A DNA stretch of 64,000 nt from Thermodesulfobacterium geofontis OPF15 (GTDB taxonomy: Bacteria; Desulfobacterota; Thermodesulfobacteria; Thermodesulfobacteriales; Thermodesulfobacteriaceae), in contig NC_015682.1 of the NCBI RefSeq assembly GCF_000215975.1, forward strand, positions 1,488,001-1,552,000, read 5' to 3'. Shown piece by piece: positions 1-64,000 of this stretch. Each line of letters opens with the position of its first letter. Within the stretch, counting starts at the first letter, position 1. Below the pieces are notes generated by a model. It was given only the letters and a program-made list of their open reading frames with translations. It made no database searches and was not told where the DNA came from. Made by a program: the position numbers and the translations under genes.

Positions 1-522
1 AATTTAAAATTAGTTTTATCTAAAAAAGAAATCTCTCAAAAAATTAAAGAATTAGCTAAAAAAATTGAAAAAGATTATAAGGATGAGCCTTTAATATTTA
101 TTGGAACCCTTAAAGGAGCTTTTATTTTTTTAGCTGATCTAGTGAGAAATATTAAAAATCCCAATGTGGAAATCGATTTTGTAAGGGTTAGAAGTTATGG
201 ATTTTCGGATACATCTTCTGGTAAAGTAGAAATTACAAAAGATATTGAAGTTTCCTTAGAAGGTAAAAATGTTATCTTAGTAGAAGATATAGTTGATACA
301 GGTATTACTTTAGAATTTCTTTATAATTACATAAAAACCCTTAATCCTAAGAGTTTAAAAATTTGCGTTTTAATTGATAAAAAAGAAAGAAGAAAAGTAA
401 GGATTCCTATAGATTATGTAGGTTTCGAAATAGAAAAAGGTTTTTTAGTAGGTTATGGACTTGATTTTGCTGAAAAATATAGGCATTTACCTCACATAAA
501 AGAGGTTATAAAAAATGAGTAA
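1..522 (+). CDS. hpt: Hypoxanthine phosphoribosyltransferase, 5' end cut by window
   Basis: Purine salvage enzyme that joins hypoxanthine or guanine to PRPP in the cytoplasm. The reading frame is open from base 1, so the true start lies outside the window; an internal methionine near 142 is not the start. Visible type I phosphoribosyltransferase features are the segment IGTLKGAFIFLADL near the N-terminus and the PRPP loop VILVEDIVDTGITL in the middle. About 173 residues are present, close to the usual length near 180, so only a few residues are missing. The last 8 bases overlap the start of a small membrane protein gene, suggesting they are co-transcribed. The family assignment is firm; guanine versus hypoxanthine preference cannot be read. 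Confidence 0.9.
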   Translation, partial: NLKLVLSKKEISQKIKELAKKIEKDYKDEPLIFIGTLKGAFIFLADLVRNIKNPNVEIDFVRVRSYGFSDTSSGKVEITKDIEVSLEGKNVILVEDIVDTGITLEFLYNYIKTLNPKSLKICVLIDKKERRKVRIPIDYVGFEIEKGFLVGYGLDFAEKYRHLPHIKEVIKNE

Positions 523-637
523 AAAGAAATTTGTATGGAATTATCTCAAAAATAGTCCTTGGTATATGTGGGTGATAAGAATTACAGGGGCAATTCTTAT
601 TGCTTATATTGTAATTAATGCCTTAAAACTTAAATAG
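515..637 (+). CDS. Small membrane protein, 40 aa, unknown function
   Basis: A 40-codon frame starting MSKKKFVWNYL with one hydrophobic segment (residues about 18-36, RITGAILIAYIVINALK) preceded by a lysine- and tryptophan-rich stretch. It looks like a single-pass membrane peptide with its N-terminus in the cytoplasm. The ATG overlaps the hpt stop region by 8 bases and the frame stops 4 bases before the end of the convergent NrfD-like gene. The frame exactly fills the space between two genes, which argues for a real gene, but the ribosome site (AGAGG) is weak. I do not recognise the family. It might accompany the neighbouring membrane redox complex, though it is on the other strand. Confidence 0.55.
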   Translation: MSKKKFVWNYLKNSPWYMWVIRITGAILIAYIVINALKLK

Positions 638-641
638 CTAC

Positions 642-1856
642 TTAATGCTCAGATTTATACTTAGGATGTTCATAAAGTACAGGCATACGATTTAACACAA
701 AACGATAGGTCAAAACTAATAAAGTAACTACACCTGCACTAAGAGCTATCTCAGTCCAAGCTGGATAATATTTTTGAGAGAAAGGTACATACCATTTATA
801 AGCTATTAAACACACATTTAAACGATTTACTATTACTCCAAAAGCAGTTAACACTGCTCCTAATTTTACAAGCCAAACAATTCTATTTCTAACAGCAGAA
901 GTAAACATAAGTGCTGGAATAAAAACAAAGGCAATTAATTCAACTGCATACCAAAATCCATAAAATCCTTTTAGATAATGCCACTTTTCATAGTGGGCAA
1001 AATCAAGAAGTTTTAAAATTAAATAAATATAAAGGGCACAGGCTGCAGCTTTTCCTAATCCAATAAGCTTTTTGTTAAAATCTTCTTCATCAAAGTCTTT
1101 TATTTGATGCTTAAAAGCTTTATGAGTAATAGTTCCTTCAATAATAACAATTGAAATTCCTCCAAAGATTGCTGAAATAAGAAAAAAAGGAGGTAATAAT
1201 GCTGAATACCATAAAGGATGAAGTTTATAAGGAACCACTAAATATAAACCACCAAGAGCTGACTGATGTCCTCCAGCAATAATCACTCCAAAAATAGTTG
1301 CCCAAATAACAAGTTTAGCAAAGAAATCACGAGCTCTTTTTAAATCTAACCATTCAAATACTACCGGAGCAAATTCTATAAGACAAATAATTGTATAAAG
1401 GAAGAAATGCCAACCTACTAAGAATAGAACAGAAGAAAAGCCCCAAGACCATATTAATAAATTATATAAATTGTAATATCTTCCCAAATCAAATAAAAGT
1501 GCAAAAATAGCAAAAACATATCCAAGAAGACTTGATAAAGCTACAGGTTTTGCAAAATGGTGGTATTCTTTAAGACCAAATAAATGAATTGCAGTCCCCA
1601 CTGTAAGCCCAGGTGCTGCAAGAGCAATACCTACTAAAATATCAAAACCAATCCAAAAACCCCAGGGGTATTCATCTGAAAGATTTGTAGCAGGACCTAA
1701 TCCATAAATAAGTCTATATACCATAGCATAAATTCCGAAAATTAAAATTATAAGGGCAATCATATTTCCAATAGTGATATTATCTTTTATGAATTCTCCA
1801 AATGTTCTTCCCATAAGAATTTTTTCTCTAAACCAAGAGGTATTATTTCTTTCCAT
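642..1856 (-). CDS. hmcC: NrfD/HmcC-type quinol-interacting membrane subunit
   Basis: Integral membrane subunit of the Hmc-type redox complex, expected to exchange electrons with the menaquinone pool. The roughly 404-residue protein is almost entirely hydrophobic, with about ten predicted transmembrane helices and the NrfD/PsrC-like feature YPWGFWIGFDILVGIALAAP near the N-terminus. I chose the ATG at 1856 because AGGAGAGGG lies just upstream; the same frame stays open to 1877 with weaker support. It overlaps the end of the ferredoxin subunit by 14 bases, so the two are translationally coupled. It is the last gene of the operon that begins with tmcD. DsrP or another NrfD paralogue would look similar; the neighbours make HmcC the best name. 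Confidence 0.85.
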   Translation of the reverse strand: MERNNTSWFREKILMGRTFGEFIKDNITIGNMIALIILIFGIYAMVYRLIYGLGPATNLSDEYPWGFWIGFDILVGIALAAPGLTVGTAIHLFGLKEYHHFAKPVALSSLLGYVFAIFALLFDLGRYYNLYNLLIWSWGFSSVLFLVGWHFFLYTIICLIEFAPVVFEWLDLKRARDFFAKLVIWATIFGVIIAGGHQSALGGLYLVVPYKLHPLWYSALLPPFFLISAIFGGISIVIIEGTITHKAFKHQIKDFDEEDFNKKLIGLGKAAACALYIYLILKLLDFAHYEKWHYLKGFYGFWYAVELIAFVFIPALMFTSAVRNRIVWLVKLGAVLTAFGVIVNRLNVCLIAYKWYVPFSQKYYPAWTEIALSAGVVTLLVLTYRFVLNRMPVLYEHPKYKSEH

Positions 1857-2862
1857 GGCCCTCTCCTTTTTCCTCATTTATGGATTGTTTTTTCTTGCGG
1901 GATTTTGAAATTTGATAATAGGCTCCAAAAACTAAAGGCCAAGCTCCTACCACTTCAAAAAGTTTTACCATAAATAAAAATCTCTCACTATATTCTGGTA
2001 TAGGAGTTTCTTCAAGTTTTGGAAATCCTATTTCTTCAAAAGGAACTGGCGATATATAAAGCCAACTTGTCCCACCTACTTCTTTTTCTCCATATACATG
2101 AGGAACATATTTACCGGGATTATTATGAATCCTTTCCCAAGCTATTTTAATAATTTCACTTCTTTTACCAAAAGTTAAAGCTCCTGCAGTACAAATCTCT
2201 ACACAAGCAGGGACTTTACCTTCAACTATTCTATCATAACACATGGTGCATTTTGTAATTTGTGGAGTAATTGGATCATAATATTCATAGGCAGGGATAT
2301 CAAAAGGACAAGCTACCATACAATATCTACATCCAACACATACACTTTTATTATAAATAACAGGACCTTCAGGGGTTTTTCTGTAGGCTTCAACTAAACA
2401 GGCAGAATAACAGCCAGGATGTACACAATGCATACACTGTCTTTTTACATAAAGAGGTGTTCCATCTTTGGTATAAAATCTATTTACTACAGTAAAATTC
2501 CCAGCATGAGGTCTTCTTATTTTATCAAAAACTGAAGGCTTTTGATGAACAGAAGCCTCAAACTCCTTTAATGGTCTATTAGGATTTTGGTTCCATTCAT
2601 TACATGCCCATTCACATCTTCTGCATCCAATACACTTAGAAATATCTACTAAAACTGCATAAGGTTCTTCTGGAGGGGGCAAATGCTTTTTCTTTCTTTC
2701 CTCATAAATTTTCCAAACTTTTTCATTAGCTTTATTCCCGGTAGCATAAATAGATGGTGCATCTCCTTTACTGTATGCCTGAGAAATTGAGGGTTTAGTA
2801 ATTATTAATGTCCCAGCTAAAGCTCCCAATCCTTTTAAAAATTCCCTTCTATTTAACTTCAT
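1843..2862 (-). CDS. hmcB: HmcB/DsrO-type periplasmic four-cluster ferredoxin subunit
   Basis: Electron-transfer subunit with a twin-arginine-type leader (NRREFLKG at residues 4-11), so it is probably exported folded. Cysteine groups consistent with four [4Fe-4S] clusters are visible. They are CIGCRRCEWAC at 77-87, CMHCVHPGCYSAC, CVGCRYCMVAC, and CTMCYDRI continuing to VPACVEIC. A hydrophobic stretch near the C-terminus (VVGAWPLVFGAYY) may anchor it in the membrane, a trait of HmcB-like subunits. The 339-residue length fits the family. In the operon it sits between the HmcD-like peptide and the NrfD-type subunit, the usual pairing. It should pass electrons between the 16-haem cytochrome and the membrane subunit. 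The distinction from DsrO or TtrB/PsrB paralogues rests on context. Confidence 0.88.
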   Translation of the reverse strand: MKLNRREFLKGLGALAGTLIITKPSISQAYSKGDAPSIYATGNKANEKVWKIYEERKKKHLPPPEEPYAVLVDISKCIGCRRCEWACNEWNQNPNRPLKEFEASVHQKPSVFDKIRRPHAGNFTVVNRFYTKDGTPLYVKRQCMHCVHPGCYSACLVEAYRKTPEGPVIYNKSVCVGCRYCMVACPFDIPAYEYYDPITPQITKCTMCYDRIVEGKVPACVEICTAGALTFGKRSEIIKIAWERIHNNPGKYVPHVYGEKEVGGTSWLYISPVPFEEIGFPKLEETPIPEYSERFLFMVKLFEVVGAWPLVFGAYYQISKSRKKKQSINEEKGEGHGKK

Positions 2863-2875
2863 AAATAGCCCCCTT

Positions 2876-2992
2876 TTAATATTTCCGCTCTGTGCTTAAG
2901 AGATAATAAATAAATATAAAAACAAAAGCTGCTGTAACTGCAACTACATATTCAAATCCATGAGCAGTAAACAATTGTTCTATAGCATACAT
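2876..2992 (-). CDS. HmcD-like small membrane subunit, 38 aa
   Basis: A 38-residue frame, MYAIEQLFTAHGFEYVV onward, fills the gap between the 16-haem cytochrome and the ferredoxin subunit. It is preceded by a strong ribosome site (AAGGAGAGAG, about 4 bases before the ATG). It has one transmembrane helix (about residues 14-31) and a short basic tail ending ERKY. Hmc operons of sulfate reducers carry a small HmcD membrane protein at the matching place, so I read this as the equivalent. At this length homology cannot be proven by eye. It is short enough to be missed by automatic annotation, but position and ribosome site make it convincing. Confidence 0.72.
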   Translation of the reverse strand: MYAIEQLFTAHGFEYVVAVTAAFVFIFIYYLLSTERKY

Positions 2993-3007
2993 ATTTCTCT
3001 CTCCTTC

Positions 3008-4741
3008 TTATCTTTTTATTCCAAGCACATCTGTTGGTAAAGGTCTTGGACTCTTTTCTTTATGGCAATCGGTACATCTATGAGTAGGTTTCTCAAGTCT
3101 CATATTGTCATGACAACCAATACACTGCACATGGTATGCAGATTGTAATTTTAACTTATTAGGATTAACAGGGTTAAAATACTTAGGATGACAATTCTGA
3201 CAGGATGGAGGTATATCTTTTTTAGCTTCAGCAGAAGATTTTCTTTGATGATGACATCCCTCACAAAGAACTTTTAAATCATTATGAAAATACCTTGCCA
3301 ATTTATTATTATTGGAAATATCTACTAATTTATCTATAATTTTGCGATGTGGAAAATCTGCAGGTTCAAATTCTTTTTCTAATACCTTTATTTTAATTTC
3401 CTTTTTAACTACTTGAGGATCAAGCCCAGCTGTTGAAAGTGACGGAGGTAAAGTAACTTCTTTTTTACCTGTATGACATCTATCACATACTTCTTTATTA
3501 GGTTCCTTAGCTTTAATATCTATTAGAGGAATAAATTTGTGACATCCTGCACAATCTTTTTCCAGTTTCTTTTTATTATGACATCCTGCACAACTATGTT
3601 CTGAAAAAGGAGCATGATAGGCATCTACTAAATTTACCCAAGCTCCCTCAGGAATCCCTTCTAATTTATGACAATCTTTACAGGCTCTTAATCTTTCATG
3701 ATGACAAACTCTGCAGGTTTTATGATAATATTCATGATTTTTATGATTAAAACCAACACCTTTCATTTTGGCATTTTCTATGTTTATAAAATAGGTTTCC
3801 TTTTGTCCTCTATCCGGACGCGGAACTTTCTCAAGATCAGCTATAGTTCTATATTTTCCTGTATGGCATTTTCCACACTCAAGTGGAGGAGCTTTTTCTC
3901 CTTCCTTTTTGCTAACTTCCATTTCTTTATTAATTTTTATATGACAGCTCAAACATCTTTCATGAGCAGTTTTTTGATAAGAAAGTCTCTTTTCTGTAGT
4001 AACTTTAACTATTTGAGAAAGTTCTGATCCTCTCTTTTTCTTACTTAGGTCATGACAATAATAACAAGATTCCTCTGTTCCATTTTGATAAACTAATTTT
4101 TTTTCTTTTAAATCATAGGTATGGTGACAAAGACCACAGTCTTTTTCTCCTGTTCTTTCTTTAAGCTTTGTTTCATGGTCATAATGAAATTTAGGATCAA
4201 ACTCAACCAATGGATACTTTATTTTAACAAATTCCTTTTCCTTTACATGACAATCTCCACAAGTAAGAGGACCTGCTTTTTTCTTCTCTTTTAACTTTTC
4301 TTTATGACAACCTATACATTCATCATGATAGGCTTTCTTATAAGCTTCTTTGTCTAACTTAACTATTTTCTTGGGAAATTCAAAAACTAAAACATCTCTT
4401 TCTTCTGTTTTCTTTTCTTTTATTATTTCATCTTCTTTTTTTATCCTAGTTAACTCTTCTTTTTTCTCTCTGTGACAAACACTACATGTTTCCCACTCTT
4501 TCTTTCCTTCTTTTTTAATGGCCTCTACATGCTTTTTATGATCAAAAATAACCGGGGGTCTTTCTAAGGAGCCAAATATTTCTGTATGAGCAATAACAAT
4601 TTTATCCTCCGGCTTAGTAATTATTATTTCCTTAGAAGGTGGAATAGCCGGTGCAGTATAAACCTGTTTTATTCCATAGACAATAAGGATTAAATAAATT
4701 AAAGCTCCCAAAAGTATTAAAAATAGTGTTTCTTTTCTCAT
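3008..4741 (-). CDS. hmcA: 16-haem high-molecular-weight cytochrome c (HmcA)
   Basis: Membrane-anchored periplasmic electron reservoir of the Hmc complex. I count exactly 16 CxxCH haem-binding motifs in 577 residues, from CSVCH near residue 87 to CTDCH near the C-terminus, matching the 16 haems of the HmcA family. Additional scattered histidines can supply the distal ligands. The N-terminus is one hydrophobic helix (residues about 5-28) without an obvious cleavage site, so it may remain as an anchor. Lysine and glutamate content is very high, common in thermophile cytochromes. Ribosome site AAAAGGAG precedes the ATG. It is encoded between the HdrD-like subunit and the HmcD-like peptide. Cytochrome maturation genes are not in the window. 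Confidence 0.93.
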   Translation of the reverse strand: MRKETLFLILLGALIYLILIVYGIKQVYTAPAIPPSKEIIITKPEDKIVIAHTEIFGSLERPPVIFDHKKHVEAIKKEGKKEWETCSVCHREKKEELTRIKKEDEIIKEKKTEERDVLVFEFPKKIVKLDKEAYKKAYHDECIGCHKEKLKEKKKAGPLTCGDCHVKEKEFVKIKYPLVEFDPKFHYDHETKLKERTGEKDCGLCHHTYDLKEKKLVYQNGTEESCYYCHDLSKKKRGSELSQIVKVTTEKRLSYQKTAHERCLSCHIKINKEMEVSKKEGEKAPPLECGKCHTGKYRTIADLEKVPRPDRGQKETYFINIENAKMKGVGFNHKNHEYYHKTCRVCHHERLRACKDCHKLEGIPEGAWVNLVDAYHAPFSEHSCAGCHNKKKLEKDCAGCHKFIPLIDIKAKEPNKEVCDRCHTGKKEVTLPPSLSTAGLDPQVVKKEIKIKVLEKEFEPADFPHRKIIDKLVDISNNNKLARYFHNDLKVLCEGCHHQRKSSAEAKKDIPPSCQNCHPKYFNPVNPNKLKLQSAYHVQCIGCHDNMRLEKPTHRCTDCHKEKSPRPLPTDVLGIKR

Positions 4742-4754
4742 ATTCTACTCCTTT

Positions 4755-6149
4755 TTATCCTTCTTCAGGTAACATTTCTTCAGGAATATACATAGTATTA
4801 ACTATAAGTTCATCAAAAAACATGGTTTTTACAGGTAATTTGTAATAATTTATTATATCTTTTATCCCTACGTTACAATTATGACAGGGTGTAATTACTA
4901 TTTTTGCTCCTGTTGCCATAATTTGTTCAGCTTTTATTCTATTTCCTCTTGCCTTATGAGAAATCCACTGAGCTAATACAGCAAGACCTCCCCCTGCATT
5001 GCAACAGAAATTATGCTCCCTATTTGGATACATTTCTCTAAAATCTTCGCAACATTGCTCTACAATATATCTAAACTTTTCTGCTGCACCTGCCCTTCTT
5101 ATAACATTACAAGGATCCTGTAAAGTTACAGGTTCTTTTATTCTTTTTGCAGGATCTATCTTAATTCTTCCACTAACTAAAAGTTCATAGTAAAATTCAC
5201 CTGGATGCATAGCTTCAAAAGGTGTTTCTTTATATCCTAACATAGGTGGTGCCACATAACTTGTGGCAAATCTCGGGTGCCCTCACTCAGTTAAAATTAA
5301 TTTTTTAGCCCGCAGTCGTGCTGCATTATCATAAAGCCCCCTTACAATTCTTTGCATAGTAAAGAAGTCACGAATAAACATGGGCATATTACTACTATCC
5401 CAAGAATCATTCATAGTAACCATTGTCCACTTCACACCAGCTACCTGAAATATTTTAGCAATACGGTCTATATGATAAACTCCTGCCTTTGGTTCAGCAG
5501 CAAGGGGATACCATATAACTTCAACTCCTTCTAAATCCATAGGAATTCTTAAATTCTTTAATTCATACATGCCCTCTTCTTCTCTCCAAAATAGCGTATC
5601 AATATAATCACTTTGGGACATCCATACCTGATTCAATGTAGCCATAAAAGCTTGATTCATCTCAAACATTCTTTGAGGAACAACCCCTAAAAGGAAACAA
5701 AATCTTCTTACTAATCCAATAATAAAGGTAATATCTAAACCAAAGGGACAATATAAACTACAACGATGACATATATTACATTCAGTAAATGCTATTCTTG
5801 CAATATCATACACTAAACTTGGTTCTACTTTCCCTTTTCTTTTCATCAATTCCCAAACAGTCATTTTTACTTTTGAAACAGGTGCATAGGTTGGATCCCT
5901 ATCATTTGATAAATACCACTGGCATGCTTCGGCACAAAGTCCACAATGTATACATGTTTCTACAATAGCTTTAATTCTTGCAGTTTCTTTCCCAAAAACT
6001 GCTTGATAAGCTTTTTCTATTTTTTCTGGTGTTATTCTTTTTATTGTCTCATCAAGACCAGGATCCTCAATTTTAGGTCTTACATATTCAGGAAAATGAG
6101 AACTTACATATACTTCTTTTTCTTCTGAAACTTCCGGCTTAATTGCCAT
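4755..6149 (-). CDS. hmcF: HmcF/TmcB-type HdrD-like iron-sulfur subunit, predicted selenoprotein (TGA at 5283-5285 read as Sec)
   Basis: Cytoplasmic subunit related to heterodisulfide reductase HdrD. Read through the in-frame TGA it gives 464 residues, the normal HmcF size. Two [4Fe-4S] motifs are present, CIHCGLCAEAC at 66-76 and CNICHRCSLYC at 124-134. The second CCG domain has C347, the pair C382-C383, and C422/C425 (PCHNC). The TGA is residue 289, in LILTE-U-GHPRFA, where the family has a conserved ECGH. Frame is kept on both sides with no sense-codon gap. The downstream half has no plausible ribosome site or ATG of its own (first alternative is a GTG at 5255). A SECIS-like hairpin follows the TGA. 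Alternatives are a true nonsense mutation or a base-call error in a TGC or TGT cysteine codon. The ribosome site GGGGGG precedes the ATG. Confidence 0.85.
5250..5285 (-). promoter_or_regulatory. Predicted bacterial SECIS element with UGA codon
   Basis: In the transcript the UGA (5285-5283) is followed by a perfect 7-base-pair stem, UGCCACA (5268-5262) with UGUGGCA (5256-5250), closing a 5-base loop AGUUA (5261-5257). The loop begins 21 bases after the UGA. Known bacterial SECIS elements have the apical loop roughly 16-37 bases after the UGA and a guanine among the first two loop bases; both hold here. The hairpin is inside the coding sequence, so its bases also encode conserved protein. It would bind SelB to direct selenocysteine insertion. 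The selA, selB, selC and selD genes are not in the window. Confidence 0.75.
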
Positions 6150-6170
6150 TATTTATCCCCCCTTATTTTT

Positions 6171-6842
6171 TTACCAATCCTTTGTTTTCCAACTTGCTGC
6201 TTGAGAAGCCATCCAAGCCCTTGTAAAGAAGAAGTAATACATATGGGTAAGTCTTGTAAATGGAATAGCTATAAGCATTATCTCCCCAAATAGAATATGA
6301 AGATTTAACATAGCCCTATAAGGTAATAGCCATTGATAATGAGCTAAAAAACCCGTTAAGAAAGTAAAAAGACATATAAATACAAAGATAAAATCAGAAT
6401 AGGTAGTAACAAATCTAACTGTAGGATCAAATATTCTTCTTCCAATAAAAAACAAACACCCAATAATTACAAAAATTGACCAAACATCTGCTACAGTCTC
6501 TGGTAAAGTCCACCAAGAAATTTTCCAAGATTCATACCATAAAGCATTATGGGCATAAAGAAAAATAGGAATAAAAACTATACCTGTATGGAAAACAAAA
6601 GTAAAAAGGGTAAAGTAAGGTCTAAGCCTCCAGCTTCTTGAACCAAAAGGAATTAACCAATGAAAATAAGATTTAATAGCTGCTTTAAGATTAATAAAAG
6701 GTAACACAACTTTCTCTTTCTTAGCTAAATTTATTAAGGTGTAAATTCTATAAATACTTCCAACTATAAAAACTATAAAAGTTATCCATACCATTGGACC
6801 TCTTAAAAAACTGTAAAGAGCTACACTTTCTAAAAACCCCAT
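6171..6842 (-). CDS. hmcE: HmcE/TmcC/DsrM-type cytochrome b membrane subunit
   Basis: Membrane cytochrome b of the Hmc/Tmc complex, related to the gamma subunit of respiratory nitrate reductase; it would bind haem b and interact with menaquinone. The 223-residue protein shows about five to six transmembrane segments, with histidines in or near helices (FTLFTFVFHTGIVF, FLAHYQWLLP, LNLHILFGEIMLIAIP, RLTHMYYFF) that could be haem ligands. It lies 21 bases upstream of the HdrD-like gene, the usual arrangement for cytochrome b plus CCG-domain partners (HmcE-HmcF, TmcC-TmcB, DsrM-DsrK). Ribosome site GGGAAGG precedes the ATG. The choice among these names is by context; tmcC would be equally defensible because tmcD is the next gene upstream. 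Confidence 0.87.
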   Translation of the reverse strand: MGFLESVALYSFLRGPMVWITFIVFIVGSIYRIYTLINLAKKEKVVLPFINLKAAIKSYFHWLIPFGSRSWRLRPYFTLFTFVFHTGIVFIPIFLYAHNALWYESWKISWWTLPETVADVWSIFVIIGCLFFIGRRIFDPTVRFVTTYSDFIFVFICLFTFLTGFLAHYQWLLPYRAMLNLHILFGEIMLIAIPFTRLTHMYYFFFTRAWMASQAASWKTKDW

Positions 6843-6858
6843 ATCCTTCCCTCTTTAT

Positions 6859-8121
6859 TTATATTTCATTAACAGAAAAAACTTTTCTGCAATACTTACC
6901 ATCTTTTATACATCTTACAAGAATTTTAGAACCATCCGGACTAAAAACAGGGTCCCATAACCATTCATAGGCTTCTTTACTAACTTTTCCATCAACTACA
7001 ATAAAATATTTTCCGTCTTTTTCTGCTCTAACAGCTATCTTATCCCCTGTTGGAGAAAATATCGGATCCCATACATTATCAAACCAAGTTTCCCAAGGAT
7101 ATCCGTCAACTGCTATGGTCCATTTATTATTATGTTTTACTACAGCAGCTACCTTTTTACTATCTGGACTAAAATGAGGATCTAAAACCATCTGATTAAA
7201 AGTAATCTTCCAAGGATTCCCATCTATAGCTACAGTCCATTCTCCCGAAGCTAAAGCTACAACTGCTGCTATTTTTTTACCATCAGGACTAAATTTTTGT
7301 TTCCAAACTTGCAAAAAGTAAGGCCATATAGGATCTCCATTTTTAGCCAAAGTCCATCCTTCTTGTGTTTGAACAGGTGCAATTACATCAGAACTCTTAG
7401 GTACAAAAATAGGCTCCCAACAACCCCCGAATTCTTTATTCCAAGTTTTACCGTCAACTGCTATAGTATATTTAGAAAGATCAGTCATTACACAAACTGC
7501 TACATGATTCCCATCATCGCTAAATACACCACCATAAATACTCATAAATGAATTATCCCAGGGTATACCATCAACTGCAATAGTATAATTTTTTTCATAA
7601 AACCAAAAAATATCTAATTCTCTTCTTGGATTTATCTGCACACGAGAAGCTGTTCTTTGACCATCAGGGCTCATTATTACGTCTCTTACTTCAACAAAAA
7701 GATTTTCCCAAGGTTGATCATTAAGACAAACTCCTTGGGTCATTTCTGGAGTTCTAAAATTAATGGCTATACTTTTGGTGTCAGGACTTAAAGTTAGATT
7801 CCATGCCATATCAAAAGTATTTTCCCAACGAGTTTCACCTTTCTCTCCTATTATTAAATTCCACTGATAATCTGCATAACCAAGACAAATAGGCTCATTA
7901 TCTAAATTAAACTTAAGAGAATACATCCTATCAAAAAGTTCTTCCCAGGTCTCTCCATTTATACATAAGGTAAATTTACGAGTTTCAGGTTGAACAATTC
8001 CTGCAATTTTTTCTCCATCAGGAGAAGGAGTAAGTTCTCTTATATCAATAAATTTTTCCTTCCACTCATTTATATTTGCAATTACTTTATTCTTAGTCTC
8101 CCAATCCCAACCTTCTCTCAT
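6859..8121 (-). CDS. tmcD: TmcD-like tryptophan-rich beta-propeller protein
   Basis: A 420-residue soluble protein built of repeated blade-like units. FSPDGKKIA or SPDSKKVA alternates with WTIAVDGNPW or FIVVDGKV, about eight to nine times across the length. It is unusually rich in tryptophan. There is no signal peptide and no transmembrane segment, so it should be cytoplasmic. Length and tryptophan richness match TmcD of the Desulfovibrio Tmc complex (about 420 residues), whose role is not known. It is the first gene of the operon, just behind a recognisable promoter, and has ribosome site GGGAGG. Finding it beside a 16-haem HmcA rather than the tetrahaem TmcA makes this operon a mixture of the two described types. 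A general WD40-like propeller is the fallback call. Confidence 0.78.
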   Translation of the reverse strand: MREGWDWETKNKVIANINEWKEKFIDIRELTPSPDGEKIAGIVQPETRKFTLCINGETWEELFDRMYSLKFNLDNEPICLGYADYQWNLIIGEKGETRWENTFDMAWNLTLSPDTKSIAINFRTPEMTQGVCLNDQPWENLFVEVRDVIMSPDGQRTASRVQINPRRELDIFWFYEKNYTIAVDGIPWDNSFMSIYGGVFSDDGNHVAVCVMTDLSKYTIAVDGKTWNKEFGGCWEPIFVPKSSDVIAPVQTQEGWTLAKNGDPIWPYFLQVWKQKFSPDGKKIAAVVALASGEWTVAIDGNPWKITFNQMVLDPHFSPDSKKVAAVVKHNNKWTIAVDGYPWETWFDNVWDPIFSPTGDKIAVRAEKDGKYFIVVDGKVSKEAYEWLWDPVFSPDGSKILVRCIKDGKYCRKVFSVNEI

Positions 8122-8160
8122 TAAAATTATCCTCCCTCTAAGAATACTTTTAAATTTAAA

Positions 8161-8189
8161 ATTTTGGTAAAACTCTCCAAAAAAGTCAA
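8161..8189 (-). promoter_or_regulatory. Sigma-70-type promoter of the Hmc/Tmc operon
   Basis: On the minus strand TTGACT (8189-8184), a 17-base spacer and CAAAAT (8166-8161) stand about 40 bases before the tmcD ATG. The -35 box matches five of six consensus bases and the -10 box four of six. The surrounding 170 bases between the uvrA-like stop and tmcD are very AT-rich. I see no clear operator or terminator hairpin there. Confidence 0.55.
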
Positions 8190-8290
8190 GAGCATAAAAA
8201 TCTTAAAAATTCAATATTTTTACAAATTTTTCAAAAAAATTTTTTTTAAATCTTTCTTTTTTTAACTTTTTACGTTTTTTAATCATATAT

Positions 8291-10606
8291 TTATTTATCA
8301 AAAAAATTATGATAAAACAAAATTTCTTCTTTAAAATTTTTATCTTCCAAAGTTTTTAGCCAATCTTTAGGATATCCCATAAATTTTGGCTTTCCTTCCT
8401 TGATTTCTATAATCCATTCACTTAAAAATAAAGTTATTAAATTAGTATCTAAAATAACTATAGTAATATTTTTTCTTTTTAAGGTGTTTAGCCAATTTGC
8501 AAAATATTTAATGTCTTCTAAATGTAACCCCTGTAAAGGATACTCTAAAAAGAGATAATCAAATTTTATATTACCTAAAAGTTTTTTTGCTATGAAAAGC
8601 CTATTTCTTTCCCCTCCTGAAAGTTCTTCAATACTCTGTCCTAACTTTAAATAAGAAAGATTGAGTTCTTTAAGCAGTTGAACTTTTTCCTTTATTTGAT
8701 AAACGCCGCTAAATATAGATAATATCTCTTCTATAGTAAAATCAAAAATTTCAGAAATTTTAAATCCTTTGTAAGTTAGATTTAATACTTCAGGATTTAA
8801 ACGTTTACCAAAACATTCTTCACAGATAGAGCTAAGTTTTAAATTTTCTGTTTCCCAAATTCTTTTTCCTTTACCTCTACAGCTTGAACAAACCCCTTCC
8901 TTGGTATGAAAACTAAAATTCTTTTGAGTTAGTCCTTTTATCCTTGCAGAGGGGAGTTTAATCAATATTTCTTTTAAATCATCCCAAATACCTGTATAAC
9001 TTATTATAAGGTCATCCCTACCTTTAAGTTCTTTTGCTTCAATTTTTAAAATTTTTCCTTCTTTTTTCAAAACCTCATAAAGCTTTTCAAAAAATAAAGT
9101 TTTTTTGCTACCTATTTTCCCATAAATTAAATTAATCCCCTCTTTTAATAGATTTACTTTCTGTTTCTCTACAAAAACTTCAATTAGTTTTTTTTCCTTA
9201 GGATAGTCTTTAGAAATAAAGGATAAATCTATAAGTTTTCTTTTTCCCTTTAAATATTGAGAAGTGAGAGTATCAGGTTTTTTAAAAAATTCTTCTTTAA
9301 AATCTGCTTTAATTAAATAGCCTCCCCTTTCTCCTCCTTCTGGACCAAGTTCTATTATATAATCAGCATTTTCAATAATATAGGGATCGTGTTCTATTAA
9401 GATTACCGAGTTATCATGGTTTATTATGTTTCTTAAAAGAATGAGAAGTTTTTTCTTTTTATCTATATCTAAACCAAGTGTCGGCTCATCTAATATATAG
9501 ATAACTTTATTTAAATTGATACCAAAAATAAGAAGTAATTCTAAAAGTTTTCTTTCTCCAATGGAGAGATTAAAAACTGGAGTTGAAAGCTTTAAATAAT
9601 CTATCTCTAAAAATAGGGCTTTTTCTAATTTAAAAAATATAGATTCAAACCATGATTTCAAACCCTCAGGAATATTCAGTTCTTTTAAAGTATAATAAAA
9701 TTCTTTTATAGATAAAATAAGCCATTCTTTTATAGATTTTCCTAAAAGTTTACTTTCCAAAATAACAGAAGTTATTTTTAATCCTTCACAATCCTTACAA
9801 ACTTCTTTACCTTTATATCCATATCCTTTACAAGATTTACATTTTATCCATTCTGTTAAAAGTTGGGTTCCACATCTTAAACAAATAGGTTTAAGATTAA
9901 AAAAATATTCTCCTCCTTTTAAAAATTTAAGAATTATTCTTCCTTGATTTAAACTTTGACTTATTCTTAAATTTTCCAAAAATCTTTCCATAGATCCCTT
10001 TTCTTTCACCATCCTATCAAGCAAAAGATATATTCTTTCAATTTTAGCTGGAATACTTTCTTCAGAAAGATCAATTTCTTTGTCATCAATTATATATTTG
10101 GTATATCCTTGAGAAATCAAAAATTCTAAAGCTTTAGGTGAACTTTCTGGAAGAGGTAAAAGGAAATAAAATTTTTCTCCTTCCTTCAAATTTTGGTACC
10201 ATTTTATAATTTTATTAAGATTGGTTACCTTATTAAATTCTCCACAAGCAGGGCACTTATATTCTCCAAATTCTTCAAAAAGTAATCTTAAGGTTTGATA
10301 TAGGAAAAGAAATTCTCCTATAGTTTTATAGGGATGCCAATTTTTAACTCCTTGAGTCATTGCTATGATAGGTGGTAAAGGGGAAACAAATTTAGCTTTA
10401 GGAACTACATTTAAACTAACTTCTTGAGAATAGTTTAATATTTGAAAGAGTCTATTTTTAGCTTCCTCAGCTATAGTATTAATTGCCAAAGAACTTTTTC
10501 CAGAACCAGAGGGACCAGTTATTACTACTAAGGAGTTGAGAGGAATTTTTAAATCTATACCCTTTAAATTATGAGTATAAACTTCTTTGAGTTCTAAATA
10601 AGACAA
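8291..10606 (-). CDS. UvrA-like ABC ATPase, shortened and divergent paralogue
   Basis: Double ABC ATPase of the UvrA class, soluble and DNA-related by family. The N-terminal domain is well kept: THNLKGIDLKIP, Walker A GPSGSGKSS at 31-39, and Walker B YILDEPTLGLD. Two zinc-binding cysteine sets remain (CPACGE in the first half, CSSCRGKGKR with CEECFG in the second). The second domain has the signature ELSGGERNRL, but its Walker A is GKIGSKKT, which lacks the usual GK pair, and its Walker B is FLEYPLQGL, without the DEP. At 771 residues it is well below canonical UvrA (about 940). It follows polX by 2 bases in one transcript. It is probably a specialised paralogue rather than the excision-repair UvrA, which should be sought elsewhere in the genome. 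Confidence 0.82.
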   Translation of the reverse strand: MSYLELKEVYTHNLKGIDLKIPLNSLVVITGPSGSGKSSLAINTIAEEAKNRLFQILNYSQEVSLNVVPKAKFVSPLPPIIAMTQGVKNWHPYKTIGEFLFLYQTLRLLFEEFGEYKCPACGEFNKVTNLNKIIKWYQNLKEGEKFYFLLPLPESSPKALEFLISQGYTKYIIDDKEIDLSEESIPAKIERIYLLLDRMVKEKGSMERFLENLRISQSLNQGRIILKFLKGGEYFFNLKPICLRCGTQLLTEWIKCKSCKGYGYKGKEVCKDCEGLKITSVILESKLLGKSIKEWLILSIKEFYYTLKELNIPEGLKSWFESIFFKLEKALFLEIDYLKLSTPVFNLSIGERKLLELLLIFGINLNKVIYILDEPTLGLDIDKKKKLLILLRNIINHDNSVILIEHDPYIIENADYIIELGPEGGERGGYLIKADFKEEFFKKPDTLTSQYLKGKRKLIDLSFISKDYPKEKKLIEVFVEKQKVNLLKEGINLIYGKIGSKKTLFFEKLYEVLKKEGKILKIEAKELKGRDDLIISYTGIWDDLKEILIKLPSARIKGLTQKNFSFHTKEGVCSSCRGKGKRIWETENLKLSSICEECFGKRLNPEVLNLTYKGFKISEIFDFTIEEILSIFSGVYQIKEKVQLLKELNLSYLKLGQSIEELSGGERNRLFIAKKLLGNIKFDYLFLEYPLQGLHLEDIKYFANWLNTLKRKNITIVILDTNLITLFLSEWIIEIKEGKPKFMGYPKDWLKTLEDKNFKEEILFYHNFFDK

Positions 10607-10608
10607 GG

Positions 10609-12429
10609 TTACTTTTTAGATAAATTTCTCAATTTTTTTAGCCAAGCCATAAATTCTTCATAAGTTAAAGTATTTAAAATATCCTTTTTTTCGCACCAAC
10701 CTCTTCTTGCAACAGCTGTTCCAAGGGGTAAATATTCTAATTGATCTATAAAATGTGCATCAGTTCCTATAATCAGAGGTATGCCCCTTTCTTTAGCTGC
10801 TCTTGTGTTTATATCATCTAAATCAAGCCTCTTATAATAAGCATTTATTTCTAAAGCTTTACCATATTCACTTGCCACTTCTAAAATTTTAGGCATATTT
10901 ACTGCATAAGGTTCTCTTTCTCCTATAACTCTTCCTGTAGGATGAGCAATAGCGTGAACTAAAGGATGTTTTAGAGCTGAAATTATCCTATTAGTAATTT
11001 GTTCCTCTGTTTGTTGAAATCCTGTATGAATAGCTGCAATAACAAAATCTATCTCTGCTAATACTTCATCAGGATAATCTAAAGTGCCATCAGAAAGGAT
11101 ATCAACTTCGGCTCCAAAAATTAATTTAACTTTCGGAGACTTTTTATTTAATTCTTCTATATGCTTCTTTTTTTTGAAAAGATCTTCGATAGGGACACCA
11201 CCCGCAACTTTTAATCCTTGTGAATGATCACATATTGCTATCCAAGAAAGACCCATTTTTTCAGCTTTAGCTATTATTTCTTCTAAACTTGCAGTTCCAT
11301 CACTATATTTGGAATGCACATGACCATCACCTAAAATTTCATTATATTCAACTAACTTAGGTAATTTACCTTGCAAAGCTGCCTCTATTTCTCCTCTATC
11401 TTCTCTTAACTCCGGAGGGATAAAAGGAAGTCCAATGGAGGCATAAACTTCTTCTTCTGTCTTTCCTGCAATTTTTTCTTCTCCTCTAAATACTCCATAC
11501 TCATTTATTTTTAATCCTTTTTCTAAAGCCAGTTCCCTAACTCTTATATTATGAGCTTTTGAACCTGTAAAATAAGCAAGTGCTGCACCCCAAGAATCTG
11601 GTTCAACTACTCTTACATCCATCTGAATACCTGTCCTAAGTCTCACACTGGTTTTAGTTTCTCCAAAAGCTATTACCTCCTCAACTAAAGGAAGTTCAGT
11701 AACTTTTTTCATTACCTTTTCTGGCTGAACAGAAGTAATAAGAATATCTATATCCTTTACTGTTTCTTTTTTTCTTCTTATGCTTCCTGCTACAGCAATA
11801 TTTTCAACAGGGCTTTCTCTTTTGAGAGTTTCTATAATTTCTTCAGCTAAAGGTAAAACTTCTCCAAGAGGTCTCCTTCCTCTTTTTTCTCTAAAAAGAG
11901 CTATGCCTTTTAAAATATTTTCCTCTGTTTTCCAGCCAAAACCTGGTAATTTTGCTATTTTATGTTCTTTACAAGCTTTTTCTAACTCTTCAATATTTGT
12001 AATTCCCAACTTTTCATAAAGAACCTTTACTTTTTTAGGTCCAAGACTTGGAATTTCTAAAAAATCCAATAATACTAAAGGAATTTCTTTCTTTAATTCT
12101 TCATAAAGAGAAAGTGTCCCTGTTCTTAAAATTTCTTTTATCTTTCCTGCTAAATCTGCACCTATGCCAGGTAATTTTTCTAATTTTCCTTGTCTGGCTA
12201 ATTCTTCTATATCTGTAGTAAGTGCCTCAATAGTTTGAGCTGCCTTTTGATAAGCTCTTATTCTATAAGGGTTATCCCCTTTTATCTCTAAAAGCGCTGC
12301 TACTTTATTAAAAATTTCTGCTACTTCTTTGTTTTTCATTCTAATTTTAAAAATTTTATAAGCTTTTTCAGACTTTACAAGATTTAATAAGATGCATTTA
12401 TTAAATAAATTTACTACATTTTCTTCCAT
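10609..12429 (-). CDS. polX: DNA polymerase X family, with PHP phosphoesterase domain
   Basis: Repair polymerase with gap filling and a C-terminal 3'-5' exonuclease-type domain. The order is an N-terminal 8-kDa-like domain with helix-hairpin-helix motifs (LPGIGADLAGKI, IPSLGPKKVKVL). The nucleotidyltransferase palm follows, with AGSIRRKKETVKDIDILI holding the metal-binding DxD. The PHP domain begins GDGHVHSKYSDGT and ends with IGTDAHF. The longest frame (606 residues) starts at 12429. The normal family start would be MKNKEVAEIFNKV at 12339, about 576 residues. The longer form has an AGGA about 11 bases upstream and the shorter has none visible, so the start is unresolved. The divergent carboxypeptidase gene lies 90 bases away. 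Confidence 0.93.
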   Translation of the reverse strand: MEENVVNLFNKCILLNLVKSEKAYKIFKIRMKNKEVAEIFNKVAALLEIKGDNPYRIRAYQKAAQTIEALTTDIEELARQGKLEKLPGIGADLAGKIKEILRTGTLSLYEELKKEIPLVLLDFLEIPSLGPKKVKVLYEKLGITNIEELEKACKEHKIAKLPGFGWKTEENILKGIALFREKRGRRPLGEVLPLAEEIIETLKRESPVENIAVAGSIRRKKETVKDIDILITSVQPEKVMKKVTELPLVEEVIAFGETKTSVRLRTGIQMDVRVVEPDSWGAALAYFTGSKAHNIRVRELALEKGLKINEYGVFRGEEKIAGKTEEEVYASIGLPFIPPELREDRGEIEAALQGKLPKLVEYNEILGDGHVHSKYSDGTASLEEIIAKAEKMGLSWIAICDHSQGLKVAGGVPIEDLFKKKKHIEELNKKSPKVKLIFGAEVDILSDGTLDYPDEVLAEIDFVIAAIHTGFQQTEEQITNRIISALKHPLVHAIAHPTGRVIGEREPYAVNMPKILEVASEYGKALEINAYYKRLDLDDINTRAAKERGIPLIIGTDAHFIDQLEYLPLGTAVARRGWCEKKDILNTLTYEEFMAWLKKLRNLSKK

Positions 12430-12519
12430 TTTCTAAAATTTCCTAAAAATTTCTCTTTTTTTTAAAATTTGACTTTTTAGAAATCTTATGTTATTTTACT
12501 TAAAAATTTTTCTTTATAA

Positions 12520-13629
12520 ATGAAAAAAATGAAAAAACTTTTATTTATTTTTATCGTTTTTTTTCTATTTTTAATTTTTGTTAACTTTAATTTAAGTAAA
12601 GCAAATACACCTGATTTCTATCCAGAAGTCAATGCTATTTGTGCTGTAGCCATTGATGGAAAGACAGGAAAAATTCTTTATGCTAAAAATCCTCATTTAA
12701 AGATACCTCCAGCAAGTACTGTAAAATTAGTAACTGCAATGGTAGTTCTTGATCGTCTTTCTTTATCAGAAAAAATAAGAATATCCAAAAATGCTGAACA
12801 GACACCAAGTGTAGCTCCTAAATTATATGAAGGAGAAGTTTATACAGTAAAAGACCTTCTTTATCTTTTACTTATGAAGTCTTCTAACCAAGCAGCGGTA
12901 GCCCTTGCTGAAGCTGTTGCTGGATCAGAGGAAAATTTTTCTGTATTAATGAATAAAAAGGTTTATAGTTTAGGACTAAAAAATTCTCATTTTGTTACAG
13001 CTTCAGGATTACCTGCTCCAAATCAGTATACCACTCCTTATGAATTGGCTATTATATTTTATGAAGCTTTAAAATATCCTTTAATAAAAGAGATTATAAG
13101 CACTCCAGTTAAAGTAATAACTTCAGAAACAGGAAGAACTTTAATAATTAAAAACACAAATAAACTTTTAGATGATTCTGAACCAGAAATTAATATTATT
13201 GGAGGAAAAACTGGTTTTACCCGGGCATCTAAACATTGCTTAGTAAATGGAGCTTATGTAGAGGATAGATTGATTATAACTTCGGTATTAGGCTCCCCAA
13301 ATAGAGAATCTCTTTGGAGGGATTCCAAAAATCTTATAAATTTTGCTAAAATGGTTTTAAATCATAAAATATCTCCTGTATATATTACTACAGTAGTAAA
13401 TACTAATGTTTTGGCAAATGAAAATTTCAAAAAGCCTTACTCAAGAATTTACAAAAAAGCTAAATTAGGTTATAATGAATATGCTAAGAAGAAAGGTTCT
13501 AAAAAGATGATAGTAAAAAGGATAAGCTCTAAAAAGATACTAACTAAGAAGGATTCTAAAAAGACATTTGTTAAGTCTAAAAAATCTTCTATAGCGAAAA
13601 ATATCAAAATTAAACATACTAAATCTTAA
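12520..13629 (+). CDS. D-alanyl-D-alanine carboxypeptidase (S11 family) with lysine-rich tail
   Basis: Penicillin-binding serine peptidase that trims D-Ala from peptidoglycan side chains outside the cytoplasmic membrane. A signal peptide is present (MKKMKKLLFIFIVFFLF, then SKANTPD). The three active-site motifs are clear: PASTVKLV (SxxK), KSSNQAA (SxN) and GGKTGFT (KTG). The catalytic domain ends near residue 300. In place of the usual beta domain and amphipathic anchor there is a tail of about 60 residues made of Lys-Ser/Lys-Lys units (SKKMIVKRISSKK, KKDSKKTFVK), which could bind anionic wall polymers or membrane. Two nearby ATGs (12520, 12529) are possible and no strong ribosome site separates them. 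It is followed 21 bases later by ugd. Confidence 0.88.
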   Translation: MKKMKKLLFIFIVFFLFLIFVNFNLSKANTPDFYPEVNAICAVAIDGKTGKILYAKNPHLKIPPASTVKLVTAMVVLDRLSLSEKIRISKNAEQTPSVAPKLYEGEVYTVKDLLYLLLMKSSNQAAVALAEAVAGSEENFSVLMNKKVYSLGLKNSHFVTASGLPAPNQYTTPYELAIIFYEALKYPLIKEIISTPVKVITSETGRTLIIKNTNKLLDDSEPEINIIGGKTGFTRASKHCLVNGAYVEDRLIITSVLGSPNRESLWRDSKNLINFAKMVLNHKISPVYITTVVNTNVLANENFKKPYSRIYKKAKLGYNEYAKKKGSKKMIVKRISSKKILTKKDSKKTFVKSKKSSIAKNIKIKHTKS

Positions 13630-13650
13630 AAAATTTTTGGAGTCTAATTT

Positions 13651-14958
13651 ATGCATATTGCAGTAATTGGTGCTGGATATGTGGGTTTAGTATCAGGTGC
13701 CTGCCTTGCAGATTTTGGAATGAAAGTTATTTGCGTAGATAAGGATGTTGAGAAAATTGAAAAATTAAAAAAAGGAGAGGTACCCTTTTATGAACCTGGT
13801 TTAGAAGAATTAGTTAAGAAAAATATTAAAGCTGAAAGACTTTATTTTACAACTAATCTTGAATCTGCAGTAAAAAATTCTTTAGTAATTTTTATTTGTG
13901 TAGGTACTCCTTCGAATCCAGACGGATCTGCTGATTTAACTCAAATTAAAGAGGTAGCTCTTTCTTTAGCAGAAGTAATAGATGAATATAAAGTAATTGT
14001 TACCAAAAGTACTGTTCCAGTAGGAACAAACCGTTGGATAAAATCTTTAATTGACGCTAATAAAAAAAGTGACGTAGCAGTTGATATTATTTCTAATCCG
14101 GAGTTTTTAAGAGAAGGGGCTGCTATTGAAGATTTTATGCATCCAGATAGAGTTATAATAGGTGGAGAAAGTGCTTATGCTATTGCTATTATCAAAGACA
14201 TTTATCGTCCTCTTTATTTAGCTGAAACACCCTTTATTATTACTAACCTTGAAACAGCGGAACTTATTAAATATGCATCAAATGCTTTTTTAGCAACAAA
14301 AATCACTTTTATAAATGAAATAGCTAATTTTTGTGAAAAAGTGGGAGCTGATGTAACTGTAGTTGCTAAAGGTATGGGGCTTGATCCAAGAATTGGACCT
14401 AAATTCTTAAATCCAGGACCAGGATTTGGAGGTTCCTGTTTTCCGAAAGATGTCAAAGCTCTTGTACAACATGGAAGATCTATAAGTTCTCCTTTTAAAA
14501 TTTTAGAGGCAGTTCTTGAAGTTAATGAAAGACAAAAATTAAGAGCAATTGAAAAGTTGGAAACCTATTTAGGGGATCTTTCTGGAAAAACTATAGCTAT
14601 CTTTGGTCTATCTTTTAAACCAAATACCAGCGATGTTAGAGAAAGTCCTGCTTTAGTGATAGTACCTACATTGATCAAAAAAGGAGCTAAAGTTAAAGTT
14701 TATGATCCTGTAGCAATGGATGAATTTAAAAAAGCTGTAGGCGATTCAAATATTGAATATTCAAGCAATCCTTTAGAATGTGCCAAAGACTCAGATGCTA
14801 TAGTAATCCTTACAGAATGGAATGAATTTCGTTTCCTTGATTTATCTCAAATTAAAAAGGTTATGAGAACTCCGGTTCTTATAGATATGAGAAACATATA
14901 CGAACCTTCTATAGTAAAAAAACTTGGTTTTAGTTATTCTGGAATAGGAAGAGCTTAA
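13651..14958 (+). CDS. ugd: UDP-glucose 6-dehydrogenase
   Basis: Oxidises UDP-glucose to UDP-glucuronate with two NAD+, supplying precursors for surface polysaccharides. The Rossmann motif AVIGAGYVGLVSG is at the very N-terminus, the central domain has the helical NAEFL-type segment (ISNPEFLREGAA), and the active-site cysteine lies in GPGFGGSCFPKD. The 435-residue length is typical. It stands 21 bases after the carboxypeptidase gene on the same strand. It overlaps the convergent hydrolase gene by 4 bases, so no terminator separates them. The galU enzyme that makes its substrate is encoded about 11 kb away (25046-25927). GDP-mannose dehydrogenase is the nearest alternative; motif spacing favours UDP-glucose. 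Confidence 0.92.
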   Translation: MHIAVIGAGYVGLVSGACLADFGMKVICVDKDVEKIEKLKKGEVPFYEPGLEELVKKNIKAERLYFTTNLESAVKNSLVIFICVGTPSNPDGSADLTQIKEVALSLAEVIDEYKVIVTKSTVPVGTNRWIKSLIDANKKSDVAVDIISNPEFLREGAAIEDFMHPDRVIIGGESAYAIAIIKDIYRPLYLAETPFIITNLETAELIKYASNAFLATKITFINEIANFCEKVGADVTVVAKGMGLDPRIGPKFLNPGPGFGGSCFPKDVKALVQHGRSISSPFKILEAVLEVNERQKLRAIEKLETYLGDLSGKTIAIFGLSFKPNTSDVRESPALVIVPTLIKKGAKVKVYDPVAMDEFKKAVGDSNIEYSSNPLECAKDSDAIVILTEWNEFRFLDLSQIKKVMRTPVLIDMRNIYEPSIVKKLGFSYSGIGRA

Positions 14959-15599
14959 AATTCTTGTAAAAAGGGATTATTTTCTTTTTCTTCTCCTATA
15001 GTTGAAGTTGGTTTAGGTCCATAATCGTGTCCTGGATAAATTTTGGTATCATCAGGAAGAATTAGAAGTTTCTTCTGAATTGATTCTATCATCTGAAAAT
15101 AATTTCCTCCAGGAAGATCTGCTCTTCCTACAGCTTCTACAAAAAGGGTATCTCCTGTAAAAAGAACTTTATGTTTTTCATTATAAAAACAACTTGAACC
15201 AGGAGAATGCCCAGGTGTATGAATTACTTTTAAATACTCATTACCAAATTCAATTGCCTCTCCCTCTTCAAATACTTTATCTGCTCTTGGATTCTCAGTA
15301 AAACCCCAAGATTTAAACATAGAAAAATTGGTAGGATCTTTAAAAAACTCTTCATCTAATTTATGGACTAAATACGGAGCTTTTAACGCTTTCCTTAAAT
15401 ATTCAACTCCAGCTACATGATCAGCATGAGCATGAGTCCCCAAAATAGCTACTATTTTTATATCAAGCTCTTTAACCTTTTCAAGAATTCTTGGATCTGC
15501 ATCTCCTGGATCAATAATTATTCCCTCTTTAGTTTCTGGAGAATATACTATATAGCAGCAAACTTCTAAAGGCCCAACTATTAATCTTTCTATTTTCAT
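14955..15599 (-). CDS. Metallo-beta-lactamase-fold hydrolase, glyoxalase II-like
   Basis: Cytoplasmic metal hydrolase of 214 residues. The metal-binding motif THAHADH is at residues 55-61, followed by a second histidine in HTPGHSPGSS, aspartate in FTGDTLFVEAVGRADL, and a final histidine in YPGHDYGP. The compact form without the C-terminal HAGH domain resembles bacterial YcbL/GloB2 or persulfide-dioxygenase-like members. In a sulfur-metabolising anaerobe, thioester or persulfide substrates are possible, but this is inference. It is the last gene of the aro run, its ATG overlapping the aroK stop by 4 bases. The link with aromatic amino acid synthesis is probably only positional. Confidence 0.85.
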   Translation of the reverse strand: MKIERLIVGPLEVCCYIVYSPETKEGIIIDPGDADPRILEKVKELDIKIVAILGTHAHADHVAGVEYLRKALKAPYLVHKLDEEFFKDPTNFSMFKSWGFTENPRADKVFEEGEAIEFGNEYLKVIHTPGHSPGSSCFYNEKHKVLFTGDTLFVEAVGRADLPGGNYFQMIESIQKKLLILPDDTKIYPGHDYGPKPTSTIGEEKENNPFLQEF

Positions 15600-16126
15600 C
15601 TTTTCCTCTTCTGAGATAATTTTTCTAAAATCTCTTTCACTGCGGATTCAATATTTAAATTATCAGTATCTATTCTAAAATGAGAAAATTTTTCATATAG
15701 AGGCATTCTTTCTTTTAAAATCTCAAAGATTTCTTTTTCTAAATCTAAATTTTTAAGAGCTGGTCTTTGAAAAGAAGTTTTTTCATCTTCTTTTATTCTT
15801 TTTATTATAACTTCAGGTGAAGAATATAACCATACTACTAAGCTATTTTCTAAAAGATTTTCCATTTCTTCTTGATGAAGCACACTTCCTCCTCCCAAAG
15901 CAATTACTATTTCTTTTAATTCTTCAAGTTTTTTCATTTCTTCTTTTTCTATTTTTCTAAAATAGCTCCAACCTTTTTCTTCTACTATTTCTTTTATAGT
16001 TTTACCTAATTTTTTTTGAATTTCTTCATCAAGATCTAAAAATTTCCACTCTAAAACTTCTGCTATTTTTTTTCCGATAGTAGTCTTTCCTACACATCTA
16101 AAACCAATTAATATAATCTTATCCAT
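15596..16126 (-). CDS. aroK: Shikimate kinase
   Basis: ATP-dependent phosphorylation of shikimate at the 3-position, fifth step of the chorismate pathway. The P-loop is GFRCVGKTTIGKKIA near residues 8-22, with the substrate-binding DLDEEI and the glycine motif ALGGGSVL. RPAL near residue 120 matches the lid arginine region. The length of 176 residues is standard. It overlaps aroA by 8 bases and the hydrolase gene by 4 bases, consistent with tight translational coupling. The order aroD-aroE-aroA-aroK here groups four chorismate-pathway steps; aroB, aroC and the first enzyme are not in the window. Confidence 0.9.
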   Translation of the reverse strand: MDKIILIGFRCVGKTTIGKKIAEVLEWKFLDLDEEIQKKLGKTIKEIVEEKGWSYFRKIEKEEMKKLEELKEIVIALGGGSVLHQEEMENLLENSLVVWLYSSPEVIIKRIKEDEKTSFQRPALKNLDLEKEIFEILKERMPLYEKFSHFRIDTDNLNIESAVKEILEKLSQKRKR

Positions 16127-17393
16127 AAAGCTTTTCTATATATTTCCAAAATTCTGGAAAAGACTTAACTACACATTCAGGATTTTCTATTTTAATACCC
16201 TCTTTTTTTAATCCTAAAATAGCAAAAGACATAGCAATACGATGATCATCATAGGTATTAATAATCGCGGATTTAAATTCTTTAGTCCCTTCAATTATAG
16301 CTCCATCTGGTAATTCTTCTACTTTAACTCCAAGTTTTCTCAATTCTGTAACCATAGCCTTGATTCGATCAGTTTCTTTATAACGTAGATGCGGAGCTCC
16401 TTTAAGAACTGTTTTCCCTTCTGCAACAGCTCCTAAAATGCATAAAGTAGGAAAAAGATCTGGGGTATCGCTAAGATCTATCTCAATCCCTTGAGGTATT
16501 CCTTCAAAACTTACTTTTACTCCTAAGGGATTTAAAATTTCAATTTTTGCTCCCATTTTTTTTATATATTCTAAAAACTTTACATCTCCTTGTTTAGAAA
16601 AGGGGTTATAATTTTCGATTATTATTTCTCCTCTTCCTAAAACAAGTGGAATAGCTAAAAAATAAGATGCTGTTGAAGCATCTGCTTCAACTTCATAAGA
16701 TGTAGGTTTATAAAAAGAGGGTGAAACTTTAAATTTGTTTTCAAAAAATTCTACTTCTACTCCATAAGTTTTCATTATATTAGTTGTAAGATCTACATAA
16801 GCTTTAGAAAGAAGTTGCCCTTCTATAAAAATTTCTAAACCATTAGGTAAACAAGGTCCAATAAGAAGAAGGGCAGAAATAAACTGACTGCTTATATTAC
16901 CAGGAAGGCTTATTTTTTGAGAAACAAGTTTTCCTTCCTTAATTCTTATGGGCAAAAATCCTTCTTTTTCAAGACATTCAATATGAGAAGAAAGTTTTCT
17001 TAAACTTTCAATTAAAGGATCCATTGGTCTTTCATGAAGTCTTGGTTTCCCATAAATTTCCACATAAGAACCTTTACCTAAGGAAGCTAAAGCTATAAAA
17101 AATCTTGCACCGGTGCCATTATTTCCTAAGTATATTTTTTTTCCTGAAAGAAGAGGAGGAAATCTTCCTTCAACCTCCCAAATATTTTCTTTTTCTTTTA
17201 TATTTACTCCGATAGCTTTTAAAGCATCTTTTAGTAAAAGAGTATCTTCACTTATCAAAGGATTAATAATCTGAGAAACTCCTTGAGCAAGAGCACTACA
17301 TATAAGGGCTCTTTGAGTTAAACTTTTAGAAGCAGGAAGCTTTAAACTGATCTTTTCAAAATATTTTAAGGGTTTTACTTCTTTGATATTCAT
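16119..17393 (-). CDS. aroA: 3-phosphoshikimate 1-carboxyvinyltransferase (EPSP synthase)
   Basis: Joins PEP to shikimate-3-phosphate in the chorismate pathway. Family features are PASKSLTQRAL near the N-terminus, LGNNGTGARFFIALA with the PEP-binding glycines, HERPMDPLI and the late catalytic segment RYKETDRIKAM. The length of 424 residues is normal. The motif LGNNGTG differs from the LGNAGT of class I enzymes, as is common in anaerobe enzymes. It starts within the aroE stop (4-base ATGA overlap) and overlaps aroK. I see no signal of separate regulation. Confidence 0.92.
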   Translation of the reverse strand: MNIKEVKPLKYFEKISLKLPASKSLTQRALICSALAQGVSQIINPLISEDTLLLKDALKAIGVNIKEKENIWEVEGRFPPLLSGKKIYLGNNGTGARFFIALASLGKGSYVEIYGKPRLHERPMDPLIESLRKLSSHIECLEKEGFLPIRIKEGKLVSQKISLPGNISSQFISALLLIGPCLPNGLEIFIEGQLLSKAYVDLTTNIMKTYGVEVEFFENKFKVSPSFYKPTSYEVEADASTASYFLAIPLVLGRGEIIIENYNPFSKQGDVKFLEYIKKMGAKIEILNPLGVKVSFEGIPQGIEIDLSDTPDLFPTLCILGAVAEGKTVLKGAPHLRYKETDRIKAMVTELRKLGVKVEELPDGAIIEGTKEFKSAIINTYDDHRIAMSFAILGLKKEGIKIENPECVVKSFPEFWKYIEKLYG

Positions 17394-18214
17394 TTTAAAA
17401 TCTCTTTTTCTATTCTTTTTGCTTCTTCATATAGAGCTTTTTTCATTAACTCTACAGGGGGTTCTATACCTGTCCAAAGTTTAAATTGTTCAACTCCTTG
17501 ATAAAGAAGCATTTGCAACCCATCAATTATTTTTCCGTATCTTTCAGCTATAGACAAAAATTTAGTTTTTAAAGGCAAATAAACTATATCCATAGCAACT
17601 TTAAATCTGGAAATTATCTCTTCTTCAACTGGGGTTTCCCAGGATTTTAATCCTACACTAGTTGTTTGAATAATAATATCTCCCTCTGCATTCTTTAGTT
17701 CTTCCCAAGGTTTTGCAATTATTTTAAATTTTTCTTCTAAAATTTTAGCTTTTTCAAAGGTGCGATTATAAACATGGATTTTCTTTGCCTTACTTTTTAT
17801 AAGAGCATAGATAACTGCTTTTGAAGCCCCTCCAGCTCCTATAACAACAATTTTTTTATCTCTAAGTTCTACTCCATTTACTTCAAAAGCCTTTATAACA
17901 CCTATCCAATCGGTATTGTATCCTTTTAAAATACCTTCTTTATTTAAAACAGTATTAACTGCCCCAATTTCATAAGCTATTTCATCTATTTCATCTAAAT
18001 ATTCTATAATTTTTTCTTTATGAGGAATGGTTACAGAAAGACCTTTTATATTAAGAGCTTTTATTCCCTCTACAGCTTTTGCCAACTGATCAGCACTTAC
18101 TCTAAAAGCTCCATATACTGCTCTTATATTTTTTTCTCTAAAAGCAAGATTATGCATTATAGGAGATAAAGAATGACTCACAGGATCTCCAATTATTCCA
18201 TAAACTTCATACAT
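17390..18214 (-). CDS. aroE: Shikimate dehydrogenase
   Basis: NADPH-dependent reduction of 3-dehydroshikimate. The shikimate-binding motif DPVSHSLSPIMHN is near residue 11, the catalytic lysine lies in SVTIPHKEKI, and the nucleotide-binding loop is VVIGAGGASKAVIYAL. NRTFEKA follows, matching the NADP-specific NRT motif. QMLLYQGVEQFKLWTG completes the fold. The length of 274 residues is standard. The gene lies 6 bases after aroD and overlaps aroA by 4 bases. Assignment is firm. Confidence 0.92.
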   Translation of the reverse strand: MYEVYGIIGDPVSHSLSPIMHNLAFREKNIRAVYGAFRVSADQLAKAVEGIKALNIKGLSVTIPHKEKIIEYLDEIDEIAYEIGAVNTVLNKEGILKGYNTDWIGVIKAFEVNGVELRDKKIVVIGAGGASKAVIYALIKSKAKKIHVYNRTFEKAKILEEKFKIIAKPWEELKNAEGDIIIQTTSVGLKSWETPVEEEIISRFKVAMDIVYLPLKTKFLSIAERYGKIIDGLQMLLYQGVEQFKLWTGIEPPVELMKKALYEEAKRIEKEILK

Positions 18215-18220
18215 AATTAT

Positions 18221-18901
18221 TTAACTTATCATTTGTTTAAGATTATTATAAATTTTGAGAGCTGATTTTATATCAAATTGCCCTGGAGCAACCACTTCTT
18301 TTTTAGAAAAAACTACATAAGTAAAGGGAGATCCGCAAAATAAAGAAAGTATTCTACTAAGTCTTCCTTTTTCTCCCATACCAAAACTTATTAACTCAAT
18401 TCCCCTTTTTTTAGCTAAAAAGATAAGATTTAAAAGTTTAAAAGAATCCTCAAAAGTTTTACATAAACAAACTATTTTAGCTTTTTTTACTTTTCTTTTT
18501 TTCATTTCCAAAAGTATTTTTATCAGATAATTTTCAGATGGAGTTTTTTTGAAATCATGATAAGAAAACAAAATTTTATCAAAATCCAAATCTTTCAATT
18601 TAGTAGAAAATTTTTTAAAAAATTTCCATTCTAAATCAACTAAGTAAAAATTTTGTTTTAAAGCCCAAGAAATCCATTTTAATTTAAAATCATCTGAGAA
18701 TTTTTTATAACCACCCTCTTCATAGCTCCTAAGAGTAAATAAAAATTTGTAGGGCAATTTAAGAAGTTTTTCTAAATATAAAGTGTTCAACTCTTCCAAA
18801 TAATCTGCTCTTATTTCAAAAAAATCAGTATATTTAGCTCCTTTTTTTATTGTGTCTAAAAGTTTTTTATAGGAGGTTTCTGCTACAGTGATGCAAAACA
18901 T
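18221..18901 (-). CDS. aroD: 3-dehydroquinate dehydratase, type I
   Basis: Schiff-base dehydratase of the chorismate pathway. Type I features are EIRADYLEEL near residue 30, FSYHDFKKTPS with the catalytic histidine, the Schiff-base lysine in KKAKIVCLC, and the late SFGMGEKGRLSRI followed by GSPFTYVVF. The 226-residue length matches the family. The protein is very lysine- and phenylalanine-rich, as expected for such AT-rich DNA. Its ATG directly follows the stop of the IMP cyclohydrolase gene, so they are co-translated. The type II (dodecameric) enzyme is excluded by sequence. Confidence 0.87.
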   Translation of the reverse strand: MFCITVAETSYKKLLDTIKKGAKYTDFFEIRADYLEELNTLYLEKLLKLPYKFLFTLRSYEEGGYKKFSDDFKLKWISWALKQNFYLVDLEWKFFKKFSTKLKDLDFDKILFSYHDFKKTPSENYLIKILLEMKKRKVKKAKIVCLCKTFEDSFKLLNLIFLAKKRGIELISFGMGEKGRLSRILSLFCGSPFTYVVFSKKEVVAPGQFDIKSALKIYNNLKQMIS

Positions 18902-19492
18902 TTAGATATCAATTTGGGAAAGATAGTTAAAAATCATCTGGTCATAATTACTTGTTAATTTAAAAACCTTTTTAGCAAGTTCAAATCTTGTTTTTAATGT
19001 TGTATTTCCGTACTTTTTGATTTCTTCTAAAACTAAGGGATAATCTTCCTTATCAACAACTACTGTAACGTATTTAAAATTTTTAGCTCCTGCTCTTATT
19101 AAGGTTGGACCTCCAATATCAATGTTCTCTATAGCTTTCTCAAGATTTGCACCTTCTTCTACAACTTTTTCAAAGGTATAAAGATTAACTACTATTAAAT
19201 CTAGGGGTTTTATTTCATATTTTTTAATAGTTTCTAAATGTTCTTTTTCATCTCTTTTAAAGAGTATACCGCCATGAACTTTTGGGTGAAGAGTTTTTAC
19301 TCTTCCTTCAAGTATTTCCGGAAAACCTGTTAAATGAGAAATATCAATTACTTTAACTCCTCCTTCTTTTAGAACTTTTGCTGTTCCACCTGTAGAAATA
19401 ATTTCTATACCAAGATTTTCTAGTTCTTTTGCAAATTCAACAATGCCTGTTTTATCTGTAACACTTATTAAAGCTCTTTCTATTTTATTCAT
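18902..19492 (-). CDS. Stand-alone IMP cyclohydrolase (PurH N-terminal domain only)
   Basis: Closes FAICAR to IMP, the last step of purine synthesis. The 196 residues correspond only to the MGS-like cyclohydrolase half of Pur[49 protein letters not shown] and [17 protein letters not shown]. The AICAR transformylase half is absent and the stop codon is clean. It is followed at once by aroD, so this is not a frameshifted purH. A separate transformylase (PurH C-terminal type or PurP) is expected elsewhere. The gene overlaps the end of ahbC by 8 bases. Split purH is known in some lineages; here its placement among aromatic and haem genes is unusual. Confidence 0.86.
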
Positions 19493-20654
19493 TTTTATTT
19501 TCTGAAATTCCTATTTCTTCATCAGTTAAATAACAAGCTGGATCTGGAGCCCATATATCCCCTGTTACTGCTTCAGCTCGGGCTCTAAAATTACCTGCAC
19601 AAAGGTCTAAAAATTTACACTTAGCGCATCTGCCTTTTACATATTTTTTCTTTTCTTTTAATTTTGCCATTAAGGGATTTGAAGTATCCATCCATATTTT
19701 ACTAAAAGGTCTTTCTCTTACGTTCCCAAAGGTATAACTTCTCCAAAATTGATCAGCATAAACAAATCCATCCCAAGAAACGCAGCCAATTCCAACCCCA
19801 CTATTATTCCCTCCGTTTATTTTAAGAAGTTCATAAACTTCTTCTGCTTTGGGATGCCCCTCTTTTTTCATTCTTAAATAAAGATAGGGACCATCTGCAT
19901 GATTATCAACTGTTAAAACCTCTACTTTTAAATTTTTATCATGTAGTTCTTTAGTTCTATTAATAATATAATCTACCCAATAACGAGTTTCTTTGTGACT
20001 TAAATCTTGCTCTATAAGTTTTGATCCTCTTCCTGAGTAAACAAGATGATAAAAACAAATTCTTGGAATTTCTAATTCCTCAACTAAATCAAAAATTTTA
20101 GGTATTTCCTTAGCATTAAGTTTACTCATAGTAAACCGTAAACCCACTTTAAGATTTTCTTTTTTGCAAGCCAAAACAGCTGAGATTACCTTTTCAAAAG
20201 CACCTTTTACCCCTCTAAACTTATCATGAACTTCTTTCCAACCATCAAGACTAATCCCTACATAAGAAACACCAAGCTTTTTTAATTCCTTTGCCAAAGA
20301 ATCATCAATAAGTACACCATTTGTAGAAATAACAGTTCTTAATCCTAATTTTACTGCCCTATTGATTAAATCAAGAATATCAGGTCTTACTAAAGGCTCA
20401 CCACCGGAAAAAAGGATTACTGGAGAACCAAATTGAGCAAGATCTTCAAGAAACTTATAACCTTCTTCTGTAGTTAGTTCATCAGGTGCTCTCTTATTAT
20501 CAGCTTTAGCATAACAATGAATACATTTTAAGTTACAAGCTTTAGTAACATTCCAAACAACCACAGGTCTTTTATCTTTAAAAGATGTTTTTCCATATCT
20601 TATATGGTCAAGAGCTTCAACAGCACCACAATAGAGTTTAGATATACTTATCAT
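19485..20654 (-). CDS. ahbC: 12,18-didecarboxysiroheme deacetylase, radical SAM (AhbC)
   Basis: Radical SAM enzyme of the siroheme-dependent haem pathway used by sulfate reducers and archaea; it removes acetate groups from didecarboxysiroheme. The N-terminus [20 protein letters not shown] resembles AhbC as I know the family. The radical SAM cluster motif is [10 protein letters not shown] near residue 40, with the SAM-binding GGEPLVRPD. The C-terminus carries an auxiliary-cluster set, GIGCVSWDG with [18 protein letters not shown]. The length of 389 residues fits. AhbD and the NirJ heme d1 enzymes are close relatives, so the exact step should be confirmed by phylogeny. The gene starts 3 bases after the pseudo-receiver stop. 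Confidence 0.83.
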
Positions 20655-20657
20655 GTC

Positions 20658-21017
20658 TTATTTACCTTTCATCCATTTTTCTATTTTTTCAATTATTTCC
20701 TTTTCCTCAAAAGGACAAAATATTATATCATCTACTCCGCAATCTTTGGCTTTTATCTCTTCTTCTTTATATTTACACTTACAAACAGCTAAAATAGGAA
20801 TATCTTTTGTTTTCTCATCAGATTTCAATAAAAGAGTTACAGCAAAACCGTCAAGAAGAGGCAAGTCTTTTTCTAAAATAATAAGTTTAGGTCTTTCCTT
20901 TTTAGCTAATTCTAGCAAGCTCTCACCATCTTCAATGATTTTGTATTTAATTTTATATTCTTGCAGAAGTTTAGCTAATTTATTATATAGGCTCTCTGAA
21001 AGAGCTAAATATACCAT
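20658..21017 (-). CDS. Degenerate (pseudo-)receiver domain protein
   Basis: A 119-residue single CheY-like domain. The fold is visible (LIILEKDLPLLDGFAVTLLL, then GVDDIIFCPFEEKEI), but the phosphorylation machinery is lost. The acceptor position is glutamate (E49 in LIILE), the conserved lysine before PF is cysteine (C101), and the N-terminal acidic pair is replaced by SES. It therefore probably acts as an unphosphorylated adaptor or is locked in an active-like state. It lies between the ClpX-like unfoldase (10 bases upstream) and ahbC. Pseudo-receivers sometimes act as protease adaptors, which is suggestive beside a ClpX-like protein but unproven. Confidence 0.75.
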   Translation of the reverse strand: MVYLALSESLYNKLAKLLQEYKIKYKIIEDGESLLELAKKERPKLIILEKDLPLLDGFAVTLLLKSDEKTKDIPILAVCKCKYKEEEIKAKDCGVDDIIFCPFEEKEIIEKIEKWMKGK

Positions 21018-21027
21018 CTAATTATTT

Positions 21028-22650
21028 TCAAATTAAAAGATATTCTTCTATAAACTTCTCCGGATCCCTAAAAGCTAAAGAATTTATATAAATTACTTCT
21101 TTATCCCTTATCTCTTTTAAATAATTTAAACTATATTCCAATTTAGACATTATATTTTCACAATAAGTAAATACTCCCCAATTTTTCTTTATTACTGCTT
21201 CTAATATATTATCCACAGCGTCTTCAGTAAAAATTATTTTTAAAAAGTTTTTTCTTTCAAAAGCCATTTCATAGCTTTTTATCTGTCTCCAAAGAGATAA
21301 AATCTCTTCCAAAGCTTTGTTTAGCTCTATGTCTTTTTCTTTATATAGTTTAAATATAAGTTCTAATCTTTTTGGTGTAATTTCCAACTTATCCTCAGAT
21401 AATAATTTTTCTCTACGGCTCAAATAATTTTTTACTCTTCTTTTTTCATCTTCTAAAGCTTTGTAATAATTTTCTTTCCATTTAGGGTTATAGGGTGATT
21501 CACTCATAGCTAACAAAACTTTATAAGGATCTTCAACAATTTCTTTAGTCACACCTAAAAAATTAAAAGAAAGAGAAGGAAGGGTTCTTTCAAAGGGAAT
21601 AAGAATTCTTTCTAAAATACGGGCAAGGGCACGAGCACCTGTATTTTCTTTATAAGCCATTTTAGCTATTTCTCTGAATGCCTCATCTGTAAATGCAAGA
21701 TCAATTTCATAAACTTTAAAATCCCTTTTTTTATTTATCACAACTGGATCATTAGGATTGGAAAGTATTTCATACAATTCATCCTCTGTTAGAGGTTCAA
21801 AAACTGCAATAACTGGAAATCTTCCCACAAATTCTCTTTCAAATCCATAATTTACTAAATCTTCAGGAATAACAAACTTAAAATAATTAATTTTTATCTC
21901 CTCTTTATTTTCAATTTCGGAAATAAATCCCATACTTTGTTTTTTCATTCTCTTTTTAATAATTTCTTCCAATCCTTGAAAAGCTCCACTTACAATAAAA
22001 AGTACATATTTGGTATTAAGAGTAACTTTTTTTCTTTTTAGCTTCCCCTGTGATTCCGAAACTTCAAAGAGGCTATAATTTTCTTGGGGAATTTTAATTT
22101 CTACTTCAGTTTCTTCTAAAGGTTTTAATAAGGCTCTTTGAACTCCAGTTCTTGAAATATCTGGACCTATTGTTTCTCCAGAAGAGGCAATTTTATCAAT
22201 CTCATCTAAAAATATTATTCCAAATTGAGCTTTTTCTAAATCTCCATTTGCCTCCCAATATAAATCTCTAATTAAATCTTCTATATCTCCTCCTACATAA
22301 CCTGTTTCACTAAATTTAGTTGCATCTCCTTTTACAAAGGGAACTCCAATTTTTTTAGCAATAAGTTTTATCATATAAGTTTTACCTACCCCTGTAGGTC
22401 CTATAATGAAAATGTTATTTTTTATAAATTCTGTTGCATCTTCTTTGCCTTGTTTTAAAAGAAAGTTTTTGATTTTATGAAAATGGGTACAAATCTTAGT
22501 TGCTATAATAGTTTTAGCTTCTCTCTGTCCTACAATATATTCATCCAAATAGGCTTCAAGTTCTGCAGGCTTAAGATTAAAATCATAAAAGGACTTATAA
22601 CTTTTTGAGGAATCAATTTTTTCTATTTTATATTTTGGTGTTTTAAGCAT
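21028..22650 (-). CDS. ClpX-like AAA+ unfoldase without zinc domain, extended C-terminus
   Basis: AAA+ ATPase closest to ClpX/HslU. Visible elements are AYLDEYIVGQREAK, Walker A GPTGVGKT at 84-91, pore loop GYVG at 117-120, Walker B IIFLDEIDKIA near 150 and sensor-2 region NTGARALARILERI. The segment QSMGF aligns roughly with the IGF loop that docks ClpX on ClpP. The N-terminal zinc-binding domain of ClpX is absent. About 150 extra residues follow the AAA+ core, mostly charged helices, giving 540 residues instead of about 420. No clear ribosome site precedes the ATG. It is probably a paralogue of the housekeeping ClpX with its own substrates. Confidence 0.8.
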   Translation of the reverse strand: MLKTPKYKIEKIDSSKSYKSFYDFNLKPAELEAYLDEYIVGQREAKTIIATKICTHFHKIKNFLLKQGKEDATEFIKNNIFIIGPTGVGKTYMIKLIAKKIGVPFVKGDATKFSETGYVGGDIEDLIRDLYWEANGDLEKAQFGIIFLDEIDKIASSGETIGPDISRTGVQRALLKPLEETEVEIKIPQENYSLFEVSESQGKLKRKKVTLNTKYVLFIVSGAFQGLEEIIKKRMKKQSMGFISEIENKEEIKINYFKFVIPEDLVNYGFEREFVGRFPVIAVFEPLTEDELYEILSNPNDPVVINKKRDFKVYEIDLAFTDEAFREIAKMAYKENTGARALARILERILIPFERTLPSLSFNFLGVTKEIVEDPYKVLLAMSESPYNPKWKENYYKALEDEKRRVKNYLSRREKLLSEDKLEITPKRLELIFKLYKEKDIELNKALEEILSLWRQIKSYEMAFERKNFLKIIFTEDAVDNILEAVIKKNWGVFTYCENIMSKLEYSLNYLKEIRDKEVIYINSLAFRDPEKFIEEYLLI

Positions 22651-22691
22651 AACAAAATTTAATATACGTCTTTTTAAAAAAAAGTAAATAT

Positions 22692-25046
22692 TTATAATAA
22701 ATCTTCTGGGTCTACATCAACAGACAGTTTTAATCCTACTACTTTAAATTTTGTTAAAAATTCGAATAATGCCTTATTTAATAATTTGTAGTTTTTTGTT
22801 TTTAAAATAATATGCCACCTATAAAAGCCTTTTAATTTTCTGAAAGGACAAGGGGCGGGACCTAAAATTTCTACATTTTTTATATCCATTTTTAAAAATA
22901 AATCTTCTAGATATCTTTTAGCTTCTATACATTTTTCTTTTACCTTTTCTTCTTTTATTCCCTCAATTCTTATTAAAACAAGTCTTACAAAGGGAGGAAA
23001 AAGAAATCGTTTTCTAAGTTTAATCTCTTCTTCAAAAAATCCTTCATAATTTTGCTCCAAAGCGTACTTTATAGCATAATGATCTTTTATAGAACTTTGT
23101 AAAATTACTTTCCCTTTTTCTTTTTTTCTTCCTGCTCTTCCTTCTGCTTGTATTAAGAGTTGAAAGGTTCTTTCTCCAGATTTATAGTGAGGAAGAAATA
23201 AACCTTCTTCAGCTCTTAAGATGCTAACCAAATCTACTTCTGGAAAATTATGTCCGTGAACTCCCATCTGAGTTCCTACAATAATTTTAGGCTCAGCTCT
23301 GTAAAGCTTCTCCAATATCTGCGCTAATTTTCTTTCAGTATTTACCGCATCTCTGTCTAATCTTATAACTTCTACTTTAGGAAAAATTTTTTTAATTTCT
23401 TCTTCTACCCTTTCAGTACCTGCTTTTCTAAATTTCATCTTAAATCCTCCACATTGTGGGCAAACGGTTAAAGAGCTTATTTTAAAATTACAATAATGAC
23501 ATAAAAGCACCTTTTCTTCCTTATGATAGGTAAGAGGGATTCCGCAATTAGGACAACCCCATATATAACTACATTCCACACACTCAACAAGAGGTGCATA
23601 TCCTCTTCTATTTAAGTAAAGAAAAACTGATTTTCCTTTTTTAAGTGTTTTTTCTATTTCTTTTTTAAGTTCTTCTGAAATAAGTTTAGGAGGTTTGTTT
23701 TCAACAAAAGTAATTTCTGGTAAACTGGCAAAGGGTCTTTCCTTTAATGTAAAAAGATGATATTTTCCTTTTTTGGCAAAATAAAAACTTTTAATACTTG
23801 GTGTTGCAGAGCCAAGGATTACAGGAATATTTTCTATTTTCCCTCTAATTAAGGCTAAATCTCTTGCGTGATATTTACAAGCTAAATTTTCTTCTTTATA
23901 AGAGGGATCATGCTCTTCATCAACAATAATAAGACCTAAATTTTGGATAGGAGCGAATATAGCCGATCTTGTTCCTATTACTATATGAACTTCTTCTCTC
24001 AATATTCTCATCCATTCATTTAGTCTTTCAGAAGGAGAAAGTCCGCTATGAAGAAGTCCGATTTTGTCTTTAAAATAATTTAAAAGTAACATCTCCATAT
24101 AAGTAGTTAATGCTATTTCAGGAACCAAAACCAAAACTTTTTTTCCACTTTTTAGAACCTCTTTTATAATTTCTATATAAATAAAAGATTTCCCGCTTCC
24201 TGTGACTCCATAGAGAAAAATAGGTTTAAATACTCCTTGAATAACCAAAGCTCTAATTCCTTCAAAAACATCCTTTTGTTGAGGCGTAAGTTTGTATTCC
24301 TTAGGAATTTCTAAAGAAAGCATTATTTTTCTAATTTTGGGGTATTCAACCTTTTCTAATATGCCCATTTCTAACAATCTCTTTATTTCTTTTAGAGAAA
24401 ATCTCTTTTTTAAAATTTTTTCAGGAACCTCTGTTTTTTCTTTTAGATATCTTATAATTTCCTCTTCTAAAAGAGGATCCTCAATTTTAGATTCTTTAAG
24501 TCTTATAAACACTTCTGTAGGAATTTTAGTTTGGGGAAATTCCGCTTTTATAGTAAGAAATCCTTCTTCTTTAAATCTGTTTATCTCTTTTAAAGAGATT
24601 CCAAATTTTTTTATAAAATATTTCAAACTATATCCCTTTCTTTTAATAAAAGAATAGCTCTCAGGTAAATAGCCCTCTTTTATTGCTTTTTTCCCTTTTT
24701 CAGTGAGGTAGATTCTTCTTTTAGGTAAAGAGAATATTCCAGGTGGTAAAGCAATTTTATAAACAAGGCCTATAGGGGTAAGGTAATACTGAGATACCCA
24801 ATCTAAAAAATCAAAAAGATTTGGAGGAATTAAGGGTGAAGTATCTAAAATTTCCTCTATCCATTTATATTCTATTTTAGGAGAAAGTGCTTCTTCTGTT
24901 ACCTTAAAACAATTTTTTACTATTCCAATTAAAAGATAATTTCTAAAAGGAGCTAAAACTCTTATTCCAGGAATAAGTAAATTTTTACTTAGATAGGAAA
25001 AACTTTGATAAAGAGGAAGAGGTAATACAACATCAACTAAATACAT
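22692..25046 (-). CDS. priA: Primosomal helicase PriA
   Basis: Restarts stalled replication forks by 3'-5' unwinding and DnaB loading. A DNA-binding N-terminal part leads into the helicase core with Walker A GVTGSGKSFIYIE, DEEH box IIVDEEHDPSYKEEN and GSATPS. An inserted zinc-binding region follows with paired cysteines (CVECSYIWGCPNCG, LLCHYCNFKI, VCPQCGG), then VGTQMGVHGHNFPEV and a QAEGRAGR motif. The ATG at 25046 shares one base with the galU stop (TAATG); the frame extends two codons further to a TTG that is not needed. The 784-residue length is typical. The zinc and helicase motifs look intact. Confidence 0.93.
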   Translation of the reverse strand: MYLVDVVLPLPLYQSFSYLSKNLLIPGIRVLAPFRNYLLIGIVKNCFKVTEEALSPKIEYKWIEEILDTSPLIPPNLFDFLDWVSQYYLTPIGLVYKIALPPGIFSLPKRRIYLTEKGKKAIKEGYLPESYSFIKRKGYSLKYFIKKFGISLKEINRFKEEGFLTIKAEFPQTKIPTEVFIRLKESKIEDPLLEEEIIRYLKEKTEVPEKILKKRFSLKEIKRLLEMGILEKVEYPKIRKIMLSLEIPKEYKLTPQQKDVFEGIRALVIQGVFKPIFLYGVTGSGKSFIYIEIIKEVLKSGKKVLVLVPEIALTTYMEMLLLNYFKDKIGLLHSGLSPSERLNEWMRILREEVHIVIGTRSAIFAPIQNLGLIIVDEEHDPSYKEENLACKYHARDLALIRGKIENIPVILGSATPSIKSFYFAKKGKYHLFTLKERPFASLPEITFVENKPPKLISEELKKEIEKTLKKGKSVFLYLNRRGYAPLVECVECSYIWGCPNCGIPLTYHKEEKVLLCHYCNFKISSLTVCPQCGGFKMKFRKAGTERVEEEIKKIFPKVEVIRLDRDAVNTERKLAQILEKLYRAEPKIIVGTQMGVHGHNFPEVDLVSILRAEEGLFLPHYKSGERTFQLLIQAEGRAGRKKEKGKVILQSSIKDHYAIKYALEQNYEGFFEEEIKLRKRFLFPPFVRLVLIRIEGIKEEKVKEKCIEAKRYLEDLFLKMDIKNVEILGPAPCPFRKLKGFYRWHIILKTKNYKLLNKALFEFLTKFKVVGLKLSVDVDPEDLL

Positions 25047-25927
25047 TAACAAATTTTTCTTTCATTTACGAATCTTATCAAAACTTCTTTTAAATTGGGA
25101 TTTTTTATAGCGTAATGAAGAATTGTTCTAAAAAATCCTTCTTTATTTCCTGTATCAAATCTCATTCCCTCAAATAAATAAGCATAAACCTCATAACCAT
25201 TTTCTATCATTAACTGAATAGCATCAGTAAGTTGATATTCTCCGTGAGTTTTAGGAATTTTTTTTAGAAAATCAAAAATAACTGGGTCGAAAATATATCT
25301 TCCTATAATAGCTAAATTTGAAGGAGCTTCTTTTGGAGAAGGTTTCTCTATAACTTTTTTTATTTTTATTAAGTTATTATCTACTCTTTCCCCATCAATA
25401 ATTCCATATCTGGAAATATCTTCCTTAGAAACCTCTTCCACAGCAATAATGCTGTGATTTTTAGTTTTATTAGAAAGAAGATTATAAATATTTATCATCT
25501 GTCTTAGACAAGGAATCTCTGCATCAACCAAGTCATCTCCTAATACTACTGCAAAGGGTTCATTTTCAACAGCCCTTTCAGCCATAAGTACAGCATGCCC
25601 AAGCCCTTCAGGAATTTTCTGTCGCACTTCTATTAAATGTTTTATCTTTTCCTCTACTTCCTCTACTATTTTAAGAAGGTCTAATTTCCCTCTTTCTTTC
25701 AAAAAACTTCTTAAATTTAGATTGGTATCAAAATAATCAATAATTCCCCCTTTTCCTTGGGAAATAATAAATATAAGTGTAGTTATTCCCGAAGATATAA
25801 TCTCATCAACTATGTATTCTATGGTAGGTCTATCTATTATGTTAAGAAGTTCTTTAGGAACTACTTTAGTTATAGGAAGCATTCTTGTGCCAAGTCCAGC
25901 AACAGGAATAACTGCTTTTCTTATCAT
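25046..25927 (-). CDS. galU: UTP-glucose-1-phosphate uridylyltransferase
   Basis: Makes UDP-glucose from UTP and glucose-1-phosphate for surface glycans. The nucleotidyltransferase signature is VAGLGTRMLPITKVVPKELL at the N-terminus, followed by the YIVDEIISSGI segment, GLGHAVLMAE and VVLGDDLV. Late in the protein, GEYQLTDAIQLM and FDTGNKEGF complete the active site. The length of 293 residues is standard. It is co-directional and overlaps priA by one base. The downstream enzyme ugd in this window uses its product. Assignment is firm at family level; dTDP-glucose synthases are shorter-range alternatives but lack this C-terminal motif. Confidence 0.92.
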   Translation of the reverse strand: MIRKAVIPVAGLGTRMLPITKVVPKELLNIIDRPTIEYIVDEIISSGITTLIFIISQGKGGIIDYFDTNLNLRSFLKERGKLDLLKIVEEVEEKIKHLIEVRQKIPEGLGHAVLMAERAVENEPFAVVLGDDLVDAEIPCLRQMINIYNLLSNKTKNHSIIAVEEVSKEDISRYGIIDGERVDNNLIKIKKVIEKPSPKEAPSNLAIIGRYIFDPVIFDFLKKIPKTHGEYQLTDAIQLMIENGYEVYAYLFEGMRFDTGNKEGFFRTILHYAIKNPNLKEVLIRFVNERKIC

Positions 25928-25935
25928 AAAACTTT

Positions 25936-26394
25936 TTAGATTGGGACTTCCTTTTTAAAATTTTCGTAAACTTGTTTAAAATCTTTATACAATTCTGACC
26001 AATATTGAAAAGCCTTTTCATATATTCTTTCAAAATTAGAAAGGTGCTCTTCTGAAACAACTAAATTAGCACTTAACAAAAAAGTCTCTTTGGGTTCTAA
26101 AGTTTTTGCTTTAGGCAAAACATAAATTAAAAATATCTCTCTTCTTCTATAAATAGGAAGTTTTTCATTTATAAACTTGACCATTTCTTTTATCTCTTCC
26201 AAATCCTTTACTCCGAAAATTAATACTTTTACCTCTGCTACTTTACACCAATAATTTAAATCATTTATAGTTTTTATTTGTCTAATCTCAAAATTTTTTG
26301 AAAAATAATTTTTAAGGATATCATAATTTGAGTTTAAATTCCAATAGATTAAGCATAAAGGTTTTTGAATAAGATAATCTTGATATTCTATCAT
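25936..26394 (-). CDS. Unrecognised protein, possibly receiver-like fold, in the pilT cluster
   Basis: A 152-residue soluble protein I do not recognise. It has alternating hydrophobic strands and charged helices (PLCLIYWNLN, VKVLIFGVKDLEEI, EIFLIYVLPKAKT, ANLVVSEEHL), which looks like an alpha/beta, CheY-like order without the acidic phospho-site. The last 40 residues are aromatic-rich helix (EKAFQYWSELYKDFKQVY). The ATG overlaps the stop of the second PilT-type ATPase by 4 bases and the gene ends 8 bases before galU, so it is clearly part of the operon. A role beside the type IV pilus retraction ATPases is the reasonable guess. Confidence 0.6.
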   Translation of the reverse strand: MIEYQDYLIQKPLCLIYWNLNSNYDILKNYFSKNFEIRQIKTINDLNYWCKVAEVKVLIFGVKDLEEIKEMVKFINEKLPIYRRREIFLIYVLPKAKTLEPKETFLLSANLVVSEEHLSNFERIYEKAFQYWSELYKDFKQVYENFKKEVPI

Positions 26395-27554
26395 TTAACG
26401 CCTTTTTCACCCAATTCTAAAAAAGCTTCTGTTTCTTCTATACTTTTTAGTTTTTTTATTAAATCTATTTCTCTGCTTACTTTATCTTTTCTAATAGCAT
26501 GCATAATAGCTATCTCCTCTTCTATAAGCCCTTTTTTATAAAGCTCTATAAGGTCTTGGTCAAAAGTTCTCATTCCAAAAGCACTTCCTTGGGTCATTAC
26601 ATCATAAAAAGTTTTACCCTCTTTTTCCCCAGTCATAATTATTTCTCTAACTCTTAGACTATTATATAAAATATCAAAAATAGGGATTCTTCCGCCTCCA
26701 ATTTTAGGAAGAAGTTTTTGGCCTATAATCCATCTCAAACTACCTGCCAATCTGTATCTTATAGTATGTTCTTCCTCTGGTAAATAAAAACCCAAAATTC
26801 TATTAAGTGTTTGTGATGCACCTATAGTATGTAAAGTAGAAAATACTAAATGCCCAGTTTCTGCTGCAGTTAGAACTATATCCATAGTTTCTCTGTCGCG
26901 AATTTCTCCTACTAATATCACATGAGGAGCTTCTCTTAGAGCTGCTCTTAACCCTTCAGCATAGGAACTAAAATCTGTACCAAGTTCTCTTTGATTTATG
27001 GTAGCTTTTATAGGCTGATGAATATACTCAATAGGGTCTTCAAGAGTAATAATATGAACATTTTCATTTTTATTTATTTCATGAAGAATAGCAGCTAAGG
27101 TTGTGGTTTTCCCTTGTCCTGTTGCACCAGTTACTAAAACAACCCCATATTTTTCTTGGGCAATTTTATAAAATACCTTGGGTAATCCCCAATCTTCTAT
27201 AGATTTAACTTTGCTTTCTAATTTTCTCATTACAATATTATAGGTTCTTTGACGGGAAAATATATTTACTCTAAATCTTGTATCATCATCTAAAAAATAT
27301 GAAAGATCAGCATATCCATCTTTAAGAAGTTTTTTAAATAAATGGGGATTTTCTTTAAGCATATTAAAGGCTATAGTCTCAACTTGAAAGGGAGAAAGTT
27401 TTTCTATAGGAAAATCATCAAAATAAATAGATTTTACTTTTCCATAAACTACAATTTGTAAGGGGTAACCAGAGAAAATAAAAATATCAGAAATACCTGG
27501 TTCTAAGTTAGCTAATCTATAAATTAGCTCTTTAATTTCAAATTCTGTTAACAT
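26391..27554 (-). CDS. PilT/PilU-type pilus retraction ATPase
   Basis: Secretion-type ATPase of the PilT family, cytoplasmic, driving type IV pilus depolymerisation or acting as accessory PilU. An N-terminal PAS-like domain (residues about 1-110) is followed by Walker A GATGQGKTTTLA, the Asp box ITLEDPIEY, Walker B VILVGEIRDRET and the His box GHLVFSTLHTIGA. The canonical PilT AIRNLIRE segment is replaced by a different sequence (NSLRVREIIMTG), favouring a PilU-like role. The length is 387 residues. It follows pilT by 3 bases. No pilB, pilC or pilin gene is in the window, so the rest of the pilus must be encoded elsewhere. Confidence 0.87.
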   Translation of the reverse strand: MLTEFEIKELIYRLANLEPGISDIFIFSGYPLQIVVYGKVKSIYFDDFPIEKLSPFQVETIAFNMLKENPHLFKKLLKDGYADLSYFLDDDTRFRVNIFSRQRTYNIVMRKLESKVKSIEDWGLPKVFYKIAQEKYGVVLVTGATGQGKTTTLAAILHEINKNENVHIITLEDPIEYIHQPIKATINQRELGTDFSSYAEGLRAALREAPHVILVGEIRDRETMDIVLTAAETGHLVFSTLHTIGASQTLNRILGFYLPEEEHTIRYRLAGSLRWIIGQKLLPKIGGGRIPIFDILYNSLRVREIIMTGEKEGKTFYDVMTQGSAFGMRTFDQDLIELYKKGLIEEEIAIMHAIRKDKVSREIDLIKKLKSIEETEAFLELGEKGVK

Positions 27555-27557
27555 TTC

Positions 27558-28649
27558 TTAGCCTGGGATTTCAGTAAAATCAGCAATTTCTTTATCTTGA
27601 ATAAAAGGCAAAAACCTGCTTTTATCTATAGCTTTTATAAAAGCTTCTTCAGGAGAGATATATCCTTTATTTAAATAATCCATAATACAGTCATCTAAAG
27701 ATATCATTCCATATTTTTTGCCTGTTTGAATAAGAGATGGAATTTGATGAATTTTATTTTCTCTTATAAGATTTCTAATGGCAGGGGTGGCTATCATTAT
27801 TTCTACAGCAACTATTCTTCCTGGTTTATCAATTCTTTTAAACATGGTTTGAGAAACAACTGCTCTTAAGGCTTCAGATAAAGATACTCTTATTTGGTCT
27901 CTTTCCTGGGGAGGAAAAGCATCTATTATTCTACTTACAGTTTGAGCTGCACCAATAGTGTGTAAAGTAGAAAAAACTAAATGACCAGTAAGGGAAGCCT
28001 CAATAGCAAGGGCTATAGTTTCTAAATCACGCATTTCACCTACAAGAATTATATCAGGATCTTCTCTTAAAGCTGCTCTTAAAGCATTGGCAAAGCTTTT
28101 TGTATGAACTCCAACTTCCCTTTGATTAATTAAACAATTCTTAGGTTCATGTACAAATTCAATAGGGTCTTCAATAGTAATAATATGGTCATAACGCATT
28201 CTATTCGCGTAATCTATAATCGCTGCAAGAGTAGTTGACTTACCAGCACCTGTAGGACCAGTTACTAAAACTAGTCCTCTTGGTAAAAGTGCAAGTTTAT
28301 TTAAAAGTGGAGGAAGACCTAATTCTTCTACGGTTTTAATTTTATTTGGAATAAGTCTAAAAGCTGCTGCAATACCCTTTCTTTGACGAAAATAGTTAAT
28401 TCTAAATCTCGCAAGCCCAGGAATTTCATATCCAAAGTCTACTTCTCCTTCTTCTTCGAATTTTTTTATAATTTCTTCTGAAGCTATTTCATAAAGCATT
28501 TCTCTTAATTCATCTTCCTCTAATACTTTATACTTAACTCTTTGAAGTTCACCATGGACCCTCAAAAGAGGAGGATTCCCTGCAGAAAGATGAAGGTCAG
28601 AAGCTTGTGTATCAACCATTAATCTAAAAAAGGGATCAAGTTTAGCCAT
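27558..28649 (-). CDS. pilT: Type IV pilus retraction ATPase PilT
   Basis: Hexameric retraction motor for type IV pili, acting at the inner membrane base. Features are the N-terminal MVDTQASDLHLSAGNPPLLR, Walker A GPTGAGKSTTLAA, Asp box ITIEDPIEFVH, Walker B IILVGEMRDLET, His box GHLVFSTLHTIGA and the diagnostic PilT motif AIRNLIRENKIHQI near residue 280. The length of 363 residues is typical. A promoter-like pair ends only about 10 bases before the ATG and there is no clear ribosome site, so the mRNA may be nearly leaderless. It is followed 3 bases later by the PilU-like gene. Confidence 0.93.
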   Translation of the reverse strand: MAKLDPFFRLMVDTQASDLHLSAGNPPLLRVHGELQRVKYKVLEEDELREMLYEIASEEIIKKFEEEGEVDFGYEIPGLARFRINYFRQRKGIAAAFRLIPNKIKTVEELGLPPLLNKLALLPRGLVLVTGPTGAGKSTTLAAIIDYANRMRYDHIITIEDPIEFVHEPKNCLINQREVGVHTKSFANALRAALREDPDIILVGEMRDLETIALAIEASLTGHLVFSTLHTIGAAQTVSRIIDAFPPQERDQIRVSLSEALRAVVSQTMFKRIDKPGRIVAVEIMIATPAIRNLIRENKIHQIPSLIQTGKKYGMISLDDCIMDYLNKGYISPEEAFIKAIDKSRFLPFIQDKEIADFTEIPG

Positions 28650-28658
28650 ATCTATTGA

Positions 28659-28686
28659 TTTATACTTTGATAATTATAAAAGTCAA
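28659..28686 (-). promoter_or_regulatory. Promoter close to the pilT start
   Basis: On the minus strand TTGACT (28686-28681), a 16-base spacer and TATAAA (28664-28659) precede the pilT ATG (28649). Each box matches five of six consensus bases. A start site about 7 bases after the -10 box leaves a leader of only a few bases. This would begin a separate transcript inside the long minus-strand gene run. Confidence 0.5.
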
Positions 28687-28702
28687 TACTTTTAAAGCAT
28701 TT

Positions 28703-29137
28703 TTATAAAATTTTTTGGGTGCTACTTTCTACATGAACTTCCATAGCTTTAGTGATACAAACTGCTACACAAAATTCACAAGCTGTACACTTCTGAGGAT
28801 CGAAAAGAATTTTAAAAGATTCTCTATCCACATAAAGTGCAGATGTAGGACATACAGCTGTACAGCTACCACACTGTATACAAACCTCTTCATTCTTAAT
28901 TATCTGCTGTTCTAAAGGTTTTACTTCAACACCTATCTTTTTTAGATACTCTAAACCATTTTTAACTTTTTCAGGTGTTCCCTCTAATTCCATTATCATA
29001 ATTCCTTCTTTTCCAGGAGTGATAGTTGCTTTTAAAATATTAAAAATTAGGTCATAATCTTTTACTAATTTATAAACTATAGGTTTATCTACAATATCTG
29101 GAGGAAACTTTAAATATAAACCCTTTTTATATATCAA
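28703..29137 (-). CDS. NIL-domain ferredoxin, two [4Fe-4S] clusters
   Basis: A 144-residue protein with an N-terminal ACT-like NIL domain (residues about 1-75, KGLYLKFPPDIVDKPIVYKL onward). A two-cluster ferredoxin follows, CIQCGSCTAVCPTSAL and CTACEFCVAVCITKAM. NIL-ferredoxins of this layout occur in sulfate reducers and methanogens and are linked there to sulfur incorporation into homocysteine together with a COG1900 partner; that partner is not visible here. The gene sits 15 bases after the YcaO-TPR gene, so the two share a transcript. Together they suggest a thiol or sulfide transfer chemistry, which is inference from context. Confidence 0.87.
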   Translation of the reverse strand: MIYKKGLYLKFPPDIVDKPIVYKLVKDYDLIFNILKATITPGKEGIMIMELEGTPEKVKNGLEYLKKIGVEVKPLEQQIIKNEEVCIQCGSCTAVCPTSALYVDRESFKILFDPQKCTACEFCVAVCITKAMEVHVESSTQKIL

Positions 29138-29152
29138 TTTTCTACCTCCTCC

Positions 29153-30895
29153 TTAATTTTTAGAATTAAGAATCCTTTCGCAATATTCTAAACCTCTTTT
29201 AGCCATTGTCAATTCTGGATCAATTTCAAGAGCTTTTTTAAAATAAATTTGAGCAACAGGTAGATAATTAATTGCTTTTAAACAATATCCTATATTTGCA
29301 TAATCAACTGCTGAAGCAGGATTTAGATCTATTGCCCTTGAAAATGCCTCCATAGCTTTTAAATAATTTCCTAACTTATAATAAGCTCTTCCTAAAATAT
29401 TATAAAGTTCTGGAATTTCATCTATTTCTAAAGCCATTGCCACTAAATTTAAAACTTTTTCATATTCTCCTTTTCTAAAATAGGCATCTGCAAGGTGTGA
29501 AATTATGGCTAATTTATCTGCTGGTGGAGGAAAAAATTCTAAAGCCTTTTGATAACAATCTATAGCTTCATTTTCTCTACCTATCTCTTTGTAAATATTC
29601 CCTAAATAAGCCCAGAGATAGTATTTGTCTTTTATTTCTTTTAAAAGAGATAAAAGAAGTTCTTTCAATTTTTCTTTTGGCAAATATAAATTCAAAGTTC
29701 TCACCATTTGGTAAAGATAAGAAATGCGAGTTCTTTCTCTAAAAAGAACTCCAGGAATTATTGCATAAACTGCAGGAATATTTAGTTGAGGATGGGTGAT
29801 ATCTATTAAATAAATTTCGTAACCAATTTCTTTCAATTTTTGGGAAAGATTGAGCATTTCTTCTACATGATCTTCAGAAGATATATTAGGTAGATCTTTA
29901 AGATCAACTTGGTAAGTCCATTCAATAACATTTTTAGCTTCTTCAAGTGTTTTAAATTTAGGAAGTCCACTTTCTACATATTTGCCCTCTGTATCAAAAT
30001 CTCCTGCAAGTTGAGCAACTTCTGTTAAAGCTCTTATTAATGCCCTTTCAGGCGAAGTTGCTGTTCCTGCTGCATACACAATTTCACTCCTTTCAGGATA
30101 GGTAGAAGGATCCATAGCCATTACAGCTACTGTAGGAACTGGCATACCAAAAGTCATATCTCTTATCCACAATTTTATATTTAATCTTTCATAACAATTT
30201 ATTAATTTTTCTCCTTCTCCCTGAATAGAATCTCTTTTTATAGCAGGCATAGGTGCGTTTTTCCTAACAGATAAAGTATTAGTATGTCTTTCTATTAATT
30301 CACATATTGCTTGAACACTTGCTTCAGGATAGGTATTTCCTCCTGCAGAACCATTGTATTCATAAAGAAGCCAAAACCAGTGGAAAGGGATAAATTTTTC
30401 TTTTTGTGTGGCTACTTCAAAAGCTTTAACAAAATAAAAAGGAACTTCTTTTAAATATTTAATAGCTAATTTTTTAATATCTTCCGATTCTTCATCTTCT
30501 ACAGATTTTAAAATTTCATTAAAAGGGATAGCCTTTTCTTTTAATTCCTCAAAAGTACTTAATATCCCCTTTTTTTGAATTTCTTTATAGAAAGAAAATA
30601 AAGAAAATCTTTCCACTAATTCCATAAGCGCACTTGCCTGGGAAAGTGTTTCTGTGCTTCCCTTCCCCATTTGTTTAAAATTTCCGGTAATTTTTTGTCC
30701 ATCTATGTCATAGAGACTTAAATAAATAGGAATCCCTAATCTCCCTTTATCAATTCTTTTAAGCCCCTTATAAATTCTAATTCCTGCTAATTTTAGCCTT
30801 TCTTCTACTTCTTTTACTGTTTCTTCTGGAAATTTAGCCTTATCAGCTATAACTTTTTTAGAACTTTTTAAAAATTTTTCCCTCAATTCTCTCAT
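29153..30895 (-). CDS. YcaO-domain protein with C-terminal TPR repeats (first of two)
   Basis: ATP-using YcaO enzyme fused to a protein-binding domain. The YcaO part (residues about 60-405) shows the ATP- and magnesium-binding elements GKGSTETLSQASALMELVER, GSAGGNTYPEASVQAICELI and AAGTATSPERALIRALTE. The C-terminus lacks the proline-rich end of azoline-forming YcaOs. From about residue 410 there are four TPR units (LGNIYKEIGRENEAIDCY, LGRAYYKLGNYLKAMEAF). I take ATG 30895 as start, behind GGTGG; the codon before it is an in-frame TTG. It leads an operon with the NIL-ferredoxin. YcaO proteins activate amide oxygens for attack by sulfide or amines, so protein thioamidation is possible; the substrate is unknown. 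Confidence 0.85.
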   Translation of the reverse strand: MRELREKFLKSSKKVIADKAKFPEETVKEVEERLKLAGIRIYKGLKRIDKGRLGIPIYLSLYDIDGQKITGNFKQMGKGSTETLSQASALMELVERFSLFSFYKEIQKKGILSTFEELKEKAIPFNEILKSVEDEESEDIKKLAIKYLKEVPFYFVKAFEVATQKEKFIPFHWFWLLYEYNGSAGGNTYPEASVQAICELIERHTNTLSVRKNAPMPAIKRDSIQGEGEKLINCYERLNIKLWIRDMTFGMPVPTVAVMAMDPSTYPERSEIVYAAGTATSPERALIRALTEVAQLAGDFDTEGKYVESGLPKFKTLEEAKNVIEWTYQVDLKDLPNISSEDHVEEMLNLSQKLKEIGYEIYLIDITHPQLNIPAVYAIIPGVLFRERTRISYLYQMVRTLNLYLPKEKLKELLLSLLKEIKDKYYLWAYLGNIYKEIGRENEAIDCYQKALEFFPPPADKLAIISHLADAYFRKGEYEKVLNLVAMALEIDEIPELYNILGRAYYKLGNYLKAMEAFSRAIDLNPASAVDYANIGYCLKAINYLPVAQIYFKKALEIDPELTMAKRGLEYCERILNSKN

Positions 30896-30981
30896 CAATC
30901 CACCAAAAACTTTAAATTTTAAAAAAGTTATAGTATAATTTTTGATTAATTTTCTAAAATATTATATCTCTAATATTAAAA

Positions 30982-32004
30982 ATGAAAATAGCAGTTGCTT
31001 TAAGTGGTGGGATCGATAGTGCAATAACTGCTTACATTTTAAAAGAAAGAAATTATCAACTTATAGGTATTACTTTTGAACTTTTTGAATCTCAAAAGGA
31101 AACTATTGAAAAAGCTAAATATGTTTCTCATTTCCTCAATATACCTCATTATGTTTTAGAGTTAAAAGAATTTTTTAAAAAAGAAATCATCTCTTATTTT
31201 GTAGATTCTTATGCTAAAGGATTAACACCGAATCCATGTGCTTGGTGTAATAGAAAAATTAAATTTGGTAAGGTTTTAGAATGGTCTATTAAAAATTTAA
31301 AAATAGAAAAATTTGCCACAGGTCATTATGTAAAAATAGAAAATTATAAGGGAAACCCTCTTTTAAAAAGAGCAAAGGATAAAAATAAAGATCAATCCTA
31401 TTTTTTAGCCTTGATAGATTGTGAAATTATTCCTTATTTAATTTTCCCCTTAGGAGATTTTACTAAAGATGAAGTTAAATCCTTAGGAAAAAATTTATTT
31501 AAATTTTTGGATTATAAAGAATCACAAAACATTTGTTTTTTAAAAAACAAAACTTTAAAAGAATTTTTATCTACTTATCTCCCAGAAAAAAAGGGCTTTG
31601 TTGTTTATAAAGATAAAATTATAGGTACCCATTCAGGTATCCATTGGTATACTATTGGACAAAGAAAGGGACTTGGAATACCTTTTGGTAAACCTTTATA
31701 TATTATTGATTTAGACTTTAACGAAAATAAAATAGTTTTAGGAGATGAAAAAGATTTATTTTCCAAAGGACTTATTTTAGAGGATCTGAATTTTCACCTT
31801 CCTTTAGATTTATGGACAAATCCTTCAGCTCAGATAAGATATAAAGCGCCTATAGCGAAAGTTAAAGATATAATTAAAAATGATGAAGAATATAAAGTTT
31901 TATTTGAAACTCCTGTAAAAGGGGTAACACCTGGACAAATATGTGTTTTTTATGAAGATGAATTTTTACTTGGAGGAGGTGTAATTAAAAAAGCAATAAA
32001 ATAA
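30982..32004 (+). CDS. mnmA: tRNA-specific 2-thiouridylase MnmA
   Basis: Thiolates U34 of the Lys, Glu and Gln tRNAs. The PP-loop is ALSGGIDSAITA near residue 6. The first catalytic cysteine lies in NPCAWCNRKIKFG and the second in SQNICFL, the pair needed for persulfide chemistry. HYTIGQRKGLGI-like sequence (HWYTIGQRKGLGI) and GVTPGQICVFY complete the family pattern. At 340 residues it is slightly shorter than E. coli MnmA. It is divergent from the YcaO-TPR gene with 86 bases between the starts. AT-rich -10-like boxes occur in that gap on both strands, but I could not assign a firm promoter. Confidence 0.92.
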   Translation: MKIAVALSGGIDSAITAYILKERNYQLIGITFELFESQKETIEKAKYVSHFLNIPHYVLELKEFFKKEIISYFVDSYAKGLTPNPCAWCNRKIKFGKVLEWSIKNLKIEKFATGHYVKIENYKGNPLLKRAKDKNKDQSYFLALIDCEIIPYLIFPLGDFTKDEVKSLGKNLFKFLDYKESQNICFLKNKTLKEFLSTYLPEKKGFVVYKDKIIGTHSGIHWYTIGQRKGLGIPFGKPLYIIDLDFNENKIVLGDEKDLFSKGLILEDLNFHLPLDLWTNPSAQIRYKAPIAKVKDIIKNDEEYKVLFETPVKGVTPGQICVFYEDEFLLGGGVIKKAIK

Positions 32005-32014
32005 TTGTTTTAGG

Positions 32015-32043
32015 TTGACAGAAAAAAGAAAAAAGGTAAGATT
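32015..32043 (+). promoter_or_regulatory. Possible promoter of gatB-mtnA-rex-dut-tRNA operon
   Basis: A perfect TTGACA (32015-32020), a 17-base purine-rich spacer and AAGATT (32038-32043) lie just after the mnmA stop. The -10 match is poor (three of six), so the element is tentative. The gatB ATG at 32067 is preceded by AAAAGGGA. Confidence 0.4.
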
Positions 32044-32066
32044 TTATTTTTAAAAGGGAAAAGTCT

Positions 32067-33497
32067 ATGGAATTTGAAGCAGTAATTGGCTTAGAAGTTC
32101 ATGCTCAGCTTAGTACAAAAACAAAAATGTTTTGTTCCTGTTCCACTAAATTTGGAAATCCTCCTAATACACAAATTTGTCCCGTTTGTACAGGTCTTCC
32201 TGGAGTATTACCAGTAATAAATAAAAAAGCTGTTGAATATGCTTTGAAATTAGCTTTAGCACTTAATTGCAAAATAAATCTAAAATCTATTATGGCTCGT
32301 AAAACTTACTTTTATCCTGATCTTCCCAAAAATTATCAAATTTCTCAATATGAAATACCTATTGCAGAAGGTGGAGCTGTTGAAATTGAAATAAATGGAA
32401 ATAGAAAGAAAATAGGTTTGGTAAGGATACATATGGAAGAAGATGCAGGTAAATTAATTCACGATGAAAAGAAACCTTATTCTTACGTAGATTTTAATAG
32501 AGCCGGGGTTCCTCTTCTTGAAATTGTAAGTGCTCCAGAAATTTCTTCTCCTGAAGAGGCAGTAGTTTATTTAAAAACGTTAAGAAGAATTTTAAGATAT
32601 CTTGAAATATGTGACGGGAATATGGAAGAAGGGAGTCTAAGATGTGATGCAAATGTTTCTGTTAAACCAAAAGGGAGTGATAAATTTGGAACTAAAGTAG
32701 AATTAAAAAATATGAACTCCTTTAAACATATAGAAAGAGCTTTAAGTTATGAAATAAAAAGACAAATAGGTCTTCTTATGGAAGGTAAAGAGATTATCCA
32801 AGAAACAAGACTCTATGATGAGACTACACAAACTACTCATCCTATGAGAGGAAAGGAAGAGGCTCATGATTATTGTTATTTCCCTGATCCAGATTTAATA
32901 GAAATCCAAATAAATGAAGAAATTCTTGAAAAACTTAAAACTGAACTCCCTGAACTTCCTCAAGAAAAAAAAGAAAGATTTTTAAAAACTTATCTTTTAA
33001 CGCCTTATGAAGTGGACATTTTAATTGAAGAAAAAAATTTAGCCGATTTTTTTGAAAAAACAGTAGAAATCTATCCTAATCCTAAGAGCATTTCTAATTT
33101 CATGCTTACAGAAGTTTTAAGGTATTTAAACCGTGATGGAAAAGATATTAGTGAAACAAATCTCAAACCCGAAATTCTTGCTCAATTACTTGATTTAGTA
33201 GAAAAGGGAATAATCTCTATAACCATTGCAAAACAAATTTTTCCGGAGGTATATGAGAAAGGAATTGAACCAAGAAAGATTGTGGAAGAAAAGGGGCTAA
33301 TTCAAGAGAGTTCAGAAGATAAATTGAGATTCATTTGTGAAGAAGTTTTAGCAGAAAATCCTAAAGAAGTAGAAAAATATAGAGCTGGTAAAAAGGGCAT
33401 TATAGGATTCTTTGTAGGACAAGTTTTAAAGAAAACACAAGGTAAAGCAAATCCCAAAATAGTTAATAAAATCCTGACTGAGCTCTTAGAAAAATGA
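32067..33497 (+). CDS. gatB: Aspartyl/glutamyl-tRNA amidotransferase subunit B
   Basis: Kinase-like subunit of GatCAB, which converts Glu-tRNA(Gln) and Asp-tRNA(Asn) to the amide forms. The start MEFEAVIGLEVHAQLSTKTKMF is diagnostic. FCSCSTKFGNPPNTQICPVC holds the zinc cysteines, and RKTYFYPDLPKNYQISQYE, DFNRAGVPLLEIVS and GNMEEGSLRCDANVS follow. The C-terminal helical and YqeY-like tail (KKGIIGFFVGQVLKKTQGKA) is present. The length of 476 residues is complete. gatA and gatC are not in the window. The stop overlaps the mtnA start (ATGA). Confidence 0.95.
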   Translation: MEFEAVIGLEVHAQLSTKTKMFCSCSTKFGNPPNTQICPVCTGLPGVLPVINKKAVEYALKLALALNCKINLKSIMARKTYFYPDLPKNYQISQYEIPIAEGGAVEIEINGNRKKIGLVRIHMEEDAGKLIHDEKKPYSYVDFNRAGVPLLEIVSAPEISSPEEAVVYLKTLRRILRYLEICDGNMEEGSLRCDANVSVKPKGSDKFGTKVELKNMNSFKHIERALSYEIKRQIGLLMEGKEIIQETRLYDETTQTTHPMRGKEEAHDYCYFPDPDLIEIQINEEILEKLKTELPELPQEKKERFLKTYLLTPYEVDILIEEKNLADFFEKTVEIYPNPKSISNFMLTEVLRYLNRDGKDISETNLKPEILAQLLDLVEKGIISITIAKQIFPEVYEKGIEPRKIVEEKGLIQESSEDKLRFICEEVLAENPKEVEKYRAGKKGIIGFFVGQVLKKTQGKANPKIVNKILTELLEK

Positions 33498-34624
33498 AAC
33501 CTTCTTTCTTGAAAAAAGAAATTTTAAAAGAACCTGATAAAGCTGATTCAATAAAAGCTTGGTTCTGGACAGAAAAAGGGCTTTATCTCCTTGATCAGAG
33601 AAAACTTCCTTTAGAGGAAAAATACATTTTTTGTGATAACCTTAACAAAATAAGAACTGCTATCAAAGAAATGGTAGTAAGAGGAGCTCCTGCTATAGGA
33701 ATTTGTTCAGCAATTGGATTTGTTATAGAATTTAAAAATTTTTTATCTTCTTTAAAAAGCGAAGAAATTTTAATTCATAAAGTAGAAGAGGAAATAGGAA
33801 AAATAAGCAATCTTTTAGTTACCGCGCGTCCTACAGCCATAAATCTTTCTTGGGCTGTTTCAAGAATGAGAAAAATTTCCCTTAATTTCCTTGAGAAATT
33901 TAAAGAAAAAATAAATAAGTCTGAACTTAAACAACTTGAAGAGTTACTTGAAAAAGAAGCACTTAAAATATGGAAGGAAGATATAGAAGCTAATTTAGCT
34001 ATAGCTGATTATGGAAAGGATATTCTTCCAGAAGGAGGTATACTCACCCATTGCAATACAGGTGCTTTAGCAACTGGTGGATATGGAACAGCTTTAGGAA
34101 TTATACGAAAATTTTATGAAAAAAATAAAAAGATAAAAATCTTTGTAGATGAAACTCGTCCTTTTTTACAGGGTGCAAGACTTACTGCTTGGGAACTTTA
34201 CAAATTAAAAATTCCTTATACTTTAATTTCTGATAATGCTGCAGGTTTTCTTATGAAAAAAGGAGAAATCTCTGCAGTAATAGTAGGTGCTGATAGAATT
34301 GCAAAAAATGGAGACACAGCTAATAAAATAGGAACCTATTCTTTAGCAGTTTTAGCTAAATTTCACAATATACCTTTTTATGTTGCTGCTCCTTCTTCTA
34401 CTTTTGATTTAAGTATAGAAAAAGGAGAAAAAATTCCTATAGAAATTCGCCCTTCTAAAGAGGTTTTAACCTGTCATAAAAGTAAAATTGCTCCTTCTAA
34501 AGCTAAAGCTTATAACATAGCTTTTGATATAACCCCTAATGAATTAATTTCTGCTATTATAACAGAAAAAGGTATTATCTACCCACCCTATGAAGAAAAT
34601 ATTCCTAAATTTATAACTCCTTAA
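33494..34624 (+). CDS. mtnA: Methylthioribose-1-phosphate isomerase-like protein
   Basis: Isomerises 5-methylthioribose-1-phosphate to the ribulose form in methionine salvage; related aldose-1-phosphate isomerases share the fold. Visible motifs are VVRGAPAIGICSAIG, CNTGALATGGYGTALG with the catalytic cysteine, DETRPFLQGARLTAWEL and GADRIAKNGDTANKIGT with the catalytic aspartate. At 376 residues it is slightly longer than many MtnA proteins because of a charged helical insert (residues about 130-160). Other methionine-salvage genes are not nearby, so ribose-1-phosphate or another substrate cannot be excluded. It is translationally coupled to gatB by a 4-base overlap and followed by rex. Confidence 0.88.
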   Translation: MKPSFLKKEILKEPDKADSIKAWFWTEKGLYLLDQRKLPLEEKYIFCDNLNKIRTAIKEMVVRGAPAIGICSAIGFVIEFKNFLSSLKSEEILIHKVEEEIGKISNLLVTARPTAINLSWAVSRMRKISLNFLEKFKEKINKSELKQLEELLEKEALKIWKEDIEANLAIADYGKDILPEGGILTHCNTGALATGGYGTALGIIRKFYEKNKKIKIFVDETRPFLQGARLTAWELYKLKIPYTLISDNAAGFLMKKGEISAVIVGADRIAKNGDTANKIGTYSLAVLAKFHNIPFYVAAPSSTFDLSIEKGEKIPIEIRPSKEVLTCHKSKIAPSKAKAYNIAFDITPNELISAIITEKGIIYPPYEENIPKFITP

Positions 34625-34631
34625 AGAAATA

Positions 34632-35261
34632 ATGAAAGTAAAAGATACTCCAGAAAATACTTTAGAAAGATTAATTATTTATCTAAAAGTTTTGGAAGCT
34701 CTTGAAAAAAAGAAGATAGATTTTATAAGTTCTGAAGATTTAGCTAAAAATTGTGGTGTAAATTCTGCTCAGTTAAGAAAAGATTTAAGTTTTGTAGGAT
34801 CCTTAGGTACTAAAGGTGTAGGGTATAGTGTTAAAAGTTTAAAATTCAGTCTTAAAAATTTCTTAGGAAGAGCTCAAGAATGGAATCTAATTTTAGGGGG
34901 GTTAAGCCCTTTAGGAATATTTCTTTTGCAAGATAAAATTTTACAAAAAGAAGGATTTTATTTTTTAGCTGCCTTTGATACAAAAGAAGAAAACATTGGT
35001 AAAATATATAATGGCATTATAGTTTATAATCTAAATCAATTACCTCAAGTAGTAAACGTAATAAAAGTAGATATAGGTGTAATTACTGCAGAAGAGAATC
35101 CAGAAATTTTTTTGGAAGCTTTCATAAATCAAGGCATAAAAGCTATTTTAAATCTTAGTAAAGTACCTCTTTTTGTAGAAAATCAAGAAATAAAGATTGA
35201 AAATTTTTCTTTTTCTATGCCTTTAACTAAATTATCTTATTTTTTAAAAAATAGCTTATGA
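34632..35261 (+). CDS. rex: Redox-sensing transcriptional repressor Rex
   Basis: NADH-responsive repressor. The N-terminal winged helix (residues about 1-75) contains NSAQLRKDLSFVGSLGTKGVGYSV, close to the family DNA-recognition pattern. The C-terminal Rossmann domain shows AAFDTKEENIGKIYNGIIVYN and FINQGIKAILNLSKVPLF. The glycine-rich nucleotide loop reads LGGLSPLGIFL instead of the usual GxGNLG, so NADH binding may be altered. The length of 209 residues is normal. It probably controls energy-metabolism genes elsewhere; I did not find a convincing palindromic Rex operator in this window. It overlaps dut by 4 bases. Confidence 0.88.
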   Translation: MKVKDTPENTLERLIIYLKVLEALEKKKIDFISSEDLAKNCGVNSAQLRKDLSFVGSLGTKGVGYSVKSLKFSLKNFLGRAQEWNLILGGLSPLGIFLLQDKILQKEGFYFLAAFDTKEENIGKIYNGIIVYNLNQLPQVVNVIKVDIGVITAEENPEIFLEAFINQGIKAILNLSKVPLFVENQEIKIENFSFSMPLTKLSYFLKNSL

Positions 35262-35698
35262 AAATAAAAGTTTGGAAAAAAGATCCCAGAGCCCAAATAT
35301 TAAAAAAGAGCACTGAACAATCTGTAGGATATGATCTATTTGCTTTGGAAGAAGTTTCTATAGAGCCTGGTGAATTTGTTCTTATTAGAACAGGCCTGGT
35401 AATAAAAACAGAACCTCCTTATGCCCTTTTTATTTTCCCAAGATCTTCTCTTTTTAAAAATAAAAGCTTGATAATGCCAAATTCTGCTGGTATTATAGAT
35501 TTTGACTATTGTGGAGAAGAGGATGAGATAAAAATTCCTGTATTAAATTTAGGAAAAGAGAAAGTGATCGTAAAGGCTCATGAAAAAATAGCTCAAGCTG
35601 TATTTATTAAAATCGGAAATCCTGAAATAGAAGAAATACCTATTCCTCCTAAATCTTCTTCAAGAGGCGGATTTGGATCTACTGGGGGTTGGAAATAA
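35258..35698 (+). CDS. dut: Deoxyuridine 5'-triphosphate nucleotidohydrolase
   Basis: Trimeric dUTPase that removes dUTP and provides dUMP. All five family motifs can be recognised in order: SVGYDLFA, FPRSSL, NSAGIIDFDYCGEEDE, HEKIAQAVF and the flexible RGGFGSTGG at the C-terminus. The 146-residue length is typical. The normal DYRGE is DYCGE here, with the catalytic aspartate kept. The gene overlaps rex by 4 bases, and the tRNA-Arg gene begins one base after its stop, so the tRNA is probably processed from the operon transcript. Confidence 0.88.
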   Translation: MKIKVWKKDPRAQILKKSTEQSVGYDLFALEEVSIEPGEFVLIRTGLVIKTEPPYALFIFPRSSLFKNKSLIMPNSAGIIDFDYCGEEDEIKIPVLNLGKEKVIVKAHEKIAQAVFIKIGNPEIEEIPIPPKSSSRGGFGSTGGWK

Positions 35699-35699
35699 T

Positions 35700-35772
35700 G
35701 AGCCTGTAGCTCAGAGGATAGAGCGTGGGGCTCCGGACCCCAAGGTCGGGGGTTCAAATCCCCCCAGGCTCA
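35700..35772 (+). tRNA. tRNA-Arg, anticodon CCG
   Basis: A complete cloverleaf folds by eye. The acceptor arm is GAGCCTG with CAGGCTC, the D arm GCTC/GAGC, and the anticodon stem TGGGG/CCCCA with loop CTCCGGA (anticodon CCG). The T arm is GGGGG TTCAAAT CCCCC, with A as discriminator base. CCA is not encoded. The anticodon reads the CGG arginine codon, rare in this AT-rich genome. It lies 1 base after the dut stop and directly abuts the stop codon of the convergent superoxide dismutase gene. Confidence 0.95.
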
Positions 35773-36351
35773 TTATTTTATAATTCTTTTTTCAACTTCA
35801 TTCCAATTAATATTATCAAAAAAAGTCTTAATATAGTCTTTCTTTTTAAGCCCATAATCAATTATATAGGCATGTTCAAAAACATCCATAACTAAAAGAG
35901 GGTTACCCCCTGCTGGATGCCCTATATCATGTTCATTTATCCAAAAATTTATTAATTTACCAGTGTAAATATCTTGATACAAAATAACCCAACCTATCCC
36001 ACGCATCAAACCAATACCTATAAATTCTTTTTTCCAATTTTCAAAGCTTCCAAACTGCTCATTTATTAGTTTAGAAAGGATTCCCTCTTGAGGAAAAATT
36101 CCATTTCCTCCTAAATTTTCAAAATAAAGCTCATGAAGACGCATACCATTCCACTCCCAACCCAATCTCCTTTTAAGTTCTGCAAATTCTGGAGTCCCAA
36201 CTTCATCTTCTTCAAACATTTTCATTAGTGCTTCTAATAACTTGTTACAGTTAGTAACATATCCATTATATAAAGTAAAATGATTTTTCAAAAGAATTTC
36301 GCTAAAACCTTTCATTCCAACTAACTTAGAATAGTCTTTTGCCTCATACAT
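35773..36351 (-). CDS. sodB: Superoxide dismutase, Fe/Mn family
   Basis: Dismutates superoxide in the cytoplasm. The metal ligands are recognisable: the first histidine in LKNHFTLYNGYV, the second in GMRLHELYFENLGG, and aspartate and histidine in VMDVFEHAYIIDYG. The usual GSGW segment is replaced by RGIGWVILYQD. The 192-residue length is normal. The metal (iron or manganese) cannot be set from sequence alone; iron is likely in an anaerobe. It lies just downstream of the broken rubrerythrin-like gene, forming an oxidative-stress pair, and its stop abuts the 3' end of the convergent tRNA-Arg gene. Ribosome site GGGGGG precedes the ATG. Confidence 0.9.
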   Translation of the reverse strand: MYEAKDYSKLVGMKGFSEILLKNHFTLYNGYVTNCNKLLEALMKMFEEDEVGTPEFAELKRRLGWEWNGMRLHELYFENLGGNGIFPQEGILSKLINEQFGSFENWKKEFIGIGLMRGIGWVILYQDIYTGKLINFWINEHDIGHPAGGNPLLVMDVFEHAYIIDYGLKKKDYIKTFFDNINWNEVEKRIIK

Positions 36352-36393
36352 TTTTTATCCCCCCTCTAATTTTTTTATTTTATAAACCAAGAA

Positions 36394-36851
36394 TCAAGCT
36401 CCCTCAAGTCCCCAATGTTCTTTAAAAGTATGCCAAGAGGTGGGATCTTTTAAAAGAAGCGTTTAACCTTAGGATCTTTAATTTTTTCAGAAAGTTTTTG
36501 ATAATATTTTACAGATTTTTCCTCAAAGCTTAAAGCTTCTTCCAAAGCTGCAATGTCAGTTTCAACTCCTGCTACCTTTTCAAGCTGTTTTAGATCAAAA
36601 ACTGGATTAAATTGCTTTTTTGACACTTTAGTAATATATTGAGGTAGCTTCTTTTTTTGTTGAAAAAATTGGTAAATTTCTCTTATTTTCTCTGAATGAA
36701 GATCTTCTTCATAAGCCAGATGTTTAAATAATTCTTTAACTGAAGGAATAAGTGTTTTCTCTGCTGCTTTAAGATAAAATTGTTTCCCTTCTAATTCTTC
36801 TAATTCTAATTCTTCAGCTTTTAAAAGTGCTTCTAATAATTTTTCAGACAT
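36394..36851 (-). pseudogene. Rubrerythrin-like ferritin-family gene broken by internal deletion
   Basis: The first 133 codons encode a four-helix di-iron protein, with ligands in LELEELEGKQFY, AYEEDLHSEKI (first ExxH) and ALSFEEKSVKYY. The frame runs to DPKVKRFF and stops at 36450. Another frame of the next 57 bases reads LKDPTSWHTFKEHWGLEGA and then stop (36394), the typical C-terminal end of this family. Missing between them is the helix carrying the second EExxH, so roughly 20 codons were lost together with the frame. A good promoter and ribosome site (AAGGAG) remain. The truncated 133-residue product probably cannot hold a di-iron site. An assembly error is the main alternative. Confidence 0.8.
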
Positions 36852-36889
36852 GAAGAACTCCTTAAAATAATCATTTTGAAATTAAAAAA

Positions 36890-36918
36890 ATTATAAAAAA
36901 CAAATAAATAAAAGTCAA
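36890..36918 (-). promoter_or_regulatory. Strong promoter of the rubrerythrin-like gene and sodB
   Basis: On the minus strand TTGACT (36918-36913), a 17-base spacer and a perfect TATAAT (36895-36890) lie about 40 bases before the ATG at 36851. It is the best sigma-70-type promoter in the window. It would drive the broken gene and probably sodB behind it. No clear PerR or Fur palindrome was evident. Confidence 0.65.
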
Positions 36919-37031
36919 GTTAATATATTTGGTTGTGGATCAAAAGCTTAAAAACAAATTGAAACACAAATTTTTAAAAATAAGAAGATTTAAGGGGTAA
37001 TATGAAAGATTTTAACTATGGGAAAGAATAT

Positions 37032-37392
37032 TGGTGGAGGCGGCGGGAATTGAACCCGCGTCCGGAGATAGTTCAGGTTAAACTTCTACAGGCTTAGCCT
37101 GTGTTTTGATTTCTCGTAGAAAGCCAGGCACAGGCACCTAAGCTTTCTACCAGGTAGGTTTTTTTCTCGGCTAAAGGAACCCTACCAATTCCTTTAGCCA
37201 AAGCCTGTTTAGGTCACACACCTTTAGACCCACAGGCAAGGTCTAAAGATGCGTGGCAGCTTTTTCTATTAAGCTGCCAAAGCGTAGGAGTATTCGTCGG
37301 CAGTTGTGTTTTTGCACCCTATTTAACGTGGGGGGTGCGACCACGGCCTGCAGTTTAACCCTACCTATCCCCGTCGAGCCCTCTTCGCCCCC
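37032..37392 (-). ncRNA. ssrA: Transfer-messenger RNA
   Basis: The 361-base RNA begins GGGGGCGAAGAGGGCTCGAC and ends with a T-arm-like GCGGGTTCAATTCCCGC and an encoded CCA. The two ends pair as an alanine acceptor arm with the G-U signal typical of tmRNA. The tag frame ends ADEYSYALAA then a double stop (TAA TAG), at 37269-37316 if the resume codon is the TGC two bases after TAG, as E. coli spacing suggests. That gives 15 encoded residues, CKNTTADEYSYALAA, plus the charged alanine. Pseudoknot-like GC stems (AGCCTG/CAGGCT and others) fill the 3' half. It rescues stalled ribosomes with SmpB, which is not in the window. Confidence 0.95.
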
Positions 37393-37438
37393 ATTTTTCA
37401 AAGAACTTTAATTTAAAATAACCCTTTTTTTATAAATT

Positions 37439-38896
37439 TCAAGCTTTAATATTAGAATCGGCAAAAAATGACTCTACAATATTTATAAATTCATTAACAA
37501 ATTTAGATGAACCTATAAGTTGAGGATAGATCTCAAGCAAATTCTCATAATATTCCATTGATTTTTTATATTCCCCTGCTAATTTCGCACAGGTTGCTGC
37601 TTGGGAAAGAATTTGAGGAAGCTTTTTATAAGATGGAGCTTCTTCAAAAGCTTTTTCAATATAAAATAAAGCTTCTTTATAAAATTCAATATCCATAAGT
37701 TGCCGAGCAATCAATAAATAGGGATGAAGCTTTGTACTGGGACGATTAAGCCTAGCTCCAGGAATATGAACAATTACAGAAGAAATCCCAAGCATAGGAT
37801 GAGTTGTTTCTACTAAATATGCCTTTAATCCTTTTTTAGAAATTTTATTCAAAATATACTCTATTTCTACTTTAAAATCTGGATGAGAAAAATAAGGTAA
37901 GTGTTCAAATGAAATTTTTCCCCCTTTTAATAAAAATTTAGCATCATCTAAATCTTTAAATTTTAAAAAACAAAATGTAGGTCCTCCGGGTTTATTTAAA
38001 ATAAATTCTCGATAGAGAACTTGAGCTCTATGTTGAACTAACTCAGTTATAGCTCTTATTAAAGCTATATTTGGATTAGGATGGGTACCTGCAGCACCAT
38101 AAACTTTAAGAGTTGGTGTAGGAGCTAATGAATCATAAGCAATTATAGCTACGGTAGAAACCCCTAAATCTAAAGAAAAATCTTTTATAAATATTTCAAT
38201 TCCTGAAGATAAAATTTTTTTTAGTGAATCCTTTATCAATGGATTCTCGATAGAATCAATTTCAATAGTAGGAACTTCTAATCTTTCCTCCATAACGATA
38301 GAGATACAGTGTCTCTCAATAATTTCACATAAAGCTTGAAGTGTTGCTTCTTCTAAGGTATTTCCTGCTGCCCAACCTGTTGTTCCATAAATTCTATAAA
38401 ACCAGTATAAGGGGAAGATTACTTTTTTAGATTCTATAAGGTCATAAGCTTCAACCCAACGCAATTTAATATTTTTTAATTCTTCTAAGAAGCTATTTTC
38501 TCTAAAAACACTATGTAAGGGAAAAAGTAAAGATTCAAGAGGTATAGTATTTCCTTTTAGGTTAATATAGGAATCTATAAAGGGATTGGCATTTAATAAA
38601 AAAGAGAAATTACTATACCTTTCTATCAATTCCATAAGGGCACTTGCTTCTGCTTGTTCAGGAGTTATACCTTTACCAAAACTATCTCCTACTCCCAAAC
38701 TCTTACTTATTTCTTCCTCGACTCTATATAAATATACGGGTATACCTATTCTATCTAAATTATCTATCCTTAAAACTTCTTTGAGGATAGGTTTTTCAGT
38801 TTGATTAAGTTTTTTAAAGACTTTTTCTATTGTTTCAATGGGAGAACAAGCTTTTTCCTGAGCATAGGTATATTTTTTAAGACAAGACTTAAGCAT
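37439..38896 (-). CDS. YcaO-domain protein with short TPR tail (second of two)
   Basis: A 485-residue paralogue of the YcaO-TPR protein at 29153-30895. ATP-site elements are present (GKGITPEQAEASALMELIER, GWAAGNTLEEATLQALCEII, GAAGTHPNPNIALIRALTEL). The C-terminus has about two TPR-like helices pairs (KEALFYIEKAFEEAP, GEYKKSMEYYENLLEIYP) instead of four. There is no TfuA or ocin-precursor gene beside it and no PxPxP end, so a RiPP role is unlikely. It is encoded 4 bases after the ComEA-like gene. dsrC lies just upstream of that but is separated by a terminator. A shared function with the other YcaO-TPR protein, perhaps thioamidation of a specific protein, is inference. Confidence 0.83.
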   Translation of the reverse strand: MLKSCLKKYTYAQEKACSPIETIEKVFKKLNQTEKPILKEVLRIDNLDRIGIPVYLYRVEEEISKSLGVGDSFGKGITPEQAEASALMELIERYSNFSFLLNANPFIDSYINLKGNTIPLESLLFPLHSVFRENSFLEELKNIKLRWVEAYDLIESKKVIFPLYWFYRIYGTTGWAAGNTLEEATLQALCEIIERHCISIVMEERLEVPTIEIDSIENPLIKDSLKKILSSGIEIFIKDFSLDLGVSTVAIIAYDSLAPTPTLKVYGAAGTHPNPNIALIRAITELVQHRAQVLYREFILNKPGGPTFCFLKFKDLDDAKFLLKGGKISFEHLPYFSHPDFKVEIEYILNKISKKGLKAYLVETTHPMLGISSVIVHIPGARLNRPSTKLHPYLLIARQLMDIEFYKEALFYIEKAFEEAPSYKKLPQILSQAATCAKLAGEYKKSMEYYENLLEIYPQLIGSSKFVNEFINIVESFFADSNIKA

Positions 38897-38900
38897 AAAG

Positions 38901-39317
38901 TTATTCTAATTTTTTAAGAGTATTTCTATATTTTTCAGGTACAGTTTCAGGAAATTGGGTATAATGAATTATTCCTTTTTCGTCTTTATAATAATAAATT
39001 TCTAAAGACTTTTCTTGCTCTTTAGAAATATCTGGAGAATTTGTTTTTTCTTTATTAATTTTTAAATATTTCTTAATTTGTTCAAGCTTTTTGGGACCTA
39101 TTCCTTTAACTTTTAATAACTCTTCAATAGACCTGAAGGGGCCGTTTTTTTCTCTATATTCAACAATATTTTTGGCTATTTTTGGACCTATTCCAGGTAG
39201 TTTTTCTAACTCTTCAACTGTAGCCTGATTAATATCTATTTTGTTTGTAGAAAAAGAATAAAAAGGAATAAGTAAAAATAAAATAACTATAAAAATTGAT
39301 TTAATAAAAGAAAACAT
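38901..39317 (-). CDS. ComEA-like helix-hairpin-helix protein with DUF4124-like tail
   Basis: A 138-residue exported protein. The N-terminal hydrophobic stretch (SIFIVILFLLIPFYSF) is a signal peptide or anchor. Two helix-hairpin-helix motifs follow, QATVEELEKLPGIGPKIAKN and IEELLKVKGIGPKKLEQI, the DNA-binding pattern of ComEA. The C-terminal part, YYYKDEKGIIHYTQFPETVP, resembles the DUF4124 module often found on secreted proteins. It could bind incoming DNA for the ComEC channel encoded at 56792-59182. It starts just behind the dsrC terminator and has weak initiation signals. Confidence 0.8.
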   Translation of the reverse strand: MFSFIKSIFIVILFLLIPFYSFSTNKIDINQATVEELEKLPGIGPKIAKNIVEYREKNGPFRSIEELLKVKGIGPKKLEQIKKYLKINKEKTNSPDISKEQEKSLEIYYYKDEKGIIHYTQFPETVPEKYRNTLKKLE

Positions 39318-39328
39318 TTATAAAAAGT

Positions 39329-39374
39329 TATATAAGGGGAGAGAAGTATAAAAACTTCTTGCTCCCCTTATATA
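39329..39374 (-). terminator. Rho-independent terminator after dsrC
   Basis: A long interrupted hairpin: TATATAAGGGGAG (39329-39341) pairs with CTCCCCTTATATA (39362-39374), and AGAAGT with ACTTCT inside, with a small TG bulge. In dsrC sense it is followed by CTTTTTATAA. It separates dsrC from the ComEA-like and YcaO genes, whose start lies 12 bases further on. Confidence 0.85.
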
Positions 39375-39399
39375 GGAAATTTTTAATTTGATAACTTAA

Positions 39400-39720
39400 T
39401 TATACACAACCTGTTGGTTTAGGAAGACCTGCCATTTTACAAGCACCTTTACCAGGACCAGAAGGAAAGAGTTCATAAATTTTCTTTAAAGGATAGCCAG
39501 TCACTTTAGAAAAAATTCTAACCATGGGTGCAACACCATTTTTCCTGTAATAATCCTGGAGAAATTTAATGCATTTCCAATGCTCCTCTGTGAGCTCTTG
39601 AATACCCTCTAAATGTTTTACATAATCTACCCATTCTGGACACCATTCATCTAAACCACCCTGTAAGAAACCATCCTCATCAACCTCAAATTTCTTACCT
39701 TTCCATTCTACTATTGGCAT
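39400..39720 (-). CDS. dsrC: DsrC sulfur-carrier protein
   Basis: Small cytoplasmic sulfur carrier that receives the DsrAB product as a trisulfide and hands it to membrane-bound reductases with CCG-domain subunits. The 106-residue protein ends GPGKGACKMAGLPKPTGCV, with both redox cysteines (C94 and C105, ten residues apart), so it is a true DsrC rather than TusE. DEWCPEWVDYVKHLEGI and EEHWKCIKFLQDYYRKNG are family hallmarks. It is monocistronic, with promoter TTGACA, strong ribosome site GGGAGGTG and a terminator, fitting its high abundance. dsrAB is not in the window. Confidence 0.95.
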   Translation of the reverse strand: MPIVEWKGKKFEVDEDGFLQGGLDEWCPEWVDYVKHLEGIQELTEEHWKCIKFLQDYYRKNGVAPMVRIFSKVTGYPLKKIYELFPSGPGKGACKMAGLPKPTGCV

Positions 39721-39758
39721 AGAACCACCTCCCTTTTTAATTTTTTCATTTGAAATAT

Positions 39759-39787
39759 ATTTTTATATATTTTTAAAAAATTGTCAA
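39759..39787 (-). promoter_or_regulatory. Promoter of dsrC
   Basis: On the minus strand a perfect TTGACA (39787-39782) stands about 60 bases before the dsrC ATG. The -10 box lies in an AT-only run (AAAAAT at a 17-base spacing, or TATAAA at 14 bases), so its exact place is uncertain. The -35 match and strong ribosome site suggest high expression. Confidence 0.5.
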
Positions 39788-39801
39788 GAGTTGTAAAATC
39801 T

Positions 39802-40251
39802 TTAAATTTCTTTAATTACAGGTACCTCATCACATTCTGGAAATTTACTACATCTTATACAATCAGCCCAAACTTTATGAGGTAACTCATTTTTAGTTAT
39901 TTTTCTAAACCCCAATTTTTCAAAAAATTCAGGTACTCTGGTTAAAGCAAATACTTTTGGAATTTCTAAAATTTTAGCCTCTTCTATACAAGCTTCTACT
40001 AATTGAATACCTATTCCTCTTTTTTGATATTCTTCACTTACTACTAAAGATCTTATTTCTGCTAAATCTTCCCAGCAAATATGAAGAGCACAAGCACCTA
40101 CGATTAAATCCTTATCTTCATAAACAAAAAAATCTCTTAAATGTTCATAAAGTTCTGCTAAGGGACGAGGCAATACATCTCCTTTTTTGGAAAAATGTAA
40201 TATAAGTCTATAAATATATTTAATATCTGAAATTTTAGCTTTTCTTAACAT
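39802..40251 (-). CDS. argA: Short N-acetyltransferase, ArgA-like (GNAT)
   Basis: A 149-residue GNAT acetyltransferase. The acetyl-CoA site is VSEEYQKRGIGIQLVEACI, with LAEIRSLVV before it. The end, HKVWADCIRCSKFPECDE, with the cysteine pattern, is characteristic of the short ArgA-type N-acetylglutamate synthases of deltaproteobacteria and relatives, which lack the kinase-like domain. It would supply N-acetylglutamate for arginine synthesis. The gene lies 5 bases from the SPOR-protein gene, which follows argS. A different amine acetyltransferase remains possible. Confidence 0.72.
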   Translation of the reverse strand: MLRKAKISDIKYIYRLILHFSKKGDVLPRPLAELYEHLRDFFVYEDKDLIVGACALHICWEDLAEIRSLVVSEEYQKRGIGIQLVEACIEEAKILEIPKVFALTRVPEFFEKLGFRKITKNELPHKVWADCIRCSKFPECDEVPVIKEI

Positions 40252-40256
40252 TAAAA

Positions 40257-40904
40257 TTATTTTATTTCGGTTACAAAAGGATGCTCTACATTCAAATCTT
40301 TGGCTATTTGGGTAATATATTTTTTTGCTTCTTCTTTAGTTGAATATTTTCCTACATATACTTTATATAAAATTTCACCATTAGTTTTATATTCTTTCAT
40401 AAATGCTTTATATCCTTTGGATATAGCATTATCTTTTAATTTTTCAGCAATTTCTTTTTTTGAAAAAGCACCTATTTGAACAGAATAAAATACTGTAGGA
40501 ATTTCTTTAATCTGAGTAGCGATTTTAGCTACTTCTTTTTTTTGATACTTAGCTTTCTTTTTTTGTTCTACTGGAACTTCTTTTTTAGCAATCTCTTCTT
40601 TAACCGGTTTTTCAGAAGATGGAGGTGGTGAAATTTTTACAGGTGCAGGTGGGGTAGTCTCATTTGATACTGAAGGTGCTGGGGGTGGTGTAGTTTCATT
40701 TGATAAAACCACTGGAGGGGTACTTGGAGCTTGAGAGGGAACAGGTTGTTCTAGTACTATTTCTTCTTTTTGTGCCTTCTTTTCTATTTTAGTTCCTACC
40801 CATACCCCTATTACAAAACTCCAAATTAAAAGAGACAAACCAAATAAGATAATAAAAACCAAAGCTAATCTACTAACTTCAATTTTAACTTTTTTTTCTT
40901 CCAT
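40257..40904 (-). CDS. SPOR-domain membrane protein, FtsN/DedD-like
   Basis: A 215-residue envelope protein with one N-terminal transmembrane helix (LALVFIILFGLSLLIWSFVIG, residues about 13-33). It continues with a proline-, threonine- and lysine-rich linker (repeated TTPPAP and PPPS units, residues about 50-115). The C-terminal SPOR domain follows (VFYSVQIGAFSKKEIAEKL, YKVYVGKYSTKEEAKKYI). SPOR domains bind denuded glycan strands at the division site. The gene lies 14 bases after argS, without a functional link. Confidence 0.85.
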   Translation of the reverse strand: MEEKKVKIEVSRLALVFIILFGLSLLIWSFVIGVWVGTKIEKKAQKEEIVLEQPVPSQAPSTPPVVLSNETTPPPAPSVSNETTPPAPVKISPPPSSEKPVKEEIAKKEVPVEQKKKAKYQKKEVAKIATQIKEIPTVFYSVQIGAFSKKEIAEKLKDNAISKGYKAFMKEYKTNGEILYKVYVGKYSTKEEAKKYITQIAKDLNVEHPFVTEIK

Positions 40905-40918
40905 CCCCTACCCCCTTT

Positions 40919-42571
40919 TTACATTTTTTTAGGAGCTGATACTCCTAAAAGCTCTAATCCATTTTTTAAAATTATTTTGCAAGCTAAACATAAACCAAGA
41001 CGTGCATAAGTAAGAGACAAATCTTCTGTTAAAATTCTATATTTAGAATAGTATTCATGAAACTGTTTAGCAAGTTCAAGAAGATAGTAGGTAATTTTAT
41101 AAGGTGCTAAAGATTGAGAAGCAGATTCTATCACTTCTTGAAATTCTTCAAATTTTTTTAACAATTCAATTTCTTCTTTTTCATTAATTTTTTTAAAATC
41201 TACATTTTTCCAAGATATTTCATTTATACCACTTTCTTTTGCTTTTTCAAAGATACTACAAATACGGGCATGAGCATACTGTACATAATAAACTGGATTT
41301 TCTTGAGATTGTTTTTTTGCAAGTTCAAGATCAAAATCTAAAGGGGAGTCAGCTGATCTGGAAAGGAAAATAAATCTTGTTGCATCAACACCAACTTCTT
41401 TTACCAATTCTTTTAATTCTAAAAATTCTCCTTCACGAGTAGACATGCTCTTTTTCTCTCCGCTTTCAATTAAATTAACCATTTGAATAAGGAGTATTTT
41501 TAATCTCTCCTGATCAATTCCAAAAGCTTGTAAAGCTGCTTTTAATCTGCTAATATAACCATGATGATCAGCACCCCATATATTTATAGCTATATCAAAA
41601 TTTCTCTCCATAAATTTTTCATAATGATAAGCTATATCTCCAGTAAAATAAGTAGCTTCTCCATTAGAACGTATTAGAACCCTATCTTTTTCGTCTCCAA
41701 AAAGAGTAGCTTTAAACCACAAAGCTCCTTCTTTTTCATAAATTAATCCCTTTTCTTTTAAAATATTTAGAACCTTATCCACTTTACTATTTTCATAAAG
41801 GGAACTTTCTGAATACCAATTATCATAAAAAACTCCAAAATTTTCAAGGTCTCTTTTTATATCTTCTAAAATCAATTTTATAGCCAACTCTTTACAAACT
41901 TTGATAGCTTTTTCTTTTTCCATAAAAATCAAATCTGGATATAAATTAAGGACCTCTTTAGCGATATCATAAATATACTTTCCTTTATAGTAATCTTCAG
42001 GAAATTGTATATTTTCTCCTGAAAGTTCTTTGGCTCTTAAATAAACCGATTCCCCCAAAATATCCATTTGAGTTCCTTTGTCATTAATGTAGTATTCCTT
42101 GGTTACTTTATACCCTGTAAAGTTGAGTACCCTTGCCAATGAATCACCATAAGCTGCTCCTCTACCATGACCTATATGAAGAGGTCCTGTAGGATTAGCT
42201 GAAACAAATTCAATAAGTACTTTCTTTCCCTTCCCCAAATCTATTTTTCCATATTCATCTTTTAATTCCAAAATCTTCTTTAAATTTTCTATATAATATT
42301 GAGGGGAAATCCAAAAATTTATAAAACCAGGATTAACTACATCTATTTGAGAAAAAATAGGTGTCTTTTCTTTAAGTTTTGAAGCTAATTTGTTAGCTAT
42401 TTCCATAGGAGAAAAATTTAGCTTATTTTTTAAGACTAAGGCTACATTAGTAGCATAATCTCCATAAATTTCTTTTTTTGGTTTTTCTATTTCAAAAACA
42501 AGCTCTCCTATTTCTCCAAAAAGTTCTTTGATAGCTTCCTCAATAAGTTCTTTAATCTTTCTTTTTATCAC
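40919..42571 (-). CDS. argS: Arginyl-tRNA synthetase
   Basis: Class I synthetase charging tRNA-Arg. The HIGH motif appears as ANPTGPLHIGHGRGAAYGD, and KMSKS is represented by the SGEKKSMSTREGE segment. The N-terminal Arg-S domain (residues about 1-90) and the C-terminal DALR anticodon-binding domain (QYAHARICSIFEKA onward) are present. It ends LLGVSAPKKM. The length of 550 residues is complete. It overlaps the end of the small cysteine-rich protein gene by 20 bases. tRNA-Arg(CCG) of this window is one of its substrates. Confidence 0.94.
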   Translation of the reverse strand: MIKRKIKELIEEAIKELFGEIGELVFEIEKPKKEIYGDYATNVALVLKNKLNFSPMEIANKLASKLKEKTPIFSQIDVVNPGFINFWISPQYYIENLKKILELKDEYGKIDLGKGKKVLIEFVSANPTGPLHIGHGRGAAYGDSLARVLNFTGYKVTKEYYINDKGTQMDILGESVYLRAKELSGENIQFPEDYYKGKYIYDIAKEVLNLYPDLIFMEKEKAIKVCKELAIKLILEDIKRDLENFGVFYDNWYSESSLYENSKVDKVLNILKEKGLIYEKEGALWFKATLFGDEKDRVLIRSNGEATYFTGDIAYHYEKFMERNFDIAINIWGADHHGYISRLKAALQAFGIDQERLKILLIQMVNLIESGEKKSMSTREGEFLELKELVKEVGVDATRFIFLSRSADSPLDFDLELAKKQSQENPVYYVQYAHARICSIFEKAKESGINEISWKNVDFKKINEKEEIELLKKFEEFQEVIESASQSLAPYKITYYLLELAKQFHEYYSKYRILTEDLSLTYARLGLCLACKIILKNGLELLGVSAPKKM

Positions 42572-42749
42572 TTTCTAACTCCTTTTTCTCTTTTTTAAGT
42601 TCTTTTAAAAGTTCTGGATCTGGAGTATAATCGGGACACTTTATAGGAGCGGTGCTATCAAAGGAAAACTGTTTGACACAAACACTTCTCCAAGCACATG
42701 TAGCACAAAGAATAGGTAGTTCTTTTTCTTGATTATTATTTTTTTCCAT
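42552..42749 (-). CDS. Small four-cysteine protein, 65 aa
   Basis: A 65-residue charged protein with four cysteines in CATCAWRSVCVKQF and KCPDYTPD, suggesting a metal site (zinc or an iron-sulfur cluster). The last 25 residues are an acidic and basic helix (KKEKKELESDKKKD). I recognise the CxxCxW pattern only as a small uncharacterised family seen in sulfate-reducing bacteria and cannot assign a function. The ATG follows AGGTT-type sequence; the gene overlaps argS by 20 bases, so it is coupled to its translation. Confidence 0.65.
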   Translation of the reverse strand: MEKNNNQEKELPILCATCAWRSVCVKQFSFDSTAPIKCPDYTPDPELLKELKKEKKELESDKKKD

Positions 42750-42772
42750 ATTTTAACCTTCCTCCAAAGTTT

Positions 42773-43540
42773 TTATTTTAAAACATCAATTGCTTTATAT
42801 TTTACACCATCCCAATATTTATACATCCTTTTAATAATTTCAAAAATTTTATTTTCATATTTAACATCAAAAGAGAAGTAATCTGGTATATTCGCCCAAA
42901 ATTCGAGCCTTTCTTTACTCATAGGATGAGGAAAGCTTAGATAAAGGGAATGTAAAAGTATAGCTTTTCCATTTAAAATTTTTCTTTTTGATCCATATTT
43001 TGTATCTCCAACAATAGGATATCCTTTTTTCGATAAAACTGCTCTTAACTGGTGTTTTCTTCCTGTAAAAGGCATTAATAATAAAAAAGTTTCCTTCCCA
43101 AGAGAATAAAGAGTAGAATAGATGGTAATAGCTTTTTTAGCATTTTCAGAGACTCTTTTTAAAACAATAGCTCTTCTCTTTATATTATCCCACAATAAAT
43201 AGTCTTCCCATATCCCTTCTCCCTCTAAAATACCCTCAACTTTTGCGATGTATAACTTAATAACTTCTTTTTTTTGAAAGCTTTCAAAAAGTCTCTTTGC
43301 TGACTTACTTCTTTTTGCAAATACTAATATCCCTGAAACTTTTTTATCTAATTTATGTACTACACCTAAAAATATATCCCCAGGTTTTTTATCTCTTTCT
43401 TTTATAAAATCTTTTAAAATCTTTAAGAGAGATTCTTCATTTCTTTTTGTTCCCTGAACAACAAGTCCTGGTGGTTTATAAACAACAAGAATATATTTAT
43501 CTTCATAAATGATTTCAGGGATTTTCTTCAATTTTTTCAT
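42773..43540 (-). CDS. RluA-family pseudouridine synthase
   Basis: Modifies uridines in rRNA or tRNA. The catalytic aspartate is in GVVHKLDKKVSGILVFAKR (HKLDKKVSG instead of the usual HRLDRxTSG), with VVYKPPGLVVQG near the N-terminus and LLMPFTGRKHQLRAVLSKKG and PIVGDTKYGS later. There is no S4 domain. The length of 255 residues is typical of RluA/RsuA-like members of this class. It overlaps the large AsmA-like gene by 26 bases. The target base cannot be inferred. Confidence 0.86.
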   Translation of the reverse strand: MKKLKKIPEIIYEDKYILVVYKPPGLVVQGTKRNEESLLKILKDFIKERDKKPGDIFLGVVHKLDKKVSGILVFAKRSKSAKRLFESFQKKEVIKLYIAKVEGILEGEGIWEDYLLWDNIKRRAIVLKRVSENAKKAITIYSTLYSLGKETFLLLMPFTGRKHQLRAVLSKKGYPIVGDTKYGSKRKILNGKAILLHSLYLSFPHPMSKERLEFWANIPDYFSFDVKYENKIFEIIKRMYKYWDGVKYKAIDVLK

Positions 43541-46500
43541 ATTTTTCTTTAAGCTCTAACATTTTTTGTTTCTGTAATCCCTTGGTTTGGGGCGCCTTTT
43601 GGAAGAATTCTTCAGGGATACCAAAAATTCTAAAAATAAAGTCAAAAATTCCTTTACCTATACTACTTGGATGCAAAGGAATAATACTATAATTTCTATA
43701 AGAACCTGTCACTTGTAAAGGTAAATAAACAAGCATTCTCGGTTTCCCAAGAATTAATTTTCCTAAATAGGGAATTTTTTCTATAATTACATCTATAGTT
43801 TTAAAGGGAGATACATAAAAAGTAAGATTTAAATTTTCTTTAGATAAATCTACAATTCCTTCTCCAAAAAGTCTAAAACCAATTGCTGATAAAAATCCAT
43901 TGTCTAATTTTAAAGTACTATTTTCAATAGTAGTGTTTATACTAAGTTCCTCATATTCAAGAAGATTGTTTTCTAAATTAGTTACCTTTCCTCTAAATAG
44001 ATCTATAGGACTGAGAAATGCAAGAACCTTTGCTAAAACAGGAACTCTATATATATATCCTTTATTTGAAGTTATTTCAAGAACCCCTTCACTTTTTTTA
44101 ATAAGTTTTTCCTTATCTCCTTCTGCATAAAAATAGCCCTTTAATTTATAGGGTCCTTCTAAAATTGCTTCAGGCATTTCTTCAGGATATAAACAGGAAA
44201 ATAGATCTAAAAAATCACCCTTTGAAGGAAAAACCTCTACAAAGGTATATTGAGAATTGGAAGTCTTTTCATATATAGCCTGTCCATTAAGCCCACAAAA
44301 ATGAAAATTAGGTATTTCAACCATAAGTAGTTTATTTCTATTATCAAAAATCAATTCTCCATTTATATTTTCAAATTGATGAGAGGTAGGTAATATCAAA
44401 TTGTCTACATGAAGGTTTATATTAATCACTAAAGGAATTTCATCCAAAATTTGAAAAATATCTTTAGGTTTTTCTGAGGGTTTTTCTTTTTTAATAAGTT
44501 TTCTTAAATCTGCATCCTTACCAGATAAATTTCCACTTAAATAAAGATAATTTTTTTTCTTACTAAGTGTAAAATCTCCTTTTATCTGATGACTATTCCA
44601 TTTTAAAGCAAAGTCATTTATCTTTAACTTTTCCTCAGTAAAATTCCCCAGAAGATCTACAGAAAAAATAGGAGTACCATTATAAAAATATTTAAGATTA
44701 TCAAGTTTTAAATAGCTATCTTGAGAAATTAAATGGGAAGTTAAATAAAAATCAAACAAATTTTTGATATTTTTAGTTTCTAATTTATTAGGAATGCTTA
44801 AATTTAAAGATGTTTCTAATTTTCCAGAAAAGCTATGTTTTTTAAGATCAAAAACCTCTGATAAATCTTTAAGCTCAAGTTTACCATTTGCTTTTATATC
44901 TGTTTGATTAGACTGCCTCTTTATTTGAATCTTTAAATCTGAAGTTTGATCCAAAAATAAAGCATTTAAGCTCAAATAATCCTTTTTCTGATTCAAATCT
45001 AAATTAAGATTATGTTCAGATATTTCATGATCACCTAAATAAGAAATTGTGCCATTATCATAAATAACTTTAAAGTTTTTAAATTTAACTGGAGTTTTTA
45101 TAGAAACTTCTGGAAATACGTTTGAAAACTTTTCGAGCTTATTTTTTAACTCTTTATTTAGTTCCCCATTCCCCTCTACAACAATTTTTTTATTATTGAT
45201 TTTTCCTCTAACTTTAAAAAATGAATCTTTCACTTTAACTAAGGTATCATCAAAAGTAAGTTCTCCTTTCTCATATTGAAAAGGAAGGTTTTCTGTTTTT
45301 AAATCAAAGATTTCTTTTTCATAGGGAACTTGAAAGGAAATATTTTTTACATTACCCTTAGCTATAAGATCTTTATTTAAAAAATCCACTTCTGAAGAAT
45401 CTTTGTTTTTAAGAAAATTTAAATTGTCTTTATATTTAAGATAATCAAAGTATATCCCATCAAAGGAAACATTATATTTAGAAATGAGATCCTTTATTTT
45501 CTCGTTTTTCTTACTAAGTTCTTCAACAAATTCTTGAGAAATCCATACTTCCTTAGCAAGCATATCTATATCTAAATTTTTTAAAGAGAGCTCTCCTGTT
45601 AAATCTTTTATATATACATCTTTAGAAGAAAGAAAAATGTTTTTAGCAAAGATTTTATTGAAATCATAAACTAAGTTTCCTTTTTCTATTAGAATCTCTT
45701 TTTTATAATAGGGGATTTTAACTAAGAGATTGTTCAGAAGAAGACCAATTTCTCCTTTTATATTTGTTATTTCACCCTTTAGTTTTATAGCTCCTTCTAA
45801 TCTTCCATTAAATTCATATTCTTTAAAATATTCACGATTTTCCATAAAAAGGGATAAAATATCTATGAAATCTTTAGCAGAACTGTAAAAATTTCCCTCT
45901 ATAAATAAATCTGGATTTTTTTTGTTAAAATCTAAATTTAAAACTTTTATTTTTAAAGCAACATCTTTATTTATTGAAGCATTTCCTTCAAAATTCAAAA
46001 CCCCCTTTTCTAAACTAATTTCCCCTTGAATATCCTCAAAATCAAAAGGAAGTTCTGAGATTCTAATTTTTCCTTTCTTAAGATTTGCTTTTAAAGTTAA
46101 ATTCTTAATTTGAAAAATATCTTCTATATTTTTCCCTGAGGTTTCTATTTTTATATGGTAAAATTCCCCTCCCCTAAGAACATTTAAGAATTCCTTTACA
46201 TCCTTATTTTCAGGAAAAATCTTTATTAAAAGGCTTTCAATATCTGAAAAATTAAGTTCCTTAGCATTTACTAAAACCTTATATCCTCCTTTATCTTTGA
46301 CTAAATCAAGAGATCCATTTATTTTAGGATAATTTATTATTAAAGGATTAAGATCAATCTTTGTTTGAGCTTTATTAGAAATTATCAAACCCTCTATATA
46401 ACCACCTAATAATTTTTCAGAGGGAGCTCTTTTTAAAAATACATAAGGATTTGATATAACAAAGGCTAAATTAAGGGTATCCTTTTCAAAAACTATTTCA

Positions 46501-47180
46501 CTTTTAATGTCTAAAGAAGTCCTTAAAATCCCATATTCAGCTATTTTCTTTAAATTAGATAGATTTAAATTTTTGATCTCTAAGGAATTTTCAGAAAAAA
46601 GATTCCTATAGTTAAATCTTCCTTTAAAATTTATGCTTTCAAATAGGTCTGCTTTAGAAGTTAGTTCATATAAAGCTTGATTTTTATCTACTCTAAGTTT
46701 TAAATTTAAATTTCTAAATTTGACCCATCCTGAGGGTGTTTCATAATCCAAATTTGTATTATTTGCATTTAAATATAAAGGATGTAACTTTGAAAAAGTT
46801 TCCACAAGGTCTTTTAAACGAAAGGGCTTTTCGGTCTTGTAAATTTTTAAATAGGCATTTTTAGTTTCTATTTTTTTGGGAATAAAATTAAATTTTAAAA
46901 TTTTAGGGAGGGAAAAAATAAAATTTCCCTCTGGTAAAAATAACTCATATTGAGGAGATTTGAAAGATAAGTTTTTAATAAAGGCTTTTTTTTGTAAAAT
47001 TTTAACTTTAATTTCATCATAATTTAGCTCTATTTTATAGTTTTCTTTTAAAAAATTTGAGAACCTATTTTTAATTTGGGGATTATTTAAAAGATAATTA
47101 AAGTTTAAAATTATTAAGAAAAAACTTAAAATTAAAAAAAGAAAAAATCCTAAAAAAATAAAGGCAACTTTTTTAAACAT
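43515..47180 (-). CDS. Large AsmA/YhdP-like envelope protein
   Basis: A 1221-residue protein with one N-terminal transmembrane helix (VAFIFLGFFLFLILSFFLIIL). More than 1100 residues of repetitive beta-rich sequence follow, consistent with a long hydrophobic groove in the periplasm. The C-terminal part (EGVLEITSNKGYIYRVPVLA, PIDLFRGKVTNLENN, VDLSKENLNLTFYVSPFKTI) matches the AsmA-type C-terminal domain. Proteins of this class are bridge-like lipid transporters between inner and outer membranes. It is followed by the pseudouridine synthase with a 26-base overlap. Assignment to YhdP rather than TamB is tentative. Confidence 0.75.
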   Translation of the reverse strand: MFKKVAFIFLGFFLFLILSFFLIILNFNYLLNNPQIKNRFSNFLKENYKIELNYDEIKVKILQKKAFIKNLSFKSPQYELFLPEGNFIFSLPKILKFNFIPKKIETKNAYLKIYKTEKPFRLKDLVETFSKLHPLYLNANNTNLDYETPSGWVKFRNLNLKLRVDKNQALYELTSKADLFESINFKGRFNYRNLFSENSLEIKNLNLSNLKKIAEYGILRTSLDIKSEIVFEKDTLNLAFVISNPYVFLKRAPSEKLLGGYIEGLIISNKAQTKIDLNPLIINYPKINGSLDLVKDKGGYKVLVNAKELNFSDIESLLIKIFPENKDVKEFLNVLRGGEFYHIKIETSGKNIEDIFQIKNLTLKANLKKGKIRISELPFDFEDIQGEISLEKGVLNFEGNASINKDVALKIKVLNLDFNKKNPDLFIEGNFYSSAKDFIDILSLFMENREYFKEYEFNGRLEGAIKLKGEITNIKGEIGLLLNNLLVKIPYYKKEILIEKGNLVYDFNKIFAKNIFLSSKDVYIKDLTGELSLKNLDIDMLAKEVWISQEFVEELSKKNEKIKDLISKYNVSFDGIYFDYLKYKDNLNFLKNKDSSEVDFLNKDLIAKGNVKNISFQVPYEKEIFDLKTENLPFQYEKGELTFDDTLVKVKDSFFKVRGKINNKKIVVEGNGELNKELKNKLEKFSNVFPEVSIKTPVKFKNFKVIYDNGTISYLGDHEISEHNLNLDLNQKKDYLSLNALFLDQTSDLKIQIKRQSNQTDIKANGKLELKDLSEVFDLKKHSFSGKLETSLNLSIPNKLETKNIKNLFDFYLTSHLISQDSYLKLDNLKYFYNGTPIFSVDLLGNFTEEKLKINDFALKWNSHQIKGDFTLSKKKNYLYLSGNLSGKDADLRKLIKKEKPSEKPKDIFQILDEIPLVININLHVDNLILPTSHQFENINGELIFDNRNKLLMVEIPNFHFCGLNGQAIYEKTSNSQYTFVEVFPSKGDFLDLFSCLYPEEMPEAILEGPYKLKGYFYAEGDKEKLIKKSEGVLEITSNKGYIYRVPVLAKVLAFLSPIDLFRGKVTNLENNLLEYEELSINTTIENSTLKLDNGFLSAIGFRLFGEGIVDLSKENLNLTFYVSPFKTIDVIIEKIPYLGKLILGKPRMLVYLPLQVTGSYRNYSIIPLHPSSIGKGIFDFIFRIFGIPEEFFQKAPQTKGLQKQKMLELKEKYEKIEENP

Positions 47181-47227
47181 AATTTGAAAAATTTTATCTT
47201 ATTTTATTGAAAGAGGCAAGAGTTATT

Positions 47228-48175
47228 TTAATTAGAAAGAAGTTTTAGAGATAGATTTATCGCTGAAATAAAGCTTTTAGGATTTGCTATTCCTTTACCA
47301 GCAATATCATAAGCTGTGCCATGACAGGGAGAGGTCCTAATAATTGGGAGTCCTAAGGTAACATTTACTCCATCTTCAAAATGAATGAGTTTAAAAGGAA
47401 TTAAGCCTTGATCATGGTAAAGAGCAATAATTAAATCAAATTTTCCTTTATAAGCCCAATAAAATAAACTATCTGAAGGATAGGGTCCATAAAGAGGGAT
47501 GCCATCTTTTTTACATTTTTCTACAGCTTTTTCTATAATAGTTTTTTCTTCGTCACCCAAAATCCCACCTTCTCCGGCATGAGGATTTAGTCCACAAATA
47601 GCCATTTTAGGATTCTCAACTTTGAGTTTTTTTAGAAATCCGTAAGAAAGTCTTGCGGTATTAACTATTTTTTCAATATCTATATTTTGGAAAACCTCCT
47701 TTAAAGGAATATGTATGGTTACTAAGGAAACTATCATTTTTTCTCCATAAAAAGCCATTACATATTTATCTACATTAAACTCCTTAGCTAACCAATCTGT
47801 ATGTCCTGAATAATTAATTCCTATTTTATTAAGGCCCTCTTTACTAATAGGGGCTGTAACAATAGCTTGAATTTCTTTATTTTTTGCTAATTCTATAGCT
47901 TTTTTAAAATAATTAGCCATAGCTTTATAACCTTCTAAATCTGGTTTACCAGGAATTATATCAAGATGAGAAAGAGAATCTATTTCCACTTCCTTAGGAA
48001 TGGACAATCCAAGATTATTAGAAATATTTAAAAGAACCTTTTTATCTCCTATTATTACTATATTTTTTAAAATAGAGGGATTTTCTTTTTTAAAATAATC
48101 AAGAGCTTTCACAATAATTTCAGGACCAATTCCTGCAGGACATCCCATTGAAATAGCTATCTTAAAAAATCTCAT
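47228..48175 (-). CDS. pdxA: 4-hydroxythreonine-4-phosphate dehydrogenase (PdxA family)
   Basis: Oxidises 4-phosphohydroxy-L-threonine in pyridoxal phosphate synthesis. Family motifs are SMGCPAGIGPEIIVKAL at the N-terminus, the metal-binding YSGHTDWLA, CGLNPHAGEGG, LYHDQGLIPFK and the late RTSPCHGTAYDIAGK. The length of 315 residues fits. It lies 10 bases after dnaK. PdxA2-type enzymes with other substrates are the alternative; the partner PdxJ is not in the window. Confidence 0.91.
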   Translation of the reverse strand: MRFFKIAISMGCPAGIGPEIIVKALDYFKKENPSILKNIVIIGDKKVLLNISNNLGLSIPKEVEIDSLSHLDIIPGKPDLEGYKAMANYFKKAIELAKNKEIQAIVTAPISKEGLNKIGINYSGHTDWLAKEFNVDKYVMAFYGEKMIVSLVTIHIPLKEVFQNIDIEKIVNTARLSYGFLKKLKVENPKMAICGLNPHAGEGGILGDEEKTIIEKAVEKCKKDGIPLYGPYPSDSLFYWAYKGKFDLIIALYHDQGLIPFKLIHFEDGVNVTLGLPIIRTSPCHGTAYDIAGKGIANPKSFISAINLSLKLLSN

Positions 48176-48184
48176 AAAATATTT

Positions 48185-50095
48185 TTATTTCATCTCTTCA
48201 AAATCAGCATCAATTACATCATCTTTACCTTTTCCTTTTGAAGAACCTCCAGTTTCTTCTGCAGTACCTGTAGCTTTATGTGCCTTTTCTCTATAAAGCA
48301 TTTCAGCAAGTCTATAAGATGCCTGTGTTAATTCATCACTTGCTTTACGAATAGCATTTATATCCTCTCCTTCCATTACTTTTTTAAGTTCTGTTATTTT
48401 TTCTTCGACTTCTTTTCTTAAGCTCTCAGGAACTTTATCTCCAAGTTCTCTTAAAGTTTTTTCTACAGAGTAAATTAAACTATCGGCCTGATTACGAGCC
48501 TCGGCAAGTTCTTTCTTTCTTCTATCCTCTTCAGCAAATTGCTCAGCTTCTTTTATTATTCTTTGAATTTCTTCTTCTGTCAAACCAGAGGATGGTCTTA
48601 CTACAATCGATTGTTCTTTTCCTGTTCCAAGATCTTTTGCTGTAACATGTAAAATACCATCAGCATCTATGTCAAAGGTAACTTCAATCTGAGGAACTCC
48701 TCTTGGTGCAGGAGGTATTCCCACAAGGTCAAAACGAGCAATACTTTTATTATCTTTTGCCATAGGTCTTTCACCTTGCAATACATGAATAGTAACTGCA
48801 GTTTGATTATCTGTAGCTGTAGTAAAAATTTGACTTCTTCTGGTGGGGATAGTGGTTCCTCTGGGAATTATAACTGTAAATACTCCTCCAAGAGTTTCGA
48901 TACCAAGAGAAAGAGGAGTGACATCTAAGAGTAGGACATCTTTCACCTCTCCTTTTAATACACCAGCTTGAATAGCTGCACCCATAGCCACTACTTCATC
49001 TGGATTCACTCCTTTAACAGGTTCTTTTCCAAAAATTTCTTTTACTTTTTGCTGAACCCTTGGCATACGTGTCATCCCGCCAATAAGAATCACCTCACTT
49101 ATATCCTTAGGAGTAACCCCTGCATCTTGCATGGCTATACGACAAGGTTCTTCAAGCTTATCAATAAGGTCTTCAACTAAACTTTCAAGCTTAGCTCTGG
49201 TAAGCTTCATTATTAAATGTTTTGGACCAGAAGCATCTGCTGTAATAAAAGGAAGATTAATTTCTGTTTCTAAAGTGCTTGAAAGCTCAATTTTAGCTTT
49301 TTCTGCAGCTTCTTTTAATCTTTGTAAAGCCATTTTATCTTTTCTTAAATCTATACCATGCTCTTTTTTAAACTCTTCTGCAATATAGTCTACAATCCTC
49401 ATATCAAAATCTTCTCCGCCTAAGAAAGTATCTCCTGAGGTTGCTTTTACTTCAAAAACTCCCTCTCCAATTTCTAAAATGGAGATATCAAAAGTTCCTC
49501 CTCCAAGATCAAAAACAGCAACTAATCCCTCTTTTTTCTTTTCAAGACCATAAGCTAAACATGCTGCTGTAGGTTCATTAATTATTCTTATGACATTAAG
49601 CCCTGCAATTCTTCCTGCATCTTTAGTAGCTTGTCTTTGAGTATCATCAAAATAAGCTGGAACAGTAATAACTACATCTTTAACTTCCTGTCCAAGATAT
49701 TCTTCTAAATCCTGTTTAATTTTTCTTAAAATCATAGCAGAAATTTCTGGAGGACTATACCTTTTTCCTCTTATTTCTACATGAGCATCTCCATTAGGTG
49801 CTTCTACAATTTTATAAGGAACTCTTTTTCTCCATTCTTGCACTACAGGATCATTAAATTTTCTTCCCATGAGTCTTTTAATGCCATAAATAGTATTTTC
49901 AGCATTTATTATAGCTTGTCTCTTAGCTGGAAGTCCTACTAAGATTTCTCCATTTTCTTGAAATGCTACCACAGAAGGTGTAGTTCTTGTCCCTTCGCGA
50001 TTAGGGATTACTTTAGGTTCTCCTCCCTCAAGAATAGCTACACAAGAATTGGTAGTTCCTAAATCAATCCCAACAATTGGTGTTTTTCCTGCCAT
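48185..50095 (-). CDS. dnaK: Molecular chaperone DnaK
   Basis: Hsp70 chaperone, ATP-dependent protein folding in the cytoplasm. The start [20 protein letters not shown] and the ATPase motifs [29 protein letters not shown] and [14 protein letters not shown] are standard. The substrate-binding domain and helical lid are complete. The end, [17 protein letters not shown], matches the DVIDADFEE tail of DnaK. The length is 636 residues. It follows grpE by 25 bases. dnaJ and hrcA are not adjacent and no CIRCE repeat is visible upstream of grpE, so regulation is by other means. Confidence 0.97.
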
Positions 50096-50120
50096 TTTTT
50101 CTCCCCTCCTTTAAATAAAT

Positions 50121-50705
50121 TTATTCATTTTCTATTATATTTTCTTCCTCTTCCTGAGTTGGTTCTTCTTTAACTTCTTTTTTACCTGTACACACACATA
50201 CAAGTGCAGGTCTTATAATTTTATCATAAAGTTTATATCCCTTTTGATAAACCTTAGTTATACCACCATTAGGTATTTCAGGATGTTCTTCTGTAGATAA
50301 AGCTTCATGTAAATAAGGCTTAAAAGGCTCTCCTATAGAAGGTACAAATTGTTGTAATCCAAATTTTTCTAAGGTTTGAATTATAGCTCTCAAGGTTAAT
50401 TCTACTCCCTCTTTTAGAGCTTCTTTATTTTCGGATTTTTCAAAAGCTTCTAAAGCCCTTTCCAAATTATCAATACTTGGTAAAAGTTCTTTAAATACTG
50501 TCTCTAAAGCAAATTTATAATATTCTTCTTTTTCTCTTTTAAAAGCTTTTTTTAAATTCTCAAGTTCAGCAGCGTATCGTAAAGCAAGATCTTTCCAATA
50601 TTTAATTTCTTCCTCTTTTTGTTTTAATTGTTCTTCTTTTTGTATTTCCTCTTGAAGTTCCTTATTTTCAGTGCTAACTTGAGTTTCTTTTACCAATTCT
50701 TCCAT
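50121..50705 (-). CDS. grpE: Nucleotide exchange factor GrpE
   Basis: Releases ADP from DnaK. An N-terminal charged coiled coil (about residues 1-75, rich in EEQLKQKEEE) leads to DLALRYAAELENLKKAFKRE, the dimer helix, and the beta domain with GGITKVYQKGYKLYDKIIRPALV. The glutamate-rich tail is short. I choose ATG 50705 because the frame further upstream begins only with TTG at 50720, inside a GGGGG ribosome site. It heads the grpE-dnaK operon and is divergent from nadC. The family call is firm. Confidence 0.93.
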   Translation of the reverse strand: MEELVKETQVSTENKELQEEIQKEEQLKQKEEEIKYWKDLALRYAAELENLKKAFKREKEEYYKFALETVFKELLPSIDNLERALEAFEKSENKEALKEGVELTLRAIIQTLEKFGLQQFVPSIGEPFKPYLHEALSTEEHPEIPNGGITKVYQKGYKLYDKIIRPALVCVCTGKKEVKEEPTQEEEENIIENE

Positions 50706-50799
50706 TACAAAAACCCCCAAAAACTTTACTTTTTAACTCTTTAAGTTATGATAAAAATTAAGACTTATATTTTATTTTTCCAGAGGTATAAATGAAAAA

Positions 50800-51660
50800 A
50801 TGTTAGAAAAATGGCAAATTAGAGAAATTGTAAAATCTGCACTTAAAGAAGATCTGCCTTTTGGAGATATAACTTCTGAAATTTTAATTCCTTCAAAACT
50901 TTATGGTAAAGCCTTTTTTTTAGCAAAGGAAAAACTTGTTGTGTGTGGTAAACCTGTTGTTGAAGAAGTTTTTAATCTAATAGATCCAGAAATAAAAATT
51001 ATTTGGCAAGTTGAAGAAGGAAGTGAAGCTCCCGCTCAAACTAAATTAGGTTTTGTGGAGGGAAATATAAAAAGTATTCTAAAGGGAGAAAGAGTAGCTC
51101 TTAATTTTTTTCAACATCTCTGCGGTATTGCTACATATACCCGAAAAATTGTTCAAAAATTAGCTCCCTATTGTACTATAATTCTTGATACCAGAAAAAC
51201 TCTTCCTGGATTAAAAATTCTTCAAAAATATGCTGTAAGAGTTGGAGGAGGTAAAAATCATAGATTTTCTCTCTCAGATGGGATATTAATAAAAGATAAT
51301 CATATTAAAGCCTTAGGTGGAATAAAGGAAGTTATTAAAAAACTAAAAAATACTCCTCATTATCTCAAAGTTGAAATAGAAATTAAATCCTTTGAAGAAC
51401 TGGAAATTCTTTTGAATTCTGAAGTTCCAGTTGACATAATTCTTTTAGATAACTTTCCTGCTGAAAAACTTAAAGAAGCAGTAAATATGATAAAATCTAT
51501 TAAACCCCATATAAAAATTGAAGTTTCAGGAGGGATAACTCTTGAAAATATAGAGTCAATTGTTAAAACAGGAGTAGATTATATTTCTTCTGGAGCTTTA
51601 ACTCATTCAGTTAAAGCTGTAGATATAAGTCTAAAGATTGATTCAATTTATAGTTATTAA
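50800..51660 (+). CDS. nadC: Nicotinate-nucleotide pyrophosphorylase (carboxylating)
   Basis: Converts quinolinate and PRPP to nicotinate mononucleotide in NAD synthesis. Motifs include EDLPFGDITSE near the N-terminus, RVALNFFQHLCGIATYTR, LDTRKTLPGLKILQKYAVRV and GGGKNHRFSLSDGILIKDNH, and the phosphate-binding VSGGITLENI. The length is 286 residues. The ATG at 50800 overlaps a four-codon frame (ATG at 50790) that ends in the TAG formed with the start. The AGAGGT upstream is poorly spaced for both. nadA and nadB are not adjacent. Confidence 0.92.
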   Translation: MLEKWQIREIVKSALKEDLPFGDITSEILIPSKLYGKAFFLAKEKLVVCGKPVVEEVFNLIDPEIKIIWQVEEGSEAPAQTKLGFVEGNIKSILKGERVALNFFQHLCGIATYTRKIVQKLAPYCTIILDTRKTLPGLKILQKYAVRVGGGKNHRFSLSDGILIKDNHIKALGGIKEVIKKLKNTPHYLKVEIEIKSFEELEILLNSEVPVDIILLDNFPAEKLKEAVNMIKSIKPHIKIEVSGGITLENIESIVKTGVDYISSGALTHSVKAVDISLKIDSIYSY

Positions 51661-51662
51661 AA

Positions 51663-51690
51663 TAGAGGGGGCTTTAAAGCCCCTCTCTAT
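51663..51690. terminator. Bidirectional terminator between nadC and ppaC
   Basis: AGAGGGGGCTTT and AAAGCCCCTCTCT form a GC-rich hairpin (one bulged base) between two convergent genes. In nadC sense it is followed by ATCTTTTTAG, in ppaC sense by a TATTTTAATAA run, so it can serve both. It begins 2 bases after the nadC stop. Confidence 0.85.
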
Positions 51691-51694
51691 CTTT

Positions 51695-52657
51695 TTAGAG
51701 ATTAGCAAAGGTTTTTTCAAGAGGAGGAACAACTTCTTTCTTTCTGCTCATTACTCCAGGCAACCAAACACTTTTACCTTCTAATTTCTTACCAAAAGTA
51801 ATCTCTATAATCTTAGGTTCATCAGTTATAACCATTAATTCTGTTCCCTCTTTCATAATATCTGTAAGCATAAGAACTACAGTATGATAAGCTCCTTCGC
51901 TTTTGATTTTATTTAATTCATTATAAATTTCTTCCAATCTTCCTTCTACCATTGCTAAATCTATAAGTTCAATTTGTCCTACTCCTACTTTTTTACCACT
52001 CATATTATAATCTTTAAAGTCTCTCATAATTATGTCTTTTGCTGTCATTCCAGATACATCAGAAAGTTTAGATTTAACTTCCACACCAAATTTAATTATA
52101 TCATCTATACCCACAATTTTAGCAAGTTCTTCTGCTACTTCTTTATCCATAGGAGTAGTAGTAGCTGATTTAAATACTACAGTATCACTTAAAATTGAAG
52201 CTAAAAGAAGTCCTGCTAAATCCTTAGGAAGAGCAACTCCTGTTTTGTCGAAGAGAAATTTCAAAACAGTTGCTGTACATCCCACAGGAAAGTTTACAAA
52301 AAGTATAGGATTAGGAGTTGTTACATCTCCAATTTTGTGATGATCAACTACTGCTACAATTTCAGCTTTATCAATATTGTCTAAACTCTGAACCTTATCT
52401 GAATGATCAACTAAAGCAACTGTTTTACCTTCACCATCAGTTATAATTTCGGGAACCTTAGCACCAAATTTTTCCAATACAAATTTGGTTTCTGCATTAG
52501 GTTCTCCTTGAATTACAGGAACTGCTTCTTTATCAACTTTCATAATTTTACAACCTGAATTTTTCCACTCATTCAAAAGATAAGCAAATACAATAGCAGA
52601 GCAAACAGAATCTGTATCGGGTTTCTTGTGACCAACTACATAAATTACATGTTCCAT
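51695..52657 (-). CDS. ppaC: Manganese-dependent inorganic pyrophosphatase
   Basis: Hydrolyses pyrophosphate; family II (DHH) enzyme. The metal-binding motifs are VVGHKKPDTDSVCSA at the N-terminus, ALVDHSD and the diagnostic VAVVDHHKIGD, followed by the DHHA2 domain with the substrate-binding SRKKEVVPPLEKTF at the end. The length is 320 residues and there are no regulatory CBS inserts. In dissimilatory sulfate reduction pyrophosphate from ATP sulfurylase must be removed, which fits. Promoter TTGACA lies upstream and the ribosome site AGGAGGTG is near perfect, so expression should be high. Confidence 0.93.
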   Translation of the reverse strand: MEHVIYVVGHKKPDTDSVCSAIVFAYLLNEWKNSGCKIMKVDKEAVPVIQGEPNAETKFVLEKFGAKVPEIITDGEGKTVALVDHSDKVQSLDNIDKAEIVAVVDHHKIGDVTTPNPILFVNFPVGCTATVLKFLFDKTGVALPKDLAGLLLASILSDTVVFKSATTTPMDKEVAEELAKIVGIDDIIKFGVEVKSKLSDVSGMTAKDIIMRDFKDYNMSGKKVGVGQIELIDLAMVEGRLEEIYNELNKIKSEGAYHTVVLMLTDIMKEGTELMVITDEPKIIEITFGKKLEGKSVWLPGVMSRKKEVVPPLEKTFANL

Positions 52658-52711
52658 ATTACACCTCCTAAGTTTATTTTTTTTAAATGTCTTTAAAAAA
52701 AGTTAAAATTT

Positions 52712-52739
52712 ATTATTAATTATCTTTTTATCTTGTCAA
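52712..52739 (-). promoter_or_regulatory. Promoter of ppaC
   Basis: On the minus strand a perfect TTGACA (52739-52734), a 16-base spacer and AATAAT (52717-52712) lie about 55 bases before the ATG. The -10 box sits in an AT-only run and could shift by one or two bases. Confidence 0.5.
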
Positions 52740-52809
52740 GATTTAAATTTTCCTTTATAATTTTATAAAAATTAATTTTTTCCAAAAATTTTAAGTTAAG
52801 CCTCTTAAT

Positions 52810-52836
52810 TAAAGTTTTTTTTATTTTTTCCGAATT
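52810..52836 (+). promoter_or_regulatory. Sigma-28 (FliA)-like promoter of the PilZ-motA-motB operon
   Basis: TAAAGTTT (52810-52817), 11 bases, then TCCGAATT (52829-52836). The first box equals the flagellar sigma-28 consensus completely, and the second keeps its CCGA core of GCCGATAA. The spacing is the standard one and the gene start is 24 bases beyond. The site suits late flagellar (motor) genes. Confidence 0.6.
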
Positions 52837-52860
52837 TTATAGCAGATAATAGATAAAACA

Positions 52861-53373
52861 ATGGAAAGAGAAGCTGTTAGAATAGACGTGATCCTACCTT
52901 TTAAAGCAGAAAAAATATCTTCTGAAGAAGTAAAAAATAAAATTGCTCGAATTATAGGAGATATTCCTCTTTTTTCTTATATTCCTTTAAAAGATACCAT
53001 AGATGAAAGTTTAAATGCCTGGCTTAAATTAATCAATGCTAAATTAGATTATCTAATAAGTGTTTTGACAAGAGAAAAAGAGGGTTTTAATGATCTTCCT
53101 TTTCAAAAGATCAATATAAGTGAAAAAGGAATTAGATTCCCATCTGAAACCCCTTATGAAATAGGAGATTTCGTTGAAATTAAAACTGTAATTGATATTT
53201 ATCAACCCTTAGGATTTTATCTTTATGGTGAAGTTTTAAGATGTGAAAAAAAAGAAAATTATTATGAAGTAGCAATAAAATTTATTAACCTCCCTAAGGA
53301 TATAAAGGAAAAAATCAGCTATTTTATCTTTTGTAAAGAAAGGGAATTCATCAGAGAATTGAGGTCCGAATAA
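52861..53373 (+). CDS. PilZ-like c-di-GMP-binding protein upstream of motAB
   Basis: A 170-residue protein. The N-terminus has an RxxxR pattern (R3-R7 in REAVR) and the beta-barrel motif NISEKG at 85-90 fits the (D/N)xSxxG pattern of PilZ. Between them is an extra helical insert (residues about 15-75), resembling the tetrameric, atypical PilZ variants. EIGDFVEIKTVID and GEVLRCEKKENYYEVAIKF continue the barrel. Its stop codon shares a base with the motA start (TAATG). Placed first in a motor operon, it probably tunes motility in response to c-di-GMP. There is no clear ribosome site. Confidence 0.7.
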   Translation: MEREAVRIDVILPFKAEKISSEEVKNKIARIIGDIPLFSYIPLKDTIDESLNAWLKLINAKLDYLISVLTREKEGFNDLPFQKINISEKGIRFPSETPYEIGDFVEIKTVIDIYQPLGFYLYGEVLRCEKKENYYEVAIKFINLPKDIKEKISYFIFCKEREFIRELRSE

Positions 53374-54230
53374 TGCCTTCTGCAGTGGGATTATTTATAG
53401 TATTAGTATGTGTTTTTGGAGGTTATGCTCTTGAACGTGGTAACTTTTCAGTAATAATCCAACCTGTTGAATGGATGATCATATTTGGAGCTGCTTTTGG
53501 AGCCTTATTTACTGCTTCATCAAGTACTGCATTAAAGGGTGTCTTTCAAGGAGCGGTTCAAGCTTTAACTAAACCTCAAATATATACAAAACAAGATTTT
53601 ATTGAACTCCTTCTTCTTTTAAATGAAATTTTTAGAAAAATAAAAAAAGAGGGGTTAATTTCTATTGAACAAGATATAGAAAATCCAGAGGCAAGTAGAA
53701 TTTTTTCAGCCTATCCTAAAATATTAAATAATCATATAGCGATTGATTTTATAAGAAATACTTTTAGATCTATTTTGACTACTAACATTACTCATTTTGA
53801 ATTGGATGCTCTTTTAGAAAATGAGATAGAAATAATCCATCAGGAATTTAAAAGCCCTGTGGAAAGATTAGAAAAATTAGCTGACTCAATGCCAGGACTT
53901 GGTTTAGTCGCTGCAGTTTTAGGAATTATTTTAACTATGGGAAAGATTGATGAACCTCCTGAAGTATTGGGGCACCATCTTTCTATAGCTCTTGCTGGAA
54001 CTTTCTTTGGAATACTAACCTGCTATGGAATTATGGCACCTCTTGCTCAAAAAATGGAATTTTTTTGTGAACAGCATAAAGAATACTTAAATGTAATTAA
54101 AGTAGCTATTGTTCATTTTATTGGAGGAGGAGCACCCCAAATAGCAGTTGAGTTTGCAAGAAGAAATATATCTCCCCATTTAAGACCCTCTTTTGAAGAA
54201 TTAGAAAGTTTAATCAGAGGAAAAAAATAA
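53373..54230 (+). CDS. motA: Flagellar motor stator protein MotA
   Basis: Proton (or sodium) channel stator subunit. The start MPSAVGLFIVLVCVFGGYALERG is a first transmembrane helix, followed by EWMIIFGAAFGALFTAS. The cytoplasmic loop holds FELLLLLNEIF-type helices and the MotA signature ADSMPGLGLVAAVLGIILTMG, then HLSIALAGTFFGILTCYGIMAPLA forms the last helices. Charged residues in the loop (for example DALLENEIE and SPVERLEKLAD) fit the FliG contact region. The length is 285 residues. It is co-translated with the PilZ protein and followed by motB. Confidence 0.94.
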   Translation: MPSAVGLFIVLVCVFGGYALERGNFSVIIQPVEWMIIFGAAFGALFTASSSTALKGVFQGAVQALTKPQIYTKQDFIELLLLLNEIFRKIKKEGLISIEQDIENPEASRIFSAYPKILNNHIAIDFIRNTFRSILTTNITHFELDALLENEIEIIHQEFKSPVERLEKLADSMPGLGLVAAVLGIILTMGKIDEPPEVLGHHLSIALAGTFFGILTCYGIMAPLAQKMEFFCEQHKEYLNVIKVAIVHFIGGGAPQIAVEFARRNISPHLRPSFEELESLIRGKK

Positions 54231-54233
54231 TAA

Positions 54234-55001
54234 ATGAGCACACCCCCCATCATTATCAAAAAGGTTAAAAAAATAGTTGCAGGACATCATGGAGGTTCTT
54301 GGAAAGTAGCTTATGCTGACTTTTTAGCTGGAATGATGACTTTTTTTCTTCTTATGTGGTTAATTACCATTATGGAACCCAAACAAAAAGCTCAAATAGC
54401 TGCTTATTTTAAAAAATTTAATATTTTTCAAAAAGCAGGAATAAGTATGCTTATGGAATATTATAGAAGTGGAAAAATAAGTTCTCCAAAATTGCAAACC
54501 CTTTCCACAGAAATTCCACCAATAAAAGGAGAGGCTGAACATTTTAAAAGAATTATAGAAACTCGTTTGAAATCTCTTAGAGAACATGTTCTTATAAATA
54601 TAGAGGAAGAAAAAGAAGTTCTTCGTTTAGAAATAATAGAACTTGTTAATAAACCTTTATTTTATAGTGGAAGTGCCGAATTAACACCAGATGCAAAAAA
54701 GATATTGGCATTCTTTGCAAAGGAGTTAGCAGAAAGACCTGTAACAATTGAAGTAGAAGGACATACTGATGCGGTTCCTTCAAGGAGAGGAAAAATAGGG
54801 AATTGGGAATTATCAACTGCAAGGGCTCTTTCTGCTATGTTAGAATTAGAAAGAAATGGAGTTCCTCCTGAAAAAATATTATCTGTTGCTGGATACGCAG
54901 ATAATTTCCCATTATTTAAAGATAATCCTTTAGACCCAAGAAATAGAAGAATCACTTTGGTAGTTAAATTCCAAAAATCTACTTCTCTCCCTAAGGAATA
55001 A
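54234..55001 (+). CDS. motB: Flagellar motor stator protein MotB
   Basis: Stator partner that anchors the motor to peptidoglycan. A single helix after a basic N-terminus carries the ion-binding aspartate in VAYADFLAGMMTFFLLMWL (D29 region). A short plug and linker lead to the OmpA-like domain, with GSAELTPDAKK, EVEGHTDAVPSRRGKIGNWE, LSTARALSAMLELERNG and DPRNRRITLVVKF. The length is 255 residues. Residues around the aspartate do not decide between protons and sodium. It is 3 bases behind motA and near-convergent with der. Confidence 0.94.
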   Translation: MSTPPIIIKKVKKIVAGHHGGSWKVAYADFLAGMMTFFLLMWLITIMEPKQKAQIAAYFKKFNIFQKAGISMLMEYYRSGKISSPKLQTLSTEIPPIKGEAEHFKRIIETRLKSLREHVLINIEEEKEVLRLEIIELVNKPLFYSGSAELTPDAKKILAFFAKELAERPVTIEVEGHTDAVPSRRGKIGNWELSTARALSAMLELERNGVPPEKILSVAGYADNFPLFKDNPLDPRNRRITLVVKFQKSTSLPKE

Positions 55002-55015
55002 AAAGATAATTTTCT

Positions 55016-56338
55016 TTAATCTCTTAACCTAAAAACTACTTTAACTGGAACCTTATTAAATTCTAAAAATTTTCGAAAGCTATTTTCCATAAATTTTTCT
55101 ATATGCTTAGGGATTTCATCAGGATTAATATTAATAAAAATTACAAATGTAGGAGGTTTTACTTCAACTTGAGTAGCATAATAAAATTTAATTCTTTTAC
55201 CCTTTACATTAAAAGTATAATTTTTTTTCAAATCTTCTAAAATTTTATTTACCAAAGCGGTATTTACTCTTTTATTGTATTGCTGATAAACCTCTTCAAT
55301 TAAGGGAAAAATTTGATTAACCCTTCTTCCAGTTTTTGCAGAAATCGTCAAAATAGGAACCCAAGAAATAAATCTGATGCCATATTTTATATTCTCTAAC
55401 ATAAGATTTCCTGCCTCTCTTTTAGTATCAAATAAATCCCATTTATTAACAAGAAGGATACATGCTTTATAATTTTTCTGTATCTGTCTTAATAATCTTT
55501 GATCTTGATTGGTTATCCCTTCTTCAGCAGTTATCATAAAAAGAACTATATCTACTTTTTTAATGGTTTCTAAGGCTTTATCTACACTAAATTTCTCTGC
55601 TCTCTTATCAATTTTGGTTCTTCTTCTTATTCCTGGGGTATCAATCAAGAGATATTTTCTCCCATCTGGTAAAGTTAAAAAAACATCTACACAATCTCTT
55701 GTAGTTCCTGGTATTTCAGAAACAATCATTCTTTCATAACCTAAAAGTCTATTAAGTAAAGTGCTTTTTCCTACATTTGGTCTTCCTATTATTGCAATTT
55801 TAATAACCTCAATCTCTGGTATCTCTTCTAAATGATCTTTAGCATATTTTTTTATTAGATCTTTTAATTGAGCAATATTTTTTTGATTCTTAGCAGATAT
55901 AAAAACTATATTCTCAAAACCTAACTTGTAAAATTCTATAGCCCTTTCTTCGTCTTCTTTCCCTTCTACCTTATTAACTACTAAAATGACCTTCTTATCT
56001 TTCTTTCTTAAATATTCAGCAGTTATTAAATCTTCACTTGTAAGTCCTTCTTTAGCATCAACTACTAATAATACAAGATCTGCCTCAGCTAAAGTCTTGT
56101 CAACCAATTCAATGATAGTTTTATTAAAAAAATCCTTTCCACCCCAATTAATACCTCCTGTATCGATAAGAAGGATACCCTTTTTATCTTCTAATTCCGC
56201 ATAGCCTTCGATTATGTCTCTTGTAATTCCTGGAGTTTTTTCTACAATAGCTTTTCTTTCACCTATTAAGGTATTAAAAAGAGTAGATTTTCCTACATTT
56301 GGTCTTCCTACAATGGCAACTTTGAACATATTACACAT
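55016..56338 (-). CDS. der: Ribosome assembly GTPase Der (EngA)
   Basis: Tandem-GTPase factor for 50S subunit maturation. The first G domain begins VAIVGRPNVGKSTLFN near residue 7 with DTGGINWG and NKVEGKED; the second begins IAIIGRPNVGKSTLLN near residue 180 with DTPGIRRRTK and NKWDLFD. The C-terminal KH-like domain ends the protein (KIKFYYATQVEVKPPTFVIF pattern). It is 440 residues from ATG 56338; an ATG at 56329 right after the archease stop gives the more usual N-terminus MFKVAIVGRPNV. It overlaps archease by 8 bases if the first ATG is used. Confidence 0.94.
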   Translation of the reverse strand: MCNMFKVAIVGRPNVGKSTLFNTLIGERKAIVEKTPGITRDIIEGYAELEDKKGILLIDTGGINWGGKDFFNKTIIELVDKTLAEADLVLLVVDAKEGLTSEDLITAEYLRKKDKKVILVVNKVEGKEDEERAIEFYKLGFENIVFISAKNQKNIAQLKDLIKKYAKDHLEEIPEIEVIKIAIIGRPNVGKSTLLNRLLGYERMIVSEIPGTTRDCVDVFLTLPDGRKYLLIDTPGIRRRTKIDKRAEKFSVDKALETIKKVDIVLFMITAEEGITNQDQRLLRQIQKNYKACILLVNKWDLFDTKREAGNLMLENIKYGIRFISWVPILTISAKTGRRVNQIFPLIEEVYQQYNKRVNTALVNKILEDLKKNYTFNVKGKRIKFYYATQVEVKPPTFVIFININPDEIPKHIEKFMENSFRKFLEFNKVPVKVVFRLRD

Positions 56339-56765
56339 CCACTACACATTGAACTATCCATAAATTATTTTCTTTTTTTACTTCAGCCATAGTAAAAGTT
56401 GCTCCTTTTACTTCTACTCCGTAACCAAATTTCTCATGTAAATAGGTTTCACCTAATAATTCACCTTTTAGAATATATTTTCCATTTTTTTCTTTTATCT
56501 CTCCCTTAAATTCAAAAAAAAGAATCTTTTCAAGATAAAAAAGGCTTAAAACTTTATTTATAAACACTACCAACAATTCATCCAAAAATTCAGACTCAAT
56601 TTCTATGGGATATTTTTTATTTAAACTCAAATCTTTCCAATTTAAATTTTCGACCAATAAAATTGCTAAAGCTTTTAAAATATTTGAAAAGGCTTCAGAA
56701 AGAGTTTCTCCATATCCTCTTATCCCTATGTCTGCACCATGCTCAAAAGTTTCAAATTTAGTCAT
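56331..56765 (-). CDS. Archease
   Basis: Small beta-rich protein that promotes turnover of the RNA ligase RtcB; in bacteria it accompanies RNA repair systems. The start MTKFETFEHGADIGIRGYG and the later FLDELLVVFINKVLSLFYL and EVKGATFTMAEVKKENNLW are typical of the family. I set the ATG at 56765 because GGAGG lies 8 bases upstream; the longer frame begins with a TTG inside that ribosome site. It is 144 residues. rtcB is not in the window. It is coupled to der and follows comEC by 26 bases. Confidence 0.87.
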   Translation of the reverse strand: MTKFETFEHGADIGIRGYGETLSEAFSNILKALAILLVENLNWKDLSLNKKYPIEIESEFLDELLVVFINKVLSLFYLEKILFFEFKGEIKEKNGKYILKGELLGETYLHEKFGYGVEVKGATFTMAEVKKENNLWIVQCVVDV

Positions 56766-56791
56766 ATTAAAATCCTCCAAAATTTTATTTT

Positions 56792-59182
56792 TTATAAATT
56801 TTTATGGTATTCAAATTTTCTACAAAATTCATCTTCAAAATATAAAGGAACAAAAGGAAAAAGCGCTGAGAATAAAAAATTTTTTTTCTTCTCCCTTTCA
56901 AAGCATATTAAATAATAATCATCTTTTGGAAAAATAAAAATAGCTCCTACCCTTTCTGTAGAAAATTGTGGTTTATTAAATCTTTCTAAAACCTTTAAAT
57001 ACTCTTGATGAGGAAAATTGCTTCCTCTACCTGAAGTTAAAACAACTTTTGGATTTAACCAATTTATAATATTTTCATCTATACTGTATTTCGAACCATG
57101 ATGTGGAGAAACCAAAATTTCTACAGGAAATATTTCCCCTTTTTCTTTCATGCGATAAAACCTTATTTTATCTATATCTCCAGGAAAAAGAATAGTTAAT
57201 CCTTTATATTCTATATAAACAACTAAACTTTCTCGGTTTAGATCTTCATAGGGCATTTTACCAGGAAAAAGAAAAATTTCTGCATCCTTTATTTTTAAAG
57301 CTTCGGGATTTTTAATAGGATCTGGCAAAATTAAAATATTTGTTTTTTTCCAATTTTCAGGATCAAAATTTCCGGAAATTACTTTTTTCATATAAAAATT
57401 TTCTTTCAAAGTTTCTAATCCTCCACTATGATCCAGATCAGGATGGGAAATAATTGCAAGATCTATTACTTCTACACCAAGTTTATCTAAAACTGGTAAC
57501 AAGTAAACTTTTGTCCAGTTAAAGTCTTTTAAATAATTTGGTCCTGTATCAATTAAAATAAAAGAATCTTTATTTTTTATTAAATTTGCACTTGCTCTTC
57601 CTACATCAAAAATTAAAATGTAAAAAGTTTTTTCATAAAAATAATAAATTGATAAATAAAAAATTAAACTAATTAAGCACCATAAAAGATATTTTTTATA
57701 ATTTTTTATAAAGTGACTCAAAGCAATAAAAATTAATAAGCTAAAAATTGTAAAAAGTATGACCAAATTAATAGGTACTTTAAATTTATAGGTCCATTCA
57801 AAAAAAGGAATTTTAATGTAATAATCAAAAACTTTAGCTAAAATATTAGCTAAATTTAAAGCAATATTTTCATTTAAAAAAGATAAAAGAGCTATAAAAA
57901 TAGAAAAGGGAATAAAAATAAAGCTCCAAAAAAATGTGGCTATAAGGTTATTAATAGGAGTTGCTAAAGGAAATGTTCCGTTAATATAAATTATAAAAGG
58001 AAATACAAAAAGACTCACTATAAAAGAAAGTAAAAATAGATAGAAAAAATAGTTAATACTTTTTAGAATAGTATTCGAAGTAGAAATAAGTTCTTTAAAA
58101 TAGGTTTTGAATATTCTATCACCTATTATTAATCCTAAGGTTGCTACAAAAGAAAGCTGAAAGGAAAGATTCCCAATTAAATAGGGCTGAAAAATTAAAA
58201 TCAAGGATGCAGTGAGAAAAAGTAATATTAAAGATGAGGTATTCCTAAAAAATAGCTTACTTATTATAAAAAGAGACAAAAATATAAATGCTCTGAAAGC
58301 TGGAGGGCAAAATCCAGAAAGAAGTAAAATTAAAAATGCTGAAGGTAAGGCCAATAAATAAGAAATATTTTGTAAAGGATAGCCTATTTTTATTAAAGGT
58401 GTAAATTTTAAAAGGTGATAAAATATTTTATAAAAAATACCAAAAAGAACAGCTAAATTAAAGCCAGAAATAGCTAATTGATGATAAAGTCCTTGATCTT
58501 TCAATTTTTCTTTATATTCTTCTGGAAAATTATATTCAACTCCTAAAACTAAAGCCTGAATAAGTCCTTTTGCTGTTCCAGATAGTTTTTCAGAAAAATT
58601 AAAAAGCTTATATCTAATTCTCTCTAAATTAAAATTTTTATTTTCTTCACAAACAAAACCTTTTTCTTTTAAAAATTTTAATTCTGCTTCTATTCCTTTT
58701 ACTAAAAGCGAAGTTTCCTTTTCAAAAGAAAAAGGATTAAAATATTCTTGGTATTCTTTATTTTGAAAAGTTATAAGACACCTTTGTCCAGGAAAAAAAT
58801 ATTTTTTATCTGTTTTAAATATAAATTTTCCTAAAGACGCGCTAAATGCAGTATTTAAATATCCATAATAATATGGTTCTACTTTTTCAATGGTAGCTAA
58901 AAGTTCTATTTTCTCTGCTTTATGTTGATTTAAATAGGAATTTTTAAGATTTTTAAAATGAAAATAGCCTATTAAATAAAAAATAAGCAAAAATCCTAAC
59001 CATAAACTTAAAAAATAACGATTTTTATAAAAAAGAAATATAAAAACAAAATATCCTAAAATAAAAAAAATTAAAATTAAAAAGGGAAATTTATAAAAAC
59101 TGAGAAAAAATCCTAAAATAAAAGAGGAAGTAAGTATAAATATAGGTGTTTTAACTTCTTTTACCAAATAGTGCTTCTCCAA
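56792..59182 (-). CDS. comEC: DNA uptake channel protein ComEC/Rec2
   Basis: Membrane channel for single-stranded DNA uptake in natural transformation. The N-terminal part (residues about 1-170) holds helices and an OB-fold-like segment. The central multi-helix competence domain includes LVLGVEYNFPEEYKEKLKDQ, HQLAISGFNLAVLFGIFY and LSGFCPPAFRAFIFLSLFII. The C-terminal metallo-beta-lactamase-like domain shows LIDTGPNYLKDFNW, ISHPDLDHSGGLETLKEN and VSPHHGSKYSIDENI. At 796 residues it is complete. It overlaps yggS by 32 bases. The ComEA-like protein and PilT-type motors of this window could work with it. Confidence 0.93.
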   Translation of the reverse strand: MEKHYLVKEVKTPIFILTSSFILGFFLSFYKFPFLILIFFILGYFVFIFLFYKNRYFLSLWLGFLLIFYLIGYFHFKNLKNSYLNQHKAEKIELLATIEKVEPYYYGYLNTAFSASLGKFIFKTDKKYFFPGQRCLITFQNKEYQEYFNPFSFEKETSLLVKGIEAELKFLKEKGFVCEENKNFNLERIRYKLFNFSEKLSGTAKGLIQALVLGVEYNFPEEYKEKLKDQGLYHQLAISGFNLAVLFGIFYKIFYHLLKFTPLIKIGYPLQNISYLLALPSAFLILLLSGFCPPAFRAFIFLSLFIISKLFFRNTSSLILLFLTASLILIFQPYLIGNLSFQLSFVATLGLIIGDRIFKTYFKELISTSNTILKSINYFFYLFLLSFIVSLFVFPFIIYINGTFPLATPINNLIATFFWSFIFIPFSIFIALLSFLNENIALNLANILAKVFDYYIKIPFFEWTYKFKVPINLVILFTIFSLLIFIALSHFIKNYKKYLLWCLISLIFYLSIYYFYEKTFYILIFDVGRASANLIKNKDSFILIDTGPNYLKDFNWTKVYLLPVLDKLGVEVIDLAIISHPDLDHSGGLETLKENFYMKKVISGNFDPENWKKTNILILPDPIKNPEALKIKDAEIFLFPGKMPYEDLNRESLVVYIEYKGLTILFPGDIDKIRFYRMKEKGEIFPVEILVSPHHGSKYSIDENIINWLNPKVVLTSGRGSNFPHQEYLKVLERFNKPQFSTERVGAIFIFPKDDYYLICFEREKKKNFLFSALFPFVPLYFEDEFCRKFEYHKNL

Positions 59183-59846
59183 TTCTTATAATAGTTGCCC
59201 CTTCTTCTATAGCAATTGTATAATCATTGCTTGTACCCATAGAAAGTTCCTTAAATTCTGAATTCATGTAAGTTTTTATTTTTTCAAAAATTTTTTGCAT
59301 TTTCATAAAATAGGGACGTACTTTTTCAGGATCTTCTTCATAAGGTGGCAAACACATAAGACCTTTTATTTTTATTCTATTAAAATTTTTAACTTCTCCA
59401 ATAAAATCCTCTAATTTTTCTGGATATACTCCTCCTTTAGTAGGCTCTTTACCGATATTTACCTCAACTAACACAGGAACTATTAAATTCTTTTTTTCTG
59501 CTTGTTTTTGAATTTCTTGAGCTAAGTTTATTCTATCTAAGGTTTGAATCATGGAAAATAAATTTAAGGCTTTTTTTACTTTGTTTGTCTGAAGCCTTCC
59601 TATAAAATGCCATTCTATAGGAAAATCTTTAAGTTCAAAAATCTTTTTTTCAGCCTCTTGAACATAATTTTCTCCAAACAATTTAATCCCCAGCTTAAAA
59701 GCTATTTTTATCTTTTCAGAAGTCTGTTTTTTTGAAGCCCCCAAAATTTTTATTTCTTCAAATTTCCTTCCTGATTTTTCACAGGCCCTTTGGATATTTT
59801 CTAATATTCTAAGGTAATTTTCTTTAAGTAAAGTTTCCCAATCCAT
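59151..59846 (-). CDS. Pyridoxal phosphate homeostasis protein YggS family
   Basis: PLP-binding TIM-barrel protein that buffers free PLP, without known catalysis. Motifs are KILGASKKQTSEKIKIAFKL with the PLP lysine, FGENYVQEAEKKI, WHFIGRLQTNKVKKAL and the late LSMGTSNDYTIAIEEGATII with RIGEALFGKR. The length is 231 residues. It overlaps the cyclo-ligase gene by 23 bases and comEC by 32 bases. The family call is firm. Confidence 0.92.
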   Translation of the reverse strand: MDWETLLKENYLRILENIQRACEKSGRKFEEIKILGASKKQTSEKIKIAFKLGIKLFGENYVQEAEKKIFELKDFPIEWHFIGRLQTNKVKKALNLFSMIQTLDRINLAQEIQKQAEKKNLIVPVLVEVNIGKEPTKGGVYPEKLEDFIGEVKNFNRIKIKGLMCLPPYEEDPEKVRPYFMKMQKIFEKIKTYMNSEFKELSMGTSNDYTIAIEEGATIIRIGEALFGKRS

Positions 59847-60405
59847 TAATAATTCCCTTCTCTGTAATAATTATATTTACTTTTTGATCGTGTTTTTCTA
59901 AAGGTAAATTTTCAAATATTTGAAAGGAAAAAGCTACTCCAATTTTAAAAGCTTTTGTTTTTTTTAATATTTTATCATAAAATCCTCCCCCATAACCTAT
60001 TCTTCCCTTTTTAAGATCAAAAGCAACACCAGGAACAAATATTATTTCAAAATTTTCTGGCTTTAATTCAGGATTTTCAAAAGGGGGCTCCAATAATCCA
60101 AAAGGACCTGGTCTAAGATCTGAAAAACTAAAAATTTGATGAAAGGTTAGAGTTTTTTCTTTAAGCCAAGTTTTAGGTAAATAAACTTTTTTACCTTCTA
60201 AAAAAGCTTTTCCTATTAAATATTCTAAGGATACCTCCTTATCTTTTGCAAAATAAAAAGCTATTTTTTGACTTTTTTTATATAAAGGTATGGGTTCTAT
60301 TAATTTACAAATCTCAAGACTAAAATTTTTTAAAATTTCTGAGGAATATTTTTTCCTAAGTTGGAAAATATAAGATCTTATATGAGATTTAGAAAAATTT
60401 TCCAT
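59824..60405 (-). CDS. 5-formyltetrahydrofolate cyclo-ligase
   Basis: Converts 5-formyl-THF to 5,10-methenyl-THF with ATP. Motifs are SHIRSYIFQLRKKYSSE near the N-terminus, KKVYLPKTW, the FGLLEPPFENPEL segment and the signature IFVPGVAFDLKKGRIGYGGGFYDKIL. The length is 193 residues. Its start codon directly follows the T-run of a terminator whose right arm contains its ribosome site (AGGGGG), so its expression depends on read-through or on an unfolded hairpin. The gene overlaps yggS by 23 bases. Confidence 0.9.
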   Translation of the reverse strand: MENFSKSHIRSYIFQLRKKYSSEILKNFSLEICKLIEPIPLYKKSQKIAFYFAKDKEVSLEYLIGKAFLEGKKVYLPKTWLKEKTLTFHQIFSFSDLRPGPFGLLEPPFENPELKPENFEIIFVPGVAFDLKKGRIGYGGGFYDKILKKTKAFKIGVAFSFQIFENLPLEKHDQKVNIIITEKGIINGLGNFT

Positions 60406-60407
60406 AA

Positions 60408-60435
60408 AAATAGCCCCCTGAAAAGGGGGCTATTT
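60408..60435 (-). terminator. Terminator after atpC overlapping the next gene's ribosome site
   Basis: AAATAGCCCCCT (60408-60419) pairs fully with AGGGGGCTATTT (60424-60435) around a 4-base loop (TTTC in the transcript). In atp sense the hairpin is followed by a run of T before the ATG of the cyclo-ligase gene. The right-hand arm provides AGGGGGC as its ribosome site. It is a 12-pair stem, the cleanest hairpin in the window. Confidence 0.9.
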
Positions 60436-60438
60436 AGG

Positions 60439-60867
60439 TTATCTGGGAACTCCTCTTTTGGCTCTTTCTGCTACATAAAGTCTTGTTAAAGCCCTTTGTA
60501 AAGCAGCTCTTGCTCTTGCGTAATCTATTTCTTCTGTTCGGGCTAAATAAGCTTGAATCCTTTTTTCAGCTCTTTCCTTTGCTCTTAAAGCCCTTTCTAC
60601 ATCTATTTCGTATGCTCTTTCTGCTGCCTCAACCAAAAAAGTAATTTTATTTCTTGAAACTTCGCAAAAACCTCCACTTATAGCTACCCATTCCTCTTTA
60701 TCTCCTACTCTATAATGAAGGGGACCAATTTTAACTGCTGCTATCATGGGAGCGTGATTAGCAAGTACTCCAAATTCTCCTTCAACTCCTGGTGCTGTAA
60801 CTATATCAACCTCTTCACTAACAACTACTCTATCTGGCGTCACTACTTCAAGAAGAATCTTAGCCAT
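60439..60867 (-). CDS. atpC: ATP synthase epsilon subunit
   Basis: Central-stalk subunit of F1, regulatory. The N-terminal beta barrel contains VVTAPGVEGEFGVLANHAPM-like sequence (IVTAPGVEGEFGVLANHAPM) and WVAISGGFCEVSRNKITFLV. The C-terminal helical hairpin is RALRAKERAEKRIQAYLAR onward. The length is 142 residues. It directly follows atpD and ends just before the terminator, so it closes the atp operon. The order atpA-atpG-atpD-atpC is standard. Confidence 0.95.
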   Translation of the reverse strand: MAKILLEVVTPDRVVVSEEVDIVTAPGVEGEFGVLANHAPMIAAVKIGPLHYRVGDKEEWVAISGGFCEVSRNKITFLVEAAERAYEIDVERALRAKERAEKRIQAYLARTEEIDYARARAALQRALTRLYVAERAKRGVPR

Positions 60868-62292
<1,425 letters not shown>

Positions 62293-62327
62293 TTAACCCC
62301 CTTTACTTAAATTCTTTTCTTTTATAT

Positions 62328-63209
62328 TTAACCTTTAATAAGTGCTTCTGCTCCTCCTACAATATCCATTAATTCTTTAGTAATGGTTGCCTGTCTAACT
62401 TTATTATAAAATAAGGTTAACTGTTTTACCATATCTCCACAGGCTTTGTTAGCATTATCCATAGCTGTCATACGAGCTGCCTGCTCACTTACTGCAGTCT
62501 CAAGCATAGCTGAAAATACAAGAGTATTTATATAAAGAGGTAAAATTTGAGATAGAAGTTCTTCCTCCTCCGGTTCATAAATATAGGCATATGAAATCTT
62601 TTTCTCTCCTGGTTCTAAAGGTTTTTCAAAGCTCAAAGGAAGTAGTTTTTCCATCTTAGGAATTTGTCTTACTACATTCACAAAATATCCATATATAATA
62701 TATACCTCATCCCATTCACCTGCAAGATAGGCCATCATAGCAGAACGGGCAATTTTACGAGCATCTTGCATTAAAATTTTGCCCATTATATTAAGATAAC
62801 TCTCTCTAATAGCAACCTTTTTTCTAAAATAAGTGAACCCTTTCCTACCTACACAAATAAGTTCAACCTCTTTTCCTTCCTTTTTAAATCTATCTATAGC
62901 CTTTTCTGCTTCTTTTATTAAATTTGAATTAAAAGCTCCACATAATCCTTTATCTGCAGTTATTAAAATTATCCCTACCTTTTTTACTTCTCTTTTTTGT
63001 AAAAAGGGAATTTTTTGAATATTTATCCCACCCGCACTTAATACATTATCAATTGCTTCTTCAAATTTTCTTCTATAAGGACGGAAACCCTCTAACCTCT
63101 GCTGTAAAGTACGTAATTTAGCTGAAGCAACCATATTCATAGCTTTAGTGATTTGACCAATTCTTTTAACAGCTTCTATCTTTCTTCTAATATCTCGCAA
63201 AGCTGGCAT
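62328..63209 (-). CDS. atpG: ATP synthase gamma subunit
   Basis: Rotating central shaft of F1. The start MPALRDIRRKIEAVKRIGQI and the segment TKAMNMVASAKLRTLQQRL form the N-terminal helix. The Rossmann-like body includes ITADKGLCGAFNSNLI. The C-terminal helix is ETAVSEQAARMTAMDNANKA followed by FYNKVRQATITKELMDIVGG. The length is 293 residues. It sits between atpA and atpD, 36 and 38 bases away. Confidence 0.96.
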   Translation of the reverse strand: MPALRDIRRKIEAVKRIGQITKAMNMVASAKLRTLQQRLEGFRPYRRKFEEAIDNVLSAGGINIQKIPFLQKREVKKVGIILITADKGLCGAFNSNLIKEAEKAIDRFKKEGKEVELICVGRKGFTYFRKKVAIRESYLNIMGKILMQDARKIARSAMMAYLAGEWDEVYIIYGYFVNVVRQIPKMEKLLPLSFEKPLEPGEKKISYAYIYEPEEEELLSQILPLYINTLVFSAMLETAVSEQAARMTAMDNANKACGDMVKQLTLFYNKVRQATITKELMDIVGGAEALIKG

Positions 63210-63245
63210 GTTTTATCCTCCTCTAAAGGTACCACCTTTAGTTTT

Positions 63246-64000
63246 TTATGGTACTGGAACAGGTTCTATATTATTTCTCTTTTTAAATTCTTCATTAAAT
63301 TCTCTAAATACCTGCTTCATTTTTTCTTCTAACTCTGGACTAATTTCTTTCTTTTCTTTTATTTCTTTGTAAATTTCTGGATATTTACTTTCTATAAATT
63401 CATAAAGCTCCTTTTCATATTGAGCTAAAACTTCTAAAGGCATTTCATCTAAAAATCCTCTTGTTCCTGCAAATAATATACAAACCTGTTTTTCAACTGG
63501 AAGAGGTTGATACTGAGGTTGTTTAAGAATTTCAACAAGTCTTGCTCCTCTATGTAAAACTCTCTGGGTAGCTCTATCAAGTTCAGAACCAAATTGGGCA
63601 AAAGCTGCTAATTCTCTATATTGAGCAAGTTCCAGTCTTAATCTACCTGCAACCTGTCTCATAGCTTTAATTTGAGCTGCTCCACCAACTCTAGATACAG
63701 AAAGCCCAACGTTAATAGCTGGACGAATACCTGCAAAGAATAAACCAGGCTCTAAGTAAATTTGTCCATCTGTAATGGAGATAACATTTGTAGGAATATA
63801 AGCTGAAACGTCACCTTGCTGAGTTTCTACAATAGGTAAAGCTGTTAAAGAACCTCCACCATAAGCATCATCTAATTTAGCTGCCCTTTCTAAAAGTCTT
63901 GAATGGTTATAAAAAATGTCTCCTGGATAAGCTTCTCTTCCAGGAGGTCTTCTTAAAAGGAGTGAAATTTCACGATATTCTGCTGCTTGTTTTGAAAGGT
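63246..64000 (-). CDS. atpA: ATP synthase alpha subunit, 5' part outside window
   Basis: Non-catalytic nucleotide-binding subunit of F1. The frame is open from the stop at 63246 to the window edge, giving the last 251 residues or so, without a start codon. Recognisable segments are [67 protein letters not shown] and [19 protein letters not shown]. An internal methionine near 63662 is not the start. It begins the visible part of the operon atpA-atpG-atpD-atpC. Confidence 0.97.

Follow-up and report, generated by a model that had tools for sequence, protein, structure and literature searches.

A predicted selenocysteine codon in the TmcB/HmcF-like subunit of a Tmc/Hmc-type complex of Thermodesulfobacterium geofontis

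Does an in-frame TGA in a putative electron-transfer gene of Thermodesulfobacterium geofontis OPF15 end a protein, or does it encode a selenocysteine (Sec) within one? The window analysed here is a stretch of 64,000 nucleotides of the single genomic contig, and on its minus strand a frame running from 6149 to 4755 encodes 288 amino acids, a TGA at 5285-5283 and then another 175 amino acids in the same frame before closing on TAA (Table 1). The TGA is the sole stop within the frame, and an ORF caller splits the gene into two listed ORFs. A sequence-only reading of the window had the frame running on past the TGA within LTE-TGA-GHPRFA, and our translation reproduces this exactly, with the TGA as residue 289 of a 464-residue read-through protein in the setting ILTE-U-GHPRFA. 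The same reading had found no ribosome site for the downstream half; indeed, the earliest internal starts (GTG at codon 299 and ATG at codon 303) have no Shine-Dalgarno-like sequence before them, and the ATG at 6149 has AAGGGGGG. Several lines of evidence, set out below, make us nearly certain that the TGA is a Sec codon in a TmcB/HmcF-like subunit of a Tmc/Hmc-type complex.

Table 1. Features of the tmcB/hmcF-like locus, in window coordinates.
Feature	Position	Strand	Details
hmcC-like, NrfD membrane subunit	642..1877	minus	NF045714 412.6 bits, under cut-off 550; PF03916
hmcB-like, periplasmic ferredoxin	1843..2862	minus	NF045715 345 bits, under cut-off 420
hmcA, 16-haem cytochrome c	3008..4741	minus	16 CxxCH; NF045713 502.1 bits, cut-off 400
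tmcB/hmcF-like gene	4755..6149	minus	464 aa if TGA is Sec; coordinates include the stop codon
CCG domain PF02754, intact	4863..5129	minus	residues 341-429; predicted noncubane [4Fe-4S] site
SECIS-like hairpin	5250..5268	minus	UGCCACA-AGUUA-UGUGGCA; loop starts 21 nt after UGA, G is second loop base
His291	5277..5279	minus	aligned with EtfD His583, a noncubane-cluster ligand there
In-frame TGA, predicted Sec	5283..5285	minus	codon 289; context E-U-G-H
[4Fe-4S] dicluster domain PF13183	5736..5963	minus	residues 63-138; 8 invariant Cys
Shine-Dalgarno-like AAGGGGGG	6157..6164	minus	read from sequence; about 7 nt upstream of ATG 6149
tmcC, membrane cytochrome b-type anchor	6171..6842	minus	NF045723 242.4 bits, cut-off 240
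tmcD	6859..8121	minus	NF045725 466.9 bits, cut-off 440

Against NCBIfam models the read-through protein ranks TmcB first (NF045724, 498.6 bits), HmcF second (NF045711, 352.4 bits) and DsrK third (NF045796, 161.9 bits), each under its equivalog cut-off (735, 750 and 400 bits, respectively), and the protein is therefore named TmcB-like. Its cysteines are residues 66, 69, 72, 76, 124, 127, 130, 134, 151, 347, 366, 367, 382, 383, 422 and 425. A 47-row alignment of relatives has 20 invariant columns, among them column 289, the eight [4Fe-4S] cysteines and the five cysteines of a complete C-terminal CCG motif (347, 382, 383, 422 and 425). The TGA had been described as falling on a conserved CCG cysteine: the column is indeed an invariant family cysteine, but it is not one of the five C-terminal ligands. 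Position 289 is the residue remaining in a degenerate N-terminal CCG half which, as had also been claimed, holds no other cysteine (none within about residues 207-330).

The gene lies in an operon ordered TmcD-TmcC-TmcB(Sec)-HmcA(16 haems)-HmcB-HmcC, the last two being HmcB-like and HmcC-like. TmcC and TmcD adjoin TmcB, as expected of a Tmc complex. The tetrahaem TmcA (TpII-c3) was sought in the operon and is absent; the cytochrome gene there is the 16-haem HmcA, with a TmcA score of 85.9 of 114. TmcB and HmcF of Desulfovibrio-type complexes share with our protein the domain layout, the partners TmcC, TmcD and HmcA and all ligand cysteines, whereas the T. geofontis protein has Sec rather than Cys at 289, scores under the equivalog cut-offs and belongs to an operon that blends Tmc and Hmc partners. 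The order from TmcD to HmcC recurs twice in T. hydrogeniphilum, each time with Sec, and again in a further genome (G214), and at several Nitrospirota loci the 16-haem gene directly follows the Sec gene.

We followed column 289 through relatives from 198 genomes of the phylum and through 80 named loci retrieved with a nine-row alignment, and found Cys or TGA as its only states. Every row of the 47-row alignment has C or U there, so that the family alignment proposed as a check by the sequence-only reading yields no unrelated residue. Of an initial set of 49 loci, 17 (the T. geofontis gene counted) have a TGA exactly at this column, as do 10 of the 80 named loci. Trees require at least four Sec/Cys switches at this position. 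The TGA-bearing genes include a second TmcB-like gene of T. hydrogeniphilum (L078), an HmcF-like group (L052, L054, L055) and HdrA/Mvh-linked and related copies (L056-L062, L066, L067). Two DsrK-type genes that adjoin a DsrM-like gene (L063 in G093 and L064 in G019; L064:407-1657:-) also carry an in-frame TGA at column 289; L064 scores 527.7 bits against the DsrK model, above its cut-off of 400, and these two genes are predicted to place Sec in a central electron-transfer subunit of sulfite reduction. TAA or TAG codons that appeared to lie inside some relatives were rejected as interior stops, the only ones within the aligned protein sitting at its extreme ends (L025, L040), and a second TGA in L078 and L051 is explained as the stop of the upstream tmcC. 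One HmcF-like gene (L053, G091:C192:677-1903) has Cys at column 289, but in its first [4Fe-4S] motif a TGA replaces the second Cys (CAH-TGA-AIC); the gene may have decayed, the assembly may be wrong here or Sec may serve as a cluster ligand, and its genome has selB.

A TGC or TGT cysteine codon that has mutated or been misread, leaving a broken gene, differs from TGA by one base, and the window alone cannot tell the two apart. The comparison with orthologues can. The TGA is kept at the same codon in 10 of 10 orthologues across two phyla, four from Thermodesulfobacterium (T. geofontis included) and six from Nitrospirota, the MAG-derived members of this set being drafts. The part of the protein encoded past the TGA (C half) has dN of 0.07-0.09 and dS of 0.69-0.86 when compared with its two closest orthologues (88-90% identity), and dN of 0.15 and dS of 0.90 against a 70% identical one. 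Across the genus its dN/dS is 0.08-0.17, which is not as expected of a gene cut at residue 288, and purifying selection acts on both sides of the TGA; such selection past the TGA practically excludes a pseudogene, a sequencing error or a split gene. Sequencing error, which had been named as a way in which the Sec reading could fail, is further opposed by the approximately 3,740x Illumina coverage of the OPF15 assembly (PMC3624685) together with the same codon in nine further orthologues. With no further in-frame stop and an intact operon in relatives, we give a broken or misread gene next to no probability; it is refuted by this comparison.

In a tree, the Thermodesulfobacterium Sec genes are nested within those of Nitrospirota, which suggests that the Sec version of the tmcB-like gene moved between the phylum of Thermodesulfobacterium and Nitrospirota. 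Among the Nitrospirota MAG loci, L093-L098 hold Sec TmcB orthologues (55-69% identical), and L140 and L142 represent a second Sec lineage that is independent of these.

Just past the UGA the transcript can form a SECIS-like hairpin, which spans bases 17-35 (U of UGA being 0) in all ten Sec orthologues and has a seven-pair stem and a five-base loop, NGNUN. All seven pairs form in all ten of these genes; in 15 Cys homologues two to five of the seven form, and none is fully paired. Only 7 of 138 invariant residues have the same codon throughout the ten genes, and three of these belong to the stem (Ala295, Thr296 and Val299). Among invariant residues with fourfold-degenerate codons, 4 of 47 are codon-identical throughout, and again three are stem codons (hypergeometric P 0.001). 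GCC (8.6%) and GTG (6.8%) are minor codons in the AT-rich T. geofontis genome. Residue 297 varies (Ser, Arg, Cys), yet the stem is retained, and in one orthologue (L020) an outer pair has changed from U-A to C-G. Compared with shuffled sequences, the T. geofontis tmcB-like hairpin has no extra stability (z about -0.03 to -0.3); since the lone hairpin is not unusually stable, the argument rests on comparison and conservation. The bSECIS limits attributed to Zhang and Gladyshev (2005) are reportedly 16-37 nt for the loop distance, and the loop here, at 21 nt with G as its second base, agrees with a hairpin just past UGA that has a G within the first two loop bases.

The conserved hairpin also bears on whether two proteins are made, an N half of 288 amino acids ending at the TGA and a C half of 166 amino acids starting separately at GTG 5255, much like split HdrB/HdrC parts. 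The ORF caller does return two ORFs, and the C half contains a complete CCG domain. However, the internal GTG lies inside the hairpin and the internal starts have no Shine-Dalgarno-like sequence; relatives are single polypeptides, and a plain split would keep neither the TGA on an invariant Cys column nor the hairpin. We consider separate products very improbable, and Sec insertion at codon 289 to be strongly supported by these sequence comparisons.

The sequence-only reading had proposed a search of the genome for selA, selB, selC and selD. The T. geofontis OPF15 genome (one contig of 1,634,377 bp) has all of them: SelA (546 bits), SelB (394 bits), SelD (345 bits) and a tRNA-Sec with a TCA (UCA) anticodon, so that absence of selB or tRNA-Sec is not the case here. 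SelB also scores above its cut-off in 16 of 18 other genomes checked. Given this gene set, SelB would read the TGA with Sec-tRNA(Sec), aided by the hairpin just downstream. The selD gene itself has an in-frame TGA followed by a very stable hairpin (z -3.45, L016:1531-1578) with the loop AGUUU, a loop that is also seen in several tmcB orthologues. Two FdhA genes are present (C1:499468-502491 and C1:1446173-1449196), one a Sec copy (V-U-H) and one TGA-free. Together with selD and fdhA, the tmcB-like gene brings the predicted selenoprotein genes of this genome to three or more. The organism is a sulfate reducer that grows at 83 C and lives on H2 or formate (PMC3624685); its habitat is a hot spring.

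T. geofontis also encodes a Cys paralogue of TmcB (C1:1457013-1458341, 56% identical). The Sec/TGA-free FdhA pair parallels this Sec/Cys TmcB pair, and about 8 kb separates the TGA-free FdhA gene from that of the Cys paralogue. Such pairs are what one might see if read-through is regulated, the full Sec protein being confined to times of ample selenium, with a truncated 288-residue product or the Cys paralogue serving when it is scarce; Methanococcus offers a precedent in paired Sec/Cys isoforms under selenium limitation (cited in PMC2702500). The Cys paralogue (L089) lies outside any Tmc/Hmc operon, though, and may therefore not replace the Sec protein. Regulation of this kind, which we regard as possible but tentative, is compatible with the Sec-codon explanation rather than opposed to it.

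What might Sec289 do? No structure of any TmcB, HmcF or DsrK was found in our search. An AlphaFold model of the protein, built without cofactors (pLDDT 91.9), matches mycobacterial EtfD (9OJN) best, with Z 25.7 and a shared fold over residues 45-461, followed by LutA and HdrB (HdrB Z 17-18). A profile alignment (identity about 17-20%) places C289-G-H291, U-G-H in T. geofontis, over C581-P-H583-C584 of EtfD, where the noncubane [4Fe-4S] cluster is completed by His583, and a second, linear [3Fe-4S] cluster has Cys581 and 584 among its ligands (PMC13083937). EtfD differs in having this second cluster and a fused membrane domain and in lacking Sec. Because Sec289 stands two residues ahead of the aligned noncubane-ligating His, at the place of a ligand Cys of the second EtfD cluster, the selenol probably works beside the noncubane cluster, and because the first CCG half has no other Cys, the second cluster has apparently been lost, leaving one selenol beside the remaining cluster. 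Sec289 could alternatively be a direct cluster ligand, either the sixth noncubane ligand or a ligand in a remnant second cluster, as the role of EtfD Cys581 next to His583 would suggest; yet for the other second-cluster ligands of EtfD (Cys503, 538 and 584) the first CCG half here offers no matching Cys, and EtfD fills its noncubane site without the aligned Cys, which leaves direct ligation rather unlikely.

We infer from the EtfD chain, ordered D1-D2-D3-D4-haem b (PMC13083937), that Sec289 is located at the cytoplasmic, substrate end of the cluster chain. The sequence-only reading had put a selenolate at the electron-transfer site next to the cytochrome b partner; a redox-site Sec is in keeping with our analysis, but its position would be away from haem b. 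By homology, the product would be a 464-residue cytoplasmic subunit of a Tmc/Hmc-type transmembrane complex that moves electrons between HmcA, with its 16 haems in the periplasm, the membrane subunits and the [4Fe-4S] clusters and single noncubane cluster of the TmcB-like protein. The end of the chain with its selenol(ate) would meet a partner in the cytoplasm, for which a thiol/disulfide like that of DsrC is a candidate. As to the exact chemical role, a redox-active selenol(ate) beside the noncubane cluster is the likeliest reading, one that we hold at about even odds. With little confidence we put forward a wider proposal for the TmcB/HmcF/DsrK type: the Cys or Sec from the lost second cluster would do the job of that cluster, so that in enzymes with one noncubane cluster a cytoplasmic disulfide or trisulfide (e.g. 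DsrC) would be shared between the two, one half going to the cluster and the other to Sec289 as a selenosulfide. If this is true, the repeated Cys-to-Sec switches at column 289 single out the residue at which catalysis takes place throughout the family, in DsrK as well.

CCG-type Fe-S oxidoreductases had been said to be predicted selenoproteins in some genomes, and the literature agrees. The prediction of Sec in an 'Fe-S oxidoreductase (GlpC)' dates from 2006 (Zhang, PMC1794560), an Fe-S oxidoreductase-like selenoprotein with a UGH motif is tabulated in a 2026 review (PMC13188914), and HdrD4 and HdrF2 of Desulfobacterium autotrophicum HRM2 are predicted Sec proteins (PMC2702500). The T. geofontis gene, with its in-frame UGA directly before Gly-His in a CCG/GlpC-type protein, has these features in common with the HdrD-like UGH group (GlpC, COG0247 / PTHR43551), which is found in sulfate-reducing Deltaproteobacteria/Thermodesulfobacteriota. 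The described operon of that group is hydrogenase-linked, glpC-hdrA-frhD-frhG-frhA (PMC1794560; PMC13188914), whereas the gene described here is flanked by tmcC and hmcA, in an operon for a transmembrane complex, and occurs in a hyperthermophile as well as in Nitrospirota. HdrD4 and HdrF2 are likewise HdrD-type CCG proteins whose genome also encodes Cys paralogues, but HdrF2 has its own transmembrane domain and neither is described within the Tmc complexes of HRM2. A literature search that covered few subscription papers returned no description of Sec in TmcB, HmcF or DsrK; as the UGH selenoprotein family has been predicted since 2006, the T. geofontis gene adds a member, in an operon type that we did not find described.

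One practical consequence is that standard ORF calling halves the TmcB-like subunit in genomes of Thermodesulfobacterium and Nitrospirota. In sulfate reducers, TmcB, HmcF and DsrK connect electron transport in the membrane with sulfur chemistry in the cytoplasm, a step of unsettled chemistry, and the repeated replacement of Cys by Sec at one invariant column points to the reactive residue of these HdrD-like subunits.
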